In this document: positions 1 through 64,000 of the stretch, piece after piece
Layout: each line of letters opens with the position of its first letter
Numbering within the stretch: the first letter of the stretch is position 1
Assembly: GCA_021162845.1 (NCBI GenBank)
Contig: JAGGXX010000047.1
Span: forward strand, 1 to 64,000
From: Thermoprotei archaeon
Lineage (GTDB): Archaea > Thermoproteota > Thermoprotei > QMSL01 > B3-G16
Length of the DNA stretch: 64,000 nt
Reading direction: 5' to 3'
Position numbers and translations under genes: made by a program
Notes under the pieces: generated by a model
What the model was told of the DNA's origin: nothing
The model's input: only the letters and a program-made list of their open reading frames with translations
Database searches by the model: none

Positions 1-952
1 TAACCCTCCTAACAGCTAGAATACCAAACTTAGCCAAGTAATGCTGAGCAGCATCATCAATACCCTTCTGACAAAACACAACATTAGCACCAACACCCCT
101 AATCCTCTCAACCATATCCCTAAGCATCCTTATTTCCTCGTCAAGGAAGGCTTTCATCTGCTCTGGATCTGTTATCTGGATCTTGGCGCTTATCTCGGTC
201 TTCTCAACCTCGAGTGGTGCGTTTATTAGTGCTATTTTGGCATCCTCAACCCTCTTAGGCATACCAGGATGAACAACCTCCTTGTCTAGGACTATGCCCT
301 TTAGTAGTTGTGTCTCGTTAAGCGATTCTCCTTTCTTCTTCTCTATCTTTATATTGTCAATGTCGAGCATCCATTTGTCTCCCCTCTTCTCGACAACGCT
401 TAGTGCAGCTTCTACAGCGAGGTTAGCTAGGAACTCCTTGTATTCCGCTACAGCCTTACTCCCTAATGACGTCATGGCTACTTTCTTAAGTATCTCTTTA
501 TTCATGGGATCGACTTTTATCGCCATTTCATCTAGCGCTTTAAGGGCGTACTCCATAGCCTTCTCGTACCCTTCCATTATGATCGCTGGATGTATCTCCT
601 GCTCTAATAGTTCCGCTGCGTGTTTAAGGAGCTCCCCTGCTAGTACTACTACCGTCGTCGTCCCATCACCTACTTCATCATCCTGAGCCTTCGCAACTTC
701 AACCATCATTTTAGCCGCTGGATGCTGTACCTCCATTTCCTTAAGTATCGTAGCGCCATCACCTGTTATCGTGACGTCGCCAAAGCTGTCTACGAGCATT
801 TTATCCATGCCCCTTGGACCCAGTGATGTCATCACAGCCTCGGCTAGTGCTCTAGCGGCTAATATGTTTGCCCTTCGTGCATCGCGCCCCGTGGTCCTTT
901 GAGTCCCCTCCTTAAGTATCAGGACCGGGATGCCTACACTTCTCTCCGCCAT
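1..952 (-). CDS. thsA: Thermosome (group II chaperonin) subunit, C-terminus beyond window
   Basis: ATP-dependent protein-folding chaperonin of the archaeal cytosol, forming a double ring with a built-in lid. The gene runs off the left window edge, so only the first 317 residues are seen. The start ATG gives [19 protein letters not shown]. It is followed by the nucleotide-binding signatures [20 protein letters not shown] and [15 protein letters not shown], all of group II type. The reading frame is open to the edge, with no interruption. No neighbour is co-directional upstream. Family and function are secure; whether it is the alpha or beta paralogue cannot be decided from this half. Confidence 0.97.
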
Positions 953-1024
953 GATAATCCCCCACTAAAGTAAGTGTCGTGTGCTCATGTTACTTGTGCT
1001 TCTATATAAAGGTTATTCGATATC

Positions 1025-1168
1025 TCACATGCGCTTTCTAGTTATTTCTATCATAAGCAAAACAAACGATACGATCGTCGATATATGAAACGTTAAAAGT
1101 TCGAAGTCCCACATGAAGAGGGGTCTCCCAATCAGTCTAAGCGCTAAGAGCATACAGCTTATGCTCAT
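1025..1168 (-). CDS. Possible small membrane protein, 47 aa
   Basis: A short frame between the thermosome and signal peptidase genes, beginning MSISCMLLALRLIGRP. It has two hydrophobic stretches (about residues 3-12 and 28-40) and a basic end, ITRKRM. The frame stays open about 20 codons upstream with more hydrophobic residues (SLIAFIILM), but no ATG, GTG or clear ribosome-binding site occurs there. Composition fits a two-helix membrane peptide. I do not recognise a family. It could be chance coding in a 330-base gap. Confidence 0.3.
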   Translation of the reverse strand: MSISCMLLALRLIGRPLFMWDFELLTFHISTIVSFVLLMIEITRKRM

Positions 1169-1286
1169 CAATATGATGAACGCTATCAGGCTTGTTACTT
1201 CATCTTCCCTTTTTATACTCCCACCGGTAAACGTTAATTAAGGTCTACCCTTATAGGGACTTCCCTGATGAAAGGGGCGGTCATCC

Positions 1287-1748
1287 ATGCAAAGTAAGGC
1301 TAGGGGCCACGTGGAGCTTCTTTATTTAGTGGTACTAGCCGCCATAGCAGCGGTCGCTCCCAGGGTAATCTTACCCATGACATTGAAAACTGATGTACCC
1401 TTGGCTGTGATAGAAAGCGGGAGCATGGAACCAACCCTTCACGTTGGAGATCTAGTCATTATAAGGGGAGTTTCTCCTGGTGAGGTGAAGCAGGACGATA
1501 TAATAGTGTTTAGGGCCCGCTTCCTAGGAGGGAGTTTGACTGTACATAGGGTCATACGCATAATACATCTTGATAACGTGACACTTTATAGGACGAAGGG
1601 TGATGCTAACTTCCTTCCAGATCCTGCTGTCTATAGTGGACTCGGTAGTGTATCGGAAGATGACGTAGTTGGGAAGGTGATAGTCCGCATACCCCTGATA
1701 GGCTACATAACGCTGGGTTTTACTAAACTCCTCATACGGAACCCCTAG
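1287..1748 (+). CDS. Signal peptidase I, archaeal (S26B) type
   Basis: Membrane serine protease that removes signal peptides from secreted proteins. Length is 153 residues. An N-terminal membrane helix (about 10-33) is followed by ESGSMEPT with nucleophile Ser46. Next come HVGDLVIIRGV, then TVHRVI with His87 in place of the bacterial lysine, then TKGDANFLPD with candidate Asp106/Asp112. This Ser-His-Asp arrangement is that of the archaeal/eukaryotic ER enzyme. A second hydrophobic segment lies at the C-terminus (about 135-150). Substrates in this window could include the secreted proteins of the 56.7-62.4 kb operon. Family assignment is firm. Confidence 0.92.
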   Translation: MQSKARGHVELLYLVVLAAIAAVAPRVILPMTLKTDVPLAVIESGSMEPTLHVGDLVIIRGVSPGEVKQDDIIVFRARFLGGSLTVHRVIRIIHLDNVTLYRTKGDANFLPDPAVYSGLGSVSEDDVVGKVIVRIPLIGYITLGFTKLLIRNP

Positions 1749-1778
1749 ATCCCGCTTTCAGCCCCTTTTTAACGGAAC

Positions 1779-1830
1779 CCTTTAAATAGGCCTTTTTATA
1801 TCTTTCACCTTAAAAGAGGAGGTTTGGATT
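1779..1830 (+). promoter_or_regulatory. TBP promoter and ribosome-binding site
   Basis: An A/T-rich archaeal TATA-like box (TTTAAATA, from 1781) and a second T-rich element (TTTTTATA, 1793-1800) lie 30-50 bases before the TBP start. A ribosome-binding site, GAGGAGGT (1816-1823), precedes the ATG at 1831 by 7 bases. Which TATA-like element is used cannot be told from sequence. Confidence 0.55.
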
Positions 1831-2414
1831 ATGGCTAAGCGACCTACATATAGGATAGAGAATGTGGTTGCCTCGGTTAACCTTCATCAAAGAGTCGATC
1901 TAAACGCTATAGCTGAGAATGTGCCTAATGCTGAATATAATCCAGAACAGCCAGGCTGAGGGCCTGGCTCTGAGAGTTCCCAGGTCTAGTATTCAGGCTA
2001 TCGAAACCCAAGACAGCTACGCTCATCTTTAGCTCGGGAAAAATGGTATGTACCGGAGCTAAATCTGAGAAGCAGGTATTTAAGACCGTGAAGAGGATAA
2101 TTCGCACCCTGAAAAGGTATAACATAGTGATAAGTAAAGAGCCTGAGATTACCATTCAGAATGTAGTTGCTTCGGGGAATTTACATGCCGAAGTGAACTT
2201 AGAGAAGGTGGCTTATCTGCTTGAAAACAGCATGTACGAGCCAGAGCAATTTCCAGGCCTAATATATCGCATGGATGACCCTAAGGTTGTCCTGCTCATA
2301 TTCAGTAGCGGTAAGCTCGTTTGTACAGGTGCTAAGAAGGAGGATGAGGTCAAGCAGGCGGTGAACAAGATATACCAGAGGTTGAAGTCATTAGGTGTGC
2401 TATACGAGGAGTGA
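1831..2414 (+). CDS. tbp: TATA-binding protein, interrupted by a 26-nt intron
   Basis: General transcription factor that binds the TATA box and recruits TFB and RNA polymerase. Exon 1 is 1831-1948 and exon 2 is 1975-2414; joined, they encode 185 residues, the usual archaeal TBP length. The two direct repeats are complete only after joining: repeat 1 has NPEQ then FPGLVFRL and [14 protein letters not shown]; repeat 2 has [12 protein letters not shown] and [14 protein letters not shown]. Unspliced, the frame ends at TGA 1957 after 42 residues. A gene finder would see only residues from Met2043 and call a truncated protein. A GNAT gene follows at once. Identity is certain; splicing is inferred from structure and homology. 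Confidence 0.93.
1949..1974 (+). other. Predicted archaeal (BHB) mRNA intron in the TBP gene
   Basis: TBP homology requires removal of 26 nt, with three equivalent junctions (1949, 1950 or 1951 as first base). The RNA folds as a bulge-helix-bulge. The central helix is CAGA (1943-1946) with TCTG (1969-1972). The 5' bulge is ACA (1947-1949) and the 3' bulge is AGA (1973-1975). The inner stem is GCCAGGC (1950-1956) with GCCTGGC (1962-1968), closing a 5-nt loop. Cutting each bulge after its second base gives exactly 1949-1974, one of the three permitted junctions. The outer exon helix is weak, so the motif is of the relaxed type lacking the outer helix. The intron carries an in-frame TGA. Confidence 0.88.
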
Positions 2415-2422
2415 GAAGGGAA

Positions 2423-2923
2423 ATGCTAACGCATGAGCTCTCCACTCCTGCTGGTAAGGTCATAATTCGAAAGTTCTCTCCTAAAGATTTAGCGTCAGTG
2501 ATAAGAATCAATAGGACATGTCTTCCGGAGAACTACCCTCCTTTCTTCTTTGTCCAGCATCATAAGAATTTTCCGGAGGCGTTTTTAGTGGCCGAGTTAA
2601 ATAATAACATCGTGGGCTATGTGATGTGTCGTGTTGAACATGGTTTTTCCAACTTGGGTCTTAGTATAGCCAAGAAGGGACACATAATAAGCATAGCGGT
2701 TCTTCCTGAGGCTCGTAGAATGGGGATAGGAGAGGCCTTGATGAAGAATGCTATGCAAGCGCTTAAGGATGTATATGGAGTGAACGAGTACTACCTCGAA
2801 GTCCGCGTATCGAATCAGCCAGCCATTAATCTCTATCACAAGTTAGGCTACAAGGAGGTCAAACGCTTAAAGGGATATTACCTTGATGGCGAGGACGCTT
2901 GGCTAATGGCCCGACCAGCGTAG
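2423..2923 (+). CDS. GNAT N-acetyltransferase, RimI/Ard1-like
   Basis: Likely acetyl-CoA-dependent N-alpha-acetyltransferase of protein N-termini, acting in the cytosol. An ATG at 2423 is preceded by AGAAGGGA; a GTG at 2411 overlapping the TBP stop would add four residues. Motif A of the GNAT fold is clear (ISIAVLPEARRMGIGEAL, with the R-x-x-G-x-G pyrophosphate loop). It is followed by EVRVSNQPAINLYHKLGY, the classical RimI motif B. Length is 166 residues from the ATG. It lies directly behind TBP, so the two are probably co-transcribed. The exact substrate is not determinable from sequence. Confidence 0.85.
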   Translation: MLTHELSTPAGKVIIRKFSPKDLASVIRINRTCLPENYPPFFFVQHHKNFPEAFLVAELNNNIVGYVMCRVEHGFSNLGLSIAKKGHIISIAVLPEARRMGIGEALMKNAMQALKDVYGVNEYYLEVRVSNQPAINLYHKLGYKEVKRLKGYYLDGEDAWLMARPA

Positions 2924-3361
2924 TTATTCAACCATTACCTCTATTTCTCGCATTACCTCGGCTTTTGGCATGCGTACCTCTAATACGCCGTTCTTCAATA
3001 CGGCTCTAACGCCATGTGGCTTTATCTTCAAGGGAAGTTTAATCCTCTTAATTATCTCGGTACACGGTAGCCTTTGCCTAACTATGTACTTTCTCCGTGT
3101 ACTTCCATCGTGTTCTCTTATGGCCTTTATCTCAAGTAGTTCTTCCGTCGCCTTTATCTTTATATGCTCCTTACCAAAGCCAGGTAAATCCATGATCAGG
3201 CCTATTTCTTCACCGTAATCAATAATATCAATTGGTGGATCCACTTTATTTTCGTTTGGTAGCTCGTCGAGGGGAATCTTGCTGAGCACTTCCCTGAAGA
3301 CCTTCTCTACTCCCTCCTTCAGCTCTAGTAGGGCATCATATGCAGTAGGCTCCTTGGGCAT
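2924..3361 (-). CDS. Small heat-shock protein, Hsp20/alpha-crystallin family
   Basis: ATP-independent holdase that binds unfolding proteins. It has 145 residues with a charged N-terminal arm (LLELKEGVEKVFREVLSKIP) and the alpha-crystallin domain from about residue 45. Landmarks are IGLIMDLPGFGKEHIKI, ELLEIKAIREH and the terminal beta-strand signature AVLKNGVLEVRMPK. The C-terminal I-x-I anchoring motif is not obvious. It converges on the GNAT gene, with the stop codons abutting. A second, divergent Hsp20 lies at 34255-34707; the two share only the domain core. Confidence 0.93.
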   Translation of the reverse strand: MPKEPTAYDALLELKEGVEKVFREVLSKIPLDELPNENKVDPPIDIIDYGEEIGLIMDLPGFGKEHIKIKATEELLEIKAIREHDGSTRRKYIVRQRLPCTEIIKRIKLPLKIKPHGVRAVLKNGVLEVRMPKAEVMREIEVMVE

Positions 3362-3454
3362 TCTCCCACCATCCTACTCGGTCGTAGCCTACCTTAATGA
3401 GCTTTTCCATGCCCTGACCTCACTATATAACGCTTCTTGAAACCGCTCGATGTT

Positions 3455-3507
3455 AAAAGTTTATTTCCCTTACCTTCCTATGTAAAGTGACGAGGTGATA
3501 CGACTAA
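3455..3507 (+). promoter_or_regulatory. Promoter and ribosome-binding site of the oxidoreductase operon
   Basis: AAAAGTTTATTTCC (3455-3468) is the likely TATA region. The same 14 bases recur upstream of the Lhr helicase gene at 10020-10033. GAGGTGAT (3492-3499), a near-perfect anti-16S match, lies 8 bases before the ATG at 3508 and decides that start. Confidence 0.5.
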
Positions 3508-4081
3508 ATGATGATAGAAGTACGCTGGCATGGGCGAGGTGGACAAGGCGTAGTCACTGTAAGCCGCTTATTAGCCATGGCTGCCCTCCATGAGGGCAAG
3601 TACGTACAGGCGATCCCGCAATTCGGCCCCGAGACGCCCTACTAGGGCGCGGGATAGAAGCGGGGCGCCTGTCACAGGCTATACTAGGATAAGCGATGAA
3701 CCTATCGATATACATAGTGGAGTGTACAGCCCCGATATCGTAGTAGTGATAGATCCCTTCGTCATACGAACCGTAAACGTATTAGAGGGCCTTAAGGAAG
3801 GGGGCTCCCTAATAGTTAACTCAAGCGAGGATCCATCTAGTCTAAAGAACGAACTGAAGATTACCAATCCAGTGTACACGGTTGATGCCACTAAGATAGC
3901 ATTGGACATATTCAATAGGCCGTTCTTCAATACGCCTATGCTGGGTGCGCTTGTAAAGGTTACCAAGATAGTGTCGTTGGACTCCGTGGAGAAGGCGATA
4001 AGGGCACGGTTCGAAGGCACTCTAGCTGAGAAGAACATTCAAGCCGTTAAAAGGGCATATGAGGAGGTGAAAGGCGAATGA
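3508..4081 (+). CDS. porC: Pyruvate/2-oxoacid:ferredoxin oxidoreductase gamma subunit, interrupted by a 22-nt intron
   Basis: Gamma subunit of the CoA-dependent 2-oxoacid:ferredoxin oxidoreductase, which decarboxylates 2-oxoacids in the cytosol. Exon 1 (3508-3633) encodes [16 protein letters not shown] through IPQFGPE. Exon 2 (3656-4081) continues [17 protein letters not shown]. Joined, the product is 183 residues, normal for the family, and rebuilds the conserved FGPERSGAP motif. Unspliced, translation stops at TAG 3643 after 45 residues. It overlaps the delta gene by 4 bases (ATGA) and heads the gamma-delta-alpha-beta operon. Start and family are firm; splicing is inferred from homology plus the folded motif. 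Confidence 0.92.
3634..3655 (+). other. Predicted archaeal (BHB) mRNA intron in the gamma subunit gene
   Basis: Homology requires removal of 22 nt between the GAG codon at 3631 and AGA AGC GGG. The fold is a bulge-helix-bulge. The central helix is CCCG (3628-3631) with CGGG (3650-3653). The 5' bulge is AGA (3632-3634) and the 3' bulge is ATA (3654-3656). The inner stem is CGCCCT (3635-3640) with AGGGCG (3644-3649) around a 3-nt loop. Cutting each bulge after its second base yields exactly 3634-3655. The outer exon helix has a single C-G pair, so this is a relaxed motif. The intron carries an in-frame TAG. Confidence 0.88.
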
Positions 4082-4374
4082 GCTCTAAGCCAGGTTGGAG
4101 GGAAATTCCCATAGGTGCCGTATTACTGGAGCCTGGTTCCTCGGTAAAAGTAAGAACGGGGGACTGGAGGACCTTTAAACCGATAATAGATCAGAGCAAG
4201 TGCGTAAGATGCCTCCTCTGCTGGATCTACTGCCCCGATGCCTCGATAAAGGTAATAGATGTTAACGGTAAAGTAGATCATGTCGAAATAGATTATGAGC
4301 ACTGTAAGGGTTGTGGGATCTGCGAGCGGGTATGCCCCCGTAATGCGATAACCATGAAGCCTGAAGGTGAGTAA
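4078..4374 (+). CDS. porD: 2-oxoacid:ferredoxin oxidoreductase delta subunit, 2[4Fe-4S] ferredoxin
   Basis: Electron-transfer subunit that passes electrons from the thiamine site to ferredoxin. It has 98 residues. Two cluster-binding motifs are visible: C-x2-C-x2-C-x3-C in CVRCLLCWIYCPDA (about 42-55) and CKGCGICERVCPR (about 77-89). The N-terminal PGWREIPIGAVLLEPGSS is the usual leader of PorD. It overlaps the gamma gene by 4 bases and sits 1 base from the alpha ATG, so translation is coupled. Confidence 0.95.
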   Translation: MSSKPGWREIPIGAVLLEPGSSVKVRTGDWRTFKPIIDQSKCVRCLLCWIYCPDASIKVIDVNGKVDHVEIDYEHCKGCGICERVCPRNAITMKPEGE

Positions 4375-4375
4375 G

Positions 4376-5584
4376 ATGACGGTAAGTAGTGGGGAATTAA
4401 AGAAGGCTAGGATAGTAGGCCTCACAGGCGACGAAGCCGTGGCTCAAGCTGTAAAGCAATGTGACGTTGATGTCATATCCGCATACCCCATAACTCCACA
4501 GACTATCATAGTAGAGAGGCTCAGTGAATTCGTAGCCAACGGCGAACTAGACGCTGAGTTCGTCCCTGTGGAGTCAGAACATAGTGCGCTTTCAGTCGTC
4601 ACGGCGTCAGCTCTAACTGGCGCTAGGGTCTTTACGGCAACGAGTAGTCAGGGCTTAGCGCTCATGTACGAAATACTCTACATAACATCCGCACTTAGAA
4701 CACCCGTCGTAATGGCAATCGTAAATCGCGCCTTATCCGCTCCCATCAACATACACTGTGATCACTCGGATACCTTAGGTGCTAGGGATTCTGGATGGAT
4801 CCAGCTTTATGGTGAGAACGTCCAAGAGGCATATGACCTGATATTCCAGGCATACAAAATAGCTGAAAACAGGAATGTACTATTGCCCGTAATGGTATGC
4901 CTAGACGGGTTTACGTTATCACATACCCTAGAACGCGTGGAGCTCATAGATGATCAGGACGCCTTGAGTTACCTGCCTAAGAAGCTATGTTATCCATTCC
5001 CGATAAATCCTGAAAGGCCTGCTACATACGGGCCTCTCGCACTTACGGACTTTTACTTCGAATTTAAAGTCCAGCAAGCTGAGGCGATGAGGCAAGCTTT
5101 ATCCGTGATTCCACAGGCCATGCGCGAATATGAGAAGATCAGCGGTAGACACTATTACTTCTTCGATGCATATGGGTTAGAAGACGCTGATGTAGCTGTC
5201 GTATGCCTAGGAAGCGCTTCTGGAACCATGCGTTACATCGCTAGGGAACTTAGAAAAGAAGGGCATAAAGTAGCACTAGTGAAGCTTACGGTTTATCGCC
5301 CATTCCCCACGGAGGAACTAGTCTCAGCCTTAGAGGATATGAAGGTTGTAATCGCAATGGATAGGAGCCTAAGCTTCGGCGCTGTGGGAGGTCCGTTATT
5401 CGAGGACTTACGCTCCGCCTTCTATGATCATGAGAAACGACCCCTCATAGGCTGTATCGTATATGGCTTGGGAGGCAGAGATCTAACACCAAGTGATGCT
5501 CGCTCCATATTCAAGTATGGTCTTGAAATAGCGAAAACTGGTATGGTTCCTGAAAGGGTTAAGTTTGTGGGGGTGAGGGAATGA
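4376..5584 (+). CDS. porA: 2-oxoacid:ferredoxin oxidoreductase alpha subunit
   Basis: Alpha subunit carrying the pyrimidine-binding and transketolase C-terminal domains. It has 402 residues from the ATG at 4376; a GTG at 4367 would add three residues. Domain I starts at GDEAVAQAVKQCDVDVISAYPITPQTIIVE. Its conserved ESEHSA follows at about 65-70, then TATSSQGLALMYEILY. Domain II includes VALVKLTVYRPFPTEEL near residue 300. The YPITPQT and VNRALSAPINIHCDHSD segments favour pyruvate over branched-chain or indolepyruvate substrates. It overlaps the beta start by 4 bases. Confidence 0.95.
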   Translation: MTVSSGELKKARIVGLTGDEAVAQAVKQCDVDVISAYPITPQTIIVERLSEFVANGELDAEFVPVESEHSALSVVTASALTGARVFTATSSQGLALMYEILYITSALRTPVVMAIVNRALSAPINIHCDHSDTLGARDSGWIQLYGENVQEAYDLIFQAYKIAENRNVLLPVMVCLDGFTLSHTLERVELIDDQDALSYLPKKLCYPFPINPERPATYGPLALTDFYFEFKVQQAEAMRQALSVIPQAMREYEKISGRHYYFFDAYGLEDADVAVVCLGSASGTMRYIARELRKEGHKVALVKLTVYRPFPTEELVSALEDMKVVIAMDRSLSFGAVGGPLFEDLRSAFYDHEKRPLIGCIVYGLGGRDLTPSDARSIFKYGLEIAKTGMVPERVKFVGVRE

Positions 5585-6528
5585 GTATCGCGTTGAAGAA
5601 TCTACCTCGAGAGGAGCCATTTGCACCTGGACATAGTGCATGCCAAGGTTGCGGTCCAGCGATAGTGCTGAGGATGACCTTTAAGGCATTAAGACCCGAC
5701 GAAACAGCAGTGGTCGCGTTCGCTACGGGGTGCATGGAAGTGGTCTCCACGATATACCCGTTCACCGCTTGGCGCATACCGTTCGTGCATCTTGCCTTTG
5801 AAAACGTGGCAGCCGCTGCTAGCGGCATAGAATCCGCGCTTAGGGCACTTGAGAGGAAAGGCCTCTTTAAGAGCAAAAAGAAGGTGCACGTGATCGCCTT
5901 TGGAGGAGACGGCGGGACATTCGACATAGGCCTTCAGGCCCTATCAGGAGCTCTTGAAAGAGGACACAAGTTCCTTTATATATGCTATGATAATGAAGCG
6001 TACATGAATACCGGCATCCAGAGATCAGGTGCTACTCCATTTGCCGCATGGACTACTACATCTCCAGTAGGTTCGAAGATACCGGGTAAGCCCCAGTTTA
6101 AGAAGAACTTGGTCGGTATAGCCGCAGCTCATGAAATACCCTATGCAGCAACGGCTTCTCCTGCCTTCTGGGCTGACTACATAAGGAAAGTGAGACGAGC
6201 GTTAGATGCCGACGGTCCTGCTCTCATTCATGTCCTATGCCCATGTCCCTTAGGTTGGCGCTTTGATCCATCTATGACCATAGATGTAGCCCGCTTAGCA
6301 GTGGAGACAAGGTTCTTCCCGCTTTACGAGATAGAAAATGGACGGAAGTACAGAATAACGTTCAAAGTGCCAAGGCCGAAGCCCATCATGGAATACCTCA
6401 AGCTTCAGGGTAGGTATCGTCATCTTACCAGGCCTGAATACAGTGACCTGGTCAAGAGGCTACAGGAGGCCGTCGACTCCTTCTATCACTGGCTGGAGCA
6501 CATGGAGAAAGCCACTTCCGACCTATAA
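5581..6528 (+). CDS. porB: 2-oxoacid:ferredoxin oxidoreductase beta subunit (TPP-binding)
   Basis: Thiamine-diphosphate and [4Fe-4S]-binding subunit of the enzyme. It has 315 residues. The N-terminal cluster motif HSACQGCGPAIVLR is followed by the distal cysteine region GCMEVV. The TPP motif begins FGGDGGTFDIGLQALSGA and ends at YDNEAYMNTGIQRSG. A further cysteine pair, CPCPLGWRFD, sits near residue 220. Last gene of the operon; the frame is intact throughout. With the gamma, delta and alpha genes it makes acetyl-CoA, CO2 and reduced ferredoxin from pyruvate and CoA, or runs in reverse for carbon fixation. Confidence 0.96.
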   Translation: MSIALKNLPREEPFAPGHSACQGCGPAIVLRMTFKALRPDETAVVAFATGCMEVVSTIYPFTAWRIPFVHLAFENVAAAASGIESALRALERKGLFKSKKKVHVIAFGGDGGTFDIGLQALSGALERGHKFLYICYDNEAYMNTGIQRSGATPFAAWTTTSPVGSKIPGKPQFKKNLVGIAAAHEIPYAATASPAFWADYIRKVRRALDADGPALIHVLCPCPLGWRFDPSMTIDVARLAVETRFFPLYEIENGRKYRITFKVPRPKPIMEYLKLQGRYRHLTRPEYSDLVKRLQEAVDSFYHWLEHMEKATSDL

Positions 6529-6581
6529 TCCTTCCCTCGGATATTTTTATTTCTCAGTTTCACATTTAGAAGGTCTTTACC

Positions 6582-7091
6582 ATGAGTGCAGCCTTAAGGA
6601 TTTATGAAATGCTTCTTCGCTTTAAGAGGCTGGCCTACGACGTACTTCCGCTCTTCTCATTAATCCCCCTCTCAATCCTCATCATGTCTTATTACATGTT
6701 CCCTACTCCGCCTAAGGAAGCGCCCTCCTTCCTCTCCCCCACTATCATAATCGATGCGATCCTCCTTTCAGTATCCTTCTTCATATCCTTGCTAATACCG
6801 CGCTATGATCGTTGGGTCATGCGCCCCATAATATCGAGCTCCATACGGTTTAATGAAATAGCGGGTCGCTGGCTCATAGAGCCTGTGATGGCCATAGGGG
6901 TGAGCCTCCTAGGGTTACTGCCTTGTTTCTTGATAGGCTATTGGTCCTCAGTGGTACCATACATATTCATAAGCTATATCTCCCTGCTCGTCGTGGCACT
7001 AAGGCTTAAGTTTCACTTCGAGATAATTGATCAGCGGTTATCGAGGCTTGGGGGTCAGTCAGGTGTCAGAGGTAAAAAGACGCATAGCTGA
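6582..7091 (+). CDS. Unknown four-helix membrane protein
   Basis: I do not recognise this family. It has 169 residues, starting MSAALRIYEMLLRFKRL. Four hydrophobic stretches (about 20-38, 52-70, 103-121 and 126-142) indicate a polytopic membrane protein. The C-terminal tail is hydrophilic and basic (DQRLSRLGGQSGVRGKKTHS). A TATA-like ATATTTTTATTTC lies about 30 bases upstream. The 3' end overlaps the next gene by about 29 bases in another frame, suggesting co-transcription. Confidence 0.75.
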   Translation: MSAALRIYEMLLRFKRLAYDVLPLFSLIPLSILIMSYYMFPTPPKEAPSFLSPTIIIDAILLSVSFFISLLIPRYDRWVMRPIISSSIRFNEIAGRWLIEPVMAIGVSLLGLLPCFLIGYWSSVVPYIFISYISLLVVALRLKFHFEIIDQRLSRLGGQSGVRGKKTHS

Positions 7092-7467
7092 GTTTAAAAG
7101 CTTTGAAGTACGCTATGCTGATGACGGGTCAGTTATAGTGGAGGACTACAAGGGTATTACTAGGGGTCCTGTAAGTAAGGATATTGCTAAGCTTGCGAAG
7201 CGAAGGAGACGACGTAGGATCCCCAAAAGCGTCATTAAGGTCCTTGAAAGTGTGGCTCTAAATCTCATATCCCACCGTGTACCATTTAAAGTGGTCTTCG
7301 GGACTAATGACGCGACGATATATCTAGATATAGATCACTTCATTCATGTATACTCTGATAAGACAACTATAGCTGGATTCAAGGCCCTGGAAGAGGTTCC
7401 TCTTGCTTACATAAGGGATATCCTGCGCTCACATGCTCCTATAAAGTTTCTTAAACCTCTTAGATGA
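7063..7467 (+). CDS. Unknown conserved basic protein
   Basis: No family recognised. The best start is the GTG at 7063, preceded by GGGGGTCAG; a TTG at 7027 would add 12 residues. The product has 134 residues: VSEVKRRIAEFKSFEVRYAD, then a strongly basic stretch, KLAKRRRRRRIPKSVIK (about 44-60). An alpha/beta segment, VPFKVVFGTNDATIYLDIDH, follows. The arginine run suggests nucleic-acid binding, but this is a guess. It overlaps the membrane-protein gene upstream, and ValRS follows 69 bases downstream. Confidence 0.7.
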   Translation: MSEVKRRIAEFKSFEVRYADDGSVIVEDYKGITRGPVSKDIAKLAKRRRRRRIPKSVIKVLESVALNLISHRVPFKVVFGTNDATIYLDIDHFIHVYSDKTTIAGFKALEEVPLAYIRDILRSHAPIKFLKPLR

Positions 7468-7536
7468 GCTGCATAACCTTTAAACCCCTTTATCCAGAAT
7501 AACTCTCCCAAAGTGCTACTTTAGCGGGTAGTCACT

Positions 7537-9963
7537 ATGCCAGGCCGGGAGTTCATCCCTAAGATCAGGGAGAAAAGATGGAACCTTTCGGAGGAGCTTA
7601 AATTACTCGCTAGTTGGAAGGAGGAAGGAGTATATCGTTTCAACAAGGATAGCGATAAGCCCATCTTCTCTATAGATACGCCGCCACCCTATGCCTCTGG
7701 CTCTTGGCACGTGGGTGCTGCTGCACATTACGCGCAAATAGATATGATCGCCCGGTACTTCCGCATGAGGGGTTATGAGGTCCTCTTCCCGTTTGGCGTT
7801 GATAGGAATGGTCTTCCAGTGGAGGTTCAGGTTGAGAGGAAATTCAACATTCATGCCCATGAAGTCCCAAGGGAGGAATTCATATCCCTCTGTAGGCAAT
7901 TCCTCGATGAGACTGAAGAAGACCTAGTTAGGATCGCTGAGCGTTTAGGGTTAAGCGCTGACATAGACAACCGTTATAAGACGGATAGCCCTGAGTACCG
8001 TGCCCTGACTCAAGCCACCTTCATAGAGCTATGGAAGCGCGGTCTCATCTATGAGGACGAGAAGCCCGTGATATGGTGTCCACATTGCAGGACGACGTTA
8101 GCTGAATCTGAGGTGGAGTATGAAGAACGTGAAACAAACCTCGTATACATAGTTTTTAGGGTTCAAGAAGATGATGAGGAAATAGTAGTGGCCACTACTC
8201 GGCCTGAGCTGTTATGCACGTGCGCAGCGGTCATATTTAATCCCAATGACGAACGGTACCAACGGCTTAAGGGAAAACATGCCGTCGTTCCCATTTTCGA
8301 GCAGGTGGTGCCTATAATACCCCATCCTTACGCCAAACAAGAGTTTGGAACGGGCCTGGTAATGGTGTGTTCCTTCGGTGATCAAAGTGATGTACGACTT
8401 TTCAGAGAATTAGGGCTGAAGCCAAAGCTTGCCATAACCCCAGAGGGCAAAATGAACGAGATAGCAGGCCCCTATGAAGGTCTATCCGTGAGTGAAGCCC
8501 GGGATAAGATAGTCTCCGATCTGAAGAGCAGGGGTCTGATAGTCAAGATAGAGCGCTTACGGCATAGAGTCCCGATATGTTGGAGATCGAAGGATCCTAT
8601 AGAGTTCGTCTCCATGAAGGAATATTATCTAAGGCAGCTTGACTTCAGGGATGAACTGATTAAACTAGCCGATAAGATAGAGTTCTTTCCGCTTGAAGGT
8701 AAGAGAAGGCTTCTCGATTGGATTAATTCGCTCAGTAGTGATTGGCCCATCTCGCGTAGGCGATATTATGGGACGGAGATACCGATATGGTACTGTAAGA
8801 ATTGTAATACGCCTCATTTACCTGAGCCAGGAAAGTATTATCGCCCATGGTGTGATCCCCCGCCTTTTGAGCGATGTTCCAAGTGCGGCTCAAAGGAATT
8901 CATAGGCGAGACGCGAGTATTCGATACGTGGATGGACTCTAGTATTTCACCCCTTTTCATACTCGGCTTTATGAGGGATGAGAATTTATTCAAGAGAGCC
9001 TTCCCGTGCTCACTTAGGCCTCAGGGTTACGACATAGTGAGGACTTGGTTATATTACACGCTCCTCAGGGTCTACCAGCTGACCGGCCAGCCTGCCTTTA
9101 GATACGTCCGGATATCCGGCATGGGACTTGATGAGAAAGGAGAAGCCATGCATAAGTCAAAGGGCAATATAGTCTATCCGATGCCTATCTTAGAGAAATA
9201 CGGTGCTGACGCCTTCCGTTTCTGGGCGGCCTCTGAGGCTAAGTTAGGGGAGGATTATCGTTTCTCAGAATCAAAGGTCCGAGCCGCTAGCCTATTCCTC
9301 ACCAAGCTATGGAATATAGCCCGTTTCATATCGTCATTTCCGATGGTGAATGATTCGTTTAGACTACGTCCCCTAGACCTCATGTTACTCGGCAACCTGA
9401 ATGATCTGATAAGGAAATGCAAGCAGGGATATGAGAGGTTCGACCTCTTCATCCCCTCTAATGAGGTAAGGTATTTTGCGTGGAACATCTTCGCCTCACA
9501 TTACATAGAGGCTATTAAGCCTAGAGCATATAATTTCGAAAACGACTTTCCCATTGAAGAACAACGCGGAGCTTGGTACACGCTTTATACAGCTTTAAGC
9601 GTACTACTGCGCTTACTAGCCCCGATAACGCCATTTATCACTGAGGGCATTTGGAGGAGGCTGTTCTCCCCCGATAGTAGCATACATAAACAGCCTTTCC
9701 CTGACATCAATCCGTCTTGGGAAAGTCCATATAAGGAGCTCCTTGAGCCGTTCATGCAATTTAACACCGCTATCTGGAAGTATAAGCGGGAGAACAACAT
9801 AGCACTAAACGAACCACTTGACAATTACGTTTATGCACCTAGGATACTTAGGCCTTTGAAGGAGGACCTGGAGGCAATGCATAGGATCAAGGAGATACGC
9901 TTCGAGTCACCGCCTGTCGAGAGAGCGCTTAAGGTAGGTCCTGATATATACATAGCCCGATGA
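7537..9963 (+). CDS. valS: Valyl-tRNA synthetase
   Basis: Class I aminoacyl-tRNA synthetase charging tRNA-Val. It has 808 residues, typical of the archaeal enzyme. In order: PPPYASGSWHVGAAAHYAQI with the HIGH-like HVGA; zinc motif WCPHC (about 180); editing (CP1) domain with the TTRPELL signature; a second zinc site (CKNCNTPH and CSKCGSKEF); DTWMDSSISPLFILGF; and the KMSKS equivalent MHKSKGN (about 540). An anticodon-binding domain ends the protein. The substitution of CTCAAVIFNPND for the usual A-A-V-x-V-x-P-x-D segment is ordinary. No interruption is seen. Confidence 0.96.
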   Translation: MPGREFIPKIREKRWNLSEELKLLASWKEEGVYRFNKDSDKPIFSIDTPPPYASGSWHVGAAAHYAQIDMIARYFRMRGYEVLFPFGVDRNGLPVEVQVERKFNIHAHEVPREEFISLCRQFLDETEEDLVRIAERLGLSADIDNRYKTDSPEYRALTQATFIELWKRGLIYEDEKPVIWCPHCRTTLAESEVEYEERETNLVYIVFRVQEDDEEIVVATTRPELLCTCAAVIFNPNDERYQRLKGKHAVVPIFEQVVPIIPHPYAKQEFGTGLVMVCSFGDQSDVRLFRELGLKPKLAITPEGKMNEIAGPYEGLSVSEARDKIVSDLKSRGLIVKIERLRHRVPICWRSKDPIEFVSMKEYYLRQLDFRDELIKLADKIEFFPLEGKRRLLDWINSLSSDWPISRRRYYGTEIPIWYCKNCNTPHLPEPGKYYRPWCDPPPFERCSKCGSKEFIGETRVFDTWMDSSISPLFILGFMRDENLFKRAFPCSLRPQGYDIVRTWLYYTLLRVYQLTGQPAFRYVRISGMGLDEKGEAMHKSKGNIVYPMPILEKYGADAFRFWAASEAKLGEDYRFSESKVRAASLFLTKLWNIARFISSFPMVNDSFRLRPLDLMLLGNLNDLIRKCKQGYERFDLFIPSNEVRYFAWNIFASHYIEAIKPRAYNFENDFPIEEQRGAWYTLYTALSVLLRLLAPITPFITEGIWRRLFSPDSSIHKQPFPDINPSWESPYKELLEPFMQFNTAIWKYKRENNIALNEPLDNYVYAPRILRPLKEDLEAMHRIKEIRFESPPVERALKVGPDIYIAR

Positions 9964-10019
9964 CGCCACAACCTCGATCTTCATGATCTATTAAAATATT
10001 CGCTTCGTATGATGATGGT

Positions 10020-10033
10020 AAAAGTTTATTTCC
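10020..10033 (+). promoter_or_regulatory. Likely TATA region of the Lhr helicase gene
   Basis: AAAAGTTTATTTCC stands 30 bases before the ATG at 10064. It is identical over 14 bases to the element before the oxidoreductase operon (3455-3468). Position and composition fit an archaeal TATA box with a short leader. Confidence 0.45.
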
Positions 10034-10063
10034 GTCTAAGTACTTCTAATGTAGCGTGCTATT

Positions 10064-12964
10064 ATGCCTAGGGTTCATAGCCGTACTAGAGAACTGGGTA
10101 AAATTAAGGCGTTTGAGCTATTAGCTAAGCCAGTGAGAGAAGCCCTTCTCGAGAAGGGCTTCTTAGAGCTAACAGAGCCTCAGGAGAGAGCAATCCCTCT
10201 CATCATGGATGGCCATAACGTATTGCTAATAGCCCCTACTGGTACGGGTAAGACCGAAGCAGCCGTACTCCCAGTATTCAGCTTGTTTCTCAACTTAAAG
10301 GAAGAAGAGGGGGAACTCGAGCCGGGCATTTACATACTCTACATCACGCCATTGAGGGCGCTTAATCGGGATTTACTGGAGAGGCTTACGTGGTGGGGTA
10401 AGAAGCTGGGTATCCGTGTTGCAGTACGCCATGGTGATACCGAACAAGCCGAGAGAAGCAGACAGGCAAGAAAACCTCCTGAACTGTTAATCACCACACC
10501 TGAGACGCTACAAGCGATATTAACCGGGAGGATAATGCGCGGTCACCTGAGAAAGGTTCGCTGGGTAATAGTGGACGAAGTGCATGAGCTAGCGGAGGAT
10601 AAAAGAGGTGCTCAGTTAGTCCTGGCGCTAGAGAGGCTTCGCCTTATATGTGGGCGGGCCTTTCAGCTAATAGGCCTTTCAGCTACTATAGGTTCCCCCG
10701 AGGAGGTAGCCCGTTTCCTAGTAGGGGTTAATAGGGACGTTAAGGTAGTTAGGGTACCAGTCGCACGGTTAATGAAGCTTAATGTGATCTTCCCTGCTCC
10801 TGCTCAAATAGACTATGAACTTAGCCTCAAGCTCTACACGCATCCAGAGGTCGCAGCTAGGCTTAGGTATATCAGGGACTTAGTAGAGAGGCATAACTCA
10901 GTCCTACTATTTGTCAATACGAGGGCTATAGCTGAAGTCCTCGCCTCAAGGTTTCATGTGTGGGACGTGGGTTTTCCAATAAGCGTACATCATGGCTCGC
11001 TCGCCAAGCCATCCCGTATAGCTGCTGAAAGGGGGCTAAAGGATGGAGTTCTTAAAGCATTAGTATCGACCTCATCGCTAGAGCTAGGAATAGACGTGGG
11101 ACACGTGGATCTAGTGATCCAGTACATGTCACCTCGTCAGGTTACAAGGCTCGTTCAAAGGGTAGGTCGCTCAGGGCATAGGATAGGTGGTACGGCCAAG
11201 GGGGTCGTAATAACGGCTGATCCGGACGATACGCTTGAAGCAATGGTCATTTGTCGTAAAGCGCTTAATGAAGAGTTAGAACCGTTGATGATACCTGAGA
11301 AGCCCTTAGACGTTCTCAATCATCAAATAGTAGCTCTTCTTATGCTGAAGCGGCGCTGGACCTTTGATGAAATACTGAGCCTCTATCGCCGTGCTTATCC
11401 CTACAGGAACTTGTCAAAGGACGACCTCCTCTTCGTACTGCGATATATGCATAGCCGTTATCCAAGGCTTGCATGGATCGCCGAGGAAGAAGAAGTGGTG
11501 CTTAAGCCCAGGCGCACTAGGGAGATGTATCATTACTTCTTTGAAGAGCTCTCCATGATCCCCGATGAGAAGCATTATTTGGTAGTGAACAAGCAAGACG
11601 ATACTCCCATTGGCTTACTAGACGAAGCCTTTTTAGCGGAATACGGAGAACCAGGTACTAAATTCGTCTTCCGCGGTAACGTCTGGATAATTTCCGATAT
11701 AGTACAGGATAAGGTATTCGTTATGCCTACTGATGACCCTACAGGCGCCATACCCTCCTGGGTTGGCGAGGAGATCCCGGTGCCTTATGAGGTAGCCCAA
11801 GAGGTCGGAGCCCTAAGGAGAAGAGTGATCGAGGCATTAAGCCAAGGTCTTACTCTAAAAGACGTGACTAAAGAGCTCATCAGGTTATATCCCGCTGATG
11901 AGAATTCAGCCTATAGGGCATTACTTGAAACGGAGGAGCAATATAAGTGTGGCTTACCCGTTCCAACGGATAGATTAGTGCTCGTGGAATCATGGGGAAA
12001 CTTGATAGTCGTTCACACACACCTTGGAACACTAGCTAATCGCGCGTTGGCTCGCCTATTAGGCGAAGTTATCGCGGATATCGTGGGATCAAGCATTGGC
12101 GTACAACAGGATGCATATCGCGTGGTCCTTCAACTGCCTAGGAGAATGAAAGCTAAAATCATAAAGAAGGCCTTAATGAGACTCTATAACGAGGATTTAA
12201 ATAAGCTGATCAGACGCATCGCGCATCGCTCAGGTCTTTTTAAGCGTCGCCTGATCCATGTGGCTCGTCGCTTCGGCGCGTTAAAGAAGTCCGTGGATTT
12301 CACAGGTATAAGTATAAGGCGCTTAGTCGAGATGTTCGATGGTACCCCCATCTATGAAGAAGCGCTCTCGGAGTTTCTACAAAGGGATCTAAACCTTAAA
12401 ATTGCTCGAGCATTCATCGAGCGAATAGTTGAAGGTGATTTACCGACTGAGTACGTGGATTCTGAATCTCCTTCTCCCCTTACCAGGTTGGCCCTAGAGC
12501 GTATAGCTCGTAAAACAGAGCTCATACCACCTGAGCGCTTGCATAGAATAATCCTCGATGCTACGCGCGCCCGCTTATTTAATGAGGCGCTAGTCTTCAT
12601 ATGTACTGAGAACTGGGATTGGTACGACACTATCGTAATTAAGAATCTCCCAGACGAGGTCAGATGTCCTGTGTGCGGTTCGCCGAACATCGGTGTGCTA
12701 AAGGATGAGAAGTTTGCTACTAAGCTAACAGCCCTTAAGGGCAAGGTCAGAAGCAGATATGAGTTACGCGTCCTGCGTGAGGTAATCAAGAGCGCAGAGC
12801 TTATTAAAAGGTACGGGAAGACTGCCGCGCTCGCCCTATGCGGTCGCGGCCTTAGAGTAGAAGACGTAAGGGAGATACTCAAACATGAGCATAATGTCTC
12901 AGAACATCTCATAGAACTGATAATACAGGCTGAGAAGCGAGCCCTAAGGAGGCGCTTTCTTTAA
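10064..12964 (+). CDS. lhr: Lhr-type superfamily 2 DNA/RNA helicase
   Basis: ATP-dependent helicase of the Large-helicase-related family, linked to DNA repair and RNA remodelling. It has 966 residues. Q-motif region LTEPQERAIPLI; Walker A APTGTGKTEAA (about 56-66); Walker B DEVHELAED; motif III SATIG. RecA domain 2 has STSSLELGIDVGHVD and motif VI QRVGRSGHRIGG. A winged-helix and Lhr-core region follows. Near residue 875 is a half zinc motif, CPVCGSPNIGVL. Its last 21 bases overlap the convergent transglutaminase-fold gene. Confidence 0.93.
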   Translation: MPRVHSRTRELGKIKAFELLAKPVREALLEKGFLELTEPQERAIPLIMDGHNVLLIAPTGTGKTEAAVLPVFSLFLNLKEEEGELEPGIYILYITPLRALNRDLLERLTWWGKKLGIRVAVRHGDTEQAERSRQARKPPELLITTPETLQAILTGRIMRGHLRKVRWVIVDEVHELAEDKRGAQLVLALERLRLICGRAFQLIGLSATIGSPEEVARFLVGVNRDVKVVRVPVARLMKLNVIFPAPAQIDYELSLKLYTHPEVAARLRYIRDLVERHNSVLLFVNTRAIAEVLASRFHVWDVGFPISVHHGSLAKPSRIAAERGLKDGVLKALVSTSSLELGIDVGHVDLVIQYMSPRQVTRLVQRVGRSGHRIGGTAKGVVITADPDDTLEAMVICRKALNEELEPLMIPEKPLDVLNHQIVALLMLKRRWTFDEILSLYRRAYPYRNLSKDDLLFVLRYMHSRYPRLAWIAEEEEVVLKPRRTREMYHYFFEELSMIPDEKHYLVVNKQDDTPIGLLDEAFLAEYGEPGTKFVFRGNVWIISDIVQDKVFVMPTDDPTGAIPSWVGEEIPVPYEVAQEVGALRRRVIEALSQGLTLKDVTKELIRLYPADENSAYRALLETEEQYKCGLPVPTDRLVLVESWGNLIVVHTHLGTLANRALARLLGEVIADIVGSSIGVQQDAYRVVLQLPRRMKAKIIKKALMRLYNEDLNKLIRRIAHRSGLFKRRLIHVARRFGALKKSVDFTGISIRRLVEMFDGTPIYEEALSEFLQRDLNLKIARAFIERIVEGDLPTEYVDSESPSPLTRLALERIARKTELIPPERLHRIILDATRARLFNEALVFICTENWDWYDTIVIKNLPDEVRCPVCGSPNIGVLKDEKFATKLTALKGKVRSRYELRVLREVIKSAELIKRYGKTAALALCGRGLRVEDVREILKHEHNVSEHLIELIIQAEKRALRRRFL

Positions 12965-14110
12965 CCTCTCGGCAAGGATTATTAGGGCGGTGGATCCTGT
13001 AATTGATATCACAAATAGCGTGACCATGAGAACGAGGCCATATGTAGGATGATATACCCTTCTCAGGGATCGTTCCACCTGAACTTTTAAGCCCTTAGGG
13101 GCGGAGAACATGAGATAGTTATTTGGATCGCTTACATTCACGATGGCTGTTGCTATCACCCTATCGGTCATGACAATCGCGGCCTTGTTCACGTAATCCT
13201 CTGGTCCTCTAATGATGTTCCCTCCGCTCGTGAGGTCAATGGGTACCCAGCCTAAATCGGGAACGTAAGCCATAGCAAATGCATGTAGTAGGAATCCCTT
13301 CTCCGTTACCGTAATCCTCCCCCCTCCCTCATTCGGTACGCCAACTGTGGGTTCATAATACATCGCTATGACCATGTATGCTGGGATTCCGATAGCCCTC
13401 AGTAAGGTAGTTATTAGGGCCGATTGGTCAGCGCAATCCCCCTTACCTTTTTCCAAGGTCTCAATAGGCGAGAGAACAGTTAACGTCTCACCGTATTCTA
13501 TCCTACCCTTGACCCATTTGATCGCCTCTATTACAGCGTCCGAAACCCTCTCATTATCCTTCCTAATGTTCCACGCGTTTTCCCTTATCACATTCCATTC
13601 ACCATCTTTTCTCCAATCCCACTCATCTAGAGGTCTACAGTATCGTTCACTCATGGAGACGGGTATGGCACTGAAATCCCCTCCAGCCCCTCTTTCAATC
13701 CTCTGCCTTACCCTGAGGGGGAAAGAGAGCAGATTACTCATGACCTTAATTGTGCACTCAAAAGTTAAGTTGATTTTGCTCCCGGGCTCTAACGATTCCA
13801 AGTTCCTTATCCTAAGCACTTTATTGCCATCCGCGTTAACCTCTTCTCCTGTACCCTCCTCGATTCCATTTAGGAAAAGCTTGTAACTCACCACTTCCTG
13901 CCAACCACTCATGTTCGGCGGTATCACGAAGAAAAGCAGATCCTCGCCTATTGATGAGGTATGCTCACTTAGATTAACGATTATTCTCTCCTCACGATAT
14001 ACGTATACTTGGTGTAATAGCTCCACCTTGAACACGTAACCCAGGATCGCTGTGACGAGTAGGGATATGACTATTGCCGTAGTTAGCGCTCCCCTCATGA
14101 GAAGCTTCAT
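12944..14110 (-). CDS. Membrane-anchored transglutaminase-like cysteine protease-fold protein
   Basis: Extracytoplasmic protein with a transglutaminase-like catalytic core; the reaction (peptidase or crosslinking) is unknown. ATG at 14110 gives MKLLMRGALTTAIVISLLVTAILGYVF, a signal anchor. A beta-rich region (about 30-150) precedes the core: KGDCADQSALITTLLRAIGIPAY with the nucleophile Cys, LLHAFAMAYVPDLGW with His, and PIDLTSGG with Asp, so the triad is complete. A second membrane helix (about 362-382) ends in basic residues. A TTG three codons upstream is an alternative start. It lies convergent to the helicase and overlaps its 3' end. Confidence 0.88.
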   Translation of the reverse strand: MKLLMRGALTTAIVISLLVTAILGYVFKVELLHQVYVYREERIIVNLSEHTSSIGEDLLFFVIPPNMSGWQEVVSYKLFLNGIEEGTGEEVNADGNKVLRIRNLESLEPGSKINLTFECTIKVMSNLLSFPLRVRQRIERGAGGDFSAIPVSMSERYCRPLDEWDWRKDGEWNVIRENAWNIRKDNERVSDAVIEAIKWVKGRIEYGETLTVLSPIETLEKGKGDCADQSALITTLLRAIGIPAYMVIAMYYEPTVGVPNEGGGRITVTEKGFLLHAFAMAYVPDLGWVPIDLTSGGNIIRGPEDYVNKAAIVMTDRVIATAIVNVSDPNNYLMFSAPKGLKVQVERSLRRVYHPTYGLVLMVTLFVISITGSTALIILAERLKKAPP

Positions 14111-14185
14111 GGCACACAAACTCTAAGCCTCATAAGGGTATATATGAATTAATTTCACGTTTGAAGCCTATGAGGTGCCCTCGGT

Positions 14186-14668
14186 ATGTCCTACCTCTTT
14201 AAGAAGATTGCCTTGGGCGGTACCTTTGAGGTTATACATAAAGGGCATGTGCGGCTATTAAACGAGGCTTATTCCATCTCAAAGCTCGTGGTAATAGGCC
14301 TATCGAGTGATGCCTTGACTCGAAGGTTAGGGAAAGCTCATCCCGTTAGGCGTTTTAATGAGCGATTAATTCAGTTGAAATCGTTCTTAAATAAGAGAGG
14401 ATGGCTCTCAAGAACTGAAATAGTCGAACTAAACGATCCCTATGGACCTACCATAAGCGATCCTGAAATCGAAGCAATTATAGTAAGCGAGGAAACCCTC
14501 GATCGGGCTTTTGAGATAAACGAGATCCGTAATGATAAAGGATTAAGGTCTCTAGCTATATGCGTTGTGAAGCTCGTACTTGCTGAGAATGGGAAGCCCA
14601 TCTCGACGACTAGGATTTATAGGGGCGAGATAGATCGTGAGGGGAGGCTGATAAACCCCTCCGGCTAA
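14186..14668 (+). CDS. coaD: Phosphopantetheine adenylyltransferase, archaeal type
   Basis: Transfers AMP from ATP to 4'-phosphopantetheine, making dephospho-CoA. It has 160 residues of the nucleotidyltransferase fold. GGTFEVIHKGHVRLLNEAY contains the HxGH signature. SSDALTRRLGKAHPVRRFNER is the family's substrate loop. ISTTRIYRGEID matches the ISSTxI nucleotide motif. The GTFxxxHxGH form is that of archaeal/eukaryotic PPAT. It is divergent from the transglutaminase gene, sharing a 75-base intergenic region. Confidence 0.93.
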   Translation: MSYLFKKIALGGTFEVIHKGHVRLLNEAYSISKLVVIGLSSDALTRRLGKAHPVRRFNERLIQLKSFLNKRGWLSRTEIVELNDPYGPTISDPEIEAIIVSEETLDRAFEINEIRNDKGLRSLAICVVKLVLAENGKPISTTRIYRGEIDREGRLINPSG

Positions 14669-14741
14669 TCCTAATCAGAGAAGATATGTGGTATATTAAC
14701 GTTTAAGCGTTCTCCCGACACTATATTCTTACGGTGAACTT

Positions 14742-15770
14742 ATGCAGGAGAGGCCGTTAAAGGTTGCCATAGTGGGCTTCGGCTTCATGGGGCAAACGCA
14801 TGCTGCAGCATGGGCTCGCATACCAGAGGCGCAGATAAAAGCCGTGTTCGAGGTGCCCGCAAGAGCTCCTCAGATAAGACATATGGTCTCGGAATATGGA
14901 GCTAAGGTAGTCACGAATTATGAAGAGATCTTAGAGGACGAAGAGGTAAATGTAGTGGATGTATGCCTGCCAACGTTCTTGCATAGAGAATATGTAGTCA
15001 AGGCCCTTAAAGCGGGTAAGCATGTCCTATGTGAAAAGCCGATAGCTCTTCATCTTTGGGAAGCTAGGGAGATGATAGATGCATGGAAGAGTTCGGGGAA
15101 AAAATTCATGATAGCTCATGTAGTACGCTTCTTCCCTGAGTATAAGCAAGCTAAGGAGCTAGTTGATAGCGGTGCACTTGGGGAACCGAGGATAGCTAGG
15201 ACTTACCGTTACAGCGCGTTTCCCCCATGGAGTGTCAAGGGCTGGTTCGGGGTGCAGAGGCTAAGCGGAGGGGTCCTTGTGGATCTAGCTATCCATGATA
15301 TGGACTTTCTAAGGTGGATATTCAATGATGAAGTAGCGCGTGTCTATGCGCTCTCACCGGAGCGTAGGGTCGTTAAAGGCATAACGGCTCAGGATCACGG
15401 AATCGCCCTCTTGAAGTTCAAGAAGGGCGGTATAGCGTACGTGATGGCTAGCTGGGCCTATCCCAAGACCGTGCCTTTCTCCACGTATTTCGAGCTCGTG
15501 GGGACGGGAGGTATCCTTCAATTCGACAATAGATCTACAGCCCCTCTAAGGCTGGGAACTAGCGAGCAATATTCTACCATTCAGACATATCCCGAGGATC
15601 CTTATTATCTGGAGATAAGGCACTTCGCCGATCACATATTAAAGGACGTGGAATTAATGGTTACGCCAGAGGATGCATATAAGGCCTTGGAGATATCCCT
15701 AGCAGCTGTGAAATCGTCCCTTACAGGCGAACCGGTAAGCTTACCCCTTAAGGAGGAGGTGATCCCATGA
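14742..15770 (+). CDS. Gfo/Idh/MocA-family oxidoreductase (first of a pair)
   Basis: NAD(P)-dependent dehydrogenase, most likely of a sugar or inositol derivative. It has 342 residues. N-terminal Rossmann domain: AIVGFGFMGQTHAAAWARI with G-x-G-x-x-G, and CEKPIALHLWEARE with the family's E-K-P lysine. C-terminal alpha/beta domain: GGVLVDLAIHDMDFLRWIF with the conserved D-x-x-x-H. The stop overlaps the ATG of a second family member by 4 bases and the RBS GGAGGTGAT lies in its last codons, so the two are made together. Substrate unknown. Confidence 0.92.
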   Translation: MQERPLKVAIVGFGFMGQTHAAAWARIPEAQIKAVFEVPARAPQIRHMVSEYGAKVVTNYEEILEDEEVNVVDVCLPTFLHREYVVKALKAGKHVLCEKPIALHLWEAREMIDAWKSSGKKFMIAHVVRFFPEYKQAKELVDSGALGEPRIARTYRYSAFPPWSVKGWFGVQRLSGGVLVDLAIHDMDFLRWIFNDEVARVYALSPERRVVKGITAQDHGIALLKFKKGGIAYVMASWAYPKTVPFSTYFELVGTGGILQFDNRSTAPLRLGTSEQYSTIQTYPEDPYYLEIRHFADHILKDVELMVTPEDAYKALEISLAAVKSSLTGEPVSLPLKEEVIP

Positions 15771-16825
15771 GGAAATTTAAGGCCGCCCTCCTCAGTTTCG
15801 CTCATGTACATGCTCCCTCCTATGCTCGTGTTTTAAAGGAACTACCTAATGTAGACTTCGTGGCCATTTGGGATGATAATGAAGAAAGAGGTAAGGCTTT
15901 TCAAAAACGATACTCCGTGGAGAGGTACTACTCGGATCTGGAAAGATTATTCGCGGAGAATAGGGATTTGGACTTCGTAATAGTGACCTCGGAAAACGCT
16001 AGGCATTATGAACATGTGAAAATAGCCTTAGAGCACGACGTACATGTATTATGCGAAAAACCATTAACTACGAATCTCGGACATGCCGACGAGCTAGTTT
16101 CCATTGCTAGGCGAAGGGGACTTAAGCTCGGAACGTGCTTTGTAATGCGCTTCCACTCAGCTACAATTCAAGCTTATAATATGCTCAGAGGAGGCGATAT
16201 AGGCTTACCAGTCTCGATAACCACGACCAATCACGGTACTTGCCCATATAAAGCAGCCCACTGGTTCGTGGAGCCAGAGCTCTCTTATGGGGCTCGTGTT
16301 AACCTAAGAGAGGGAGATCCCCGTTACAGAGGAGGGAGCATAACAGATCATACGGTGCATTGTGCGGATCTGCTTAGGTGGTTCCTAGGAAGTGAAGTTG
16401 AAGAGGTATATGCGGAAGTAGGTGCAAATATACGCTCCGATTTGGAGGTCGAGGATAACGCCCTTGTGATGCTCAAGTTCAGAAATGGCGTACAGGCCTC
16501 CATAGATTGTAGCTGGAGTAGACCCGAGGGCGTATACCCAACATGGGGTGACGTTAACCTCTATATAGTAGGTTCTAATGGTGTGATCGAGATTGAGGCC
16601 TTTAACCAGAATGTACACCTCGCCACTTGGAAGATGAAGAGGCTAGTATACAGTTACTGGGGCCCTGACGTAGATAAGGTCATGATAACGCAATTCATGA
16701 AGGCTATAGAGGAGGACTCCGAGCCTAAAGCTAGCGGTTGGGATGGCAGGCAGGCAACGGAGATCATGTTAGCAGCATATCGCTCGATAAAAGAAGGCAG
16801 GCCAGTAAAATTACCGCTTCTGTAA
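15767..16825 (+). CDS. Gfo/Idh/MocA-family oxidoreductase (second of a pair)
   Basis: Paralogue of the preceding gene, 352 residues, with a perfect GGAGGTGAT ribosome-binding site 4 bases before the ATG. The E-K-P motif is present (CEKPLTTNLGHADELV), as is GGSITDHTVHCADLLRWFLG. The N-terminal glycine motif is replaced by LSFAHVHAPSYARVL, so cofactor binding differs from its partner or is reduced. Residues 163-205 carry an insert (SYGARVNLREGDPRYRGG) typical of the carbohydrate-acting members. The pair may work on successive steps or as hetero-oligomer. Confidence 0.9.
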   Translation: MRKFKAALLSFAHVHAPSYARVLKELPNVDFVAIWDDNEERGKAFQKRYSVERYYSDLERLFAENRDLDFVIVTSENARHYEHVKIALEHDVHVLCEKPLTTNLGHADELVSIARRRGLKLGTCFVMRFHSATIQAYNMLRGGDIGLPVSITTTNHGTCPYKAAHWFVEPELSYGARVNLREGDPRYRGGSITDHTVHCADLLRWFLGSEVEEVYAEVGANIRSDLEVEDNALVMLKFRNGVQASIDCSWSRPEGVYPTWGDVNLYIVGSNGVIEIEAFNQNVHLATWKMKRLVYSYWGPDVDKVMITQFMKAIEEDSEPKASGWDGRQATEIMLAAYRSIKEGRPVKLPLL

Positions 16826-16828
16826 TTT

Positions 16829-16850
16829 GCTTTAATTTTTATTTCAAAGA
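16829..16850 (+). terminator. Possible T-rich transcription end after the Gfo/Idh pair
   Basis: TTTAATTTTTATTTC lies within 25 bases after the stop of the second oxidoreductase gene. Archaeal termination often occurs at such T-tracts. There is no hairpin and no other support. Confidence 0.3.
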
Positions 16851-16930
16851 TCCCTATGAAGGGTTACCTCATCCGATATGAGCTCGCTGAAATAAAATGA
16901 TTTTTAACATTATAAAAAGAACTTACATGA

Positions 16931-16994
16931 GGGCTATGATGACTAGGGACCGTTCTGGCTTAGGGAGTGATGATCAAGCGGTTGTGCTGAGCCC
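16931..16994 (+). ncRNA. C/D box sRNA (2'-O-methylation guide)
   Basis: All four boxes occur in order in a non-coding gap. C box ATGATGA (16936-16942); 12-nt guide (16943-16954); D' box CTGG (16955-16958, one base off CTGA). C' box TGATGA (16968-16973); 13-nt guide (16974-16986); D box CTGA (16987-16990). GGGCT at the 5' end pairs with AGCCC at the 3' end, closing the kink-turn stem. The first guide is complementary, with one mismatch and one G-U pair over 12 nt, to the universally conserved AACGGUCCUAAG around helix 69 of 23S rRNA (recalled, not searched). That predicts methylation at the second G. The second guide's target is not recognised. Confidence 0.75.
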
Positions 16995-17005
16995 TTATTC
17001 CTTAC

Positions 17006-17092
17006 TTACATGAATTTATAGCCCCAGTGTTTTAGGGCTTCCATAAGTTCCTTATGCTCCTTAGCATATTCCTCGACCGGTATGCTCTTCAT
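17006..17092 (-). pseudogene. Short C-terminal gene fragment
   Basis: Minus-strand frame MKSIPVEEYAKEHKELMEALKHWGYKF ending in TAA. It is amphipathic, Glu/Lys rich and protein-like, unlike random translation, and stays open 10 codons further upstream (AKEKKEF) before a TGA at 17123. It looks like the tail of a decayed gene, or a tiny protein of 28 residues. No ribosome-binding site is clear. No family recognised. The remaining bases between 16826 and 17196 hold the sRNA, a T-rich tract, and otherwise nothing I can support. Confidence 0.3.
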
Positions 17093-17196
17093 GAACTCCT
17101 TCTTCTCCTTAGCTATTACTCTTCACCCTCGTATGTTAGATATCACAGCTCTCCTACTGTTAATCTTCTCGCATTTACAAGGAGAATGGGCTTTCT

Positions 17197-18426
17197 CTAC
17201 TTAGAACTTAAAAAGGACCAAAATGAGCTCTTGGATCGCCTCTTTTCATATTCGTTAATGGCGTTTTTGACGATCTCTAATCCTTCAAGACTAGCTAAGC
17301 TGTATGAGTGTATCATGATTCCTTCCTTCCACGTATCTAATGCTTTCCTCGCCGTCAGCATTATCTCTCTTAAGTTCATTCCTTCTAATACCATTATTGC
17401 TGGATAGCCCATTCCATTGCTTAACTTCCTAGCCTTCACGCACTGCTTACTAAACCACTTGACATCCCTCCTTAACATCCTGTGATATAACACTGGCTTA
17501 ACGACGTTCACCATCTTGCTGATCGCCCTATAGTCAACCCCCAGCGAGCGGGCTATGTCGGGTGGTGGTACTAAGGCGGATACCCGTACGCCGTAATCAT
17601 GAGCCGTAGTTACCATATCGTCAATAAGTTCCGTCGTGGTCTGTATCCTGAAGTTGATGAACTCGCTTATGTTACCATATCTAACTAAGCTTTTGAGCTT
17701 ATCATAATTCCTGAAGGTAAACGCCTCCTCAAATGGCTCTTCCCCCATCTTGTTCATAAATCGCCTCATCTTACTGCTTAAATCGTCTTTCCTCATCCTA
17801 CTTATAATACTATCTAGATTAATCCCCCTATCCTTAGCCTCTATGCGGCAGTACTTACAGAAGCACGTGATCCTATCCCTCATCAACGGCGATATCGGGT
17901 GCCAATACTCCCCTATCTCTATTTCAGCGACCTCCTCCCGTGTAGCTAAATCTTCTGTCAAACCTATTAGATACCTCCTGACGTTCGGATCTAAGGGGCA
18001 AACCCAGGCCCCTCCATATAATACGGGCTCCCCCCTATCGTCAACCATATAATGCATGTTACCTTCCAATCCCATGTTTAGGCAGTTGACGTGGGCTACA
18101 ACTTCAAGGCCATAAGAATATGCCCTGTTAACCACATGCCTTAAGTCAAAGCACAGAAGTTCTCGATACCTGTACGGCCTTATCGACGTGGCCCTGTAGA
18201 GCTTCGCATTAGGCTCGAAGAAGAGCCCTCCTGCCCTTGAGCTATACCCGATCGCCTTACCATCATAAGTAAATAGAAGGTTCATCTTCGTAAAGTTCAT
18301 GTTGTTCATGAAGACCGAGATGGCATTTCCTCCTAGGAACCCCACTATGTTGCTAAACGTCCTCTCAAGGACGTCAAGGCATAGGTCCTTAGGATGAACC
18401 CATATCCCAATGTACACTGAGATCAC
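17197..18426 (-). CDS. TIM-barrel protein resembling family-10-like/alpha-amylase-fold glycosidases
   Basis: 409 residues, probably a glycoside hydrolase-like (alpha/beta)8 barrel. The GTG at 18426 overlaps an AGGTGAT; a GTG at 18417 is an alternative. Features suggesting the fold: HVVNRAYSYGLEVVAHVNCLN (strand 3-like), WVCPLDPNVRRYLIGLTEDLA, and EIEIGEYWHPISP with candidate acids. CFCKYCRIEAKDRG matches the C-F-C-x-x-C segment seen in hypothetical barrel glycosidases. No signal peptide, so cytosolic. It lies opposite the Gfo/Idh pair, and a shared role in sugar breakdown is plausible but unproven. Confidence 0.65.
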   Translation of the reverse strand: MISVYIGIWVHPKDLCLDVLERTFSNIVGFLGGNAISVFMNNMNFTKMNLLFTYDGKAIGYSSRAGGLFFEPNAKLYRATSIRPYRYRELLCFDLRHVVNRAYSYGLEVVAHVNCLNMGLEGNMHYMVDDRGEPVLYGGAWVCPLDPNVRRYLIGLTEDLATREEVAEIEIGEYWHPISPLMRDRITCFCKYCRIEAKDRGINLDSIISRMRKDDLSSKMRRFMNKMGEEPFEEAFTFRNYDKLKSLVRYGNISEFINFRIQTTTELIDDMVTTAHDYGVRVSALVPPPDIARSLGVDYRAISKMVNVVKPVLYHRMLRRDVKWFSKQCVKARKLSNGMGYPAIMVLEGMNLREIMLTARKALDTWKEGIMIHSYSLASLEGLEIVKNAINEYEKRRSKSSFWSFLSSK

Positions 18427-18718
18427 CTAGATCCCTAACTAGTGAGCTTCCTGAGGGAACCATGTCAAGGGTTTATAAGGATCATGTAGTACTTAAATTA
18501 ATAACACATCAAGATGCCTAGTGCTCTATCTTCAATGAAGACCTTTTACCTAATTTATCTGACATGTAATGTTATCCGAGGCGTATATATTCCAGCTGAC
18601 ATATTTTTCACGTAATAGGCTCAGGGATGTCAAGCAGCATGTAATACCCAGAAATGACCTCACGAATACTAACCTCTATGTGTTTTCACGCGGAATAAAC
18701 TCCCTCGGGTGTGATAAA

Positions 18719-18910
18719 GTGCAACGTAAAAGCCACCTCAGGCTGGTTAGCATCCATCTTCCTGAGAGTTATGTAGAAGGACTTGATGAGCTAGTACTTA
18801 AAGGCCTTTATCCCTCAAGAAGCGAGGCCATACGTATCGCTGTGCGCGACTTGCTAAAACGCGAGCTATGGAGACGCAGAAGGTACCGTTCCGTGAGAAT
18901 GATTGGCTAG
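18719..18910 (+). CDS. Ribbon-helix-helix (CopG/NikR-like) DNA-binding protein
   Basis: Small transcription regulator. The GTG at 18719, preceded by GGGTGTGAT, gives 63 residues. The beta-strand HLRLVSIHLPESYVEGLDEL is followed by KGLYPSRSEAIRIAVRDLLKREL. This is the complete ribbon-helix-helix fold, with the conserved S-R-S-E-A-I-R turn. The C-terminus is basic (RRRRYRSVRMIG). The frame extends upstream to an ATG at 18569 with no conserved sequence, which I reject as the start. It lies upstream of the DUF59 gene. Target unknown; possibly its own promoter. Confidence 0.85.
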   Translation: MQRKSHLRLVSIHLPESYVEGLDELVLKGLYPSRSEAIRIAVRDLLKRELWRRRRYRSVRMIG

Positions 18911-18975
18911 CGTAATAGAACTTCCTTTTACCCATTATCCTCGAAGCTGATAGTAACGTTTTTATAGAACTCCCT

Positions 18976-19314
18976 ATGACCCTGAGTCAGGTGATATTGC
19001 TGTCCTCTTCGAATGAGGAGATTAAGCAACAAGTTCTTCAAAGGCTACGTGAGGTAATGGATCCCGAGATAGGCTTAAACGTCGTAGAGGCGGGTTTCAT
19101 ACGTAACATAAAAGTAGAGGATGGAAACGCGGTCATTGAGATGATGTTAACTACGCCCTTCTGCCCTCTTGCGTTCTTCCTCACTGAAGCCATAAAGGAA
19201 AAGGCCCGTTCAGTAGAAGGCGTTAAGACTGTCGAGGTCAAAGTAGTGGGATTCGGCATCCCTCCAGAGCTTGAAAAGCGCATCGCCGAGCTAAGAAAGG
19301 GCGGTTCAACTTAG
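18976..19314 (+). CDS. DUF59/MIP18-family protein (SufT-like, iron-sulfur assembly)
   Basis: 112 residues. VMDPEIGLNVVEAGFIRNIKV is the family's D-P-E-I-G-x-N-x-V-x-x-G motif (about 34-54). MLTTPFCPLAFFL carries the conserved T-x-x-x-C-P with the reactive cysteine (about 78-85). Members assist maturation of Fe-S proteins, and several here need clusters (the ferredoxin oxidoreductase, radical SAM and TtuA-like proteins). It ends 2 bases before the convergent PH-domain gene. Family firm, molecular role inferred. Confidence 0.9.
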   Translation: MTLSQVILLSSSNEEIKQQVLQRLREVMDPEIGLNVVEAGFIRNIKVEDGNAVIEMMLTTPFCPLAFFLTEAIKEKARSVEGVKTVEVKVVGFGIPPELEKRIAELRKGGST

Positions 19315-19316
19315 CG

Positions 19317-20162
19317 CTAACCCTCCTCGGCTCCTAGGCGCCTCTCTATATTCTTCACGGCCTCCGTTATCCTCCTAAGGTACTCGCTTTCCTCGGTCTT
19401 CTTTATGTGCTCCAAGATCACCTTATAAACGCGCTCTGGCTTCGGCACGCCGTAGAGGACGTGCTGTGTGGCACCGCGCGGTACCTTAATGCTCTTCCCC
19501 CCTCCGACGTCAGCGCTTAATCCCTTAGCTTTAGCTCCCACAAGAGCTAAGGAAAAGTTATCCCCTATGCCTAGCTCTGAGGCCGTTATGGGGATTACGG
19601 TTCCATAGCCGAATATCCGCCCTATAATACCCTTTCTAATAACAACGTCTATGATTCTGCTATAGAAGATGCTCCGCTCCTCTATGGATGGGAACGCTCT
19701 TCGTGTTATCACCCTATAATTCGTCAGGTAGTACTCATGTCCCCTCCTGATAACTTCAATGCAGGTCAGCCAGAGGAGGCTCGTTAGGCCTAACACCAAT
19801 ATCAACAACGTCTCCTTCAATCCGTAATACCACATCATGAATGTTAGAATGCAGAGTAAGCTCATGTATAGTATTGGGATCTTCCACGTTATTCTCAAAA
19901 GACCAGCGATAATTCCAGGTATGGCTATGAGTAGCCAAAGGAGAACGATGTATGTGGTCAGATGATCTATTCGAATGAATCCCCCCATGCCTATCCTCCT
20001 GATCAGATCGACCATTTCGTCATATGTGAGTTTCATTAACATGTGCGCTATCAAGCCCGCTATGAGGGGGTAAATAGCTATGAGATAACGCGTGAAGAAG
20101 GCCATAGGGACAGGCTTGCACTTCAATAGAACCTGTTCATCATCTAGAAGATGAGGTCTCAT
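19317..20162 (-). CDS. Membrane protein with bacterial-type PH (bPH2/YdbS-like) domain
   Basis: 281 residues. It begins MRPHLLDDEQVLLKCKPVP, the conserved leader of this family. Four hydrophobic segments follow (about 24-45, 62-82, 88-105 and 112-132). Then comes the PH-like domain starting HEYYLTNYRVITRRAFPSIEERSIFYSRIIDVVIRKG (about 145-180) and ending GTVIPITASEL. A charged helical tail ends the protein. Function unknown; probably membrane organisation. It stands divergent from Top6B. Confidence 0.85.
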   Translation of the reverse strand: MRPHLLDDEQVLLKCKPVPMAFFTRYLIAIYPLIAGLIAHMLMKLTYDEMVDLIRRIGMGGFIRIDHLTTYIVLLWLLIAIPGIIAGLLRITWKIPILYMSLLCILTFMMWYYGLKETLLILVLGLTSLLWLTCIEVIRRGHEYYLTNYRVITRRAFPSIEERSIFYSRIIDVVIRKGIIGRIFGYGTVIPITASELGIGDNFSLALVGAKAKGLSADVGGGKSIKVPRGATQHVLYGVPKPERVYKVILEHIKKTEESEYLRRITEAVKNIERRLGAEEG

Positions 20163-20312
20163 GCAGGCTGACCCGTGTTATATCTTGTGAACTAGCACTT
20201 ATTGAACGTAACGCTATGTTTATATGTCACAAAGGCTAAGATAGCCTACCAGCCTCTTCAGCCTTCAATTGATGTTATGCTCAGAATGTCAGGCTAAGGC
20301 TTTTAGGGGGTC

Positions 20313-21890
20313 ATGCGCATGACGATACTCGATGAACTGCTCTCAGCCGAGGAATTTCGAGGCCTAAGCCCAGCCGAGTTCTTCTACCGTAATCGTGAAA
20401 TCGCCGGTTTCTCAAACCCAGTAAGGGCCCTCTATCAGACAGTAAGGGAGCTAGTGGAAAATAGCCTCGACGCGACAGAGCTCTACAGGATACTTCCCGA
20501 TATCCACGTGAGGATTTCCTATGTCTCTAGAGAGAAGAACATAGTGAAGGTGTCCGTGAGAGATAATGGCATTGGAATACCGCTTAAGGAAGTGCCCAAT
20601 GTCTTCGGCAAGGTCTTTTACGGTTCCAAGTATAAGTTACGCCAATCTCGAGGTGTCTTTGGCTTAGGGATCAAAATGGCTGTCCTATATGCGCAGATGA
20701 CCACTGGGAGCCCTGTCTTAGTACGTACAGCGTCCCCTAAGTCCAAGAACGTCCATGAATTTCAAATACTAATTGACATCACGCGCAATGAGCCAATTGT
20801 CGTATCCTATAAGACTATGAACAATACGAGGGGATGGCATGGGACTCACGTCGAGCTAACATTAGAGGGAAACTGGAGTAGCGCGCGTTCACGTATCGTT
20901 GAGTATATAAAGAGGACGGCACTGATAGCGCCCTATGCCTCGATAAGCTTCGAAGGCCCTGGGATAGAGCTCAGCTTCCCACGGGCTACCAAGAAAATAC
21001 CGGTTCCGCCAAGCGTCGGTAAACCGCATCCCCGGGGCGTCGATATAGAGTTATTAAAACAACTGATAGCTTACGTAAACTCGAGTAACCAAGCTGTGAC
21101 GTTAGAGGACTTCTTGGTTAAGGTATTTGATGGTGTTGGAAGGAAGACTGCTAGAAGCTTTTTAAAATGGGCGGGGTATGGTCCTGCTATCTCAATCGAT
21201 GAGCTATCGATAGAGCAACTAGATGACCTAGCACGCAAGATGAAGGGCTACGGTAAATGGCGCCGTCCAAGACCACTCTCGTTATCCCCCCTAGGGGAGG
21301 AGTTGCTCGTTAAAGGGGTTAGAAAGATATTAAAGCCTGAGTTCGTGACAGCGATTACACGTAAGCCCTCAAGCTATGGAGGTTATCCCTTTGTGGTAGA
21401 AGTAGCCATAGCATGGGGCGGTGATATCCCTTCCGTAGATAGGCCCCTTCTGCTCAGGTTCGCGAATAAAATCCCGCTCTTATATGATGAAGGCGTGGAT
21501 GTCTCACGTAAAGTCATAGATGGTATAGACTGGAGTGTTTACAAGATTAAGTTCCCGGCCCCCCTTGCTATTATCACGCACTTGTGCTCCACCAAGATAC
21601 CCTTTAAGGGGGTAGGTAAAGAAGCCATAGCTGACGTGCCTGAAGTCGAGAGGGAATTAGAGATAGCCCTACGTGAGACTGCTAGGAGGCTTAAAAGGCA
21701 TATATCCCGCATAGAAAGACAATATGAGGTCAAGTTAAGGTATATAACCATAAATAAGTACATAGGTGAGATAGCCCGCGCGCTTTCTGTTATCACTGGT
21801 AAGGAAAGCAAGGTCTTTGAGAAGAAATTATCGGAAATTGTAGAACAAAAAGTCTTAAAGGGAGGAGGGCGAGGAAATGAGTCTCTCTGA
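20313..21890 (+). CDS. top6B: DNA topoisomerase VI subunit B
   Basis: ATPase subunit of the type IIB topoisomerase that relaxes and decatenates DNA. It has 525 residues. GHKL fold: ELVENSLDATELYRILP (N box), VRDNGIGIPLKEV (G1 box), GVFGLGIKMAVLYAQM (G2) and GWHGTHVELTLEGNW. The H2TH segment (about 240-305) is followed by the transducer domain with the switch lysine region TKIPFKGVGKEAIADVPEVE. The last 14 bases overlap the subunit A gene and include its RBS (GGAGGGCGAGG), so the two subunits are co-translated. Confidence 0.97.
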   Translation: MRMTILDELLSAEEFRGLSPAEFFYRNREIAGFSNPVRALYQTVRELVENSLDATELYRILPDIHVRISYVSREKNIVKVSVRDNGIGIPLKEVPNVFGKVFYGSKYKLRQSRGVFGLGIKMAVLYAQMTTGSPVLVRTASPKSKNVHEFQILIDITRNEPIVVSYKTMNNTRGWHGTHVELTLEGNWSSARSRIVEYIKRTALIAPYASISFEGPGIELSFPRATKKIPVPPSVGKPHPRGVDIELLKQLIAYVNSSNQAVTLEDFLVKVFDGVGRKTARSFLKWAGYGPAISIDELSIEQLDDLARKMKGYGKWRRPRPLSLSPLGEELLVKGVRKILKPEFVTAITRKPSSYGGYPFVVEVAIAWGGDIPSVDRPLLLRFANKIPLLYDEGVDVSRKVIDGIDWSVYKIKFPAPLAIITHLCSTKIPFKGVGKEAIADVPEVERELEIALRETARRLKRHISRIERQYEVKLRYITINKYIGEIARALSVITGKESKVFEKKLSEIVEQKVLKGGGRGNESL

Positions 21891-22986
21891 TAAAGAGATA
21901 ATAAAACGTCTTGAAGCTCTTGCCGCTAAGGTCGCGGCTCAGGTAATGAGGGGACGGCCTCCCTACATAGAGATACCTGTCAGGTCCTTTTCTAACACGA
22001 TCTGGGACGAAAAACGAAAAATATTGCGGTTAGGCCCGGCTAAAGCTCGACGGGAATTCCTGGATTCTAAGGAAGTGAAGAAGTTCATGCAGACCTTACT
22101 GATGTTAAGCTTAATAGTGACGGCTAGGCGTGAAGGTGATTATCCTACAATCCGTGATCTCTACTACATGGGGAAGCATACCATAACCTATAGGGACATA
22201 AATGGAAGGCCTCGGAAGGAGGAAACGTGGAACGAACAACGTGAGTCTAATAGCATCATAGAGGATATAGAGGTCGCTGTCGGAATCCTGAGGGAAGACA
22301 TGGGGATTATGCATGACGCTAAGGGGAAGATGGTCGGTAATGTGATAATTCGCTCTAAAGGGCATATAATAGATTGTTCTAAGATGGGCATAGGCGCCTA
22401 CGCTATACCCCCTAATCCCGATAGGCTTGAAATAATCAAGGTCGAAGCCGATTATGTCTTAGTGATTGAGAAGGATGCCATATTCGAGAGGTTAAATCAA
22501 GAGGAGTTCTGGAAGAGGGAGAATTGCGTACTCATTACGGGTAAAGGACAGCCCGATAGGGCTACTAGACGAATGGTACGCCGTCTCTGGGAGGAGTTCG
22601 GACTACCCATTTACGTGCTTACCGATGCCGATCCTTATGGCTGGTACATATATAGTGTTTACAGAAGCGGTAGCATCTCATTATCGTATGAGAGTGAGAA
22701 GCTAGCTTGTCCTGAAGTACGTTTCATAGGAGTAGCGGCATCTGACATAGAGGCTTATAAGATACCTAAGAACTACGTAATCATCGCGACGGATCGTGAC
22801 CTTAAGAGGGCTAATGAGATGATGAAATATCCGTGGTTCCAAAGTGAGGCCTGGCAACACGAGCTTAAGCTATTCCTCAAGCGTAAGGAGAAAGTAGAAA
22901 TAGAAGCACTAAGCGGCCATGGTTTCAAGTTCCTTTCCAACGTTTACATACCCGAGAAGATAGAAAAACGTCTTTGGATTATATAA
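21877..22986 (+). CDS. top6A: DNA topoisomerase VI subunit A (Spo11-like)
   Basis: DNA-cleaving subunit. It has 369 residues. The winged-helix domain holds the catalytic tyrosine in RDLYYMGKHTITYRDI (about 90). The Toprim domain carries the glutamate region VLVIEKDAIFERL and the D-x-D of LTDADPYGWYIYSVYR (about 250). GKGQPDRATRRMVRRL is the conserved linker. It is followed after 16 bases by a sugar-kinase gene, probably a separate unit. Family and role are certain. Confidence 0.97.
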   Translation: MSLSDKEIIKRLEALAAKVAAQVMRGRPPYIEIPVRSFSNTIWDEKRKILRLGPAKARREFLDSKEVKKFMQTLLMLSLIVTARREGDYPTIRDLYYMGKHTITYRDINGRPRKEETWNEQRESNSIIEDIEVAVGILREDMGIMHDAKGKMVGNVIIRSKGHIIDCSKMGIGAYAIPPNPDRLEIIKVEADYVLVIEKDAIFERLNQEEFWKRENCVLITGKGQPDRATRRMVRRLWEEFGLPIYVLTDADPYGWYIYSVYRSGSISLSYESEKLACPEVRFIGVAASDIEAYKIPKNYVIIATDRDLKRANEMMKYPWFQSEAWQHELKLFLKRKEKVEIEALSGHGFKFLSNVYIPEKIEKRLWII

Positions 22987-23002
22987 AACACAGTGAAGTA
23001 GT

Positions 23003-23986
23003 ATGGGGCGGTATGTAGTAGGCGTCGATGGTGGTGGTACTAAAACCCTTGCCTTAATTTCTGATCTCGAGGGAAGAATCTTAGGGGCCGGTACGGCCGG
23101 TCCATCTAACTATCACATAGTGGGCATTGATAATGCCAAAAGTGCAATACGTAAAGCGGTATCACAAGCCCTCTCTAGGGCTGGGGTAAAAGGCGAGAAG
23201 ATCTTTGCGGTCTGTTACGGTCTAGCTGGTCTCGATTCGCCTAAGGATATAGCGATCATGAAGCCACACTTAGAGGGGTTAGGCTTTGCGGAGAAGACCC
23301 TAGTGGTACATGATTCTCATATAGCCCTGATGGGAGCTACGGCTGGCGAGCCTGGTGTCATAGTGATAGCTGGTACGGGCTCCGTCGCTGCTGGCGTTAA
23401 CGAATCCGGGCAATATGTGAGATCAGGCGGCTGGGGACCTGTAATCGGTGATGAAGGAAGCGCTTATTACATAGCAAGGGAGGGTATAGTGGCTGCTCTC
23501 AAGTACTATGATGGTCGAGGGCCTAAGACCCTGCTCTTAGAGGGAATAATGCGTGAGCTTCAGCTAGAAACACCCGAAGACATAATAGGCTTCGTCTACA
23601 CATGCGTTATAGATTTCAGTAAGATAGCTAGCATAGCGCCCATAGTAAGCCGTCTTGCATCAGAAGGTGATTTAGTAGCACAAGACATATTGCGAAATGC
23701 GGGAAAGGAGCTTGCCGATCTAGCTATAGCCGTCATCAAGAGGTTGGACTTAAAGGATAGATCATTCCCATTAGCGTTAGTCGGAGGAGCCTTTAAGGCC
23801 GGTCATTATCTGTTAGATGAGTTCAAATCGCGCGTGCTAAGCTTCGCCCCTAGAGCTAAACTATCGAAACCGCGGTTCCCGCCAGCTATAGGGGCATTAC
23901 TATTAGCCCTTAAGGAGCTTAAGGTAGAATTAACCGATACGCTGATAGGCAATCTAGAGAGGACCTATGCTGAGATTTTAAGCTGA
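23003..23986 (+). CDS. BadF/BadG-type sugar kinase (N-acetylglucosamine kinase-like)
   Basis: ATP-dependent kinase of the ASKHA fold, 327 residues. Motifs: YVVGVDGGGTKTLALISD (phosphate 1), YGLAGLDSPKD, and HDSHIALMGAT (catalytic Asp). VIAGTGSVAAGV (phosphate 2) is followed by GGWGPVIGDEGSAYYIAREG, the conserved G-D-E-G-S of N-acetylglucosamine kinases. The adenosine motif is ALVGGAFKAG (about 263). Downstream lie an APH-fold kinase and an APS-kinase-like gene, and the WecA/MraY-type transferase stands nearby on the other strand. This suggests amino-sugar salvage for glycan building. Confidence 0.88.
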   Translation: MGRYVVGVDGGGTKTLALISDLEGRILGAGTAGPSNYHIVGIDNAKSAIRKAVSQALSRAGVKGEKIFAVCYGLAGLDSPKDIAIMKPHLEGLGFAEKTLVVHDSHIALMGATAGEPGVIVIAGTGSVAAGVNESGQYVRSGGWGPVIGDEGSAYYIAREGIVAALKYYDGRGPKTLLLEGIMRELQLETPEDIIGFVYTCVIDFSKIASIAPIVSRLASEGDLVAQDILRNAGKELADLAIAVIKRLDLKDRSFPLALVGGAFKAGHYLLDEFKSRVLSFAPRAKLSKPRFPPAIGALLLALKELKVELTDTLIGNLERTYAEILS

Positions 23987-24026
23987 ATGAGCGATCAAAT
24001 AATACAAATCTCCCTAGGGGGTATTT

Positions 24027-25118
24027 ATGGTAAAACATGAGGTGCCCTTTCCCCTTAAGGCCTTAGAGCGCTATATCAAGTCCCTATATCCCGGGCTTAA
24101 GGTTCGCATTAAGGAGATATCCCTCCTCGGAAGGGGATGGCATGCTGAGGCGTGGCGCATATCCGTATTACTTGACCTCGAGGAAAAACACTTAGTCCTT
24201 AAGTTCTTAAAAGGAGAGAGAGGCTTCGGTCACGATTATCCCGCTGACAGAGCACAGGTACTCCTCATGGCACATAAAGACTTCAATGAACTACCTAATC
24301 ATATAAAATCCATTGATGTTGGCTACCTTAGTGAGGACGGTGAGCTTCATAGCGTAGGCAACTACAAGGAGTTCTTCATATTAATGGAAGAGGCTAGGGG
24401 GGCTCCATACATAAGGGACATGGAAGCCATACGTAGTCGAAAGGCCTTAATAGAGCGCGATCTTAAACGCCTCGATATGCTTGTTGACTACATAGTTAAT
24501 GTTCACAAGCTTAAATTTGAAGGTGACGAAAGTTCTATGAGAAGACTCTATTTCCGGAGGATACGGGATCTCATAGGTCATGGAGAGATGATATTCGGAG
24601 TAATAGACTCCGCCTATTCTCCTAATGGGCCCTATGCTGAACGTTTGCGTGAACTTGAACGCAAGGTAGTTGAATGGAGATGGCGTTTAAAGCCATTTTG
24701 GAAGAGATTATGTAGAGTTCACGGTGACTTTCATCCGTTTAATATTTACTTTACCGAAGACGACGAGTTAATAGTAATGGATAGATCTAGAGGTCGATGG
24801 GGTGAAGCAGCGGATGACGTCTCGTGCCTAACCATAAACTTCTTGTGGTACGCATTACTGGAGAGAGGGTCCTTTAAGGGCCCCTTCGCTAACATGTTCT
24901 CCAAGTTCCTTGATGAATATCTCGAAAGAACAAATGACGACCTCCTCATGAAGGTAATACAACCGTGGTTCTCCTTTAGAGCCATAGTGATTGCGAGTCC
25001 TCTATTTTATCCAGAGAACCCTGAAAGCGTGCGTAATGCCTTAATAAATTTCGCGCTAAACGTGCTCAGCCTAGATAGATTCGAGGTCGATATGATCCCT
25101 GAACTCCTGGTGGCGTGA
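24027..25118 (+). CDS. Aminoglycoside-phosphotransferase-fold (APH) small-molecule kinase
   Basis: 363 residues of the protein-kinase-like APH family. The N-lobe has GRGWHAEAWRISVLLD and HLVLKFLKGERGF with the ATP-binding lysine. The catalytic loop is RVHGDFHPFNIYF (H-G-D-x-H-x-x-N), and the metal aspartate follows in LIVMDRSRGRWGEAADDVSCLTINF. Family members phosphorylate sugars, choline or antibiotics; the sugar-kinase neighbour favours a sugar. It begins 40 bases after the BadF-type gene and ends 1 base before the APS-kinase-like gene, so the three form one operon. Confidence 0.85.
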   Translation: MVKHEVPFPLKALERYIKSLYPGLKVRIKEISLLGRGWHAEAWRISVLLDLEEKHLVLKFLKGERGFGHDYPADRAQVLLMAHKDFNELPNHIKSIDVGYLSEDGELHSVGNYKEFFILMEEARGAPYIRDMEAIRSRKALIERDLKRLDMLVDYIVNVHKLKFEGDESSMRRLYFRRIRDLIGHGEMIFGVIDSAYSPNGPYAERLRELERKVVEWRWRLKPFWKRLCRVHGDFHPFNIYFTEDDELIVMDRSRGRWGEAADDVSCLTINFLWYALLERGSFKGPFANMFSKFLDEYLERTNDDLLMKVIQPWFSFRAIVIASPLFYPENPESVRNALINFALNVLSLDRFEVDMIPELLVA

Positions 25119-25119
25119 G

Positions 25120-25674
25120 ATGCCTTTCGTCATATGGCTAACAGGGATACCGGCGAGTGGAAAGAGTACAATAGCGAGGCGTCTATTAGGTCTCTTAAGG
25201 AAGCACAACGCAAAAGTTGAGCTCTTAGAAAGTGATGAGCTCCGCAAGGTACTCACGCCGAGGCCTTCCTATACTGAGGCTGAGCGAGACTGGTTTTATG
25301 GCGTCTTGGTATGGTTAGGACACCTGCTCTACCGTAATGGCATTAACGTAGTTATCGATGCTACAGCCCACAAGAAACATTATCGGGATTCGGCCCGGGA
25401 CCTCTTTGGTAAAGATTTTATAGAGGTCTACGTAATGTGCCCCCTGAGGATAGCCATGGCACGGGATCCCAAAGGCCTCTATAGGAGAGCTCTCAGGGGT
25501 GAAATCACGACTCTTCCAGGCCTTCAAGTCCCCTACGAAGAGCCGGACAATCCGGAAATCATAATAGATACAGCTAGGGAAGAACCCGATGAAGCAGCGA
25601 ACCGCATAGTACGTTATCTCAGAGAGAAAGGCTATTTGCCTGATGTTCGCTCCGTGGCAACGCGTCGCCTGTAA
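25120..25674 (+). CDS. Adenylylsulfate-kinase-like P-loop kinase
   Basis: Family members phosphorylate adenylylsulfate to PAPS. It has 184 residues. Walker A: WLTGIPASGKSTIARRLLG. The usual L-D-G-D-x-x-R substrate motif reads LLESDELRKVL, with Gly to Ser. The C-terminal RDPKGLYRRALRGEITTLPG and PYEEPDNPEIIIDT are diagnostic of CysC. No ATP sulfurylase is in the window. The operon partners are sugar kinases, so the true substrate may be a sugar or sulfated glycan precursor. Fold certain, substrate moderate. Confidence 0.82.
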   Translation: MPFVIWLTGIPASGKSTIARRLLGLLRKHNAKVELLESDELRKVLTPRPSYTEAERDWFYGVLVWLGHLLYRNGINVVIDATAHKKHYRDSARDLFGKDFIEVYVMCPLRIAMARDPKGLYRRALRGEITTLPGLQVPYEEPDNPEIIIDTAREEPDEAANRIVRYLREKGYLPDVRSVATRRL

Positions 25675-25883
25675 TAATAAATGGTGATGTTCCACCAGAC
25701 ATATAACCATAGACCGATTAATGAGAACGAAGTAGCGACTCTAAATATTCCCCTAAGGAAGGGATCGCCTATTTGAACAGCTAGTATGCCCCTGTCTATT
25801 ATCGTCAATATGAGAAGGAGCAATGCCCAAAGCACGCCGATTATACCGGAGAGTTCTATCGCCCGTCTATTACATCCCTTCAT
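25632..25883 (-). CDS. Small three-helix membrane protein, unknown
   Basis: 83 residues from the ATG at 25883, which is preceded by GGTGAGGGGAGTT. Hydrophobic helices lie at about 10-26 and 43-66, with a basic C-terminus (YYYRRRVATERTSGK). The stop lies in the 3' end of the convergent kinase gene (43-base overlap). It begins 8 bases behind the WecA/MraY-type gene, so it is probably co-transcribed with that gene. No family recognised. Confidence 0.55.
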   Translation of the reverse strand: MKGCNRRAIELSGIIGVLWALLLLILTIIDRGILAVQIGDPFLRGIFRVATSFSLIGLWLYVWWNITIYYYRRRVATERTSGK

Positions 25884-25891
25884 AACTCCCC

Positions 25892-26908
25892 TCACCGGAT
25901 GGACGTCAGGAGCGCTAGTAATAATGCTATTAATACCGAGGAGCATTCGATTATGGCTATCGCCTTAACTATCTCGTTCTCCTTAGCACCCTCTCTGCCA
26001 GCTAGCATGCGTACTAAAGTGATGGGCGCTTTAGGATCCCCTGAATCTATTATCGTACCGTCACCAAGGACTTTAGTAGGCCTGGGTATCAACCTATGCT
26101 CCTTAAACCCCCTTACAAAGGCTATCACGTAAAATGCGTTCATTATATGGGGGGAAAGCGCCGCCATTGCTATGATTTCAAGCTTGAAGATCACGGCTAT
26201 CGCCCCCATCATCGCCCCGACGCTCAGGCTACCCACGTCCCCACTAAAGACCTTAGCTGGGTACTTGTTATAAGGCAGATAAGCCATAAGGGCTGAGAGT
26301 AATAAAGCGCATGCTATTGCTCCATCCCATCTACCTAGTATGGCTGCGCCAAGCATCATGCCAAATGTCGCTAAGCCACAGGTTATCGGCATAACCCCGT
26401 TTAAGACCTCCAACATGTTTACCGCATTAGCAGGTCCCGCTATGGCTAGGGGAAGCAAGAGCCAGTAGATGATAGTGAGCCTAAGCCTTCCTATTATTGG
26501 TACCTCTGGCCTTCCTAGGACTATTATATCCGGGTACATGCGCGATAGCACTATTATAGGGAGTATGGTCGCTAACGTCATCACGGTCTTCACAGTACCG
26601 CTTAATACTTTGAAATCGTCTATAAGGCCCACCGCGGCCGCTATTAACATAGAGGAGAGGAGCGCTATGATCTTTACCTTAAGGACATAATCCCCTCCTA
26701 AGGCTACGAGAATGCATCCAGTGCTTAAGCCTATGACGATACTCAATCCACAGGAAGTTGGCACTTTGGGTCGGCTTGGTTTATGTACGTCGATCCCTAT
26801 GTGCTCCTTATCCCTCATGTATCTTGCTATCAATGGCGTGCTTATGTACGTTGTTAAAGCTGTCATAGCGCTCGCGATCAATCCCATTTCGAACATCTTA
26901 TCCCTCAT
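25892..26908 (-). CDS. Glycosyltransferase 4 family: UDP-GlcNAc:polyprenyl-phosphate GlcNAc-1-phosphotransferase-like (WecA/MraY/Alg7)
   Basis: Integral membrane enzyme that starts lipid-linked glycan assembly on dolichyl phosphate, for protein N-glycosylation. It has 338 residues and about ten membrane helices. Family motifs: HKPSRPKVPTSCGLSIVIG (cytoplasmic loop 1), AAVGLIDDFKVLSG with the catalytic D-D, GPANAVNMLEVLNGVMP (N-x-x-N-x-x-D variant), and FSGDVGSLSVGAMMG. C-terminal loop RGFKEHRLIPRPTKVLGDG. It is divergent from deoxyhypusine synthase and next to the sugar-kinase operon. Confidence 0.9.
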   Translation of the reverse strand: MRDKMFEMGLIASAMTALTTYISTPLIARYMRDKEHIGIDVHKPSRPKVPTSCGLSIVIGLSTGCILVALGGDYVLKVKIIALLSSMLIAAAVGLIDDFKVLSGTVKTVMTLATILPIIVLSRMYPDIIVLGRPEVPIIGRLRLTIIYWLLLPLAIAGPANAVNMLEVLNGVMPITCGLATFGMMLGAAILGRWDGAIACALLLSALMAYLPYNKYPAKVFSGDVGSLSVGAMMGAIAVIFKLEIIAMAALSPHIMNAFYVIAFVRGFKEHRLIPRPTKVLGDGTIIDSGDPKAPITLVRMLAGREGAKENEIVKAIAIIECSSVLIALLLALLTSIR

Positions 26909-26952
26909 CCTAATATTAAGGTTCCTAATAAAAGGGATTCTGGTGAAAAGGA

Positions 26953-27924
26953 ATGAGGGAGGCTGAAGAGACCCGTAAGGGACTACTCAGACGTCCCGTG
27001 AAGGACTATACCGTGAGCCGCGATACGACGATATCAAGGCTCATAGAGCTTTTCAGCGAGAGCGGTGGCTTCACATGTGTAACAATAGCCGAAGCAGTCG
27101 ATATACTTTCTGAAGCATATTCACGTGATGACTGTACCAACTTCCTCTCCTTTCCTGCTTCTATCATTGCTACGGGACTCAGAGGAGTTATTGCGGATAT
27201 GATCCGTAAGGAATTGATAGATGTCATAATAACGACTGGCGGCATGGTGGACCATGATCTAGCGAGAAGCCTTGGTGGCACGTACTATAAAGGAGATTTT
27301 GACATGGACGATATAATGTTAAAGGACTTGAACATCCATAGATTAGGTAATGTACTGGTACCCTTAGAAAGCTACGGCCCGCTCATAGAGAAGGTAACGT
27401 GGCGTCTACTGAAGGAGATTCAAGCTGAGACCAAGAAGGAAGTGTTCAGTGTGAGGGAACTGCTCCACGAGATAGGCAAACGCATAGACGATCCTAACTC
27501 AATACTAGCTCAGGCAGCGAAACACGATGTGCGCATATATGCACCTGGTATCGTCGACTCGGCCTTCGGTACGGATCTGTTCACATACTCCCAATTACAC
27601 GCCTTCAAGATAGATTTATTCAGGGACATGAAGGAACTCTCGGACATAGTATGGGAGGCCAAATGTTGTAGTGCGCTTATGATAGGTGGAGGCATCTCCA
27701 AGCACCACACCATATGGTGGAATCAATTTCGCGGAGGCTTAGACTACGCTGTCTACGTGACCACTGCAGTAGAGTACGATGGTAGCCTATCAGGTGCACG
27801 ATTAAAGGAGGCGATAAGCTGGGGTAAAGTAAAGCGCAACGCAAAGCACGTGACGATATTCGGTGAAGCTACAGTAATCCTTCCGCTGATAGTAGCTGGT
27901 ATATACGCTAAATTGAATATATAA
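26953..27924 (+). CDS. dys: Deoxyhypusine synthase
   Basis: Transfers the aminobutyl group of spermidine to a lysine of aIF5A. It has 323 residues. NAD-binding motifs: TNFLSFPASIIATGLRGVIAD, TTGGMVDHDLAR, and YKGDFDMDDIMLKDLNIHRLGN. MIGGGISKHHTIWWNQFRGGLDYAVYVTTA is the conserved core. The active-site lysine lies in SGARLKEAISWGKVK (about 293). The spermidine supply links it to the agmatinase gene at 41.6 kb. The start ATG overlaps the leader of the divergent transferase. Confidence 0.95.
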   Translation: MREAEETRKGLLRRPVKDYTVSRDTTISRLIELFSESGGFTCVTIAEAVDILSEAYSRDDCTNFLSFPASIIATGLRGVIADMIRKELIDVIITTGGMVDHDLARSLGGTYYKGDFDMDDIMLKDLNIHRLGNVLVPLESYGPLIEKVTWRLLKEIQAETKKEVFSVRELLHEIGKRIDDPNSILAQAAKHDVRIYAPGIVDSAFGTDLFTYSQLHAFKIDLFRDMKELSDIVWEAKCCSALMIGGGISKHHTIWWNQFRGGLDYAVYVTTAVEYDGSLSGARLKEAISWGKVKRNAKHVTIFGEATVILPLIVAGIYAKLNI

Positions 27925-27980
27925 AGGACAAAAACAAACAGGGACTACCTTGTATTTCAAAACCATACTAATTATTTTAA

Positions 27981-28448
27981 CTATACCTTGTACAGGTATA
28001 TCTTATGACTACGCCAATCCTCGTTGAGGTCGATAACCTTAACAGGAGTCCAGCCCGGTATTTCAAAATCGTGTGATACGACCCTGGTGCCGGGCCTCAA
28101 TTCCTTCTCAAGCTTAGGCTTTAGCCTCTCATTAACGCTGGTCAGGAGGTACAACGTGACCACATCAGCTTCACTTATGTTCACTTGAAAGAAGTCGCCA
28201 TGAATTATCTTAATGGCGCCTTCCAATCCCAAGGACTTTATCCTCCTAAGCGATTCCTCAACTAAATCCTTCCTTATCTCTATGCCTACGCCCCTAGCCC
28301 CGAACTCCTTTGCGGCTATTACTAATATCCTTCCATCCCCGGAACCAAGGTCGTATACGATTTCGCCCGGCTTGACCTCTGCAAGCTTTAACATGAACCT
28401 TGCAACATTCTCAGGTGTTGAGACGAAGGGCACTAGATAGTGATACAT
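27981..28448 (-). CDS. Small class I SAM methyltransferase, aKMT-like
   Basis: 155 residues from the ATG at 28448, which is preceded by GGGGTG; a TTG five codons upstream is less likely. HYLVPFVSTPENVARFMLKLAEVK is followed by the SAM motif VYDLGSGDGRILVIAAKEFGA, then GIEIRKDLVEES and IIHGDFFQVNISEADVVTLYLL. This compact DOT1-like organisation is that of the archaeal protein lysine methyltransferase aKMT known from Sulfolobus. Targets would include chromatin and replication proteins. Family likely; the substrate is by analogy. Confidence 0.75.
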   Translation of the reverse strand: MYHYLVPFVSTPENVARFMLKLAEVKPGEIVYDLGSGDGRILVIAAKEFGARGVGIEIRKDLVEESLRRIKSLGLEGAIKIIHGDFFQVNISEADVVTLYLLTSVNERLKPKLEKELRPGTRVVSHDFEIPGWTPVKVIDLNEDWRSHKIYLYKV

Positions 28449-28676
28449 CTTTGCACCCCACAAAATTTCTTACGTCCTATCTTTAAGCTTTTCCCTCAGA
28501 AGCTCTACCCCTCATCTAAGGTAACTAGAGCCTTGAGCTATTCCTCGATCGCCAAATAAGAGGTACTTTCTACATGCGCTTACTACTTACTAGGCCCTTC
28601 TTCCAGTCCGAGAGGCTTATTAACAGAAAAGGTTAAAGCACCCCATGTTTTATAATCTCTGCGAGGCGTGTAAGGT

Positions 28677-29096
28677 ATGTCTTCATCGGGTGAACCGTTA
28701 GTACTTAAAAACCTGTCCAATTGGGTTCAGGAGCAGAGACGTATATTGAAATCGCTTCGAATGAGCGAGCAGGAGCTTGAGAAGGCTGATAGGTTAATGC
28801 TGATCTTAGCAGCTAGAGTGGCTTGTTATCATATTTCCAGGACCATACGGGGCTTTGAAAGCTGGTTACAGAATCCCCTGGTGATAGGGCTTATGCCCAA
28901 GGAGATGGTTAGGGAGATGCAAAAGCGCCTTTGGGACATAATGTATTCCCTCATGGAGTACGACATAAAGCACACTGGCGAATACCATGACTTCCTCAAG
29001 AAGGCCATGAATGAGAAGAAGTTACCTCCGTTGCTCTTCCAAGTGAGGGAGGAAAGGGGTAGAGGAAGGCCTCCGCAGGTACCATATACATTATAG
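28677..29096 (+). CDS. DUF2153-like all-helical protein
   Basis: 139 residues. LSNWVQEQRRILKSLRMSEQELEKADRLMLILAARVACYHISRTIRGFESWLQNPLVI and KHTGEYHDFLKKAMNEKKLPPLL resemble the crenarchaeal DUF2153 family as I remember it. Predicted all-alpha, cytosolic, with a basic proline-rich end (RGRGRPPQVP). It is followed by Trm5 after 10 bases, so it is probably in one transcript with a tRNA-modification gene. Function unknown. Confidence 0.75.
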   Translation: MSSSGEPLVLKNLSNWVQEQRRILKSLRMSEQELEKADRLMLILAARVACYHISRTIRGFESWLQNPLVIGLMPKEMVREMQKRLWDIMYSLMEYDIKHTGEYHDFLKKAMNEKKLPPLLFQVREERGRGRPPQVPYTL

Positions 29097-29106
29097 CATT
29101 TCAGCC

Positions 29107-30000
29107 TTGAGCTCGCGTAAGCGGTTAATGGAGCGTATCGCAAGGGAGATACTTTCTCCTGATGAGCGTAAATATTTAATTAAACACGTTGACATTATAG
29201 GAGATATAGCTGTAATAAAAATCCATCCATTTCTTATCAAGAAACGCTTTCTAATAGCGAAGTGTTTACTTAAGATGTTACCGAATGTAAGGGTCGTTTA
29301 TAGACAGGTAGCCCCTACGAGTGGAAGCTATAGAATACGTGGCTTAGAGTGGCTTGCTGGAGAGCGAAGGAGCATAACTAAGGTCAAGGAGTATGGTTGT
29401 TCCTTTATAGTGGACATAGAGAGGACCTTCTACACGCCGCGCCTCTCCTATGAGCACATGCGTGTGGCGAGGCTTGTTAGATCCGGTGAAGTAGTGGTGA
29501 ACATGTTCGCCGGTATCGGTCCCTTCTCCATAATAATCGCTAAGTACGCTGAACCACGTGTCGTATACTCGATAGACATAAACCCCGTGGCATATGAGCT
29601 CATGAAGAGGAATATAGAGATAAACAAGGTGGCTGATAAGGTCATCCCCATTCATGGCGATGCAGCCACTGTTGTACTTAGGGAATTGATTAACAAAGCA
29701 GATAGGGTTCTCCTCCCCCTTCCAATGTTAGCGCTAAAATACCTCCCCTTCGCCTTACTGGCCCTTAAGTCTCAGGGGGGCTTCTTACACCTATATGTAA
29801 ACGTCTTCGTACCTAAGGACGAGAAGCCGTGTAAGAGGGCGGAACGCCTTTGTAGTATAGCCTTAAACGCCCTCCAGGTTGACTGCGAAGTGACCTCTTG
29901 TAGACGGGTTCGTAGCATAGGCCCTCGATTGACCCAAATAGTCATGGATATCTTCGTAAGAAAGGGTTATTGTTTAAATTCCCTTATCTCCTCTCCGTAA
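29107..30000 (+). CDS. trm5: tRNA (guanine37-N1)-methyltransferase Trm5
   Basis: Adds the methyl group of m1G37 next to the anticodon, preventing frameshifts. It has 297 residues from a TTG start. N-terminal domain: KHVDIIGDIAVIKIHPFL; D2 domain motif YRIRGLEWLAG. The SAM core is VVNMFAGIGPFSIIIAKYAEPRVVYSIDINPVAY. The catalytic N/D-P-P-like loop reads DRVLLPLPMLALKYL, a variant of the usual N-L-P. No D1 domain is obvious in front, so it is Trm5b-like. Its 3' end overlaps the convergent PhoH-KH gene by 17 bases. Confidence 0.9.
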   Translation: MSSRKRLMERIAREILSPDERKYLIKHVDIIGDIAVIKIHPFLIKKRFLIAKCLLKMLPNVRVVYRQVAPTSGSYRIRGLEWLAGERRSITKVKEYGCSFIVDIERTFYTPRLSYEHMRVARLVRSGEVVVNMFAGIGPFSIIIAKYAEPRVVYSIDINPVAYELMKRNIEINKVADKVIPIHGDAATVVLRELINKADRVLLPLPMLALKYLPFALLALKSQGGFLHLYVNVFVPKDEKPCKRAERLCSIALNALQVDCEVTSCRRVRSIGPRLTQIVMDIFVRKGYCLNSLISSP

Positions 30001-31099
30001 TCCTTACGCCAGTCCCTATTAACCGCTTAACCACCTCATCTATGAACTTAGCGTAACGGGCTCTCTGCCCCATGAAAGCACCAATGCCTCTTCGCCTGAT
30101 CATTATCTGGAGCTTAGTTCCCCTCAGATCAGTGCCCACTACGTGACTTAAAGTCCATGGTGCTGGATGAATGGCTGAGAGTAGCTCCTCAAAATTCAAG
30201 CTCAGCTCTATGACGCGTATCCTCATCGATAGCTCTTTCTCTACGGCCTGTATCCTTTCCCCTCCCTTACCTACTACGCGCCCTAAATGGCCTACTTTAG
30301 TGACTACTAGGGCATCTGGAACGTGTTCGCTTTCTATCTCAAATCTCCTTCTTGCATCGCGCAGGTCAACCACGGTCAATACATCGGCATCAGGAGCCCT
30401 CACCTTTATGCTCTCGAATATCCTTCTCTCCTCTTGACTTAAGCTCCTTTTACGTAACTTCACCTCTAAGAGCAACCTAATACCCCTCAGGGCACCAGGC
30501 CTTATCACGTCCTTTAATCCTAATTCCACTATCTCCGCCCTCTCCTCTCCTCTAAGCGATTCCCTTAGGACGGTCGCTCCATCGTTCTCGAAGGGCACGT
30601 CCTTCTGAAGTATAGGATCCCCAGCTACTATGAGCCTAGCCTCCCGTCCCATCCTGATTAACACTTCACATGCATCTTCTGGCCTAACGTTCTGGACATC
30701 GTCGACGAATATCAAATCTCGATCGAAGGTACGTCCCCTGAGGAAGTGAGGATCCACTACTACTATCTTCCTATCCTCGATTAACTCCCTGATCCTCTTC
30801 ATGTCCATTAACCCCTTGAGCGTATCTTCAAGATATGATAAGGCTAAATCGTAGAACAGCCTCCCTAGATCCGCCATTGAAAGCTCCCTTCCAGTAGCCG
30901 CCTCGATTATAGGCCTAATTAGTATGAATCTATCGTACTTATCGCTGAGAAGCGCGTCCAGCGTATATGCACAGCATAGCAGGCTCTTCCCAGTTCCCGT
31001 AGGGCCGAATACCCCGACTATCTCGTTTCGCTCATTCCGCAGTGCATTAATGAGACGCCTCTGCCCCTCCGATGCTGGTTTGACCTTATCCAATATCAT
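29984..31099 (-). CDS. PhoH-like ATPase with C-terminal KH RNA-binding domain
   Basis: 371 residues. PhoH-type P-loop: VGVFGPTGTGKSLLCCAYTLDALL (Walker A about 33-40) and DRDLIFVDDVQNVRPEDACEVLIR (Walker B). EARLIVAGDPILQKDVP is the sensor-like G-D-x-x-Q. A KH domain follows at about 265-300, with VVTKVGHLGRVVGKGGERIQAVEKEL and the G-x-x-G loop GKGG. The combination implies ATP-driven work on RNA, such as processing or decay. The KH fusion is what distinguishes it from bacterial PhoH. Confidence 0.88.
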   Translation of the reverse strand: MILDKVKPASEGQRRLINALRNERNEIVGVFGPTGTGKSLLCCAYTLDALLSDKYDRFILIRPIIEAATGRELSMADLGRLFYDLALSYLEDTLKGLMDMKRIRELIEDRKIVVVDPHFLRGRTFDRDLIFVDDVQNVRPEDACEVLIRMGREARLIVAGDPILQKDVPFENDGATVLRESLRGEERAEIVELGLKDVIRPGALRGIRLLLEVKLRKRSLSQEERRIFESIKVRAPDADVLTVVDLRDARRRFEIESEHVPDALVVTKVGHLGRVVGKGGERIQAVEKELSMRIRVIELSLNFEELLSAIHPAPWTLSHVVGTDLRGTKLQIMIRRRGIGAFMGQRARYAKFIDEVVKRLIGTGVRITERR

Positions 31100-31143
31100 C
31101 CGTACACCCTCCCTTACAATTCACTCCCCACGATTTATTATCG

Positions 31144-32334
31144 CTACTCAACGAGAATTTCCACCCTCCTCCTATATAGCGATGAGAGCAAACGAATTCC
31201 ATCACGAAAACTCGAGTAACCATTCCATCGTCGTACAGATGCTATTATCCTTCCATCAACCTTAAAGTCTATCACGCGGACCCTTAGCTCCGCTTCGATT
31301 GCGGCCTTTACATCCTCTTCACTCACTTCCGGTAATTTAAGGGCGCAATTATTACCACAGTACTTATCCCCTGTACACATTTTCCCCAGGAAACATAGGC
31401 TAGCACAAGGGAGCTCCTTTCCCATCATGTTCAGGACATTCGTCATGGCGCAACAAGCCGTGAGGACTGCCTTTAATCCTTTTTCCTTAGCTATGTTTAG
31501 AACCTGCATCTTCATGTCCCTTAACCCTAAGCTCACTTGCTCCTTCCCGAGAAGGCGTCTCTTCTTAATTCTCCTCAGGATGGGCTCTATATCGAACCCC
31601 ATTTTCCTTAACCTTTCTAGAATCAGATGGCTCACCCTAAATCCACCAACGACGACTCCCACAGCCCCGCTTCTCTTAGAGTACTCGATTATCTCCTCGA
31701 TTTCATCTTCATTAATCCCCGGCAGTAGCGGTCTGAGGAAGAGAAAGGGGTAAAGCCCCTCCCTCCTCAAATTGCGTATGGTCTCTAACCTCTTCTCGGG
31801 ATCCGGAGCACTCGGCTCAAGTTCCCTCCATTTATGTATCGTGACCACGGTTATCAATGGACTTAGAATAAGCTTCATATTACTCAGTCTCCTCGCTAAT
31901 TCCTCTGAGATGTATGCCTTGGTAGCGAATTGGACGGGGTTTCCCAGATATCTGGAGATCCGCTCCATGTACTCTAAGGTTCGAGGCTTCGCTTCCCTTA
32001 GGAATGGGTCGCTTATGCTACCGAACGCCAAGTAGGTCCCCTCTATTCCCGGGAGGAAGTGCCTATTTTCAAGCAAGGCCAGTACTAGCTCTTCCCCCTT
32101 TAAGTGGTAAGGTTTAGCTTGGGTAAAGCTAAATCCCATGTCCTGAATGTAGCAGTACGTGCACTTGTTAGGGCAGCCCACGGCGGTATGTATGGTGAGG
32201 CCACAAGGCCTAGGCCTCCTCCTACTGTGAGGATCCTCTTTCGCCCGTTTATACCCCTCAGGCCCCAAGAGCCTCCTTACCCTCTCCCTTAATGCCTCTT
32301 TCCTCCTCACCAATTCAAGATATGATACCCTCAT
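31144..32334 (-). CDS. Radical SAM protein with extra C-terminal cysteine cluster
   Basis: 396 residues. CPNKCTYCYIQDMGF (about 54-68) is the C-x3-C-x2-C motif binding the catalytic [4Fe-4S] cluster. AFGSISDPFLREAKPRTLEYMER and FATKAYISEELARRL resemble the SPL/COG1533-like radical SAM group. The C-terminal part holds eight cysteines, including ACCAM and CASLCFLGKMCTGDKYCGNNC, a likely second Fe-S site. Substrate unknown. It is divergent from the HTH regulator at 32.4 kb. Its stop lies 45 bases from the PhoH-KH gene on the same strand. Confidence 0.87.
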   Translation of the reverse strand: MRVSYLELVRRKEALRERVRRLLGPEGYKRAKEDPHSRRRPRPCGLTIHTAVGCPNKCTYCYIQDMGFSFTQAKPYHLKGEELVLALLENRHFLPGIEGTYLAFGSISDPFLREAKPRTLEYMERISRYLGNPVQFATKAYISEELARRLSNMKLILSPLITVVTIHKWRELEPSAPDPEKRLETIRNLRREGLYPFLFLRPLLPGINEDEIEEIIEYSKRSGAVGVVVGGFRVSHLILERLRKMGFDIEPILRRIKKRRLLGKEQVSLGLRDMKMQVLNIAKEKGLKAVLTACCAMTNVLNMMGKELPCASLCFLGKMCTGDKYCGNNCALKLPEVSEEDVKAAIEAELRVRVIDFKVDGRIIASVRRWNGYSSFRDGIRLLSSLYRRRVEILVE

Positions 32335-32424
32335 GGGGGCTTCTCCTTTACAGTTATGTTCCAGTAGAAGATCTTTTTATTAAGAACTTCTCTCATCATT
32401 TATCAAGGCTGGAGGTCTTCGTAC

Positions 32425-33168
32425 ATGTTCGCCAGCTCTTCTGCAAGGCGAGAAATAGCCCTCAGGATAGCTGGCGATATAGTGCTCTCTAGGAATGTAG
32501 GGGAGGCCATGCGACTATGGAGAGAGCGTTTTGGTCTAACACAGGCTCAGGTCGCCAAGAAGATGAAGGTCTCGCCTTCGGTAATATCCGATTATGAAAG
32601 TGGACGTAGGAGGTCGCCCGGGGCTCATGTAATAAGGCGATACGTATTAGCTTTAATCGATTTGGATGAGGAGCGAGGTTCAAGAGTCACCTCGACCCTA
32701 TCTCGCCTCTTTAGCGGATCGGAGATGTTAAGGGATGCCATAATTGACATGAAGGAGTTCAACCAACCGGTAACCATTCATAGCTTCTGTAAGTACATTA
32801 ACGCTAAGTTGTTAACATGCAGGTCCCTCTCGCATCAACCGATATTGGGATATACCTTAGTGGATGGGCTTAAGGTATTACTGAACGTTCCGGCTTATGA
32901 CTATCTCAGGCTCTATGGCCATACCACTCAGCGCGCTGCCATATTCACCAATGTTTCAAAGGGCAGGTCACCCATCGTGGCTATAAAGTCCATGCAAGCT
33001 GGAGCAGGTGGTATACGCCCTTCACTTGTTGTGCTTCATGGTCCTTCTGAGGAGACCATAGATCCCATAGCGGTTAAAGTAGCTGAAAGGGAGCATTTGC
33101 CCTTAGCTATCCTCGGGGATATATCGCTTGAAGAGCTGATCGCTCATTTAAGATCTCTTAAGCTCTAA
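32425..33168 (+). CDS. HTH-type transcription regulator, archaeal COG1709-like
   Basis: 247 residues. The Cro/XRE-type HTH at about 32-85 (LWRERFGLTQAQVAKKMKVSPSVISDYESGRRRSPG) is complete with a recognition helix. The remainder (about 110-247) is a conserved alpha/beta domain, with YINAKLLTCRSLSHQPILGYTLVDGLKVLL and GHTTQRAAIFTNVSKGRSPIVAIKSMQ. It is typical of the archaeal putative regulators of this architecture and may sense a ligand. The start follows weakly conserved sequence. Targets unknown. Convergent with the prenyl-synthase gene, sharing 4 bases. Confidence 0.83.
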   Translation: MFASSSARREIALRIAGDIVLSRNVGEAMRLWRERFGLTQAQVAKKMKVSPSVISDYESGRRRSPGAHVIRRYVLALIDLDEERGSRVTSTLSRLFSGSEMLRDAIIDMKEFNQPVTIHSFCKYINAKLLTCRSLSHQPILGYTLVDGLKVLLNVPAYDYLRLYGHTTQRAAIFTNVSKGRSPIVAIKSMQAGAGGIRPSLVVLHGPSEETIDPIAVKVAEREHLPLAILGDISLEELIAHLRSLKL

Positions 33169-34238
33169 TATCTCCTCCTTATCATGAAGTCCGCGAGATT
33201 CAGGAAGTACTCTCTGGCCTCCTCCCTAATGTCCAAGCAACGTACCTTACCTTTAGCCTTCTCTATCAACGCTTCACTTAATCCCTGTACCTCCTTGAGA
33301 ATGCCTCTTGTTTTAAGTAGATCCCTTACCATATTAACCTCGCTTACGGTGATGCTCCCTCTACCTAGTAAGCTCAGAAGCTGTTCTTTCTCCTTTCCCC
33401 TTAGGGCCTCCAAGGCCTTTATCACGAGGATAGTCGCCTTGCCCTCCCTTAAGTCACTTCCTATGGGTTTACCTAGAGTCTTCTCGTCTCCATATATGCC
33501 CAAGATGTCGTCCTGAATCTGGAATGCTCTCGCAACAAGCTCTCCGTATTCGCTTAAGCCATTCGTTATCTCGTCATCGGCACCTGCTAGCGTTGCGCCT
33601 ATACGTATTGATTCCTTGAAAAGGGCTGCGGTTTTAAGATCTATCATGAGCATGTAATCCTCTAGGCTTAACGACTCATAATCCTCTATCGACATGATCA
33701 GGTCCAATAGCTCCCCATTGACCACCTTTCTATAGGCATTAACATAATGACCTAATGCCCTTATGACTCTGATGTTCTCGAACTTGGCGTTCAGCAATAC
33801 CTCAAAGCCCATGTTGAATAATTCGTCACCGCCTAGTATCCCCATAGCTAAACCCAAAAGTCTAGCCTTAGGTGGTGCACGCTGGCCTAGTAGGCGTTCA
33901 TATTTAACGTGAAATGTAGGCCCTCCTCGCCTGAGCTCATCCTGATCTATTATATCGTCATGCACCAACGTGGAATTGTGTAGCAATTCGATGCATGTAG
34001 ACGCCTTTATGAGCTCGTCCAGCTCCTCCTCGGGCTTCCTTATCGCGTGATACGCCATAATTAGAGTAATAGGCCTCAATCTCTTTCCTCCTCTAAGGAC
34101 GAATTCCTTTAGATTTTCGTAGAATCTAGCATTCTCGTCCCCGTATGCCTTAGCTTTCTCTATTTTCTCATCAAAGATTGCCTTGAGGGCCTCTTCGACC
34201 TTAGGCTTAAACTTACTTATCGCCTCTTCAAGCTTCAA
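33165..34238 (-). CDS. idsA: Geranylgeranyl/farnesyl diphosphate synthase
   Basis: Polyprenyl synthetase making the C20 (or longer) chains of archaeal ether lipids. It has 357 residues from a TTG start, a little longer than the usual 320-340. First Asp-rich motif LLHNSTLVHDDIIDQDELRRGGPTFH (about 88-113); GGKRLRPITLIMAYHA before it. Second Asp-rich motif FQIQDDILGIYGDEKTLGKPIGSDLREGKAT (about 237-267). With the reductase at 35.8 kb and the UbiA-type gene at 63.7 kb it serves membrane lipid synthesis, fed by the mevalonate enzymes at 48-51 kb. Confidence 0.93.
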   Translation of the reverse strand: MKLEEAISKFKPKVEEALKAIFDEKIEKAKAYGDENARFYENLKEFVLRGGKRLRPITLIMAYHAIRKPEEELDELIKASTCIELLHNSTLVHDDIIDQDELRRGGPTFHVKYERLLGQRAPPKARLLGLAMGILGGDELFNMGFEVLLNAKFENIRVIRALGHYVNAYRKVVNGELLDLIMSIEDYESLSLEDYMLMIDLKTAALFKESIRIGATLAGADDEITNGLSEYGELVARAFQIQDDILGIYGDEKTLGKPIGSDLREGKATILVIKALEALRGKEKEQLLSLLGRGSITVSEVNMVRDLLKTRGILKEVQGLSEALIEKAKGKVRCLDIREEAREYFLNLADFMIRRRY

Positions 34239-34254
34239 CTAAATCCCCGTCTTA

Positions 34255-34707
34255 TTACTCTATTTCCACGCGGTATTTCTTCACTTTCTTAGGTAGCCTT
34301 ATCTCAAGTATACCCGCCCTGAAACGCGCTCTTGCTTTCGTAGGATCAACTTTCGTCGGCAACCTTAATACCTTTCTGAAGCATGTGAAGCTAGTACCTT
34401 CCTCTACGCATCTTAATCCCTCAATCCTTATCTCCTCCCTAAGCCTGGCGTTAACTTCAAGCATCTCCTCAGTGGCGTTTATCCTTATGTTATTCTTATC
34501 GACCATTGGTAGGTCAAAAGTGACTATAATCTCGTCTTCCGTTTCTTTAATCGTGAAAAGAGGTTCTAAGCTTCTGGTCTCATAATCCCACATAGGCCTT
34601 CTTAGCTCCAGATCCATCTCAAGGTCTGCTAGTAATCTCCTAACTTCCCTCCTTATCTCATCTATTATATCGCTAATCCTCCGAGCTGCCATCCACCTCA
34701 CCCTCAT
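34255..34707 (-). CDS. Small heat-shock protein, Hsp20 family (second copy)
   Basis: 150 residues with the alpha-crystallin domain. FTIKETEDEIIVTFDLPMVDKNNIRINATEEMLEVNARL spans about 50-90. The terminal signature is ARFRAGILEIRLPKKVKKYRVEIE. It differs from the copy at 2.9 kb by an arginine-rich N-terminus (MAARRISDIIDEIRREVRRLL). The ATG at 34707 overlaps the stop of the PAC2 gene upstream; an ATG at 34692 after GGGTGAGG is an equally good start. It is expressed with PAC2, a link to protein quality control. Confidence 0.92.
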   Translation of the reverse strand: MRVRWMAARRISDIIDEIRREVRRLLADLEMDLELRRPMWDYETRSLEPLFTIKETEDEIIVTFDLPMVDKNNIRINATEEMLEVNARLREEIRIEGLRCVEEGTSFTCFRKVLRLPTKVDPTKARARFRAGILEIRLPKKVKKYRVEIE

Positions 34708-35447
34708 ACATACATCATGGGTGGGATCTCCAGCTCATGACCCTTCTGTACCCTCTCCAGCATCATATTCGTCCTTCTCATGAGTTCCCTAAGTTTCAGC
34801 CTCACGCGCTCCTCCTCCTTGAGCAATTGTTCCACGCTTATCTCTATATCGAGCATCTTGCCCAGTACTCTTAACGCCGAAGCGGCGGCTCCTGGATCGG
34901 GATAGCCCCTATGCGATTGAGCTAATAGGAGTACGCTGGGTATCCTACGTTGGGTGCATTCCTTAAGGATCCATGCGTATATGCCGACCACATACCCTTC
35001 GTTAAGCAGATCTACGCCGGCCTTCTTAAGCAGGGCTTTCCCCTCTTCACGGACTGCTACTCCATAGACCTTGGGTTCCTTTATCTCCATCCTATTAGGC
35101 GTGGCTAATCCGCCAACGGATATAATCATCTTAACGTTTTTCTCGACTGCATAGTCTACTACGGCTCTAGCAAGCATCTTCACGAGCGGTTCTGAGGGTA
35201 GAGCTATCTCGGATGTGACGACGTAAAACGAGTCCCGCCCGTATATCCTTATGGGCATTTTAGGCTCTCCTCCATGGAGCACGATTATGGGCGGCAACAT
35301 GTCAGAGTCGAAATAGGCTACTTCTTCCATCTTCATCTCCGTTATTAAGTGGTAAGTGGCTATTGCACCTACTAACCCTACATCCGGTAATCCGCTTATC
35401 AGGTATGGAGTCTCGGCTGGAAGCGTCTTCTTCTCAATAACGCGCAT
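34704..35447 (-). CDS. PAC2-family protein (proteasome assembly chaperone-like)
   Basis: Archaeal homologue of the PAC2 proteasome-assembly chaperone family. ATG at 35447, preceded by GGGGATAAG, gives 247 residues; a TTG further up adds 23 unconserved residues. YLISGLPDVGLVGAIATYHLITEMKMEEVAYF is the family N-terminus. MIISVGGLATPNRMEIKEPKVYGVA and LAQSHRGYPDPGAAASALRVLGKMLDIEISVEQLLKEEE follow. Its 3' end overlaps the second Hsp20 gene by 4 bases. Confidence 0.88.
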   Translation of the reverse strand: MRVIEKKTLPAETPYLISGLPDVGLVGAIATYHLITEMKMEEVAYFDSDMLPPIIVLHGGEPKMPIRIYGRDSFYVVTSEIALPSEPLVKMLARAVVDYAVEKNVKMIISVGGLATPNRMEIKEPKVYGVAVREEGKALLKKAGVDLLNEGYVVGIYAWILKECTQRRIPSVLLLAQSHRGYPDPGAAASALRVLGKMLDIEISVEQLLKEEERVRLKLRELMRRTNMMLERVQKGHELEIPPMMYV

Positions 35448-35551
35448 CTTATCCCCACATTTCCTATACGGTGTACATATCCTTTTCAACTTGTCGCTCT
35501 GCTCCCTCAGAGGCAAAAATTTAATAGCTTTCGATCCTTCTAAGGATAAGA

Positions 35552-35839
35552 ATGGAAACGAAGATGTCGCGTAAGGAGTATGATAAGCCTCTACTTACCA
35601 AAGTCGTCCTTGATGTGCTTAAACCCCATAAACCATCAATAATAGAGATGGCTGATGCCATCGTTAGTATTGATGGAATAAAAAGGGTTAGCATAACTAT
35701 AAGGGAGATGGACGCCGAGACCGAAACTGTTAAGGTCGTGATAGAGGGCAAAGGAGTGAACTTTAGAAATGTTGAGGAAGCCATAGAGGAATTAGGTGCA
35801 TCCATCCATAGCGTTGATGAAGTGGAGATGGAACGGTAA
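35552..35839 (+). CDS. DUF211 small protein
   Basis: 95 residues. TKVVLDVLKPHKPSIIEMADAIVSIDGIKRVSITIREMDAETETVKVVIEG is the conserved core of DUF211, an archaeal ferredoxin-like-fold family of unknown function. The C-terminus keeps the family's I-x-x-V-D-x-V. It stands alone, divergent from the PAC2 operon and convergent with the geranylgeranyl reductase gene 5 bases away. Confidence 0.85.
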   Translation: METKMSRKEYDKPLLTKVVLDVLKPHKPSIIEMADAIVSIDGIKRVSITIREMDAETETVKVVIEGKGVNFRNVEEAIEELGASIHSVDEVEMER

Positions 35840-35844
35840 ACAGA

Positions 35845-37026
35845 CTATAGAAGGGCCTTTGCGAGTTTAACAGCGAACAGTGGGTGTCGCATTAGCTTAG
35901 ATGCTACCTTCGAAATATTCAATCCATTAGCCAGATTTATTACATCCTCCCCACTTAATACCTTAGCGAGTTCGTTCAGGTCCTCATCACTTAACCTTTC
36001 GATCACCTTGAGGGCCTTCAAGCTCTGTCTAATCCTATTCCCCCAATATTCATCGTACTCCTTAACATAAGCTTGGAGTCTATGCTCGCTCACCTCGTTT
36101 TCAAGTACTGCTTCCCTGGCTACCTTTCCTGCTATCTTTCCCGCCATAGATGCCGAGTGTATCCCTCCACCGGTAAGCGGGATCACTTGACCTGCCGCAT
36201 CTCCGCATAACATCACGTTTCTCTTAACCCTAGTCTCTACTTGCCCGCTTATTGGTACTGCTGAGGCGCCGTATTCTAGTTCCGTGGTATTGAAAAACCT
36301 ATCTCTATTCTCCTTCATGAACTTATCGATAAACTCCTTGGCCGGAGCGCCTTTTACACCTGCTCCTATCCCTACTATCCCCTCTTCACGCGGGAAAACC
36401 CATAGATAGCCTCCCGGTGCCACATTCCTTCCCACTCTTATCTCCAGCATATGTTCGTCCTCTACCTTAGCGTCCGCTAACACATATTGAGCCGTGGGTA
36501 TGACTTCATATCCCCCTCTCTTAAAGAAACCTCTACCAAACATCGATCCTATTCCATCACAGGCTATGATAACCTTAGGCCTGACTACGATTCTTTCACC
36601 TCGCCTGGAAACTAAAACCTCATTGACAAACCCCCTCTCATTTACCCTAAAGTTCAACGCAGGGCTTCCTATCCAGAAAAGAGCACCGCTTCGACGCGCC
36701 CTTATGGCTAGATGCTCTAATAACGCCCTCTTGTTCACTATGTATCCTTCCTCAGGTCCCCTTCGTATCTCAACATAATCCTTCCCGTTTGGCGCGTAGA
36801 CCAGCGCTCCCTTAATTCTATTACGCACGATCCTTGGGGAGGGCTTCACTCCTAAATCGCTTAGCGTAGCGGCTGAAACGGCTTCCGCGCATGGCTTCTC
36901 AGCAAGCTTAAGCCCTTTTTCGACTATCAATACGGAAACCTCTCCGCCTTCGGATGCCTCTATCCCCGCAGCTAGTCCTGCAGGTCCGCCACCTATCACG
37001 AGCACGTCAACTCTCTCCTCTCTCAA
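35845..37026 (-). CDS. Geranylgeranyl reductase-family FAD-dependent oxidoreductase
   Basis: Saturates the double bonds of geranylgeranyl chains in archaeal phospholipids. It has 393 residues from a TTG start after a G-rich RBS. The FAD-binding motif VLVIGGGPAGLAAGIEASEGG is at the N-terminus. CAEAVSAATLSDLGV is the family's C-x-E segment. YVLADAKVEDEHMLEIRVG and GYLWVFPREEGIVGIG lie mid-protein. VMLCGDAAGQVIPLTGGGIHSASMAGKIAG is the second FAD motif. Membrane-associated by analogy. Confidence 0.93.
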   Translation of the reverse strand: MREERVDVLVIGGGPAGLAAGIEASEGGEVSVLIVEKGLKLAEKPCAEAVSAATLSDLGVKPSPRIVRNRIKGALVYAPNGKDYVEIRRGPEEGYIVNKRALLEHLAIRARRSGALFWIGSPALNFRVNERGFVNEVLVSRRGERIVVRPKVIIACDGIGSMFGRGFFKRGGYEVIPTAQYVLADAKVEDEHMLEIRVGRNVAPGGYLWVFPREEGIVGIGAGVKGAPAKEFIDKFMKENRDRFFNTTELEYGASAVPISGQVETRVKRNVMLCGDAAGQVIPLTGGGIHSASMAGKIAGKVAREAVLENEVSEHRLQAYVKEYDEYWGNRIRQSLKALKVIERLSDEDLNELAKVLSGEDVINLANGLNISKVASKLMRHPLFAVKLAKALL

Positions 37027-37065
37027 TCTAACCCCCCCATATGGTTCACGATTATTAGTTGGAAG

Positions 37066-37623
37066 CTAAGCTTTAAACCACTTGAACATGTAATAACGTA
37101 TCTCTCTAGTCTTTGGGTGTACTGTAGCCAGTATGAAGCGCTTTCTGACGCTATGCGAAAGTCTTCCAGCCTTCACTATTTCTATGGGATCTAGCTTGGC
37201 TTCATACGGCATAACATGGACTAAGAAAGGCGCATGGTCTATCCCAGGTCCATACCTGTAAACGGCGAAAGTGCTACCGAATTTCAGTCCAGGACGAACT
37301 ACGTAGCCTTTAGCACGAAGATCCTTGTAGACCTCATATACATCATCAAACATGTCAAATGCCTTCCTACCTAACTCCCTAAGTTCATCTGGTTTAAGGT
37401 TCTTACCGTTATGATCTATGACTTCTATTCTCCCACGCTCGAGGAGGTATAGGGCTTCGACGAGGGACAACTCCACCGGTCGCTCTATATCTAATTCCTT
37501 TGGCTTGCTTATCCCCACGAATTTGCCATAATATCCCTCCTTGTAAAGCCTCGGCCCTCTTTGTTCATCCCATGCTATTATGCGTGATCCCAGAACGTAG
37601 GTCTTTACCTTCTCCTCACTCAT
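37066..37623 (-). CDS. endA: tRNA-intron (splicing) endonuclease
   Basis: Cleaves bulge-helix-bulge motifs in precursor tRNA and mRNA, leaving 2',3'-cyclic phosphate ends. It has 185 residues from the ATG at 37623; a TTG three codons upstream is less likely. N-terminal domain: YVLGSRIIAWDEQRGPRLYKEGYYGKFVG and ELSLVEALYLLERGRIEV. Catalytic domain: RPGLKFGSTFAVYRYGPGIDHAPFLVHVM, holding the Tyr and His. The Lys is in LSHSVRKRFILATV. The triad is complete, so this is a catalytic subunit. Three predicted substrates lie in this window (1949-1974, 3634-3655, 45132-45147). Confidence 0.94.
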   Translation of the reverse strand: MSEEKVKTYVLGSRIIAWDEQRGPRLYKEGYYGKFVGISKPKELDIERPVELSLVEALYLLERGRIEVIDHNGKNLKPDELRELGRKAFDMFDDVYEVYKDLRAKGYVVRPGLKFGSTFAVYRYGPGIDHAPFLVHVMPYEAKLDPIEIVKAGRLSHSVRKRFILATVHPKTREIRYYMFKWFKA

Positions 37624-37723
37624 GAATCCCAACCTTAGGCTTATTTACTAAGGGGTGTTAAGAAATATATTCTTGAGGTTATTAAGGTCTTAAAGACTTA
37701 GAGGCCTCGAGGCTGGTGCTATC

Positions 37724-38755
37724 ATGTTTGTTGATATACGCCTTCTAGATAAGCTCAAGTTTAAGCGTAAGCAAATGGTTCTTCTCTCGTTGGTAGGGCT
37801 TGCAACGCTTCTGGCGTTCATCTATGCCTTAGGAGGGCCAGGAGAGGCAGTATCGCTTATGCTCATGATAAAGCCCCTGACTTTAATGTCCCTGGTGATC
37901 CTAGAGTTGCTCAACATAACTCTTTACGGCATAGCATGGTGGTTAATACTGAAGGTGTCTCATAATGAGGTCAAGCTAAGCGAGTGCATAGTGGCTGGCT
38001 ACGTGAGCATATTAGGCGATATACTCGTACCCACGGGGATAACAGGCGAGGCGTTGTGGTACCTATACGCTACTAGGCGGCTTAAGGTAAGCTCAGGACA
38101 GGCTGCCATAAGCATAGTCGTCCATAGGTTAATCGATAGCGTCCTCTTTACATCCATCGTGATAGTGAGCTGGCTACGCCTGTGCCTCTTATTCCAATGG
38201 AAAACTCACCCGTTAAGCCAGTACATAGGTCTCGTAGTATTAGCATCATCATCGTGTTTCATCCTTTTGTATTTGCTACTCCATGTAGACCTGATCTCGG
38301 ACCATATAGAGAACCTCCTGCTAAGGTTGTCCAAATCAAAGTTCTTCTCTAAGTTCGAGATATTGAAGTTCTTCAATGATTTCCGGGAGGCGGCCCTCCT
38401 AATGCGTGGAAACACGTTGTACGTCACCCTGATTACCTTAGTGCTACTAACTAGATGGATAGCTGGTATCTCCATTCCATATACGGTGTTTCACTCCTTA
38501 GGCTATGCCGTAAGCTTCTGGCTAACGGCCCTAGCTTATCCATTATATGGGCTCACATTGTTGCTTCCAGGTGGGATACCCGCAATGCTAGGCATATTGG
38601 ACGTCACCATGATATCCATCTTCATGCTTCTCGGCATCCAGAAGAGCCTAGCTATAGCTGTTGCCTTTATAACACGACTCGTAACTATAACGACGGACTT
38701 AGCATTCATATCAGCTGTTACGGCGTGCGTAGGCGTAAGTGAGCTAGCTAAGTGA
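37724..38755 (+). CDS. Lysylphosphatidylglycerol synthase TM region/UPF0104-type membrane protein
   Basis: 343 residues and about eight membrane helices. IAWWLILKVSHNEVKLSECIVAGYVSILGDILVPTGITGEALWYLYATRRLKVSSGQAAISIVVHRLID matches the UPF0104/flippase-like family. YTVFHSLGYAVSFWLTALAYPLYGLTLLLPGGIPAMLGILDVTM is the second conserved block. Archaeal members include AglD-associated and lipid-transfer proteins. Substrate unknown. Its end overlaps the convergent DUF47 gene by 8 bases. Confidence 0.85.
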   Translation: MFVDIRLLDKLKFKRKQMVLLSLVGLATLLAFIYALGGPGEAVSLMLMIKPLTLMSLVILELLNITLYGIAWWLILKVSHNEVKLSECIVAGYVSILGDILVPTGITGEALWYLYATRRLKVSSGQAAISIVVHRLIDSVLFTSIVIVSWLRLCLLFQWKTHPLSQYIGLVVLASSSCFILLYLLLHVDLISDHIENLLLRLSKSKFFSKFEILKFFNDFREAALLMRGNTLYVTLITLVLLTRWIAGISIPYTVFHSLGYAVSFWLTALAYPLYGLTLLLPGGIPAMLGILDVTMISIFMLLGIQKSLAIAVAFITRLVTITTDLAFISAVTACVGVSELAK

Positions 38756-39458
38756 ATTTATGTAGGGCAATCATCATGACGTCATCAGAAGCATCTTCAA
38801 AGGCATCCGCTATATCCTCCAGGAATTCTATGACGACCCTTATCATATGAACTTGTGGTTTATTTAGCTCCTCCAGCGTTAACAAGTCCGTCTCCCTATA
38901 GGCTAGATCCGCCTTCTTCTCAGCATCGCTTACCTCTCTGCATAACATCAATACTTGATTCAAGTTATACCTGAGCGCGAATATAGCCTTTCTAAAGGCT
39001 TCGTAAGCCTCTACGACGTTTCCTACGAGTCCTTTTAGTGGGCTTATCAGATTACGCGGTATCCCCCACCCTTTCTCCTCGAGTCTTTCAACTCTATACG
39101 CTATACCCTCTAGGTAATCCGCCACCTGGACTATCTTACCCGTGAGTCGTATCCAATCCTCCCTTATTTCGAGGCCAGGCGTGGTTCTAGCTATGTAGTT
39201 ATAAAGATCCCTCTTAAGCTTAAGTACTTCATCCCTGAGACTCCGTATCCTCTCCATACGTTCCATAATCTGTCCCTGGCTTTTCTCATACTCCGCTAAT
39301 CCAGCATATAGCTCATGTAGCGCCTCTCCTACAGTCCTCGTCTGCTCCTCAATCATATCTAAGATCCTTCTTGTGGCCTCATCCTCTCTTGAAAGGAAAG
39401 TCCTCCCTTCATTCCCCATCCTCACATACGCTCCCCTAACATCTTTTAGTTCAAGCAT
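38748..39458 (-). CDS. DUF47/PhoU-like helical protein
   Basis: 236 residues, almost all alpha-helical. MLELKDVRGAYVRMGNEGRTFLSREDEATRRILDMIEEQTRTVGEAL is followed by repeats of coiled helix, ending VVIEFLEDIADAFEDASDDVMMIALHKF. This last segment is the DUF47 C-terminal signature, with E-D-x-A-D-x-x-E-D. Relatives pair with phosphate transporters or act as PhoU-like regulators. No transporter is nearby, so the partner is unknown. Confidence 0.78.
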   Translation of the reverse strand: MLELKDVRGAYVRMGNEGRTFLSREDEATRRILDMIEEQTRTVGEALHELYAGLAEYEKSQGQIMERMERIRSLRDEVLKLKRDLYNYIARTTPGLEIREDWIRLTGKIVQVADYLEGIAYRVERLEEKGWGIPRNLISPLKGLVGNVVEAYEAFRKAIFALRYNLNQVLMLCREVSDAEKKADLAYRETDLLTLEELNKPQVHMIRVVIEFLEDIADAFEDASDDVMMIALHKFT

Positions 39459-39484
39459 AGGGTTCTGGCATTCTACTTAAAAAC

Positions 39485-39757
39485 TTATACTTGGTTTAGT
39501 GGGCGTCTTACAGTAGCGATGGTTCTATCAGCCACCCCCCTTTCCCTAAGCTCCTGCGCATTCGCCCATACTTCCCCCTCAGGAACGCCCTCTAATGCTA
39601 GTGCTCTAAACCTCAAGCGTTTTTTACCGGCTATGACGACCTCCACGAAATCCCTTATGCCCAGGTATTTCATGGTCTTGGGATTGAGCTTAGCCATACC
39701 CCTCTCGACATCATCTCTCTGTCTTATCCTTAACCTCTTCTCCACTCTACTACTCAT
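39485..39757 (-). CDS. Small conserved archaeal protein, possible double-psi-beta-barrel fold
   Basis: 90 residues. KRLRIRQRDDVERGMAKLNPKTMKYLGIRDFVEVVIAGKKRLRFRALALEGVPEGEVWANAQELRERGVADRTIATVRR has the pattern of the N-terminal double-psi-barrel of Cdc48/VAT-type proteins, as a stand-alone unit. Identification is by pattern only. The start overlaps the GlyRS stop by 4 bases and it is on the same strand, so it is co-expressed with GlyRS. Function unknown. Confidence 0.65.
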   Translation of the reverse strand: MSSRVEKRLRIRQRDDVERGMAKLNPKTMKYLGIRDFVEVVIAGKKRLRFRALALEGVPEGEVWANAQELRERGVADRTIATVRRPLNQV

Positions 39758-41514
39758 ATGGCTGATCCCCTCATCGCATATCTAGCTTTAAGATCCTTAA
39801 AGGTTATCTTCCGCCTCGAATACCCAAGGACTATACCTACGATGTGGTCAATAGGAACCCTTACCTGTTCCCATGTATCACGGTCCCGCACGGTTACCGT
39901 GTTATCTTCTAGCGTTTGTCCGTCTACCGTTATCGCGAGTGGAATGCCTATTTCATCGGCTCTTGCGTACCTTCTGCCTATGGATCCAGAGGTATCATAA
40001 AATACGGGGATGCCATGTTTCTTCAGATGACGGTATATCTCCTCGGCTATTCTTAGCATCCTCTCATCGCTTATGAGCGGAAGTATGACAGCCTTAATGG
40101 GAGCTATGTCCGCGGGCAACTTCAACACAATTCTCCCTTCAACCTCCGTATATGCATACTCCAGAGCGGAATATACGAGCCGCTCGGCTCCGAAGGAAGG
40201 CTCTGTCACATGAGGTATGAACCTCCTACCCGTCTCCTTTACCTCCTCGATTCTTACCTCGACCATGTCCCTGCTTATCTTTAATCCATCTATGATTATG
40301 TGACCGCTCTCTAAGAGCTCCTTTACCGCTTCCTCATCCTTAAGCCTTTCTTCGATAGCCCTTGCTATGTCTCTAGCTCGTCCCCTGAACATAGGTCCTA
40401 GCACTTCCATCTTAGGCCTGATGATATACTTGCTGACCCTCCTAGGCTTCTTATATTCCTGAAAGACCCGTAGGTCTTGACCGCTATACTTCATATGCCT
40501 AGAGAGGTCATAATCCGTTCTATAAGAGTGTCCAGCTACCTCGACCCATCCCCACCTTTCAAGCCATACGGTTTGATCGAACGTCTGTAACGCATAATGC
40601 GCTCTCTCCTCAGGTAGTTTTTCTATGAAAAGCTGCCTGTCCCGCGGTATGCCTATTTCCTCGACGAACCTCTGTCCTAGTCCCATGAAAAATCCCATCC
40701 ACTCGTTCTTTATGATGCCCCGTCTGACCAATTCTCCAACTTCCGCTTTAATGGGTTCCTCATTACCTGCGATTATCCTCTCGGCTGTCCGAACCATTAT
40801 GGCTTCATCCGCTACGTCATCCAGCACAGGACAGTGAGGGCTCTGAGGATCGAAGAAGAGCTCAAGCTCCATGATAGTGAACTCCCTCAGCCTAATGGGC
40901 CCCTGCCTAGGTGATATTTCATTTCTCATCACGCGCCCGATTTGAGCTATACCAAGGGGTAACCTTCTGCGAGTGGCCTCGAAAACCCTCTTAAATGATG
41001 TGAACATGCCCTGAGCCGCTTCAGGTCTCGCATAGCCCACATTCCCCTCATAAGGCCCTATGGTAGTCCTGAAGAGCAGATTAAACGTTCTAATTTCGCT
41101 CAGTCTCCCTCCACACTCAGGACATCTTACTTCCCGCTCCTCGATAATCTTATTCAGTTCATCGACCTTAAGTCTCTCCAAGTTTTTAAGCCCCGTAGCT
41201 TCCTCGACGAGGTGATCCGCTCTGAACATCCTGTGGCATTTCAGGCATTCGACGATCATATCCGTGAAGTGCTCGATATGTCCAGATGCCTTGAAGACGG
41301 GTTCGGGCATGATCACTGGTGTCTCTATCTCAACTATGAAGTCCTGATACTCGTAAATGAACGTTCTCCGCCACTTCTCCTCGATGTTCCTTTTAAGGAG
41401 AGCCCCCAAAGGACCGAAGTCTATGAAACCCCTTACCCCACCATAGATCTCAGAGGAAGGCCAAAAGAAACCCCTCCTACGAGCTAGCTCCACTATCTTC
41501 TCGTATTTGTCCAT
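39754..41514 (-). CDS. glyS: Glycyl-tRNA synthetase, archaeal/eukaryotic dimeric type
   Basis: Class II synthetase charging tRNA-Gly. ATG at 41514 gives MDKYEKIVELARRRGFFWPSSEIYGG, the conserved N-terminus; an upstream ATG adds 26 hydrophobic residues and is rejected. It has 586 residues. A zinc motif, CLKCHRMF and CPECGGR, lies near 95-145. Motif 2 is GIAQIGRVMRNEISPRQGPIRLREF. Motif 3 is EPSFGAERLVYSALEYAY. A C-terminal anticodon-binding domain follows (APIKAVILPLISDERML). Confidence 0.96.
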   Translation of the reverse strand: MDKYEKIVELARRRGFFWPSSEIYGGVRGFIDFGPLGALLKRNIEEKWRRTFIYEYQDFIVEIETPVIMPEPVFKASGHIEHFTDMIVECLKCHRMFRADHLVEEATGLKNLERLKVDELNKIIEEREVRCPECGGRLSEIRTFNLLFRTTIGPYEGNVGYARPEAAQGMFTSFKRVFEATRRRLPLGIAQIGRVMRNEISPRQGPIRLREFTIMELELFFDPQSPHCPVLDDVADEAIMVRTAERIIAGNEEPIKAEVGELVRRGIIKNEWMGFFMGLGQRFVEEIGIPRDRQLFIEKLPEERAHYALQTFDQTVWLERWGWVEVAGHSYRTDYDLSRHMKYSGQDLRVFQEYKKPRRVSKYIIRPKMEVLGPMFRGRARDIARAIEERLKDEEAVKELLESGHIIIDGLKISRDMVEVRIEEVKETGRRFIPHVTEPSFGAERLVYSALEYAYTEVEGRIVLKLPADIAPIKAVILPLISDERMLRIAEEIYRHLKKHGIPVFYDTSGSIGRRYARADEIGIPLAITVDGQTLEDNTVTVRDRDTWEQVRVPIDHIVGIVLGYSRRKITFKDLKARYAMRGSAI

Positions 41515-41603
41515 GATCCATGCACCACCTAGCCCTGGGCTCACCCTATAAACTGAAGCTAGAGCTAAAAACGTTATGAAGAGTAGCGTCATTATGATAA
41601 CGC

Positions 41604-42515
41604 ATGATTGAGCTAGAAGGCCTAGTATATCCTACTACGCCCCCATTAAGGGGCTTCAACGATGAGTGGAGTAAGGCGGTTTATGCCATAATAGGCTTCC
41701 CCTTCGATAGCACGAGTAGCTATAGGCCCGGTTCTCGCTTCGGTCCAGCGCATATCAGGATGGCATCATTAATGATAGAATCCATAAGCCTCTTCACTAA
41801 GGTGGACATAGCACGAATACCGATGATCGATCTGGGAGATTTAGCAGTAGTGCATGGGAACCCTGAGTTGACCCTTAAGAAGCTTAAGGAGGCATTAGAT
41901 GTAGTCATATCAGCAGGAAAGAAGCCGGTAGTGTTAGGCGGTGAGCATACGCTTACTTACGGCGTCATACGCGCTCTGAGAGATAAGGGCCTTACAGGAG
42001 ATGACTTCTATTTAGTTTCTTTGGACGCTCATATGGATCTTTATGATGAATGGCCTCTGGGCCAGAGGATATCACACGCTACAGTCATGCGTAGGCTCTT
42101 TGAGCTGCTAAATGCAGATCAGCTCGTCCTCTTGGGAGTCAGAGCATGTGATAACGAGGAATTGTCCTTTGCGGAGGAACATGGGATCAACTTTATATCC
42201 TCCTTTGAGCTCACATCGCAGGAGGATACCCTAGATGAGCTCTTATCTGCTCTAAGGGAGAAACATCTCTATCTTAGCCTAGATTTGGACGTACTTGATC
42301 CCTCTATGGCACCAGGGGTTGGTAATCCAGAGGCCGGTGGCCTTTCATACAATCAATTATTAAGCGTGTTAAAACTGATAATACGCTCCGCGAAATCCCT
42401 GATAGGATTCGATTTAGTAGAGTTCAATCCGCTCATGGATCGATCCGGCGTAACAGACTCCGTAGCCGCTCGTCTAGTATACGAGGTACTTTCTTTGGAC
42501 TTCACTCGACGATGA
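41604..42515 (+). CDS. speB: Agmatinase/arginase-family ureohydrolase
   Basis: Binuclear-metal hydrolase; agmatinase (agmatine to putrescine and urea) is the likely activity in archaea. It has 303 residues. The metal ligands are all present: GGEHTLTYG, SLDAHMDLYDEW (D-A-H-x-D), and LSLDLDVLDPSMAPGVGNPEAGGLSY (D-x-D). It supplies polyamine precursors that deoxyhypusine synthase needs in spermidine form. It begins 11 bases from the GlyRS-upstream frame and converges on the rpoP gene, 4 bases away. Confidence 0.92.
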   Translation: MIELEGLVYPTTPPLRGFNDEWSKAVYAIIGFPFDSTSSYRPGSRFGPAHIRMASLMIESISLFTKVDIARIPMIDLGDLAVVHGNPELTLKKLKEALDVVISAGKKPVVLGGEHTLTYGVIRALRDKGLTGDDFYLVSLDAHMDLYDEWPLGQRISHATVMRRLFELLNADQLVLLGVRACDNEELSFAEEHGINFISSFELTSQEDTLDELLSALREKHLYLSLDLDVLDPSMAPGVGNPEAGGLSYNQLLSVLKLIIRSAKSLIGFDLVEFNPLMDRSGVTDSVAARLVYEVLSLDFTRR

Positions 42516-42519
42516 TGAT

Positions 42520-42663
42520 CTACACAGCTTTAACCTTCTTCGCGATCGGCGGCCTTATCTTATATACCACCCTGTATCCGCAGAAAGGACACATTATGCT
42601 CGGGATTAGCTTAAGATCCTCCATCTCGAAGGTTTTCCCGCATCTTCCGCATTTATAAGTCAT
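42520..42663 (-). CDS. rpoP: DNA-directed RNA polymerase subunit P (Rpb12-like)
   Basis: A 47-residue zinc-ribbon subunit of archaeal RNA polymerase: MTYKCGRCGKTFEMEDLKL, then CPFCGYRVVYKIRPP. The two C-x2-C pairs bind one zinc, and the R-V-V-Y-K-x-R-P-P end is the family signature. It is short enough to be missed by length-limited ORF callers. It sits between speB and aIF1. Its TATA element would lie in the shared region 42664-42810. Confidence 0.93.
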   Translation of the reverse strand: MTYKCGRCGKTFEMEDLKLIPSIMCPFCGYRVVYKIRPPIAKKVKAV

Positions 42664-42760
42664 ACGCTCTTGCCCTCGACATATGCGTGTCCCGCGCCTT
42701 TTTAGTTTTTCTCCCTAGGAAGGGGCTTGTACCCAAGCTCTCTTATCTATAGAGTGGTTA

Positions 42761-42770
42761 GGTTTAAATA
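42761..42770 (+). promoter_or_regulatory. TATA element of the aIF1 gene
   Basis: GGTTTAAATA lies 41 bases before the ATG at 42811, the expected distance for a promoter with a short leader. The ribosome-binding site GGGGGAG (42804-42810) touches the start. Confidence 0.5.
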
Positions 42771-42810
42771 CTCCAGCGATAAAGACTCATCAAGGAGTTG
42801 ACGGGGGAGA

Positions 42811-43122
42811 ATGAGCGAAGATATTTCCCCTATTAGAGGCCTGCCAAAGGAACTGTATGAATATGAGGAAATAATCCGAGAACAACAGCGCGTACGTATA
42901 CGCGTTGAGCGAAGACGTTTTGGGAGAGAGGTCACTATAATAGAGGGCATAAACAGTAAGGACATGGATTTGAGGAAAATAGCTAAAATGCTTAAGGGCA
43001 AGCTTGCTTGTGGTGGCACGGTTAAGGATGGTAGGATAGAACTTCAGGGTAACCACAGGTTCAAAGTGAAGGAAATGCTTGTAAACATGGGCTTCTCAGA
43101 GGACCAAATATTCGTGGAGTGA
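42811..43122 (+). CDS. Translation initiation factor aIF1 (SUI1/eIF1 family)
   Basis: Start-site selection factor on the small ribosomal subunit. It has 103 residues. GREVTIIEGINSKDMDLRKIAKMLKGKLACGGTVKDGRIELQGNHRFKVKEML is the SUI1 domain, with the conserved K-x-A-C-G-G-T and Q-G-x-H-R. The stop overlaps the GTG start of a small zinc-ribbon gene, giving a two-gene unit. Identification is firm. Confidence 0.96.
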   Translation: MSEDISPIRGLPKELYEYEEIIREQQRVRIRVERRRFGREVTIIEGINSKDMDLRKIAKMLKGKLACGGTVKDGRIELQGNHRFKVKEMLVNMGFSEDQIFVE

Positions 43123-43340
43123 CGCTCTTGAAAATGCTACGTAACGTAATCTCCATAATGAAGGAGCTAAGAAGGCGAAGTCTAAGCCATCGGGTAGTCC
43201 TAGTATGCCCTATTTGCGGTCATAGCGATATCATACAAATTAAAGTTGGGGGTATAACGCCAGTGTTATATCTATGTAAGCACTGTGGCTACAAGGGTTA
43301 TTTGGTCTTAGAGGTAGATCGAGAACGCCCGGAGGCTTGA
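43119..43340 (+). CDS. Small zinc-ribbon protein
   Basis: 73 residues from GTG 43119 (ATG at 43134 also possible). VVLVCPICGHSDIIQIKVG and LYLCKHCGYKGYLVLEV give a C-x2-C...C-x2-C ribbon (about 29-62). The basic N-terminus (KELRRRSLSHR) suggests nucleic-acid or ribosome contact. It follows aIF1 with a 4-base overlap, so it may act in initiation. Its 3' end overlaps the convergent nadM gene by 43 bases. Family not named. Confidence 0.7.
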   Translation: MTLLKMLRNVISIMKELRRRSLSHRVVLVCPICGHSDIIQIKVGGITPVLYLCKHCGYKGYLVLEVDRERPEA

Positions 43341-43846
43341 TTTGTGAACAGGTACCTTAATCTTTCTACGCCTTTTATCTCCTCTATTACATCCACGACT
43401 TCCTTGGGTACATATTCCTTCCAGGCACTTCCCTCTAACATTAACTTCCTTATCCTAGTAGCACTATAGAGTTCTCTCTTGTAAAAGGGTATACCCTCTA
43501 CTCGATATCCCTCTTCCTCAAAGAGCCTCCTTGAAAGTCTATCGTTTGTAAAGACTACATCGAACTTCGGCGTAAAGAGCCTAACCACGGAGACCCAGAG
43601 CGAATGCATGCCGTTTGTATCGGGTATAATGCTTATAATGCATCGCTCCAGTAACTTCCTGCTCTTCAGTGTCCTCCATATCATCTCTACCCTCTCGCCA
43701 GCTGTAAAGGGGTTCTCCCAGGTATGTGAGAACTGAGCGCTCCCTATCCCTATTATGACCTCGTCCACCCTACTAAGGGTCCACTCGAGTGCTCTTAGAT
43801 GACCATAATGAAAGGGCTGAAATCTACCTATGTAGAGCCCCCTCAT
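43298..43846 (-). CDS. nadM: Nicotinamide-nucleotide adenylyltransferase, archaeal type
   Basis: Makes NAD from NMN and ATP. It has 182 residues. MRGLYIGRFQPFHYGHLRALEWTLSRVDEVIIGIGSAQFSH holds the HxGH motif. NPFTAGERVEMIWRTL is the archaeal NadM signature, and LYSATRIRKLMLEG is the I-S-x-T-x-x-R equivalent. It lies 10 bases downstream of TFB on the same strand and could be co-transcribed with it. Confidence 0.94.
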   Translation of the reverse strand: MRGLYIGRFQPFHYGHLRALEWTLSRVDEVIIGIGSAQFSHTWENPFTAGERVEMIWRTLKSRKLLERCIISIIPDTNGMHSLWVSVVRLFTPKFDVVFTNDRLSRRLFEEEGYRVEGIPFYKRELYSATRIRKLMLEGSAWKEYVPKEVVDVIEEIKGVERLRYLFTNQASGRSRSTSKTK

Positions 43847-43856
43847 GTTAAGGCCC

Positions 43857-44846
43857 TTAGCGAACTGGGATTCTTATCTTCAGCTCCCTGGCGAGCTCCT
43901 TATACCTGTTCCTCACCGTTACCTCAGTAACTTGAGCGGCCTGCGCGACCTCCTTCTGCGTCCTTATATCCCCCTTAAGTAGCGAGGCTATATAAATGGC
44001 TGCTGCCGCTAACCCGGCTGGATCCTTACCCGCGGTTAGCCCCCTAGCCTTCGCCTCTTGGAGAATTGAGATGGCCTTCCTTATCACCGTACCATTAAGC
44101 CTTAATGCCTCAGCAATCCTAGGGACAAAGTCCACAGGATCAGCAAGCGGAACCTTAACAGCCCTCTCCCTCAACAATAAGCGGTAACAGCGCGCGACCT
44201 CCTTCTTACCTCCCTTAGTAAACTTAGCTATCTCATCTAGTGTCCTGGGAACCCTTAACTCCCTACAAGCAGCGTAAATCGCGGCAGCCATCACAGACTC
44301 TATACTCCTCCCCCTGACTAGGCCCTTCTCGACTGCCCGCCTATAAATCTCCATAGCCTGCTCCTTAACGCTCTTAGGCAAGCCCAATTGTGAGGCGATG
44401 CGCTCGAGCTCAATACTCGCCTGCTGCAAATTCCTCTCAAGGGATGTCTGAACCTTACTCCTCATCTGCCACTTACGAAGCCTAAGCATCTCGAGCCTAC
44501 GCTTATACGTGATCTCCCTGCCCAATGCGTCCTTCCCTCTCCAGTCTATAACCGTAGTCAGGTTATCTGGTGTGGCCCTCGTAAGCGGTGCTCCTACTCG
44601 GCTTCTCCTTAACTTCTCCTCTGGTGTGAAGGCCCTCCACTCAGGCCCCAAATCTATAAGCCTCTCATCCAGGACAAGACCACAACTAGTACAGGTTACC
44701 TCTCCCCTCTCATAATTATAAGTAAACGTATCCCCACCACAAGCAGGGCATCTTATCGGTAAGGTTATTATCTCATCTGATGTTCCCTCAGGATGACGAT
44801 GAGCATGACTCCACCTTCTTACCTCCTCCACAACAATCACCTCCAT
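43857..44846 (-). CDS. tfb: Transcription initiation factor B
   Basis: TFIIB homologue recruiting RNA polymerase to the TBP-DNA complex. ATG at 44846 gives 329 residues; a further-upstream ATG gives 12 more that look like untranslated leader. Zinc ribbon [43 protein letters not shown] is followed by the B-reader. The linker is [25 protein letters not shown]. Two cyclin folds follow (about 130-225 and 230-325). The C-terminal HTH reads [18 protein letters not shown]. No other TFB is in the window. Confidence 0.97.
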
Positions 44847-44886
44847 AAGGCTTATATACACGTATGCATATGAACTGCACATGAAG

Positions 44887-44897
44887 TATATTTAAAT
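44887..44897 (-). promoter_or_regulatory. TATA box of the TFB gene
   Basis: On the minus strand AATTTAAATATAC lies about 45 bases before the TFB ATG, behind a purine-rich CGAAAAA that could be its BRE. A nearer GTATATAAG (about 44856-44864) is a possible alternative. AT-rich, nothing else seen in 44883-45093. Confidence 0.45.
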
Positions 44898-45096
44898 TTT
44901 TCGATTAAGCAAAGAATAGAATACATTTCTGTCCTATTAAAACATTTCGCTATCGTAATGGAACAGACTGGGAAGGCCTCGCTCTTCATGTTCTTGTAAG
45001 CATCCTAGTTATCTAGATACATCCTCAGCATTTAAGAATCGATCTTTGTAAAATTATCTATAGACATAGTAATCAATTATAATAATTAGGAAATGG

Positions 45097-45185
45097 TAGC
45101 CCGGCGGGGATTCGAACCCCGGTCGGCGGGGATCCCCCCTGAACGGGCCAGAGCCCGCCATGCTTGGCCGCTACACCACCGGGCT
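45097..45185 (-). tRNA. tRNA-Gln (CUG anticodon) with a 16-nt intron
   Basis: Acceptor AGCCCGG pairs CCGGGCT, with discriminator A. D arm GTGT...GCAT. Anticodon stem GCGGG pairs CCCGC around loop CTCTGGC, whose anticodon CTG decodes CAG. T arm CGGGG-TTCGAAT-CCCCG. A CCA end is encoded (45094-45096). The anticodon stem pairs only if 16 nt are removed between positions 37 and 38. Exons are 45148-45185 and 45097-45131. Family and identity come from pairing and anticodon, not from a search. Confidence 0.93.
45132..45147 (-). other. tRNA-Gln intron at position 37/38
   Basis: Intron sequence is CCCGTTCAGGGGGGAT. Central helix: exon CTCT (32-35) with GGGG in the intron, using two G-U pairs. Bulges are GG then C at the 5' site and AT then C at the 3' site. 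Exon and intron bases are divided 2+1 and 2+1, as in the two mRNA introns of this window. The canonical 37/38 position supports the call. At 16 nt it is short for an archaeal tRNA intron. Confidence 0.85.
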
Positions 45186-45216
45186 ATATCACTTGATAGG
45201 CTTTTAATTCAAGGAT

Positions 45217-46104
45217 TTAAGTTTTCCTATGCGCATTCATGACCCTCTTGATAATATCCTTTAATTCGCATGTTCTGCAGAGATTACGTGATGTGGGCTC
45301 ACCACACTCAGGGCATCTTTTCAATCTTCCAATTTCACGCGCTTCGAGTCCCCTCGCTATCCCCTCAGCGACTTTGATTATCGCATTCCTGACATCATTT
45401 CCCTCCTCGATCCTTCGTCTAAGTAATTGCCGGACCCTATCTCTATAGGATCCCGCTACAAAAGGACATGGGAAGGCCTCTTGGAGACTTTTCCCCTTTA
45501 TCTTTAGGTATGCGTATATCTCCTCCTCTGAGCAGTATTTAAGAGGCCTCAGTCTTGGTACTAAGAGCTCATAGGCCCCTCCTAGGGAGAAGCTCCTCGT
45601 CATGTCCTTAATATTACCCTTAATAAATTTCATTAGGAATTCTTGAGCTTCATCGTCCAGTGTATGACCTGTGGAGAGTAGGTCTGCCCCCATCGTCTTA
45701 GCCATCTTATTAAGGATATATCTCCTCAGCACACCACATACGGTACATGGCTTTAACTTCAGTTTACCCCTCAGGTACAACTCACCGACTTCTCCTATCG
45801 TGAAGCCAAGTACCTTCTTTAAGCTCACTACATGATGCTCAATACCTAAATTCTCACAGTCCCTCTTAGCTGCCTCTATCCTTTTATCGCTTACCCCCGG
45901 AATGCCTTCATCCACTGTTAAGGCCATGATTACCACACGATCTCCTAGGAGTTCGCTTAAGGCGGTCAACATAGCACGACTTCCTCGTCCTCCTGAGACG
46001 GCGGCAAGTATGAACATCTCTTTATGAGAGAAGGCCCTTACCTCCATGAGGGCTCTAGATATCTTCATTAAAACAGACCTAAGCGTAATAGTTGAAGATA
46101 GCAT
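45217..46104 (-). CDS. TtuA/Ncs6-like tRNA 2-thiolation protein with degenerate PP-loop
   Basis: 295 residues of the adenine-nucleotide alpha-hydrolase fold. ATG at 46104 follows GTGAGAGGAAGG; a GTG at 46116 is the other choice. Relatives thiolate U54 or U34 of tRNA using an Fe-S cluster. Cluster cysteines are present (PCTVCGVLRRYILNK and KYCSEEEIYAYL), as is STGHTLDDEAQEFLMKF. The PP-loop reads AVSGGRGSRAML: SGGKDS has lost the aspartate and lysine. The family's N-terminal zinc finger is missing; the C-terminal one is kept (RCPECGEPTSRNLCRTCEL). Activity may therefore be altered. Convergent with nothing; it sits beside tRNA-Gln. Confidence 0.8.
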   Translation of the reverse strand: MLSSTITLRSVLMKISRALMEVRAFSHKEMFILAAVSGGRGSRAMLTALSELLGDRVVIMALTVDEGIPGVSDKRIEAAKRDCENLGIEHHVVSLKKVLGFTIGEVGELYLRGKLKLKPCTVCGVLRRYILNKMAKTMGADLLSTGHTLDDEAQEFLMKFIKGNIKDMTRSFSLGGAYELLVPRLRPLKYCSEEEIYAYLKIKGKSLQEAFPCPFVAGSYRDRVRQLLRRRIEEGNDVRNAIIKVAEGIARGLEAREIGRLKRCPECGEPTSRNLCRTCELKDIIKRVMNAHRKT

Positions 46105-46163
46105 CCTTCCTCTCACTATAAAAGCTGATCTATCTGTATGGGGATAGGGAAAAAGCCTGTTCC

Positions 46164-47471
46164 TTATCTCCTACCCAACCTCTTGAATACGCTCCATCCC
46201 GGATAAACAGCCTCTTCGCCTAATCGTTCTTCAATTCTAAGAAGCCTATTGTACTTTGCAGTCCTCTCTCCCCTAGCTGGGGCTCCAGTCTTTATTAACC
46301 CCGAGTTTAAAGCCACTGCTAAGTCCGCTATAGTGGTATCCTCGGTCTCTCCGGATCTGTGACTAACTATCACATTATAACCCTGACTGAATGCTATTCC
46401 AGCGGCGTCCATAGCCTCTGTTAGCGTTCCTATTTGGTTAACCTTTAGGAGTAGGGCGTTCGCAGCGCCCAACTCTATGCCCTTTCGTAACCTTTCTGGG
46501 TTAGTTACGAACAGGTCATCGCCCACTATTTGAACCTTTCCCTTGAACATCTTCGTTATTATACTAAATCCCTCGTAGTCCTCTTCGTAGAAGGGGTCTT
46601 CGATTGACTTTATGGGATACTCGCTGACTATCGCCTCATAGTACTCAAGCATCTGATCCCTGCTGAGTAGCTTCCCGTCGATCTCATATTTTCCATCATG
46701 ATAGAAGCTACTCGCCGCCGCATCTAAGGCCAGGACTATTTCCCTCTCAGGATCGTATCCTGCGTTTTGAATTGACTTAATGAGCGCATCTAGCGCTTCT
46801 CTAGTCTTTTCCATCGGTGGCGCGAACCCTCCTTCATCACCCACATTAACCGCTGTTACTCCGTACTCTCGTTTAAGGTAAGCCTTAAGCTCGTGGTACA
46901 CTTCACAGCCCATGCGTAATGCCTCACTGAACTTCTCGGCTCCTACAGGCATTATCATGAATTCCTGTATACTAAGCTTGTTCCCAGCATGCTTCCCGCC
47001 GTTCAATATGTTCATCATAGGAACTGGGAGAATGTGCGCTCTGATGCCACCTATGTACCTGAAGAGCTCCATACCCGCAGTAGAAGCAGCAGCCTTAGCG
47101 TTAGCTAAGGAGACGCCCAATATGGCATTTGCACCTAACTTTGACTTATTCTTAGTGCCATCTAACGTGAGGAGAATGCGATCTAGATCCCTTTGCCTTC
47201 TGGAATCCATGCCCGTTATTATTGGAGCTATTATGGTGTTCACGTTATCGACGGCCCTCTTAACTCCTAATCCATGATATCTCTTGCCGCCGTCCCTTAT
47301 TTCAACCGCCTCATGTACTCCCTTAGAAGCACCGGCTGGCACCTCAGCTACTCCAATACCGCCTCCCTCAGTCCTTATCTCGACCTCAACCGTTGGATTA
47401 CCACGTGAATCCAGGACCTCCCTGGCTTTGACGTATGCTATTTTGTACGCGCTCTCCTCGTTTACCTTCAT
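46164..47471 (-). CDS. eno: Enolase
   Basis: Interconverts 2-phosphoglycerate and phosphoenolpyruvate. It has 435 residues, typical length. [18 protein letters not shown] at the N-terminus, [17 protein letters not shown] (mobile loop), [36 protein letters not shown] with a metal ligand, and [21 protein letters not shown] with catalytic residues. It supplies phosphoenolpyruvate upstream of the ferredoxin oxidoreductase reaction. The TIM-barrel gene ends 8 bases away on the same strand. Confidence 0.98.
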
Positions 47472-47479
47472 GACATCCC

Positions 47480-48310
47480 CTACCTAAGTTTCTCCCTTAG
47501 AGAGATAAGTATATTGCCTAAATCCTCAATTGAAGCGCGCTTGTTCTTATGTCGTAAGAACATCTCAAGTAACAGGAACTTCGCGCCGCTCTTCCTTACT
47601 TCGTCTATTACATACGCTATATTCAGCTCTCCTTTACCTAGTACCAGGTGATCCAGGACCCTATCCCCTTCGACTTTATAATCGTGTAAGTGGATGACCT
47701 CTATCCTACCTCGTAACCGTTTAAACCACTCACTAAGCTCGTCTCCCCCTCCTTTCTTTTTCATATTTGCCCCCTTCACGTGCCCCACATCAAGACAGGC
47801 CCTTAATCCTTCGTTTTCCTTAAGAAGTCCCCATATCTCATCCACTGAGCCTAAGAAATCAGTAGGGTTGTTCTCCAAGGTAGGGATGATGTTGGCCTCC
47901 TTACACATCCTGCATATCTCCTTTACCGATCTACGCGTCGCAGCATAAGCTGCCTTATATACCTCCTCATATTCAGTAGCTTCTTTAGTGAAGACGTGAA
48001 AATTGAAATAATGGCTTTCGAGCCGGGAGGCGAACTCCACGCACCTCCTGTACACCTTCAATGCGGCCCTCCTTATGACATCACGTGGGCTCCCTAAACT
48101 TATATCGCGCCATGGTCCATGTATCCCCACTTCGATTCCGTACCCTCTTATACTCTTTACAAGCTCTTCCATCTCGAATTCATCTATCGCTTCTGGCCAT
48201 GGGTAATCCAAGGATATCTCTACATAGTCAAATCCTCTCTCATGGACAACTTGAATTAAATCTATAAGCCTCCCACTACCGTACCACACTGGCAAACCAA
48301 GATATATCAT
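47480..48310 (-). CDS. Xylose-isomerase-like TIM-barrel (sugar phosphate isomerase/epimerase or endonuclease IV fold)
   Basis: 276 residues. [74 protein letters not shown] and [21 protein letters not shown] give the alternating metal-binding His/Glu/Asp pattern of the family. Endonuclease IV and sugar epimerases cannot be told apart here. The C-terminal [14 protein letters not shown] places the last metal ligand. It lies 8 bases ahead of enolase on the same strand and could share its transcript. Confidence 0.82.
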
Positions 48311-48377
48311 GGGTCTCCCCCTTTAGAGGGATCAAAAATAAGTACGACCTCTGTTTCGCGGTCCTAGTCCCTTAACT

Positions 48378-48779
48378 TTAATGTCCTGTCAGCCGCGGCC
48401 TGAACTTTACGCCGTACTCTATTATGCCCTCTTCTCCGTCTTCGCGTATCTTCCTGAAAACCGCTTCAACCTCCATACCTATCTCAACTTCGGAGAGGTC
48501 GATATCCGTTAACTGAGCTAGTACCTTAGTGCCATCTAAGAGCTCCACCACTGCGATCGCGTATGGAGCGTACTTCTCATATCCCCTAGGCGGGCTCCTT
48601 ATGATAGTATACGTCACGACAACTCCTCTCTCAGGCAACTTTACCTCCACGAGATTTCTGCTATGGCATACAGGACATACTCTACGTGGTGGATAGTAAC
48701 GTCTACCGCATGATAGGCATTCGGTACCTACTAACCTATATCTATATGCTCTCTCCCTCCAATACCTAGGCACGCTCAT
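48378..48779 (-). CDS. DUF35 OB-fold zinc-ribbon protein
   Basis: 133 residues from the ATG at 48779, preceded by AAGGTGATGTGC. LVGTECLSCGRRYYPPRRVCPVCHSRNLVEVKL holds the rubredoxin-like zinc ribbon. EYGVKFRPRL closes the OB domain. In archaea this family bridges thiolase and HMG-CoA synthase into one complex that channels acetoacetyl-CoA. It lies 10 bases after the thiolase gene in the same operon, which matches that role. Confidence 0.92.
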   Translation of the reverse strand: MSVPRYWRERAYRYRLVGTECLSCGRRYYPPRRVCPVCHSRNLVEVKLPERGVVVTYTIIRSPPRGYEKYAPYAIAVVELLDGTKVLAQLTDIDLSEVEIGMEVEAVFRKIREDGEEGIIEYGVKFRPRLTGH

Positions 48780-48789
48780 GCACATCACC

Positions 48790-49947
48790 TTAATCCGCCC
48801 TACTTAGGATATGAATAGCCACAGTTCCCCCAACTCCTCCTGTTGATTGTAATAAGGCGTTCTCAGCATTAGGTACCTGATTCTTACCTGCATCTCCTCT
48901 AAGTTGAAGGATCGCGTCTATGGCCTGGTATATTCCAGTAGCTCCTACGGGATGGCCCCTAGCCTTGAGCCCTCCCATAGTATTTGTGGGTACTCGTCCA
49001 TCAGGAGCTATCTCACCTTCCTTGACCAGTACCGCTCCCCTTCCTCTCTCCGCAAATCCTAGATCCTCAAGGGCTAAGATACCCAATATGGTGAACGCAT
49101 CGTGCACTTCCAGCACATTTATATCCTTAGGCTCTAACTTAGCCTGTTTATATGCCTTCCTTGAAGCTAAGACGGTAGCTCTTAGGCTAAGCATATCGTC
49201 CCTCTCATAAATTGAGAGGTAGTCGGTTGCCACAGCGGAAGCCCTTATCACTATCGGCGTATCAGTCAGTTTCTTAGCTCTTTCAAGCGTGGTTAACACG
49301 AGCACAGCGGCGCCGTCGCTTATAGGTGCGCATTCGAGTAGGTGTATCGGATCAGCTATAAGGGGTGATCGCAATACATCCTCTAGCTTAACTCGCCTCC
49401 TAAAGCGGGCATGAGGCGTGTTAACGGCGTTTTCATGCATAAGGACGGCGAAGTTAGCTATATCCTCCTGCTTCACGCCATATTTATGCATATATAGCCT
49501 ATAGACGAGGGCATTCAGCCCTACGAACGTGACTCCGCTATATATCGTGTATTCCATGTCATCCGCCATTGCCAGGGAAAACGTGACATCTGGCGTGAGT
49601 CTATCGGTCATCTTCTCCACGCCTCCTGCCAGGACTACGTCATAGAGGCCTGAGGCCACAGCCATATATGCTTGATGTAGGCTTACACCACCTGATGCGC
49701 ATGCTGCCTCGATTTTTGCAGCAGCTATGCCTGGATGCCCTATGTAGCCTGCTAGGAGCGCGCCTAAGTGTTCTTGTTCCTGTAATGTCCCGCTCATCAT
49801 GTTCCCAACGTAGAGAGCATCCACATCATCTATTCCCGCATCTTCAAGTGCCCTTAAAGAAGCCTCCACGAATAGGTCCCTTAAGGAGCGCTCCCATAAC
49901 TCGCCTATCTTAGTATATCCTATCCCGACTATAGCTACCTCCCTCAT
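48790..49947 (-). CDS. Acetyl-CoA C-acetyltransferase (thiolase), SCP-x/archaeal type
   Basis: Condenses two acetyl-CoA to acetoacetyl-CoA, first step of the mevalonate pathway. ATG at 49947 with GAGGTGAG close upstream; 385 residues. VAIVGIGYTKIGELWERSL is the N-terminus. The catalytic Cys lies in KIEAACASGGVSLHQAYMAVASG (about 85). HDAFTILGILALEDLGF follows. The basic His lies in GGLKARGHPVGATGIYQAID. It overlaps the HMG-CoA synthase stop by a few bases, so the complex is co-translated. Confidence 0.94.
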   Translation of the reverse strand: MREVAIVGIGYTKIGELWERSLRDLFVEASLRALEDAGIDDVDALYVGNMMSGTLQEQEHLGALLAGYIGHPGIAAAKIEAACASGGVSLHQAYMAVASGLYDVVLAGGVEKMTDRLTPDVTFSLAMADDMEYTIYSGVTFVGLNALVYRLYMHKYGVKQEDIANFAVLMHENAVNTPHARFRRRVKLEDVLRSPLIADPIHLLECAPISDGAAVLVLTTLERAKKLTDTPIVIRASAVATDYLSIYERDDMLSLRATVLASRKAYKQAKLEPKDINVLEVHDAFTILGILALEDLGFAERGRGAVLVKEGEIAPDGRVPTNTMGGLKARGHPVGATGIYQAIDAILQLRGDAGKNQVPNAENALLQSTGGVGGTVAIHILSRAD

Positions 49948-49952
49948 ATCCC

Positions 49953-50996
49953 TCACCTCATACGTATCTTCCCCCTATGGATGAGATACTTCGCGTAGTC
50001 CAGGTATTTCCGCCTCCCCAGATAATCAGCGACCTTAGGTGCTAGGTCGCGCCTTGCCTCTATTGCATCCTGAACTACTATGCTAAAGGCATCGCTACCG
50101 GCTCCGGATCCGAATGAGACCGCTAAGATCCTTTCTCCGGGTTTAGCCATGTCAAGTATATTCGCTAGGCCTATTAACATGGCCGCCGCATACGTATTCC
50201 CTATCCTATCGCATAGGAGCCCTGGTTTAACCTGATCCATGTTAAATCCGAGCCTCCGTGCCGCGGTTAAGGGGAATTTTACGTTTGGTTGGTGAAATAC
50301 GGCATAATTGAAGTCCGTTGCCTTAAGCCCTAGCTCTTCCATGAGCCCTTTTGCCGCATTGATTATGTGCTTGAAATAAGCGGGCTCCCCCGTGAACCTC
50401 CCAGTGTGCATTGGATAAAATCGCCCTTCACGTCGCCAGAAATCGGGAGTATCCGTCACATAGGAGTGAGAACCCTCGATGTAGGCCAACGTCTCATGAG
50501 ACTTAGTGCTTAAGATGTAAGCTGCTGCGCCGCAGCCCGCAGTGTACTCTAAGGCGTCCTTTGGCCTCCCTTGAGCCGTATCCACTCCTATGGCCAGTGC
50601 ATATCTTACCATCCCGGAGGCTACTAATGCTATTGAAGATTGCAGGCCCTCCGTTCCCGCCTTGCAGGCGAACTCCAGATCAGCTGCTAGCGTATTCGGT
50701 GTGATACCGAGCACTTCGGCCACGATGGTAGCGCTTGGTTTAACGGCATAGGGCTTACTCTCCGTGCCCAACCTAACAGATCCTATATCCCTTGGATCTA
50801 TATTAGCCCTTTTCAAGGCATTTTTAGCTGCTTCTACAGCCATCGTAATAGAATCCTCATCGAGACCTACGACGCTCTTCTCCTCGATTGGTACCTGCAC
50901 GACATTCCAGATCCTCGCTATCTCTTTTGCTTTTATCCTGTACATGGGGATGTAGGCACCATAGCCGACGATGCCTACATCACTAGCTGTCCTCAT
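49953..50996 (-). CDS. Hydroxymethylglutaryl-CoA synthase, archaeal
   Basis: Adds acetyl-CoA to acetoacetyl-CoA to give HMG-CoA for isoprenoid and ether-lipid synthesis. It has 347 residues. [16 protein letters not shown] is the conserved N-terminus. The catalytic Cys is in [14 protein letters not shown] (about 114), His in [19 protein letters not shown], and Glu in [31 protein letters not shown] closes the fold. It heads a three-gene operon with thiolase and DUF35, and its products feed the prenyl synthase at 33-34 kb. HMG-CoA reductase is not in the window. Confidence 0.95.
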
Positions 50997-51065
50997 AAAA
51001 CCTCACGGTGAAATATAGGAGTCATGAGACTATTTTACGCTTTCTGTCGAAATATTATACGACAA

Positions 51066-51599
51066 TTACTCAAGTAACTTGATAACATTAGTCAATTGCG
51101 CTCTAATCTCCTCTAACTCCTTCCTAATCTTACTAAGCCTCCCTTCTAACTCCTCCCTTTTATCCCTCTCCTCCTTATATTTTCTCGTGAGCTCCTCGGC
51201 CTTCTTCTCTAGTTCTTTAACTTTCTCCTCGAGCTCCTCATACCTCTTTCCTACTAGCTCCTCAGGTAACGTTAACTTAAAGCCCTCCCTCACTATTCTC
51301 TCGTACGTCTCCCTAACTAACTTACCCGCCTTAGTCCTCCTGCCTAAGTGATTCCTTATCGTCCCCTCAGACCTCCCTAAGTCATCTGCTATTTCGCTCA
51401 CGCTCATCCCCGCTCTCTCCCTAGCAAGGGCGCCGGCCGCTACTGCTAGGGAGTCTATCCACGTGATCCTCTCCTCACTTTCCCTTATCTCGTCGAGTAC
51501 ATCCTTCCTCAGGAGAGTGCCTATTAGGAGGGCTGTCTCAAGCTTATGTATCTCCTCTCTACCTATCGGCCTTACAGGTATTTCCTCGCTCATGCTCAT
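51066..51599 (-). CDS. HTH regulator with long C-terminal coiled coil
   Basis: 177 residues. The N-terminal half has an HTH: AGMSVSEIADDLGRSEGTIRNHLGRRTKAGKLV. It is followed by a Glu/Lys-rich coiled coil over about 118-175 (ELEEKVKELEKKAEELTRKYKEERDKREELEGRL). Archaeal proteins with this plan are annotated as transcription regulators, and the coil suggests a dimer or oligomer. The gene ends 65 bases from KaiC on the same strand, so it may sense or report KaiC state. No other evidence on targets. Confidence 0.78.
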   Translation of the reverse strand: MSMSEEIPVRPIGREEIHKLETALLIGTLLRKDVLDEIRESEERITWIDSLAVAAGALARERAGMSVSEIADDLGRSEGTIRNHLGRRTKAGKLVRETYERIVREGFKLTLPEELVGKRYEELEEKVKELEKKAEELTRKYKEERDKREELEGRLSKIRKELEEIRAQLTNVIKLLE

Positions 51600-51665
51600 A
51601 ACCTCATCATAATGGACTAAGAAGAAGGATAAATAAAATTACGTCTTTTTTAGACTAAGTTACCC

Positions 51666-52415
51666 TCACTCCTCGAACAGCACTCCCCGCCTTACCTTAA
51701 GCACCTTGTCGGGGTAGATGACTATCCCCTTATCTGTTATGTCAAACGGATGTCGTCTCATGCTATGTGATGTACCGCGCATCTTCCAGACTATCACGCT
51801 CCTCCTTAGTTCTCCCTCATACTCGTCTAGATCGAGACGGATTATGCCATCGGCAGCATGTTCTACGCCTGGACCACCGAAGCCTCGCTCAGTTGAGCTT
51901 ACCTGGCTTACTAAGATCGAAGTACATCCCATGCCAGATAATATCCTCTTCAGCTGCATCACTACACCCCTAGCAACTGATGGCTTGGTTAGATAAAGTG
52001 TGGAGACCGAGTCTATCACGACACGCTGTGCGTGGGTATCTCTTATGGCTCTCCTTAATACGTCGACTAACTCGTGTACATCGTCAGGATTCTTCACGAC
52101 ATACCTCTCCCTTTTGGCGTATTCGCCTATCCCTCCCGTGAACGCATCTACTATTGCGAAGAGCCCTTCCTGTACATATTCCCTAACATTCCATCCGAAC
52201 TTGGCCATATTATCCATTATCTGCTTAGGATGCTCCTCGAGAGCAACCAAAACCCCTGTCTCACCTCTTATGAGCCCGTGATAAAGGAATTGCTGTCCTA
52301 GTATGGATTTACCGGTCCCTGGTCCCCCCGAGAGGAGCACCACGTTTCTCCTAGGTATCCCTCCGTGTAGTATCTGGTCAAGCCCGGGTATCCCCGTCTC
52401 CACTCTCTCCGACAT
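51666..52415 (-). CDS. KaiC-like RecA-family ATPase
   Basis: 249 residues, one RecA-type domain. [44 protein letters not shown] carries Walker A (about 30-37). [20 protein letters not shown] carries Walker [24 protein letters not shown] is the family's C-terminal block. KaiC-like proteins in archaea act as oligomeric signalling ATPases, often tied to transcription or motility. Nearby genes are an HTH coil protein and two roadblock-like proteins. Confidence 0.93.
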
Positions 52416-52493
52416 CTACACCCCAATCGAATACTACGAAGTACGCCTGTATTAACGTTAGCCATCAGCACTGGGCTGAAAGCTCTGAGAGAG

Positions 52494-53135
52494 TTATTTA
52501 CCGTACTTCCTTATTATGTAATCATCGATTGCCCTAAAGACTGCTTCATGACTCCTCCGGCTCTCTGGCTCATCGTTAGCATATCTAACAATATAGCACG
52601 CGTTCGCCCTATCGACCATGCCCAGCATTAACCCGCCCCCAGGAACCTTAATATCGAGGTGTTTAGCGCTAACGAGCGTCCTCTGTATGCCATCTAAGAT
52701 CTCTTTAGCTAAGGCTGCCTCCTCTTCACTTCGCTTCCTATCGCCTATCGTGCTTTCCACGAGTAAGCCTGATTTATCGGCTATCGTTATCGACTTAAGG
52801 TCGTATGCTACTAATAAATCCTTTAATGTTGTCGCTCTCATAAAGGGCACTTCCTCTTCCCTGACTCTCTGGGGTTGAGCATACATCTGTGCGTAACCCC
52901 CCACCACCATCTGAGCTAGTAGCTTTATGGAGCTCGCGTATTCCATGATGAACTTGCCTAAAGCCCTGTTGGCCTCCTTGATGTCCGATGCAAGTCTCTT
53001 GTGTAGCGCGCGTACCAGGAGAAACGTGATCAATGTGTAAAGACCTAAGAAGAAAATATCCTTCAGCGTTATAGACATCAATAGCTCAAGTAAGGCGCTC
53101 ATTAAGCTATCCGAGCTCAAAAGGATCACCTTCAT
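52494..53135 (-). CDS. Membrane-anchored roadblock/LC7-like protein
   Basis: 213 residues from ATG 53135; ATG 53102, just beyond the next gene's stop, would remove 11 residues. A single membrane helix, MSITLKDIFFLGLYTLITFLLVRAL (about 20-44), leads into a helix and then a domain from about 100. That part (LLVAYDLKSITIADKSGLLVESTIGDR through GLMLGMVDRANACYIVRYANDEP) resembles the roadblock fold. Roadblock proteins bind small GTPases. The start overlaps the neighbouring roadblock-like gene by 29 bases. Confidence 0.6.
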   Translation of the reverse strand: MKVILLSSDSLMSALLELLMSITLKDIFFLGLYTLITFLLVRALHKRLASDIKEANRALGKFIMEYASSIKLLAQMVVGGYAQMYAQPQRVREEEVPFMRATTLKDLLVAYDLKSITIADKSGLLVESTIGDRKRSEEEAALAKEILDGIQRTLVSAKHLDIKVPGGGLMLGMVDRANACYIVRYANDEPESRRSHEAVFRAIDDYIIRKYGK

Positions 53136-53460
53136 ATCTCATCCTTCTCAGGATTAGATAAATCCTCCCGAGGTTCGGATTAGGGCGTGTCTTACAGACT
53201 AAGAAGCCATGCTTCCCCTTTGTCATGATGATGTGTCTTCCATTTTCGAGCAACACATCCACCCTCATTATGTTATCTGGTAATATGCCTATCGTGAAGA
53301 TTCCATGAAGGCCACTTATAACGTCCTCCTCTATTTCATTTCTCCCTGCCTTGGCTATGATATCCCCTTTCTCGCTTATTAACGCTATCCACTCAAGCTC
53401 CCCACGTCCCTCGGCTAGCATCCGCCTTAACCTGACCTTCTGCTCTTCACCCTCAGACAC
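53107..53460 (-). CDS. Roadblock/LC7-like domain protein
   Basis: 117 residues. ELEWIALISEKGDIIAKAGRNEIEEDVISGLHGIFTIGIL, then VDVLLENGRHIIMTKGKHGFLVCKTRPNPNLGRIYLILRRM, gives the alpha-beta pattern of the roadblock fold, probably soluble. It overlaps the membrane-anchored partner by 29 bases, a sign of tight coupling. A GTPase gene is divergent 110 bases away. Fold call is by pattern only. Confidence 0.6.
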   Translation of the reverse strand: MSEGEEQKVRLRRMLAEGRGELEWIALISEKGDIIAKAGRNEIEEDVISGLHGIFTIGILPDNIMRVDVLLENGRHIIMTKGKHGFLVCKTRPNPNLGRIYLILRRMRYEGDPFELG

Positions 53461-53568
53461 GACGCATCGACACCTTTCCTTAAGGCATCACCCTAGCTTA
53501 AGGATCATTTAATACTTGTTTTCACTGTATATTTATCAGTCTCTAGCTCATGCCCCGGGGATTACTTT

Positions 53569-54732
53569 ATGCCAGCTAACCTACCAGTTGAGGCTAAGGC
53601 TAAATGGATTAAGGTAATGAATGCCAGGACCCCGGAGGAGAAGCTAGAGGCGTTACGGGACTTCCTCTCTTCCGTACCCAGGCACAAAGGCACGGAAAAA
53701 CTCATCAGCCGCGTAAGGCGTCAAATGGCGTTGCTCCGCAGGGAGATAGAGGAGAGGAAACGGATTAAAAAAGTAGGTAGGCGCTCGCCCTTCATAATAC
53801 CTCGTGAAGGTGACCTTCAGCTTTGCATAATAGGCATGCCGAACTCAGGTAAGAGCTCCATCCTCCGCAGGCTGACGAATGCTAAGCCTAAGGTCTCATC
53901 ATTACCTTTTTCGACGACATTACCCGTTCCCGGCATGTTCCTCTATGAAGGCGTCCTCATACAACTCATAGAGGTACCTTCTTTCTTCCTATTCCCCAGT
54001 AAGGGCGCTCTCTCTTCTCAATCTCTAGCTCTGATAAGGAACTCGGACGGCCTCTTGATGGTGCTTGATGCGCAGAAGGACCCGATCTCTCAGTTTAAGT
54101 CCATAGTCCATGTCCTCGACGCATCTCACATAAATATTTCTAAACCACAGGCCCTTGTCGAGATAAAACGTACTCGTGGAGGAGGTATAAGGGTTTTCGG
54201 CAAGCTTAATGGTTGTACAGCAGATGATGTAGCTCAGCTTCTGCGTTCGTATAGGATATACAATGCAATCGTGCGTATACGGGGCACGGCATCAATAGAC
54301 GATATAGAGTCCTCACTTTTCGAAAGCCGCGTGTATAAGCCTACGATCCTGCTCGTAAACAAGGTAGAGGATGAGCGCTCTAGGCAGAATGCCACTGTGC
54401 TCAAGAGTTTCATAGGTGAGGGACTTCCGGTTCTCATGCTTTCCGCTGAAAAAGACGAGCATATCGATACTAAGAAGCTAGGTGAGCTAATTTTAAGGAC
54501 TTTGAACGTCATACGAGTCTATACCAAAGAGCCTAACTCCCCTCCATCTCAGAGGCCCTTGATATTACCTAAAGGTTCACGGGTGATAGATGTGGCACAG
54601 AGGATTCATAGCTTCCTAGCTGAGAACTTCAAGTATGCAAAGGTATGGTCTAAGAGGCTTCCATATTCGCCTCAGAAAGTCGGTGCTGACTTCATATTAG
54701 GTGATGGCGACGTAGTGGAGATAAGGGTCTGA
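53569..54732 (+). CDS. DRG/Obg-like GTP-binding protein with TGS domain
   Basis: 387 residues. N-terminal helical region with EERKRIKKVGRRSPFIIPREG. G1: LCIIGMPNSGKSSILRRLTNAKPKVSSLPFSTT, the DRG type with its G2 threonines. The G3 D-x-x-G position reads LIEVPSFF, degenerate. G4 NKVE at about 265 replaces N-K-x-D. TGS domain at about 320-387: LILPKGSRVIDVAQRIHSFLAENF and GADFILGDGDVVEIRV. It probably acts with translation like DRGs, but the altered G3/G4 suggest changed nucleotide binding. Confidence 0.85.
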   Translation: MPANLPVEAKAKWIKVMNARTPEEKLEALRDFLSSVPRHKGTEKLISRVRRQMALLRREIEERKRIKKVGRRSPFIIPREGDLQLCIIGMPNSGKSSILRRLTNAKPKVSSLPFSTTLPVPGMFLYEGVLIQLIEVPSFFLFPSKGALSSQSLALIRNSDGLLMVLDAQKDPISQFKSIVHVLDASHINISKPQALVEIKRTRGGGIRVFGKLNGCTADDVAQLLRSYRIYNAIVRIRGTASIDDIESSLFESRVYKPTILLVNKVEDERSRQNATVLKSFIGEGLPVLMLSAEKDEHIDTKKLGELILRTLNVIRVYTKEPNSPPSQRPLILPKGSRVIDVAQRIHSFLAENFKYAKVWSKRLPYSPQKVGADFILGDGDVVEIRV

Positions 54733-54794
54733 CTTATTTTAAGAAATACCTCCTTAACTCGTTACCTCCTTTCACTAGAAAGGGGTTAACTATT

Positions 54795-56546
54795 ATGGAT
54801 TCACGCTTCAATGACCTCAGCGTTAAAGGCTTATCGCTGATAAGGGTGATAATTACATCCCTGCTCTCCTTCTTGCTCTTATATAACGTGACGTCCTTCC
54901 CCATTTCCTCGATTGTAACCCTAATCGTAGCTCTTCTCTCGGTCAAGAGTCCATCGTATGCCATGATTTTAAGCCTAATAGCCTTTGAGGTAATTGCGCT
55001 GCTTCACGATGCAGCCTACGCTGTACCGATCATGCCCTTCCTCCTCATGGTAGCTGCCCAGTGTTTGAACTCATGGCTCATCGGGATAAGCTATGAATTC
55101 ACCCTTCTATCCATAATAGATGCTAAATTCATGCTCCTGGCGCCCCCTCTGATCGTATTGACCTCCTCGCTCTTACCGATTAAGGAGGCCTTGTTGTTCT
55201 CCACATTTACGTTCTTCTCATCCTACTGTTTATTAGCCTTAAAGGGTATGAAATGGTCTGTAATGATGATAGTACCATCCGCGATGCCTGTTTTAACTGA
55301 TACACTAAGTGTCGATATTGCACTTATGTCAGTCTATGGCCTCTTTAACTCCTCCTTGCCCATAATCTCGTACCTGATAAGGACCTTTCTAGCTGATCCG
55401 ATAATGCCGGTACAGCTCTCTCTTTATCTAGTTCTCTCATATGTAGCCACGTTTCTCAATCGTAAGCTGAAGCCTCGTTTAAACCTCATGTACTCGTTAT
55501 TGGCATCAACTGCTACCCCTCTCCTACTCTTCTACTTAGCCCATGCGTACATCTCTATGAATTATCAGTTCCCCCTCTCTTTCCTGAATTACCTCCTGTC
55601 GTTCACCTCCTCCATTGCCTCCTGCTATGCGCTATCACAGTTTATGCTCCTCTCAGATAGGGCGTTATACGCTGCTCAGGCGATTAACGCCTACGAGAGG
55701 TCATCTAAAACCCTATCCTTAGATGACGTAGGCGATATGGATTGGGTTAAGGAGGAGCTCTACGAATCCATAGTCCTACCATTAGCTAATGTGAAGCTGA
55801 TGAAGTATTATAACATAAAGCCCGTCAAGGGTATTCTGCTTTTCGGTCCTCCTGGATGTGGCAAGACCTTCATAATGCGCGCATTGGCTTCCTCGTTAAA
55901 GGTGAACTTCCTATACGTTCGCTTTAGCGACCTGTTATCTAAGTGGTATGGCGAAAGTGAGCGCAGAATAGCCGAGATATTCGAGCGTGCAAGAAGCATG
56001 GTGCCCTGCATCATCTTCTTAGATGAAATAGATGCATTAGGACGCAGTCGCGATCTCTACTCTTCAGACGATGTGGCACCAAGGATATTAAGCGTTTTAC
56101 TTAACGAGATGGATGGACTTGATCCCATTAACGGTGTGATCGTAGTGGCTGCGACTAATGCCCCTCATATGCTCGACCCAGCGCTTTTAAGGCCTGGTCG
56201 ATTTGATAAACTCATATATGTACCTCCTCCTGATGAACGCGCGCGAAAGGAGATCTTAAAGGTACATTTAAGGGATATGCCTCTAGCTGATGACGTTGAT
56301 ATAGCGAAGTTGGCCTCTCTAACGGAGAATTTCTCAGGTGCCGATTTGGCCATGTTATGCCAAGAGGTCGCCCGTAGGGTAGCGCTTGAGGCAGCTAAAC
56401 TCGGGAGGTACCGTAAGATCAGAATGCGTGATTTCCTCTCAGTTCTACCCTACATGAAGCCTAGCATAACCCCCGAACTGATAGAGCGTTATAGGGAGTT
56501 CAGGGGTAAGTTTGAAAGGGCTTTCTCCTCATTATCAGAGGTATGA
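54795..56546 (+). CDS. Membrane-embedded AAA+ ATPase (Cdc48/FtsH-type motor, no protease domain)
   Basis: 583 residues. The first about 280 hold nine to ten hydrophobic helices (VIITSLLSFLLLYNVTSFPISSIVTLIVALL onwards). A cytosolic AAA module follows. Walker A: LLFGPPGCGKTFIMRALASSL (about 352-359). Pore loop region: VNFLYVRFSDLLSKWYGESERRIAEIF. Walker B: CIIFLDEIDALGRS. Arginine fingers: ALLRPGRFDKLIYVPPPDERAR; C-terminal helical lid: ENFSGADLAMLCQEVARRVALEAA. There is no zinc-protease motif HEAGH, so it is not FtsH. It may extract membrane proteins. Confidence 0.87.
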   Translation: MDSRFNDLSVKGLSLIRVIITSLLSFLLLYNVTSFPISSIVTLIVALLSVKSPSYAMILSLIAFEVIALLHDAAYAVPIMPFLLMVAAQCLNSWLIGISYEFTLLSIIDAKFMLLAPPLIVLTSSLLPIKEALLFSTFTFFSSYCLLALKGMKWSVMMIVPSAMPVLTDTLSVDIALMSVYGLFNSSLPIISYLIRTFLADPIMPVQLSLYLVLSYVATFLNRKLKPRLNLMYSLLASTATPLLLFYLAHAYISMNYQFPLSFLNYLLSFTSSIASCYALSQFMLLSDRALYAAQAINAYERSSKTLSLDDVGDMDWVKEELYESIVLPLANVKLMKYYNIKPVKGILLFGPPGCGKTFIMRALASSLKVNFLYVRFSDLLSKWYGESERRIAEIFERARSMVPCIIFLDEIDALGRSRDLYSSDDVAPRILSVLLNEMDGLDPINGVIVVAATNAPHMLDPALLRPGRFDKLIYVPPPDERARKEILKVHLRDMPLADDVDIAKLASLTENFSGADLAMLCQEVARRVALEAAKLGRYRKIRMRDFLSVLPYMKPSITPELIERYREFRGKFERAFSSLSEV

Positions 56547-56717
56547 AAGAATTTCCTCATATCATAGATGCTTTCCACTTGGCCCTGACTCAGCATGAAG
56601 TCCTTAAAGAGAAAGGGTACTCACCCGACCTGAGCCTTCGCCCTTCTTGAGTATATCGTCATAACGAAAAGGATATATGCCCCTAATATATCGGAAATCG
56701 ATATAGGTGATAATGAT

Positions 56718-58229
56718 TTGAACATCCATCATTCCCTCCTAGGGGCCTTAATCTTAATATTGTCGCTGGCCTTATGCTCTGGCATCATGTTTAACACCAA
56801 GCTCGTAATGGGCGTTATGTCACAGGAGGTCTCCCATGCCTTCTTCCTAAACTGGAATAGTACTCTTCTGCGGATATCCTTTACATACAATAATACCATA
56901 GTGGCCGGAAAAGCTCTTCCTATACATATTCAAGTCGATCTCCTGGACTTAGGGGATAATGAACGCGTTAGGCTGAATTATGTGAAATTACGCGTATCTG
57001 ATACCGCTATCTCCGCTATGATATCCCCTATGGATGAGCTAGATGACGAACATAGGCACTTAGAATATTCCATAATCCTGATGATGAAGGATCCGGCTTT
57101 TAGGGATATACCGCAAGGAGATTATAGGAAGTATGATGTACTCGTGACGGTCGGCGGAACTGCATGGAGCAGCTCCTCCAATAGCCTAGATCTAACTAAT
57201 GACGTTCAAATGCCCGTCTATGTCTATTCACCTGAAGTACGCATTTCCTTCGATGTACAGTTACCTGATGGGGTCATAGCGGAGGAGGAATTTCCCATAG
57301 TGCTTAATATAACGAATATCGGCCAGTACGCAGTCTATGATCTAAGGGTAAAGATAGCGAGCGGGGATCTAGAGATCTATGGTGAGAATGAACGCTTATT
57401 AGGCTCCCTCCTCCCTAAGGAAAGCTCCCTTGTGTCCTTCCGCTGCAAATATGACGACATGGGATCCCACGTGATGAAGATTTATCTGATTTACAGGAAC
57501 AGCGCGGGCTATAATCTCTCATCGTCCTATTCGAGGTTAATAAACGTGAAGGGATTAAGCAAGATCACGATCACGTGCAATGTAAGTAATGGTTACATAG
57601 CCCTTACCGGATGGCTTCATCCCCTTAGAGTTAATGTTCCTGTTAGCATTCAGCTATACGAAAATGGAATGTGGAAGACTTTGGCTACGGTGAGGACTGA
57701 TAAAGGAGGATTGTTCAAATATCTGTGGAAGGCCCCTCAGAAGGGAACATACTCGTTTAGAGCGTATTGGTCTGGCGATGAGGATTACGTTGGTTCATCC
57801 AGCCCGATAATCAACATGACTCTTGATAGAGAGCCCACTCAGTTATATATCGTAGCTGATAAGCTTAAGGTAAAGAAAGGGGAAGAAGTCACGATTAAGG
57901 GCTACATTTCCCCCTCTCCAGGTGATAATGCGGTAGTCAACATCCTGTTCCGTACCGAGGAAGGCGAGTGGGGACCGCTTGGGGTGGTGATCCTCAAAAA
58001 CGCCTCATTCACGTATTCTTGGTCCCCTGAGGAGGAGGGTACTTATTACATTAAGGCTCAATGGTCTGGCGACTTGAACTTCTATGGCTCCGGCTCCAAC
58101 ACCTTGATAATAACAGTCACCTCAGCGGGCATTAGCTTCGAGTTGCTTTTAAAAATCCTCCTAATCCTCGCTGTGGTTGCGATAGTGGTATTGTTAATAT
58201 CAGTGGTGAGGCTCCGTGGTAAACGTTAA
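56718..58229 (+). CDS. Secreted/surface protein with tandem Ig-like beta domains and C-terminal anchor
   Basis: 503 residues from a TTG start after AGGTGATAATGA. Signal peptide: SLLGALILILSLALCSGIMF. Beta-rich region (about 45-270), then two similar Ig-like repeats: YSFRAYWSGDEDYVGSSSPIINMTL (about 350) and YYIKAQWSGDLNFYGSGSNTLIITV (about 450). A C-terminal membrane helix (LLLKILLILAVVAIVVLLISVVRL) ends with RGKR. Asn-rich sequons suggest N-glycosylation. First gene of the ABC operon; it overlaps the permease start by 14 bases. Confidence 0.82.
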   Translation: MNIHHSLLGALILILSLALCSGIMFNTKLVMGVMSQEVSHAFFLNWNSTLLRISFTYNNTIVAGKALPIHIQVDLLDLGDNERVRLNYVKLRVSDTAISAMISPMDELDDEHRHLEYSIILMMKDPAFRDIPQGDYRKYDVLVTVGGTAWSSSSNSLDLTNDVQMPVYVYSPEVRISFDVQLPDGVIAEEEFPIVLNITNIGQYAVYDLRVKIASGDLEIYGENERLLGSLLPKESSLVSFRCKYDDMGSHVMKIYLIYRNSAGYNLSSSYSRLINVKGLSKITITCNVSNGYIALTGWLHPLRVNVPVSIQLYENGMWKTLATVRTDKGGLFKYLWKAPQKGTYSFRAYWSGDEDYVGSSSPIINMTLDREPTQLYIVADKLKVKKGEEVTIKGYISPSPGDNAVVNILFRTEEGEWGPLGVVILKNASFTYSWSPEEEGTYYIKAQWSGDLNFYGSGSNTLIITVTSAGISFELLLKILLILAVVAIVVLLISVVRLRGKR

Positions 58230-59373
58230 CGTTGTCAAATATGCAGTTAAGTTCGCTTGGAGTGATATACTCACAAGAAAGATGCGCTCGACTTTAACAG
58301 TACTCGGAATCGCCGTAGGCGTCGCGCTTCTGATAGCTCTCATGTCCGTGAGCCTAGGAATGCGTAGTGAAATAGAGACTAAACTCGAGGAATACCTCGG
58401 CGTGGGGATATTGGTTAGTAGCAACGAGACGCTCCTCCCTGAATCCATATCCCTAAAGATACTTAAGATACCCTATGTAAGGGACGCGTATCCCCTCATC
58501 CTAGTGTTCGGAAGCGTCGAAGAGCGCCCCGCCGTTATAATAGGCCTCCCACCTGAGAAACAAGACGAATATCTGACAGTAGCTGAGGTACTAGAGGGTA
58601 GAGAGCTGAATCCAGGTGACAAAGGGGTTTTATTGGAGGAAAAGCTAGCGAAGCGTCTTAACGTTAAGGTAGGCGATAAGGTAACCGTCTCTGCGGGTCT
58701 GGCAGGCAGGGGTAAGGACTCATATCCGGTCGTAGGCATAGTTAAGATGGAATCCCTCATAGGCTTTGGGGAGATGAACGTCCTGATCATGCCGATTAAA
58801 TTAGCTCAAGATCTATTAGGTAGGCCTAGCTATGCCTCTCAAATACAGGTCAAGGTGGTTAATAGGAGATACGTTGACGTAGTAGCAAGGACTATAAAGA
58901 AACTCTATCCCCACGCTACCATTACAACTCCTGAGGAGATAATGCGTAGAATAAATCGTATATTAAATATAATAAATACCGCTTTAATTTCCATAGCCTC
59001 AATAAGCATGATAGTGGCCTCCCTTAGCGTCATGAACACTATAATGATGGTCGTACGCGAACGCATACGTGAAATAGGGATATTAAAGGCCATAGGCGCC
59101 ACACGCGGCCATGTCTTGATGATATTCCTCTCTGAAGCGTTGCTCTTGAGTATAATGGGTGGGTTGCTTGGCGCGTTTTCAGGTGCCGTGGGCTCATACT
59201 TGCTTCAGGAACTCATCTCTCGTTTGACAAATGTCAGGGTTCCTCCTATCTTTAGGCTCGACATAATCGGGGAAGGTATGCTCATAGCATTAATAGTGGG
59301 CGTTTCCTCCGGCTTCTACCCATCTTGGAAAGGAGCTAGTATACGCCCGATAGAGGCGCTTAGATATGAGTGA
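58216..59373 (+). CDS. ABC transporter permease, MacB/FtsX type
   Basis: 385 residues. N-terminal membrane helix: STLTVLGIAVGVALLIALMSVSLGM. An extracytoplasmic MacB-type domain follows (about 50-245). Three C-terminal helices come next, with ISIASISMIVASLSVMNTIMMVVRERIREIGILKAIGATRGHVLMIFLSEALLLS, the family's I-G-I-L-K-A-I-G-A-T coupling helix. Such permeases transduce ATPase motion to external proteins rather than form a pore. It is flanked by two large external proteins, which fits that role. Confidence 0.92.
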   Translation: MVNVNVVKYAVKFAWSDILTRKMRSTLTVLGIAVGVALLIALMSVSLGMRSEIETKLEEYLGVGILVSSNETLLPESISLKILKIPYVRDAYPLILVFGSVEERPAVIIGLPPEKQDEYLTVAEVLEGRELNPGDKGVLLEEKLAKRLNVKVGDKVTVSAGLAGRGKDSYPVVGIVKMESLIGFGEMNVLIMPIKLAQDLLGRPSYASQIQVKVVNRRYVDVVARTIKKLYPHATITTPEEIMRRINRILNIINTALISIASISMIVASLSVMNTIMMVVRERIREIGILKAIGATRGHVLMIFLSEALLLSIMGGLLGAFSGAVGSYLLQELISRLTNVRVPPIFRLDIIGEGMLIALIVGVSSGFYPSWKGASIRPIEALRYE

Positions 59374-60271
59374 AACGCCAGCTATTGACCTCAGAAAGGT
59401 TGAGAAGATATATTATCTAGGAGCCGAAGTACGCGTTCACGCATTGAGGGGTATCTCGCTTAAAGTATACAGAGGGGATTTTATATCGATAATGGGCCCT
59501 TCAGGTTCCGGAAAAACGACATTATTGAACATCATGGGGACCATGGATAGACCTACGAAAGGCAGGGTGATAGTTGATGGAATAGACGTCACTGACATGA
59601 GCGAAGGCAGATTAGCGGTCATACGACGGGAAAAGATAGGCTTCGTCTTCCAAGCCTATAACCTGATAACCACGTTATCCGCCTTAGAGAACGTAATGCT
59701 CCCTATGCTGCTTACCGGCAAGTATACGGAAGCCGAAGCCAAGGAAAAGGCCATGCTCCTCCTGGAGTTAGTCGGCTTAGAGGAAAGAGCTGCTCACAGG
59801 CCTAGGGAACTAAGCGGCGGTGAGCAGCAGCGGGTCGCGATTGCTAGGGCTCTGGCTAATGATCCGGCTTTCGTCTTGATGGATGAACCGACGGGATCAC
59901 TAGACACGGTCACTGGCGCAAGGGTCATGTCCTTAGTTAAGCTGCTAAATGAGCACTTCGGACAGACGTTCATAGTGGTTACGCACAATCCAGCCGTAGC
60001 TAAGGTTGCCCAGAAAATGTTCTTCATCCGGGATGGTCTCCTTTACCTATCGCCACCTAAAGAGTTGCTGGAATTCAGGATGTCAGCTAATGCTGAAGAC
60101 CGTATAAGGTTGCTCGATATTCAGGTGCGCCTATTACGTAACGATATACTCTCATTGAGGAGGCGTTTTCGATCAGGGGATATACCACGGGAGACGTACC
60201 TCCGCATGAAAAGGAACATCATAAGACGCTTAGAGTACCTAAGGAGGCTGACAGGGTATGAGGGTTTATAG
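59366..60271 (+). CDS. ABC transporter ATP-binding protein with C-terminal helical extension
   Basis: 301 residues. Walker A: MGPSGSGKTTLLNIMGTMD. Q-loop: FVFQAYNLITTLSALENVMLPMLL. Signature LSGGEQQRVAIARALANDP. Walker B: FVLMDEPTGSLDTVTG, H-loop HNPAVAK. This is the LolD/MacB class. After about residue 225 an added segment of about 75 residues, rich in Arg/Leu (DRIRLLDIQVRLLRNDILSLRRRFRSG), is unlike the standard module and may couple to its partner. It overlaps the permease by 8 bases and the next gene by 14. Confidence 0.92.
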   Translation: MSETPAIDLRKVEKIYYLGAEVRVHALRGISLKVYRGDFISIMGPSGSGKTTLLNIMGTMDRPTKGRVIVDGIDVTDMSEGRLAVIRREKIGFVFQAYNLITTLSALENVMLPMLLTGKYTEAEAKEKAMLLLELVGLEERAAHRPRELSGGEQQRVAIARALANDPAFVLMDEPTGSLDTVTGARVMSLVKLLNEHFGQTFIVVTHNPAVAKVAQKMFFIRDGLLYLSPPKELLEFRMSANAEDRIRLLDIQVRLLRNDILSLRRRFRSGDIPRETYLRMKRNIIRRLEYLRRLTGYEGL

Positions 60272-62390
60272 ACTGTTTATCTGCCTTCTCCTCCTCTCCT
60301 TAACGTTCTCTCCTTCGCTTTGCTACCGTACGGAAGACTTCGTAACGCCCTCATTACTGATAGAAAAAAGCTTGACGCTTCATATCACCTATCTAGCCAA
60401 TGGCTCCGTGAAATCGGCCAAGGCCACGGTGACATTAAAGGTCACGAATAACAGCTCCTTGCCTATGTTCCTAGTCCTTAAGGATAGATCATGGGGCTTA
60501 GATCCTAGAGGTTTCTCTATGCTCTCAGGCGAGTCCGCTCCCGATGAGGTAATGGACTTCATGGAGTATCTGCTGGTGATATGGAGTGAACTGAGACTCG
60601 CACCTCATGAGACCAAGGAGCTTAGATACGAAGCCCCGCTCAGAGTTACACCGCCCATAGAACTAGAAGAACTACTGTATGTAAATGATAAGCCCCTATC
60701 ACCTGTTAAGGAAGGCGATGCCTTTAAATTACCCGCGAACGCGAGTGATATCATTAAGATATGTCTCAAGCTAAAGAACGAGGATCCGCGTTTATTCTCC
60801 TACGGGAGGTATCTGAGGAGGTCATTTCTGATATCCCTTTCGATGGACATCGACGAAGAGAGGTTGCACGTAACATCGGTCTCCCCTTATCCATCTCTCA
60901 TCATGAAGGGATCTGAAGCCAGTACCTATTCGTGGAACATAAGGCTTGAGGAGACATCTTGGGTTAACATAACCGCGGTGGTTACCTCACTTGGCACTTG
61001 GAATGAGCTCATGCTCAATCCCATAAGCGTAAACGTTATCCTAAACGTCCAAGAGGAAGAACTCGACTTCTCTAATGCACAGCTGGAGAGCATATCCCGC
61101 AACATGGATCAACTTAAGCTACTAATCAATATACTCGCCCCCATAAGCGATGCTTTGCATACCACATCCGAACAGCTTATGCTCGTAGCGCAGGAGCTCC
61201 CCTCAGGATCCTCCTCCCTGAAGAGTAGCTCCTATTCCCCAAGTGAAGCGCTACTTAAGGTCTCTGAGTACCTGAGGCGTTCGTCTCACATATTAAGTAA
61301 GACAGGCAATGATCTAGATGACGTGGCTTCCTTCCTGACGAACATGCTCATGACCTATAATCCCGTGGCGCTCTTAAATCCCCCCGAGGAATTGAAACGC
61401 CTATATGTGGCCAAATACACGTTACGCGCCCTTGCCTCTACTAATCGTGATATGGCCAAAGCCCTTCTGGAGATCTCGAAAGGGATAGAACAGTTATATT
61501 CCACAACGACGAAGCTTAGTTCAGAGCTCATGCTCCTCAGGCATCAACTGCTCCTTGTCTCCTCAGCTCTCAGGGACACTCAACTGGCGCTGAATCAGCT
61601 CATGAGCGAGCTCAATGCCAGCTTAGTAAGGCTTCAATCTTCCTATGAGGTATTACTCGCATCGTACAAACTCCAGGAGTTTAACTATTACAGATACTTA
61701 TGGGGAGGCGTGGAGGCATATCCCTTAGACTATGAGGTTAAGTTCACGGTTGCGCCCTTCATTAGGCGCATCTCTTCCTCTGAGTGGAGCCTCGATGGTA
61801 TTTATTTAGACGTGCATCCGCGGACCACGGAGAACTTGACGATTTTCGTATATGGGGTATTGATACTATTAGATAATTCCTCCCGATTACAAGGCGTAAA
61901 GGTGAGCTTAGGGAGCGAATGGCGCATTCCGGATAACCTCACCTCTCTGGGAATACAGATCCATAAGAATAAGCTCTACGTGCCGATATACAAGGAAGTG
62001 CCTATAGATGGCATTTCGGAAGTGCTCTCGAATGTCCTATGGAGTGGAATAAACCTATCAATAAGGGGAGATAAGCCTAAGGTTAAAGTAGTAGCCGATA
62101 TAGCGGTTTATCCTAAAATAACCTGCGTAAAGCGCGTCCCAGTTTCATTTAGCTTAAGCTTCGAGCAACCCATACTCTCCTCTCCCGCTAAATTCATCGT
62201 TCCTCCTATAAGGAGGGAGGTAGCACCTGCCAAGAACATATACGTCATCGTGGTAGCCCTCTTGGTCCTAGTTGTAATCGCCCTCATCCTCTTCATCCAC
62301 AGAAGAAGGCCGCGTGAGGAGGTAGATGAAGAGCTTGAGGAATTGCTGAAGCAGCTTAAGGATATGGAAAGCGAACTTAAAGTCACCTAA
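60258..62390 (+). CDS. Large extracytoplasmic protein with C-terminal membrane anchor, ABC operon partner
   Basis: 710 residues. The first 22 form a signal peptide (YRLFICLLLLSLTFSPSLCY). A beta-rich part (about 25-270) precedes an all-helical, coiled-coil-like middle (about 280-480), with repeated Leu/Ser heptads: LESISRNMDQLKLLINILAPISDALHTTSEQLML. Another beta part follows, then a membrane helix (NIYVIVVALLVLVVIALILFI, about 675-695) and an acidic tail (EEVDEELEELLKQLKDME). Many N-x-S/T sites. I know no family for it. Final gene of the four-gene operon. Confidence 0.75.
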   Translation: MRVYRLFICLLLLSLTFSPSLCYRTEDFVTPSLLIEKSLTLHITYLANGSVKSAKATVTLKVTNNSSLPMFLVLKDRSWGLDPRGFSMLSGESAPDEVMDFMEYLLVIWSELRLAPHETKELRYEAPLRVTPPIELEELLYVNDKPLSPVKEGDAFKLPANASDIIKICLKLKNEDPRLFSYGRYLRRSFLISLSMDIDEERLHVTSVSPYPSLIMKGSEASTYSWNIRLEETSWVNITAVVTSLGTWNELMLNPISVNVILNVQEEELDFSNAQLESISRNMDQLKLLINILAPISDALHTTSEQLMLVAQELPSGSSSLKSSSYSPSEALLKVSEYLRRSSHILSKTGNDLDDVASFLTNMLMTYNPVALLNPPEELKRLYVAKYTLRALASTNRDMAKALLEISKGIEQLYSTTTKLSSELMLLRHQLLLVSSALRDTQLALNQLMSELNASLVRLQSSYEVLLASYKLQEFNYYRYLWGGVEAYPLDYEVKFTVAPFIRRISSSEWSLDGIYLDVHPRTTENLTIFVYGVLILLDNSSRLQGVKVSLGSEWRIPDNLTSLGIQIHKNKLYVPIYKEVPIDGISEVLSNVLWSGINLSIRGDKPKVKVVADIAVYPKITCVKRVPVSFSLSFEQPILSSPAKFIVPPIRREVAPAKNIYVIVVALLVLVVIALILFIHRRRPREEVDEELEELLKQLKDMESELKVT

Positions 62391-62459
62391 TGCTTAACTT
62401 GAAGTTTCCGTTTCCTCTTATCATATGCTGGGTATCCCATGTAATGGGGGCACTTTCTG

Positions 62460-63740
62460 ATGCATAATGCCAAGATCAGTTCTCTTCTAAGCTTCCTAAT
62501 GCAGCTCTTTAAGAGCATTGAAAGAGGCTATTCGTTCAAAAGCTCTTTCTATAGGATAGCCTCAAGGATGTTAAACCGAGAGGACTACCCGCTTGCCTAT
62601 CATATAGCTATTGAGGCGTTGAAGAATTGGGGTAAAGTTAAGTTAATCGCAACACGCCTATCGCACTATGTCTCAGATCCTATCCTAGCCTTCGGCCTGG
62701 CGTCCCTAGCATACGTGCTTAAGGATGAACGTTTACTAGATGGTCTGCACCTACTTCTTCGACGTTATAGGATTTCTGAGACCCCGCAATCTTTACTTGA
62801 CGTCCTCAGTACATTAAAGACGCTACCTCCTAGGGAGAGGCTATGTTATAACTTCTCACTACCGGGATGGTTCATCGATAGAATGATAGCGCTGTTGGGG
62901 CATGAAGGGGCTCTCTCCCTCTTCCAAGCCCTTTCGAGAAGGACTGTCTGGTTGAGGGTGAATACGCTTAAGGCTACGGTCGAGCAGGCTATCCGAGCCT
63001 TAGAGCGAATGGGCATAGGCGTTGAGGAGGATAGAGACTTTCCTGAAGTATTGAGGTTTACCGAGGGTAGCTTGAAGAAGTTGGCCACCTCTACCTTGGT
63101 GAAAGAAGGCCTAATTGTAATACAAGATAAGGCTAGTGTAGCAGTAGTTCACGCCTTAGACCCACGACCTGACGATATGATACTGGACATGTGTGCTGCT
63201 CCAGGCCTGAAAACCACGTTAATAGCGCAATATACCGAGAACCGCGCGAGGGTTTTGGCGATCGACGTATCGCTAAATAGATCGCGTATCCTCCAACGGA
63301 TGCTTAAGGTCTGTGGTGCCAGAAACGTGCATGTGGCCATCGTGGATGCGAAGAAGCTTTCTCTTAGCGTAAGGTTCGATAAAATCCTACTAGATGCACC
63401 TTGCTCCTCGTCCGGAGCTATCGCAGTTGATCCATCCCTAAGGCTAAGGCTTGAGCGGGTAGAGCTTAGGCATTACGTAGAGCTCCAGAGATCCTTGCTT
63501 CGCAGGGCGCTCTCCTTAGGAAGTGAAGTGCTCTATTCTGTATGTAGCCTCCTGCCAGAGGAGGGGGAAGAGCTCATAGACGAAACCCTTGATAGAGCCA
63601 GCACAGTGAACCTTAAGATACCCGGGACTTATGGTTACGCAGGTTATACGTGTAGCAAAGCCGTCAGGCGCTTTTTCCCTCACTTACATCATACTCAAGG
63701 CTTCTTCATAGCAAAAATTGTGCCTATTGATAGCCTATAG
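62460..63740 (+). CDS. NSUN/RsmB-type RNA (cytosine-C5)-methyltransferase
   Basis: 426 residues. An N-terminal helical/PUA-like part (about 1-180) precedes the methyltransferase core. SAM motif: MILDMCAAPGLKTTLIAQ (about 240). Motif IV: KILLDAPCSSSGAIAVDPSLRLR with one catalytic Cys. Motif VI: EVLYSVCSLLPEEGEELIDETL with the second Cys. The C-T-S motif is C-S-L here. Target rRNA or tRNA cannot be set. Its stop converges on the UbiA-type gene with a 17-base overlap. Confidence 0.92.
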   Translation: MHNAKISSLLSFLMQLFKSIERGYSFKSSFYRIASRMLNREDYPLAYHIAIEALKNWGKVKLIATRLSHYVSDPILAFGLASLAYVLKDERLLDGLHLLLRRYRISETPQSLLDVLSTLKTLPPRERLCYNFSLPGWFIDRMIALLGHEGALSLFQALSRRTVWLRVNTLKATVEQAIRALERMGIGVEEDRDFPEVLRFTEGSLKKLATSTLVKEGLIVIQDKASVAVVHALDPRPDDMILDMCAAPGLKTTLIAQYTENRARVLAIDVSLNRSRILQRMLKVCGARNVHVAIVDAKKLSLSVRFDKILLDAPCSSSGAIAVDPSLRLRLERVELRHYVELQRSLLRRALSLGSEVLYSVCSLLPEEGEELIDETLDRASTVNLKIPGTYGYAGYTCSKAVRRFFPHLHHTQGFFIAKIVPIDSL

Positions 63741-64000
63741 AGCCTGTTAAGAACGCGATAAGGCCCAATAACATCCAAAGCAGTATCCTGTTCTTAGCCT
63801 TCCTAGCGTTCTCCCGATCATGTCTTCTCAGGATCACAATTGTGGAGTAAATGAAGCCTAAATCGGCGGGGATCACGAGTATTACGTAATATATCGAGGT
63901 CAACCTCCAAATTATGGGAAGGAAGCTAAGTCCAACCGCCATCACATATAATATTGATGAGATAATCGCCGCTACACGCGCTCCATAGGTAACGGCTATT
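63724..64000 (-). CDS. UbiA-family prenyltransferase, C-terminal part (possible DGGGP synthase)
   Basis: Only the last 92 residues are inside the window; the reading frame is open to the right edge. GARVAAIISSILYVMAVGLSFLPIIWRLTSIYYVILVIPADLGFIYSTIVIL, then RRHDRENARKAKNRILLWMLLGLIAFLTGSIG, matches the C-terminal helices of UbiA-type enzymes. In archaea the usual member joins a geranylgeranyl chain to geranylgeranylglyceryl phosphate, fitting the lipid genes at 33-37 kb. Catalytic Asp motifs lie outside. Subfamily uncertain. Confidence 0.72.
   Translation of the reverse strand, partial: IAVTYGARVAAIISSILYVMAVGLSFLPIIWRLTSIYYVILVIPADLGFIYSTIVILRRHDRENARKAKNRILLWMLLGLIAFLTGSIGYQ

Follow-up and report, generated by a model that had tools for sequence, protein, structure and literature searches.

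The pre-mRNA intron of the cbf5 gene in Desulfurococcales and Sulfolobales was reportedly described by Watanabe in 2002 and by Yoshinari in 2006. In the open-access literature, splicing of an archaeal protein gene has been confirmed by experiment for cbf5 alone (PMC2738675, PMC7714728), and the cbf5 pre-mRNA intron is known from these same two orders, the Desulfurococcales and Sulfolobales (Yokobori 2009, PMC2738675). The relaxed specificity of the heterotetrameric crenarchaeal splicing endonuclease EndA has been linked to pre-mRNA introns (PMC2738675). Apart from cbf5, archaeal pre-mRNA splicing has so far rested on predictions. A search of the open-access literature found no paper linking the TATA-binding protein (TBP) with an intron. 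A sequence-only reading of the locus described here had named cbf5 as the main known host, beside few other genes, and knew of no intron in TBP.

The analysed window is the whole stretch of DNA formed by bases 1-64,000 of contig C38 of a draft archaeal genome (G000; 2.18 Mb, 68 contigs, ~95% complete); we know of no culture of the organism. The unspliced tbp reading frame that opens at 1831 reaches a TGA within an insert after 42 aa, and TBP resumes in a different frame at 1975. Removal of the 26 nt from 1949 to 1974 gives a complete two-repeat TBP of 185 aa (...NPEQFPGLVF...LYEE; PF00352, 6.8e-70). Taking the tbp insert out thus recovers a conserved protein, as expected of an archaeal bulge-helix-bulge (BHB) pre-mRNA intron. 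The sequence-only reading had proposed the insert with exactly these coordinates, with exons in different frames, a TGA between them and NPEQ-FPGLVF as the restored motif, and all of these points were borne out, the insert itself by comparative data. It had also let exon 1 end after Gln40 and exon 2 begin at Phe41; the junction stands, but exon 1 ends within the Gln40 codon, which the insert splits as C/AG. Since AG is repeated, deletion of 1950-1975 or 1951-1976 yields an identical TBP, and the BHB cut rule selects 1949-1974. A genome-wide search for tbp returned three pieces, all of one tbp gene, and found no second copy in the ~95% complete genome; an intact tbp elsewhere had been named beforehand as an observation that would speak against the intron. 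The coordinates of the features are given in the table. Comparison of the sequences makes it highly probable that 1949-1974 is a real archaeal BHB pre-mRNA intron. A lone BHB match proves little; the proof is comparative, resting on the shared site, the covariation, the codon constraint and the exact empty sites.

Table. Features of the tbp and porG loci of the window, with the related features elsewhere in the same genome and in a relative. Positions are those of the window unless another sequence is named.
Feature	Position	Strand	Remarks
tbp exon 1	1831-1948	+	codons 1-39 plus base 1 of the Gln40 codon
tbp BHB intron, 26 nt	1949-1974	+	in-frame TGA inside
tbp exon 2	1975-2414	+	bases 2-3 of codon 40, onward from F41 to the stop codon
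tbp central 4-bp helix, exon strand CAGA	1943-1946	+	pairs maintained in all 15 aligned introns
tbp 5' bulge ACA, 3 nt	1947-1949	+	predicted cut 1948/1949
tbp inner stem-loop	1950-1968	+	1950-1957 paired with 1961-1968
tbp central helix, intron strand TCTG	1969-1972	+	pairs with 1943-1946
tbp 3' bulge AGA, 3 nt	1973-1975	+	predicted cut 1974/1975
porG (2-oxoacid:ferredoxin oxidoreductase gamma subunit) exon 1	3508-3633	+	
porG BHB intron, 22 nt	3634-3655	+	helix CCCG/CGGG, bulges AGA and ATA, inner stem CGCCCT/AGGGCG
porG exon 2	3656-4081	+	
EndA subunit	37066-37623	-	Tyr/His/Lys of the catalytic (alpha) subunit; presumed excision enzyme with a beta-like partner
cbf5 BHB intron, 19 nt	window genome (G000), contig C21, ~21860 (L207, L233)		cbf5 introns of 19-22 nt also in L205, L206
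G003 second-repeat tbp intron	L007, 1787-1813 (G003:C1, ~64.0 kb)		

The fold proposed for the tbp insert in the sequence-only reading, with a CAGA/TCTG helix, ACA and AGA bulges and a 7-bp inner stem, is present, and the inner stem consists of seven Watson-Crick pairs and one additional G-U pair closed by the loop GAG. Cleavage between the second and third bases of each bulge, the rule of the splicing endonuclease, gives exactly 1949-1974 and matches the coding junction; the ends coincide as had been claimed. The 4-bp central helix with two 3-nt bulges on opposite strands is found in 15/15 aligned introns. The outer helix at the tbp site has 1 bp only (C1942-G1976), so that the canonical hBHBh' form is absent and the tbp motif is a relaxed BHB. 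An outer helix is optional, and cbf5 introns ordinarily have relaxed motifs (PMC2738675). The minimum-energy fold at 37 C retains the central helix, the 5' bulge and the inner stem, but shifts the 3'-side partners of C1942/U1941 by one step. The folding energy is unexceptional (z = -1.3 to -1.5), and stability taken by itself is a weak argument. A de novo scan of 379 kb for BHB motifs with a rescued frame returned 52 matches, compared with 51 in a mirror-image control, and was discarded as useless on its own as a genome-wide intron finder.

The tbp genes of relatives had been pointed out as a place to look for the same site, and there the intron was found, with compensatory changes in its stems. 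The gene is split in 4/4 genomes of the window's order, by 26 nt in the window, 28 nt in G001, 27 nt in G002 and 31 nt in G003; the G002 insert keeps the frame and contains an in-frame TAG. A further 12 sampled genomes of Thermofilaceae type carry a same-site intron of 28-31 nt. The phylum sample comprised 398 genomes, and the same-site intron occurs in 16 sampled genomes plus named public MAG contigs. Within this sample, families f5, f8 and f10, which belong to the window's class and are represented by the public MAGs Thermoproteales AUK141 (L028), Thermofilaceae S146 (L033) and archaeon S6B1_HD70 (L039), have tbp split at residue 40. Complete single-contig chromosomes (1.61 and 1.83 Mb) are among the intron-bearing genomes, and some of the single-contig genomes may be cultured Thermofilum species.

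At the common site, 21 introns were extracted, 14 of them distinct, with one of the 21 coming from the second-repeat site. Alignment of 15 distinct introns showed that 12/12 stem pairs form and that all 179 cells are paired. Changes on both sides were found for 8/12 pairs, as expected of compensatory evolution, and double-change cells number 31, compared with 8.3 in shuffles. When the partner was slid by 1-3 columns, pairing fell to 7-48%. A covariance model (R1) of the intron plus 18-nt flanks was run over the phylum. Occupied tbp sites match it over 62-67 nt with 63-85 bits, and the other TBPs show the exact empty site of 36 nt (18+18) with at most 30 bits. Weak R1 matches in other families are these 36-nt empty sites and were rejected as introns. 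Splits of TBP in family f4 drafts were likewise rejected, their positions being scattered; these frameshifts, in drafts G362, G369, G381 and G393 of genus g8, are likely indel errors.

The codons flanking the site are also constrained. PEQ is coded CC[GA]-GAA-CAG at 16/16 intron-occupied first sites of tbp. In the same genomes 1/17 second-repeat sites have this coding, and the single case bears an intron itself; intronless genomes have it at 15/192 sites. P values for these codon counts are weakened by shared ancestry, and the second repeat within each gene serves as the internal control. Pairing in the BHB helix evidently holds its exon strand to particular synonymous codons at PEQ.

In yeast TBP, Phe99 and Phe190 are the DNA-intercalating residues. 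Alignment to full-length yeast TBP (1rm1_A) is ungapped, with residue n corresponding to yeast n+58, and places the tbp intron directly before Phe41, the equivalent of yeast Phe99. In G003 only, a second tbp intron, a BHB intron of 27 nt, lies in the second TBP repeat at the site homologous to the first (EPEQ/FPGL) and directly precedes Phe132, the equivalent of yeast Phe190. The outer helix of this second-repeat intron has 4 bp. Its sequence is 85% identical to the first-site intron of G002 and 58% identical to the first-site intron of its own gene, and only the G002 match exceeds a structure-matched null (P ~0.004, the best of several comparisons). These identities suggest that the second intron of G003 was copied from a first-site-like intron. 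Copying could have proceeded by reverse splicing guided by complementarity in the central helix, or by gene conversion from repeat to repeat. More tentatively, and with well under an even chance in our estimate, the BHB mini-introns may be target-site-specific mobile elements that copy themselves into key-residue codons of conserved motifs. On the TBP tree, the intron label requires two changes rather than marking a single clade. The tbp intron may have arisen once and been lost several times, may have been gained twice at one target, or may have spread by horizontal transfer.

Another intron, absent from the sequence-only reading, lies 1.7 kb downstream of tbp in porG, where joining of the exons restores the conserved motif FGPE-RSGAP. 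The same porG site is split by 23 nt in G001 and by 20 nt in G003. Among the other class members listed, porG runs uninterrupted through this site, and by this comparison the porG intron looks like a gain of the window's order. The cbf5 gene is split by 19 nt in the window genome, 20 nt in G001 and 22 nt in G003. This split falls between bases 1 and 2 of the Asp codon in GGTLDPKVSG, and the catalytic Asp is the published site. The cbf5 intron of the window genome serves as an internal positive control. A split at this cbf5 residue is also seen in additional members of the class; the lineage lies beyond the orders listed in PMC2738675. No other BHB split was found in 677 kb of the window genome, of which 178 kb had homologous coding alignments. 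In view of the surveyed stretches, such introns are few rather than pervasive.

Three candidates from the survey were rejected. A 31-nt candidate in L234 has an uninterrupted xylose-isomerase-like ORF in another frame, the candidate at 5548 in L093 has weak homology only, and in a methyltransferase-like gene (L237, ~11131-11157) the frame shifts at six consecutive T without a BHB, probably through a sequence error. A tRNA gene at 45094-45185 on the minus strand, whose anticodon was not called by ARAGORN, may have an unusual loop or an intron.

The genes for the presumed splicing machinery were located as well. Besides the catalytic EndA subunit of the window, a second, beta-like EndA-family protein is encoded on contig C18 and does not have the catalytic His, an arrangement as in heterotetrameric crenarchaeal EndA. 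RtcB is encoded in 4/4 genomes of the order. As judged by gene content, the genome encodes a putative hetero-oligomeric EndA together with an RNA ligase. Splicing by EndA and the RNA ligase, the interpretation given in the sequence-only reading, is supported. In the proposed mechanism, the primary tbp transcript would fold into the BHB, the central helix being formed by the 3' ends of exon 1 and of the intron. Heterotetrameric EndA, with alpha subunits from the window and beta-like subunits from elsewhere in the genome, would cut each bulge between its second and third bases, and RtcB would join 1948 to 1975, restoring the Gln40 codon before Phe41. Without splicing, translation would end within the intron and no TBP would be made. 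Cleavage and ligation of the tbp mRNA are inferred, as are RtcB as its ligase and any role in regulation.

A sequencing or assembly error, or a pseudogene, would be in keeping with the fragmented state of the 68-contig draft, with the BHB-free homopolymer-type frameshift found elsewhere (L237, ~11131) and with the TBP frameshifts scattered over some family f4 drafts. However, inserts of 26, 27, 28, 29 and 31 nt occur at one exact tbp site across independent genomes, with compensatory stem changes, some of them in complete single-contig chromosomes, and the split tbp is the only one found in the genome. The probability of an error or a pseudogene is close to nil, and in our view the comparative data already refute this reading. 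Programmed frameshifting or slippage of the transcript, by which full-length TBP would be produced from unspliced mRNA, is just as improbable. Archaeal cbf5 introns were once confused with translational frameshifting (PMC2738675), but the skip needed at tbp is 26-31 nt rather than 1-2, a slippery run is absent from the site, and the G002 insert keeps the frame and yet has its in-frame TAG.

Only slightly less remote is translational bypassing, in which the ribosome would hop over the insert as in T4 gene 60 or the mitochondrial byp elements. The insert is indeed a short hairpin, and in the window AG is common to the pre-gap codon CAG (1948-1950) and to the GAG (1974-1976) at which the ribosome would land. 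Inserts of Thermofilaceae type, however, begin with AT or GT, so that the codon would specify His or Arg if left unspliced and the conserved Gln once spliced. The retention of the exon-intron helix and of both bulges in every aligned sequence and the occupied published cbf5 site in the same genome also argue against bypassing. In another reading, cleavage by EndA would chiefly destroy or regulate the tbp mRNA and be followed by little ligation, making the BHB a switch rather than an obligatory intron. EndA acts in the mRNA leader of HVO_1309 of Haloferax with an effect on expression (PMC7714728), and a negative regulatory role has been proposed for the cbf5 intron (PMC2738675). However, tbp is single-copy and enough spliced mRNA must therefore form, which makes a switch unlikely, though less so than the other alternatives; regulation on top of splicing is still compatible with the data. 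An intron removed by splicing is the reading that we prefer.

TBP is a basal transcription factor common to archaea and eukaryotes, humans included. The deeply conserved intron would make this factor dependent on the tRNA-splicing enzymes. From the comparative evidence, tbp and porG appear to be new host genes of archaeal BHB pre-mRNA introns, and tbp, an essential gene, is an unexpected one. Such introns escape remark even in complete genomes. The occurrence of the same site in two lineages, together with the second copy at the homologous repeat site, provides a handle on the origin and spread of BHB introns.

Among the described systems that are close to the tbp intron is the cbf5 intron. 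Both are BHB-like and short (16-44 nt in cbf5), excision of both is attributed to EndA, both lie in a key-residue codon of a conserved motif, and both have been gained and lost by lineage. In contrast to the cbf5 intron, the tbp intron lies in another gene and in other lineages and is known here from sequence. The family of cbf5 introns, defined by the gene and its catalytic Asp codon, includes the cbf5 intron of the window genome and leaves the tbp and porG introns outside. The BHB introns of archaeal tRNA and rRNA share the motif and the cut rule with the tbp intron and presumably its enzymes, whereas the tbp intron is in an mRNA, is very short and must restore a reading frame. The BHB in the 5'-UTR of HVO_1309 of Haloferax volcanii (PMC7714728) is an EndA substrate in an mRNA, as is predicted for the BHB of tbp; the former lies in an untranslated leader, the latter in coding sequence.

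Follow-up and report, generated by a model that had tools for sequence, protein, structure and literature searches.

A probable crenarchaeal-type (αβ)2 splicing endonuclease and its candidate TBP and POR γ pre-mRNA substrates in a Thermoprotei archaeon

Results

The EndA catalytic subunit

The window, by which we mean the whole 64,000-nucleotide stretch of Thermoprotei DNA that was analysed, carries a gene for an EndA catalytic (α) subunit on its minus strand (37066..37623), together with interrupted genes for TBP and for a POR γ-type protein and a tRNA-Gln gene with an intron. The α open reading frame spans 37066-37632, and the ATG at 37623 gives a protein of 185 residues, which matches the Pfam profiles PF02778 (N-terminal domain, E 6e-19) and PF01974 (catalytic domain, E 7.6e-30). 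The first-pass annotation of this DNA had assigned a catalytic subunit on the basis of a full Tyr-His-Lys triad, and this assignment holds. Tyr122 (37258..37260), His130 (37234..37236) and Lys161 (37141..37143), all on the minus strand, are each found in 47/47 aligned α sequences, comprised of the window protein and 46 others picked from 80 loci; the His position is occupied by another residue in all 14 β sequences examined. Arg154 and Trp182 are invariant in the same 47 sequences and are candidates for the Arg and Trp of α that take part in substrate recognition according to a passage of PMC6379350.

The best sequence matches of α in the PDB are chains from Aeropyrum pernix (3p1z_B, E 3e-50, and 3ajv_B), Pyrobaculum (2zyz_B) and Sulfolobus (2cv8_A), and the nearest named genome is that of Thermoprotei archaeon B3_G16 (73% identity), which corresponds to G001, a relative from the same family (100% DNA identity across 3252 bases). 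Thus, the euryarchaeal enzymes, against which the protein had earlier been measured, are not the applicable yardstick. An (αβ)2 architecture is the rule for crenarchaeal EndA and, since α is nearest to these enzymes, the outcome described below is expected rather than surprising.

We used AlphaFold to model α (mean pLDDT of 88.3, pTM of 0.86). The model was most similar to four crenarchaeal chains with tied scores, 2zyz_B (Z 24.6, rmsd 1.7 over 179 residues), 3ajv_B (Z 24.6, rmsd 1.8 over 180 residues), 2cv8_B (Z 24.3) and 3p1z_B (Z 24.2), with Methanocaldococcus jannaschii 1a79_A next behind (Z 21.9). Foldseek also placed crenarchaeal chains on top.

The Crenarchaea-specific loop

A specificity insert in α had been anticipated as one of two alternatives, to be sought in a model of the protein, and is found in the form of the Crenarchaea-specific loop (residues about 32-47; 37483..37530, minus strand), placed by alignment to K44-P-R46 of Aeropyrum. 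Residues 36-49 are coil in the AlphaFold model, and α has nine additional residues following YYGKF relative to the second EndA protein (β, below). Within the loop, K40 (37504-37506, minus strand) aligns to Aeropyrum K44 and K42 (37498-37500, minus strand) to R46; K44 and a basic residue at 46 form the conserved part of the loop in the text of PMC12397907. K40 is found in 47/47 α sequences and position 42 is Lys in 41 and Arg in six, and both positions are gapped in the 14 β sequences examined. Passages of PMC6379350 describe the cleavage of relaxed motifs by (αβ)2 EndAs, in which the loop Lys matters, and a graft of the loop into the Archaeoglobus enzyme that conferred broad specificity and required the Lys.

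EndA sequences from Asgard and Bathyarchaeota MAGs (loci L070, L080, L087, L093, L103, L104, L115, L118 and L121) also have the loop Lys, followed two positions later by a basic residue. Thus, despite its name, the loop is not restricted to Crenarchaea.

A second EndA gene

The other alternative in the first-pass annotation was a second, structural subunit elsewhere in the genome. Searching the genome (95% complete at 2.18 Mb) with PF01974 at E 10 gave two genes and no others, the second of which lies on a different contig from α (G000:C18:3508-3768, PF01974 E 1.8e-21, equivalent to L002:1249-1788) and encodes 179 residues with both domains. This protein is 33% identical to α, lacks the loop, and keeps the catalytic Tyr and Lys (Y-P-K in the multiple alignment); the place of the catalytic His is taken by Pro in two alignments and by Tyr in a two-sequence alignment, and never by His. 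These features fit a structural β subunit. Fused chains of about 290-390 residues characterize the α′2 and ε2 types of EndA, and the genes here are separate, encoding 185 and 179 residues; nor does the genome hold the single catalytic gene of an α4 enzyme, two genes being present.

The pair is widespread. All 61 genomes of the class, our own included, have a PF01974 match, with two in 49 and one in 12, a count to be read in the knowledge that many genomes are incomplete and that some second matches lie under the curated cut-off. Among the 14 β sequences read, none has the catalytic His and seven keep both Tyr and Lys. With two EndA genes in 49/61 genomes, and with Aeropyrum, Pyrobaculum and Sulfolobus providing the nearest solved relatives, the enzyme appears ordinary.

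We compared the two proteins with EndAs of known structure. The Aeropyrum pernix (αβ)2 enzyme (3P1Z, 3AJV) shares with ours an α that is 46% identical over 180 residues of structural alignment, the triad, the loop Lys with a basic residue two positions on, and a separate second subunit. However, our β retains Tyr and Lys, and its sequence lies closer to the Methanopyrus fused chain (E 1.4e-32) and M. jannaschii α (E 1.3e-27) than to Aeropyrum β, which gives a weak sequence match (E 4.3e-4); Aeropyrum α matches at E 9.5e-14. These matches sit uneasily with a simple (αβ)2 reading, and we take them to mean that β is a less diverged structural subunit. The α fold and the aligned loop are likewise shared with the Pyrobaculum aerophilum (αβ)2 enzyme (2ZYZ), whereas the β of that enzyme has 96 residues and lacks the N-terminal domain in the description given by PMC6379350, unlike the two-domain β here. 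In the L10 loop and pocket segments, DRQGD of β is net acidic and HPKTRE of α net basic, although the α segments of several relatives are not net basic; these charges are at most suggestive of heterotetramer assembly through the L10 loop and pocket.

An alternative reading is that α alone forms an α4 homotetramer of narrow specificity, the second gene being a decaying paralogue and the mRNA breaks being handled in some other way. The M. jannaschii α4 enzyme is indeed the next fold match of α (Z 21.9), and the retained Tyr and Lys look as if the second gene had been catalytic until recently. However, two copies in most genomes of the class and the consistent absence of the His from β are unlike decay, and α bears the loop known from (αβ)2 enzymes. 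We regard an α4 enzyme as quite improbable, and the pairing of α with a structural β is the reading that we carry forward.

The TBP intron

The TBP (TATA-binding protein) gene (1831..2414, plus strand) matches PF00352 in two pieces that lie in different frames, with residues through PE in one and QFPG onwards in another. Between them is a 26 nt intron (1949..1974, plus strand) with a relaxed bulge-helix-bulge (BHB) motif, assigned by motif fit, conservation and covariation. The motif consists of the helix CAGA:TCTG, a 5′ bulge ACA, an intron hairpin of 8 bp and a 3′ bulge AGA, and the outer helix is reduced to 1 bp. Removal of the intron restores PEQFPG (PGQFPG in the B3_G16 relative). A family search found no other TBP gene in the genome.

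Within the class, a TBP match was obtained in 57/61 genomes at E 0.001, one of which (G015) is weak and partial. In 18 of the 57, our own genome included, a break falls at one and the same codon of the first TBP repeat, a count that is blind to introns that keep the frame and contain no stop. These are G000 (our genome), G001 and G002 of family f1, G003 of f2, ten genomes of f4, three of f8 and G042 of f10. The motif searched for is matched by all 18 interrupted genes, whose introns measure 26-31 nt. Among named records, the intron is found in 4/25 genomes with a TBP match (28 searched), namely Thermoprotei B3_G16, Thermofilum sp. NZ13, Thermoproteales AUK141 and archaeon S6B1_HD70. The site is uninterrupted, reading CCNGA(A/G/C)CA(A/G)TT(C/T)CC, in all eight intronless relatives read. 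In the wider phylum sample, 147/151 genomes have a TBP match and, among the matches listed, G068 and G124 have three each; interrupted TBP genes may thus also exist outside the class.

One genome, G003, carries an additional TBP intron (27 nt) in the second TBP repeat. It occupies the codon equivalent to the first site, and the two sites have the same protein sequence and share much of their exon sequence. This second copy suggests that the TBP intron may have been transferred between like sites. Intron positions include window 1949-1974, L145:3713-3743 and 4017-4043, and L150:575-601.

We examined covariation in 12 TBP intron sequences. All 132 cells (100%) are paired, and eight of the 11 pairs change on both sides, compared with a mean of 4.4 in shuffles, where eight was reached in 1/500. 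Sliding the partner by one column lowers the pairing to 44-56%. Of five covariation measures, the number of further pair types was not unusual (56/500 shuffles). The covariation lies mostly in the intron hairpin, and the exon-intron helix contributes a single double change, seen in two genomes that belong to the same order.

Full-length TBP could in principle be produced by programmed ribosomal frameshifting or by bypassing over the hairpin rather than by splicing. A hairpin is present at the break, and a passage of PMC2738675 recalls that archaeal introns were once mistaken for frameshifting. However, because the introns range from 26 to 31 nt, the frame of exon 2 differs between genomes while the site and structure stay the same; for example, the 27 nt intron of G002 leaves exon 2 in frame and the 26 nt intron of our genome does not. 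Moreover, a helix between exon 1 and the end of the intron is possible in 19/19 TBP introns, and bypassing would not need one. Recoding is therefore very improbable, and splicing remains the reading that we adopt.

The POR γ and tRNA-Gln introns

The second interrupted gene encodes a POR γ-type protein (pyruvate/2-oxoacid ferredoxin oxidoreductase; 3508..4081, plus strand). Its PF01558 match begins at profile position 33, and the upstream part is read in another frame. The relaxed BHB intron of 22 nt (3634..3655, plus strand) combines the helix CCCG:CGGG, the bulges AGA and ATA and the hairpin CGCCC-TACTA-GGGCG with an outer helix of 1 bp. Three genomes of the order, ours, G001 and G003, have introns of 20-23 nt at this codon (FGPE^R), with hairpins that differ (window 3634-3655; L145:5389-5408; L148:6442-6464).

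The earlier claim that the mRNA motifs lack the outer helix is thus borne out, with TBP and POR γ sharing one layout in which a 4-bp helix is followed by the 5′ bulge, the intron hairpin and the 3′ bulge, and in which the outer helix amounts to 1 bp. Together, 19 TBP introns from 18 genomes and three POR introns give 22/22 fits to the motif searched for, and the outer helix is 1 bp in 21/22, the sole exception being the second TBP intron of G003 (4 bp). The expected core is also the minimum-energy fold in 7/19 TBP and 3/3 POR introns (10/22), both window introns included. For the remaining TBP introns, the lowest-energy fold of the single sequence instead pairs exon with exon across the near-palindromic junction. 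The spliced TBP junction in the window, CCNGARCARTTYCCNGG (1942-1948 joined to 1975-1984), is nearly palindromic.

The tRNA-Gln(CTG) gene (45094..45185, minus strand) was found by ARAGORN with introns allowed, as tRNA-Gln(ctg) with 76 of 92 bases; without the intron option no proper anticodon was obtained. We place its 16-nt anticodon-loop intron at about 45132-45147. This is likely the third RNA that the first-pass annotation had in mind. We read the intron hairpin as weak, so a motif of hBH type is possible.

The motif in its sequence context

Shape alone does not identify these introns. Under strict criteria, the window contains 10 motifs on both strands, compared with 13.2 ± 4.6 in 60 dinucleotide shuffles, and two stronger motifs, compared with 1.8 in shuffles (maximum 5). 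The 10 motifs are no more than shuffles give and prove nothing by themselves, and we rejected the motif scan as stand-alone evidence. Only TBP and POR γ, 2/10, rejoin an interrupted frame. They stand out because the frames are rejoined, because the proteins are conserved, and because the TBP intron is conserved and covarying. That the breaks are sequencing errors or pseudogenes, leaving no relaxed substrate, could appeal to a bare motif that does not exceed chance but is scarcely credible: 18 genomes share the codon of the TBP break, with covariation on both sides of the pairs, no second TBP gene was found in our genome, and the POR intron recurs at one site in three genomes while its hairpin differs between them.

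Looser criteria gave five other places along the window's contig (110 kb), two in L048, two in L049 and one at window 27091-27166, where the surrounding ORF encodes an almost complete deoxyhypusine synthase domain. We take these as chance, since we could not recognise the proteins that joining would produce. Rfam at the gathering threshold gave no match in the window. A Pfam scan of 49 window proteins and β, with the ORFs after 51 kb, that at 14742-16825 and several small ones set aside, found no clearly interrupted gene beyond TBP and POR γ.

Three further regions of the window were noted. A ribbon-helix-helix-like frame (HLRLVSIHLPESYVEGLDELV...) at about 18740-18910 is possibly an interrupted or mis-started gene. 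Two short coding-like frames on the minus strand at 16900-17300 lie beside a 409-residue ORF and may mark a frame break. That ORF, at 17197-18426, has no Pfam match.

Discussion

Comparison of the two genes and the interrupted RNAs makes it likely that α is a subunit of a crenarchaeal-type (αβ)2 EndA, whose loop permits relaxed motifs and whose substrates include the TBP, POR γ and tRNA-Gln RNAs. Two α chains and two β chains from the C18 gene would assemble into a tetramer, and the α active sites would cut, in the manner of RNase A, within both bulges of a BHB RNA. The Lys-containing loop may allow the enzyme to act when one of the motif helices is missing, so that its substrates would probably comprise tRNA-Gln and the TBP and POR γ pre-mRNAs with motifs that lack the outer helix. 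The genome also encodes the archaeal exon ligase RtcB (E 1.3e-184), which would join the cut ends. The sequence shows directly that the two genes are present, that α has the triad and the loop, and that the motifs exist and are conserved. Assembly and cleavage at the bulges are proposed from knowledge of the family, and a broad substrate range is predicted from the architecture together with the host's own introns.

An α could be read in 14/18 genomes with the TBP intron, and the loop Lys is present in 14/14. The other four (G030, G038, G058 and G060) have a single low-scoring EndA match each; the one read among them, from G030, is a β. In G042, which has the TBP intron, α is present and β was not found in the class EndA search. 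The loop also occurs in genomes without the TBP intron and thus does not explain which genes carry introns. In our reading, the enzyme permits such introns without explaining their location.

The closest precedent is provided by the cbf5 introns of Sulfolobales and Desulfurococcales, which, as described in PMC2738675, are likewise short introns that interrupt a protein gene and carry a BHB-like motif, and whose relaxed pre-mRNA motifs are cut by hetero-oligomeric EndA. The genes described here, TBP and POR γ, and the lineages are different. The same paper gives no cbf5 intron for Thermofilum (0 in its table) or for Pyrobaculum, and it mentions introns in other protein genes as predicted and unconfirmed, citing two works whose titles concern a rudivirus and Sulfolobus genomes. 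In our genome, a cbf5 intron was considered and rejected, since both cbf5 matches fall within one 272-residue open frame. A statement in PMC7714728 (2020) names the cbf5 mRNA as the only other case reported in archaea besides its own BHB intron in a 5′ UTR. We recognised no report of a TBP or POR intron among the open-access papers listed by our searches, subscription papers and preprints lying mostly outside this scope.

EndA itself is one more (αβ)2 enzyme, and the interest lies in its substrates. We lean towards the view that several Thermoproteota families, including one with a Thermofilum MAG, make TBP only after EndA has removed an mRNA intron of 26-31 nt, and that this intron has spread. 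If so, transcription in these organisms would depend on the tRNA-splicing enzyme. A TBP intron conserved across at least five families would mean that the splicing of core protein genes is commoner than thought. It would also explain broken annotations of archaeal genes, and provide natural non-tRNA substrates without an outer helix with which to probe the role of the loop.
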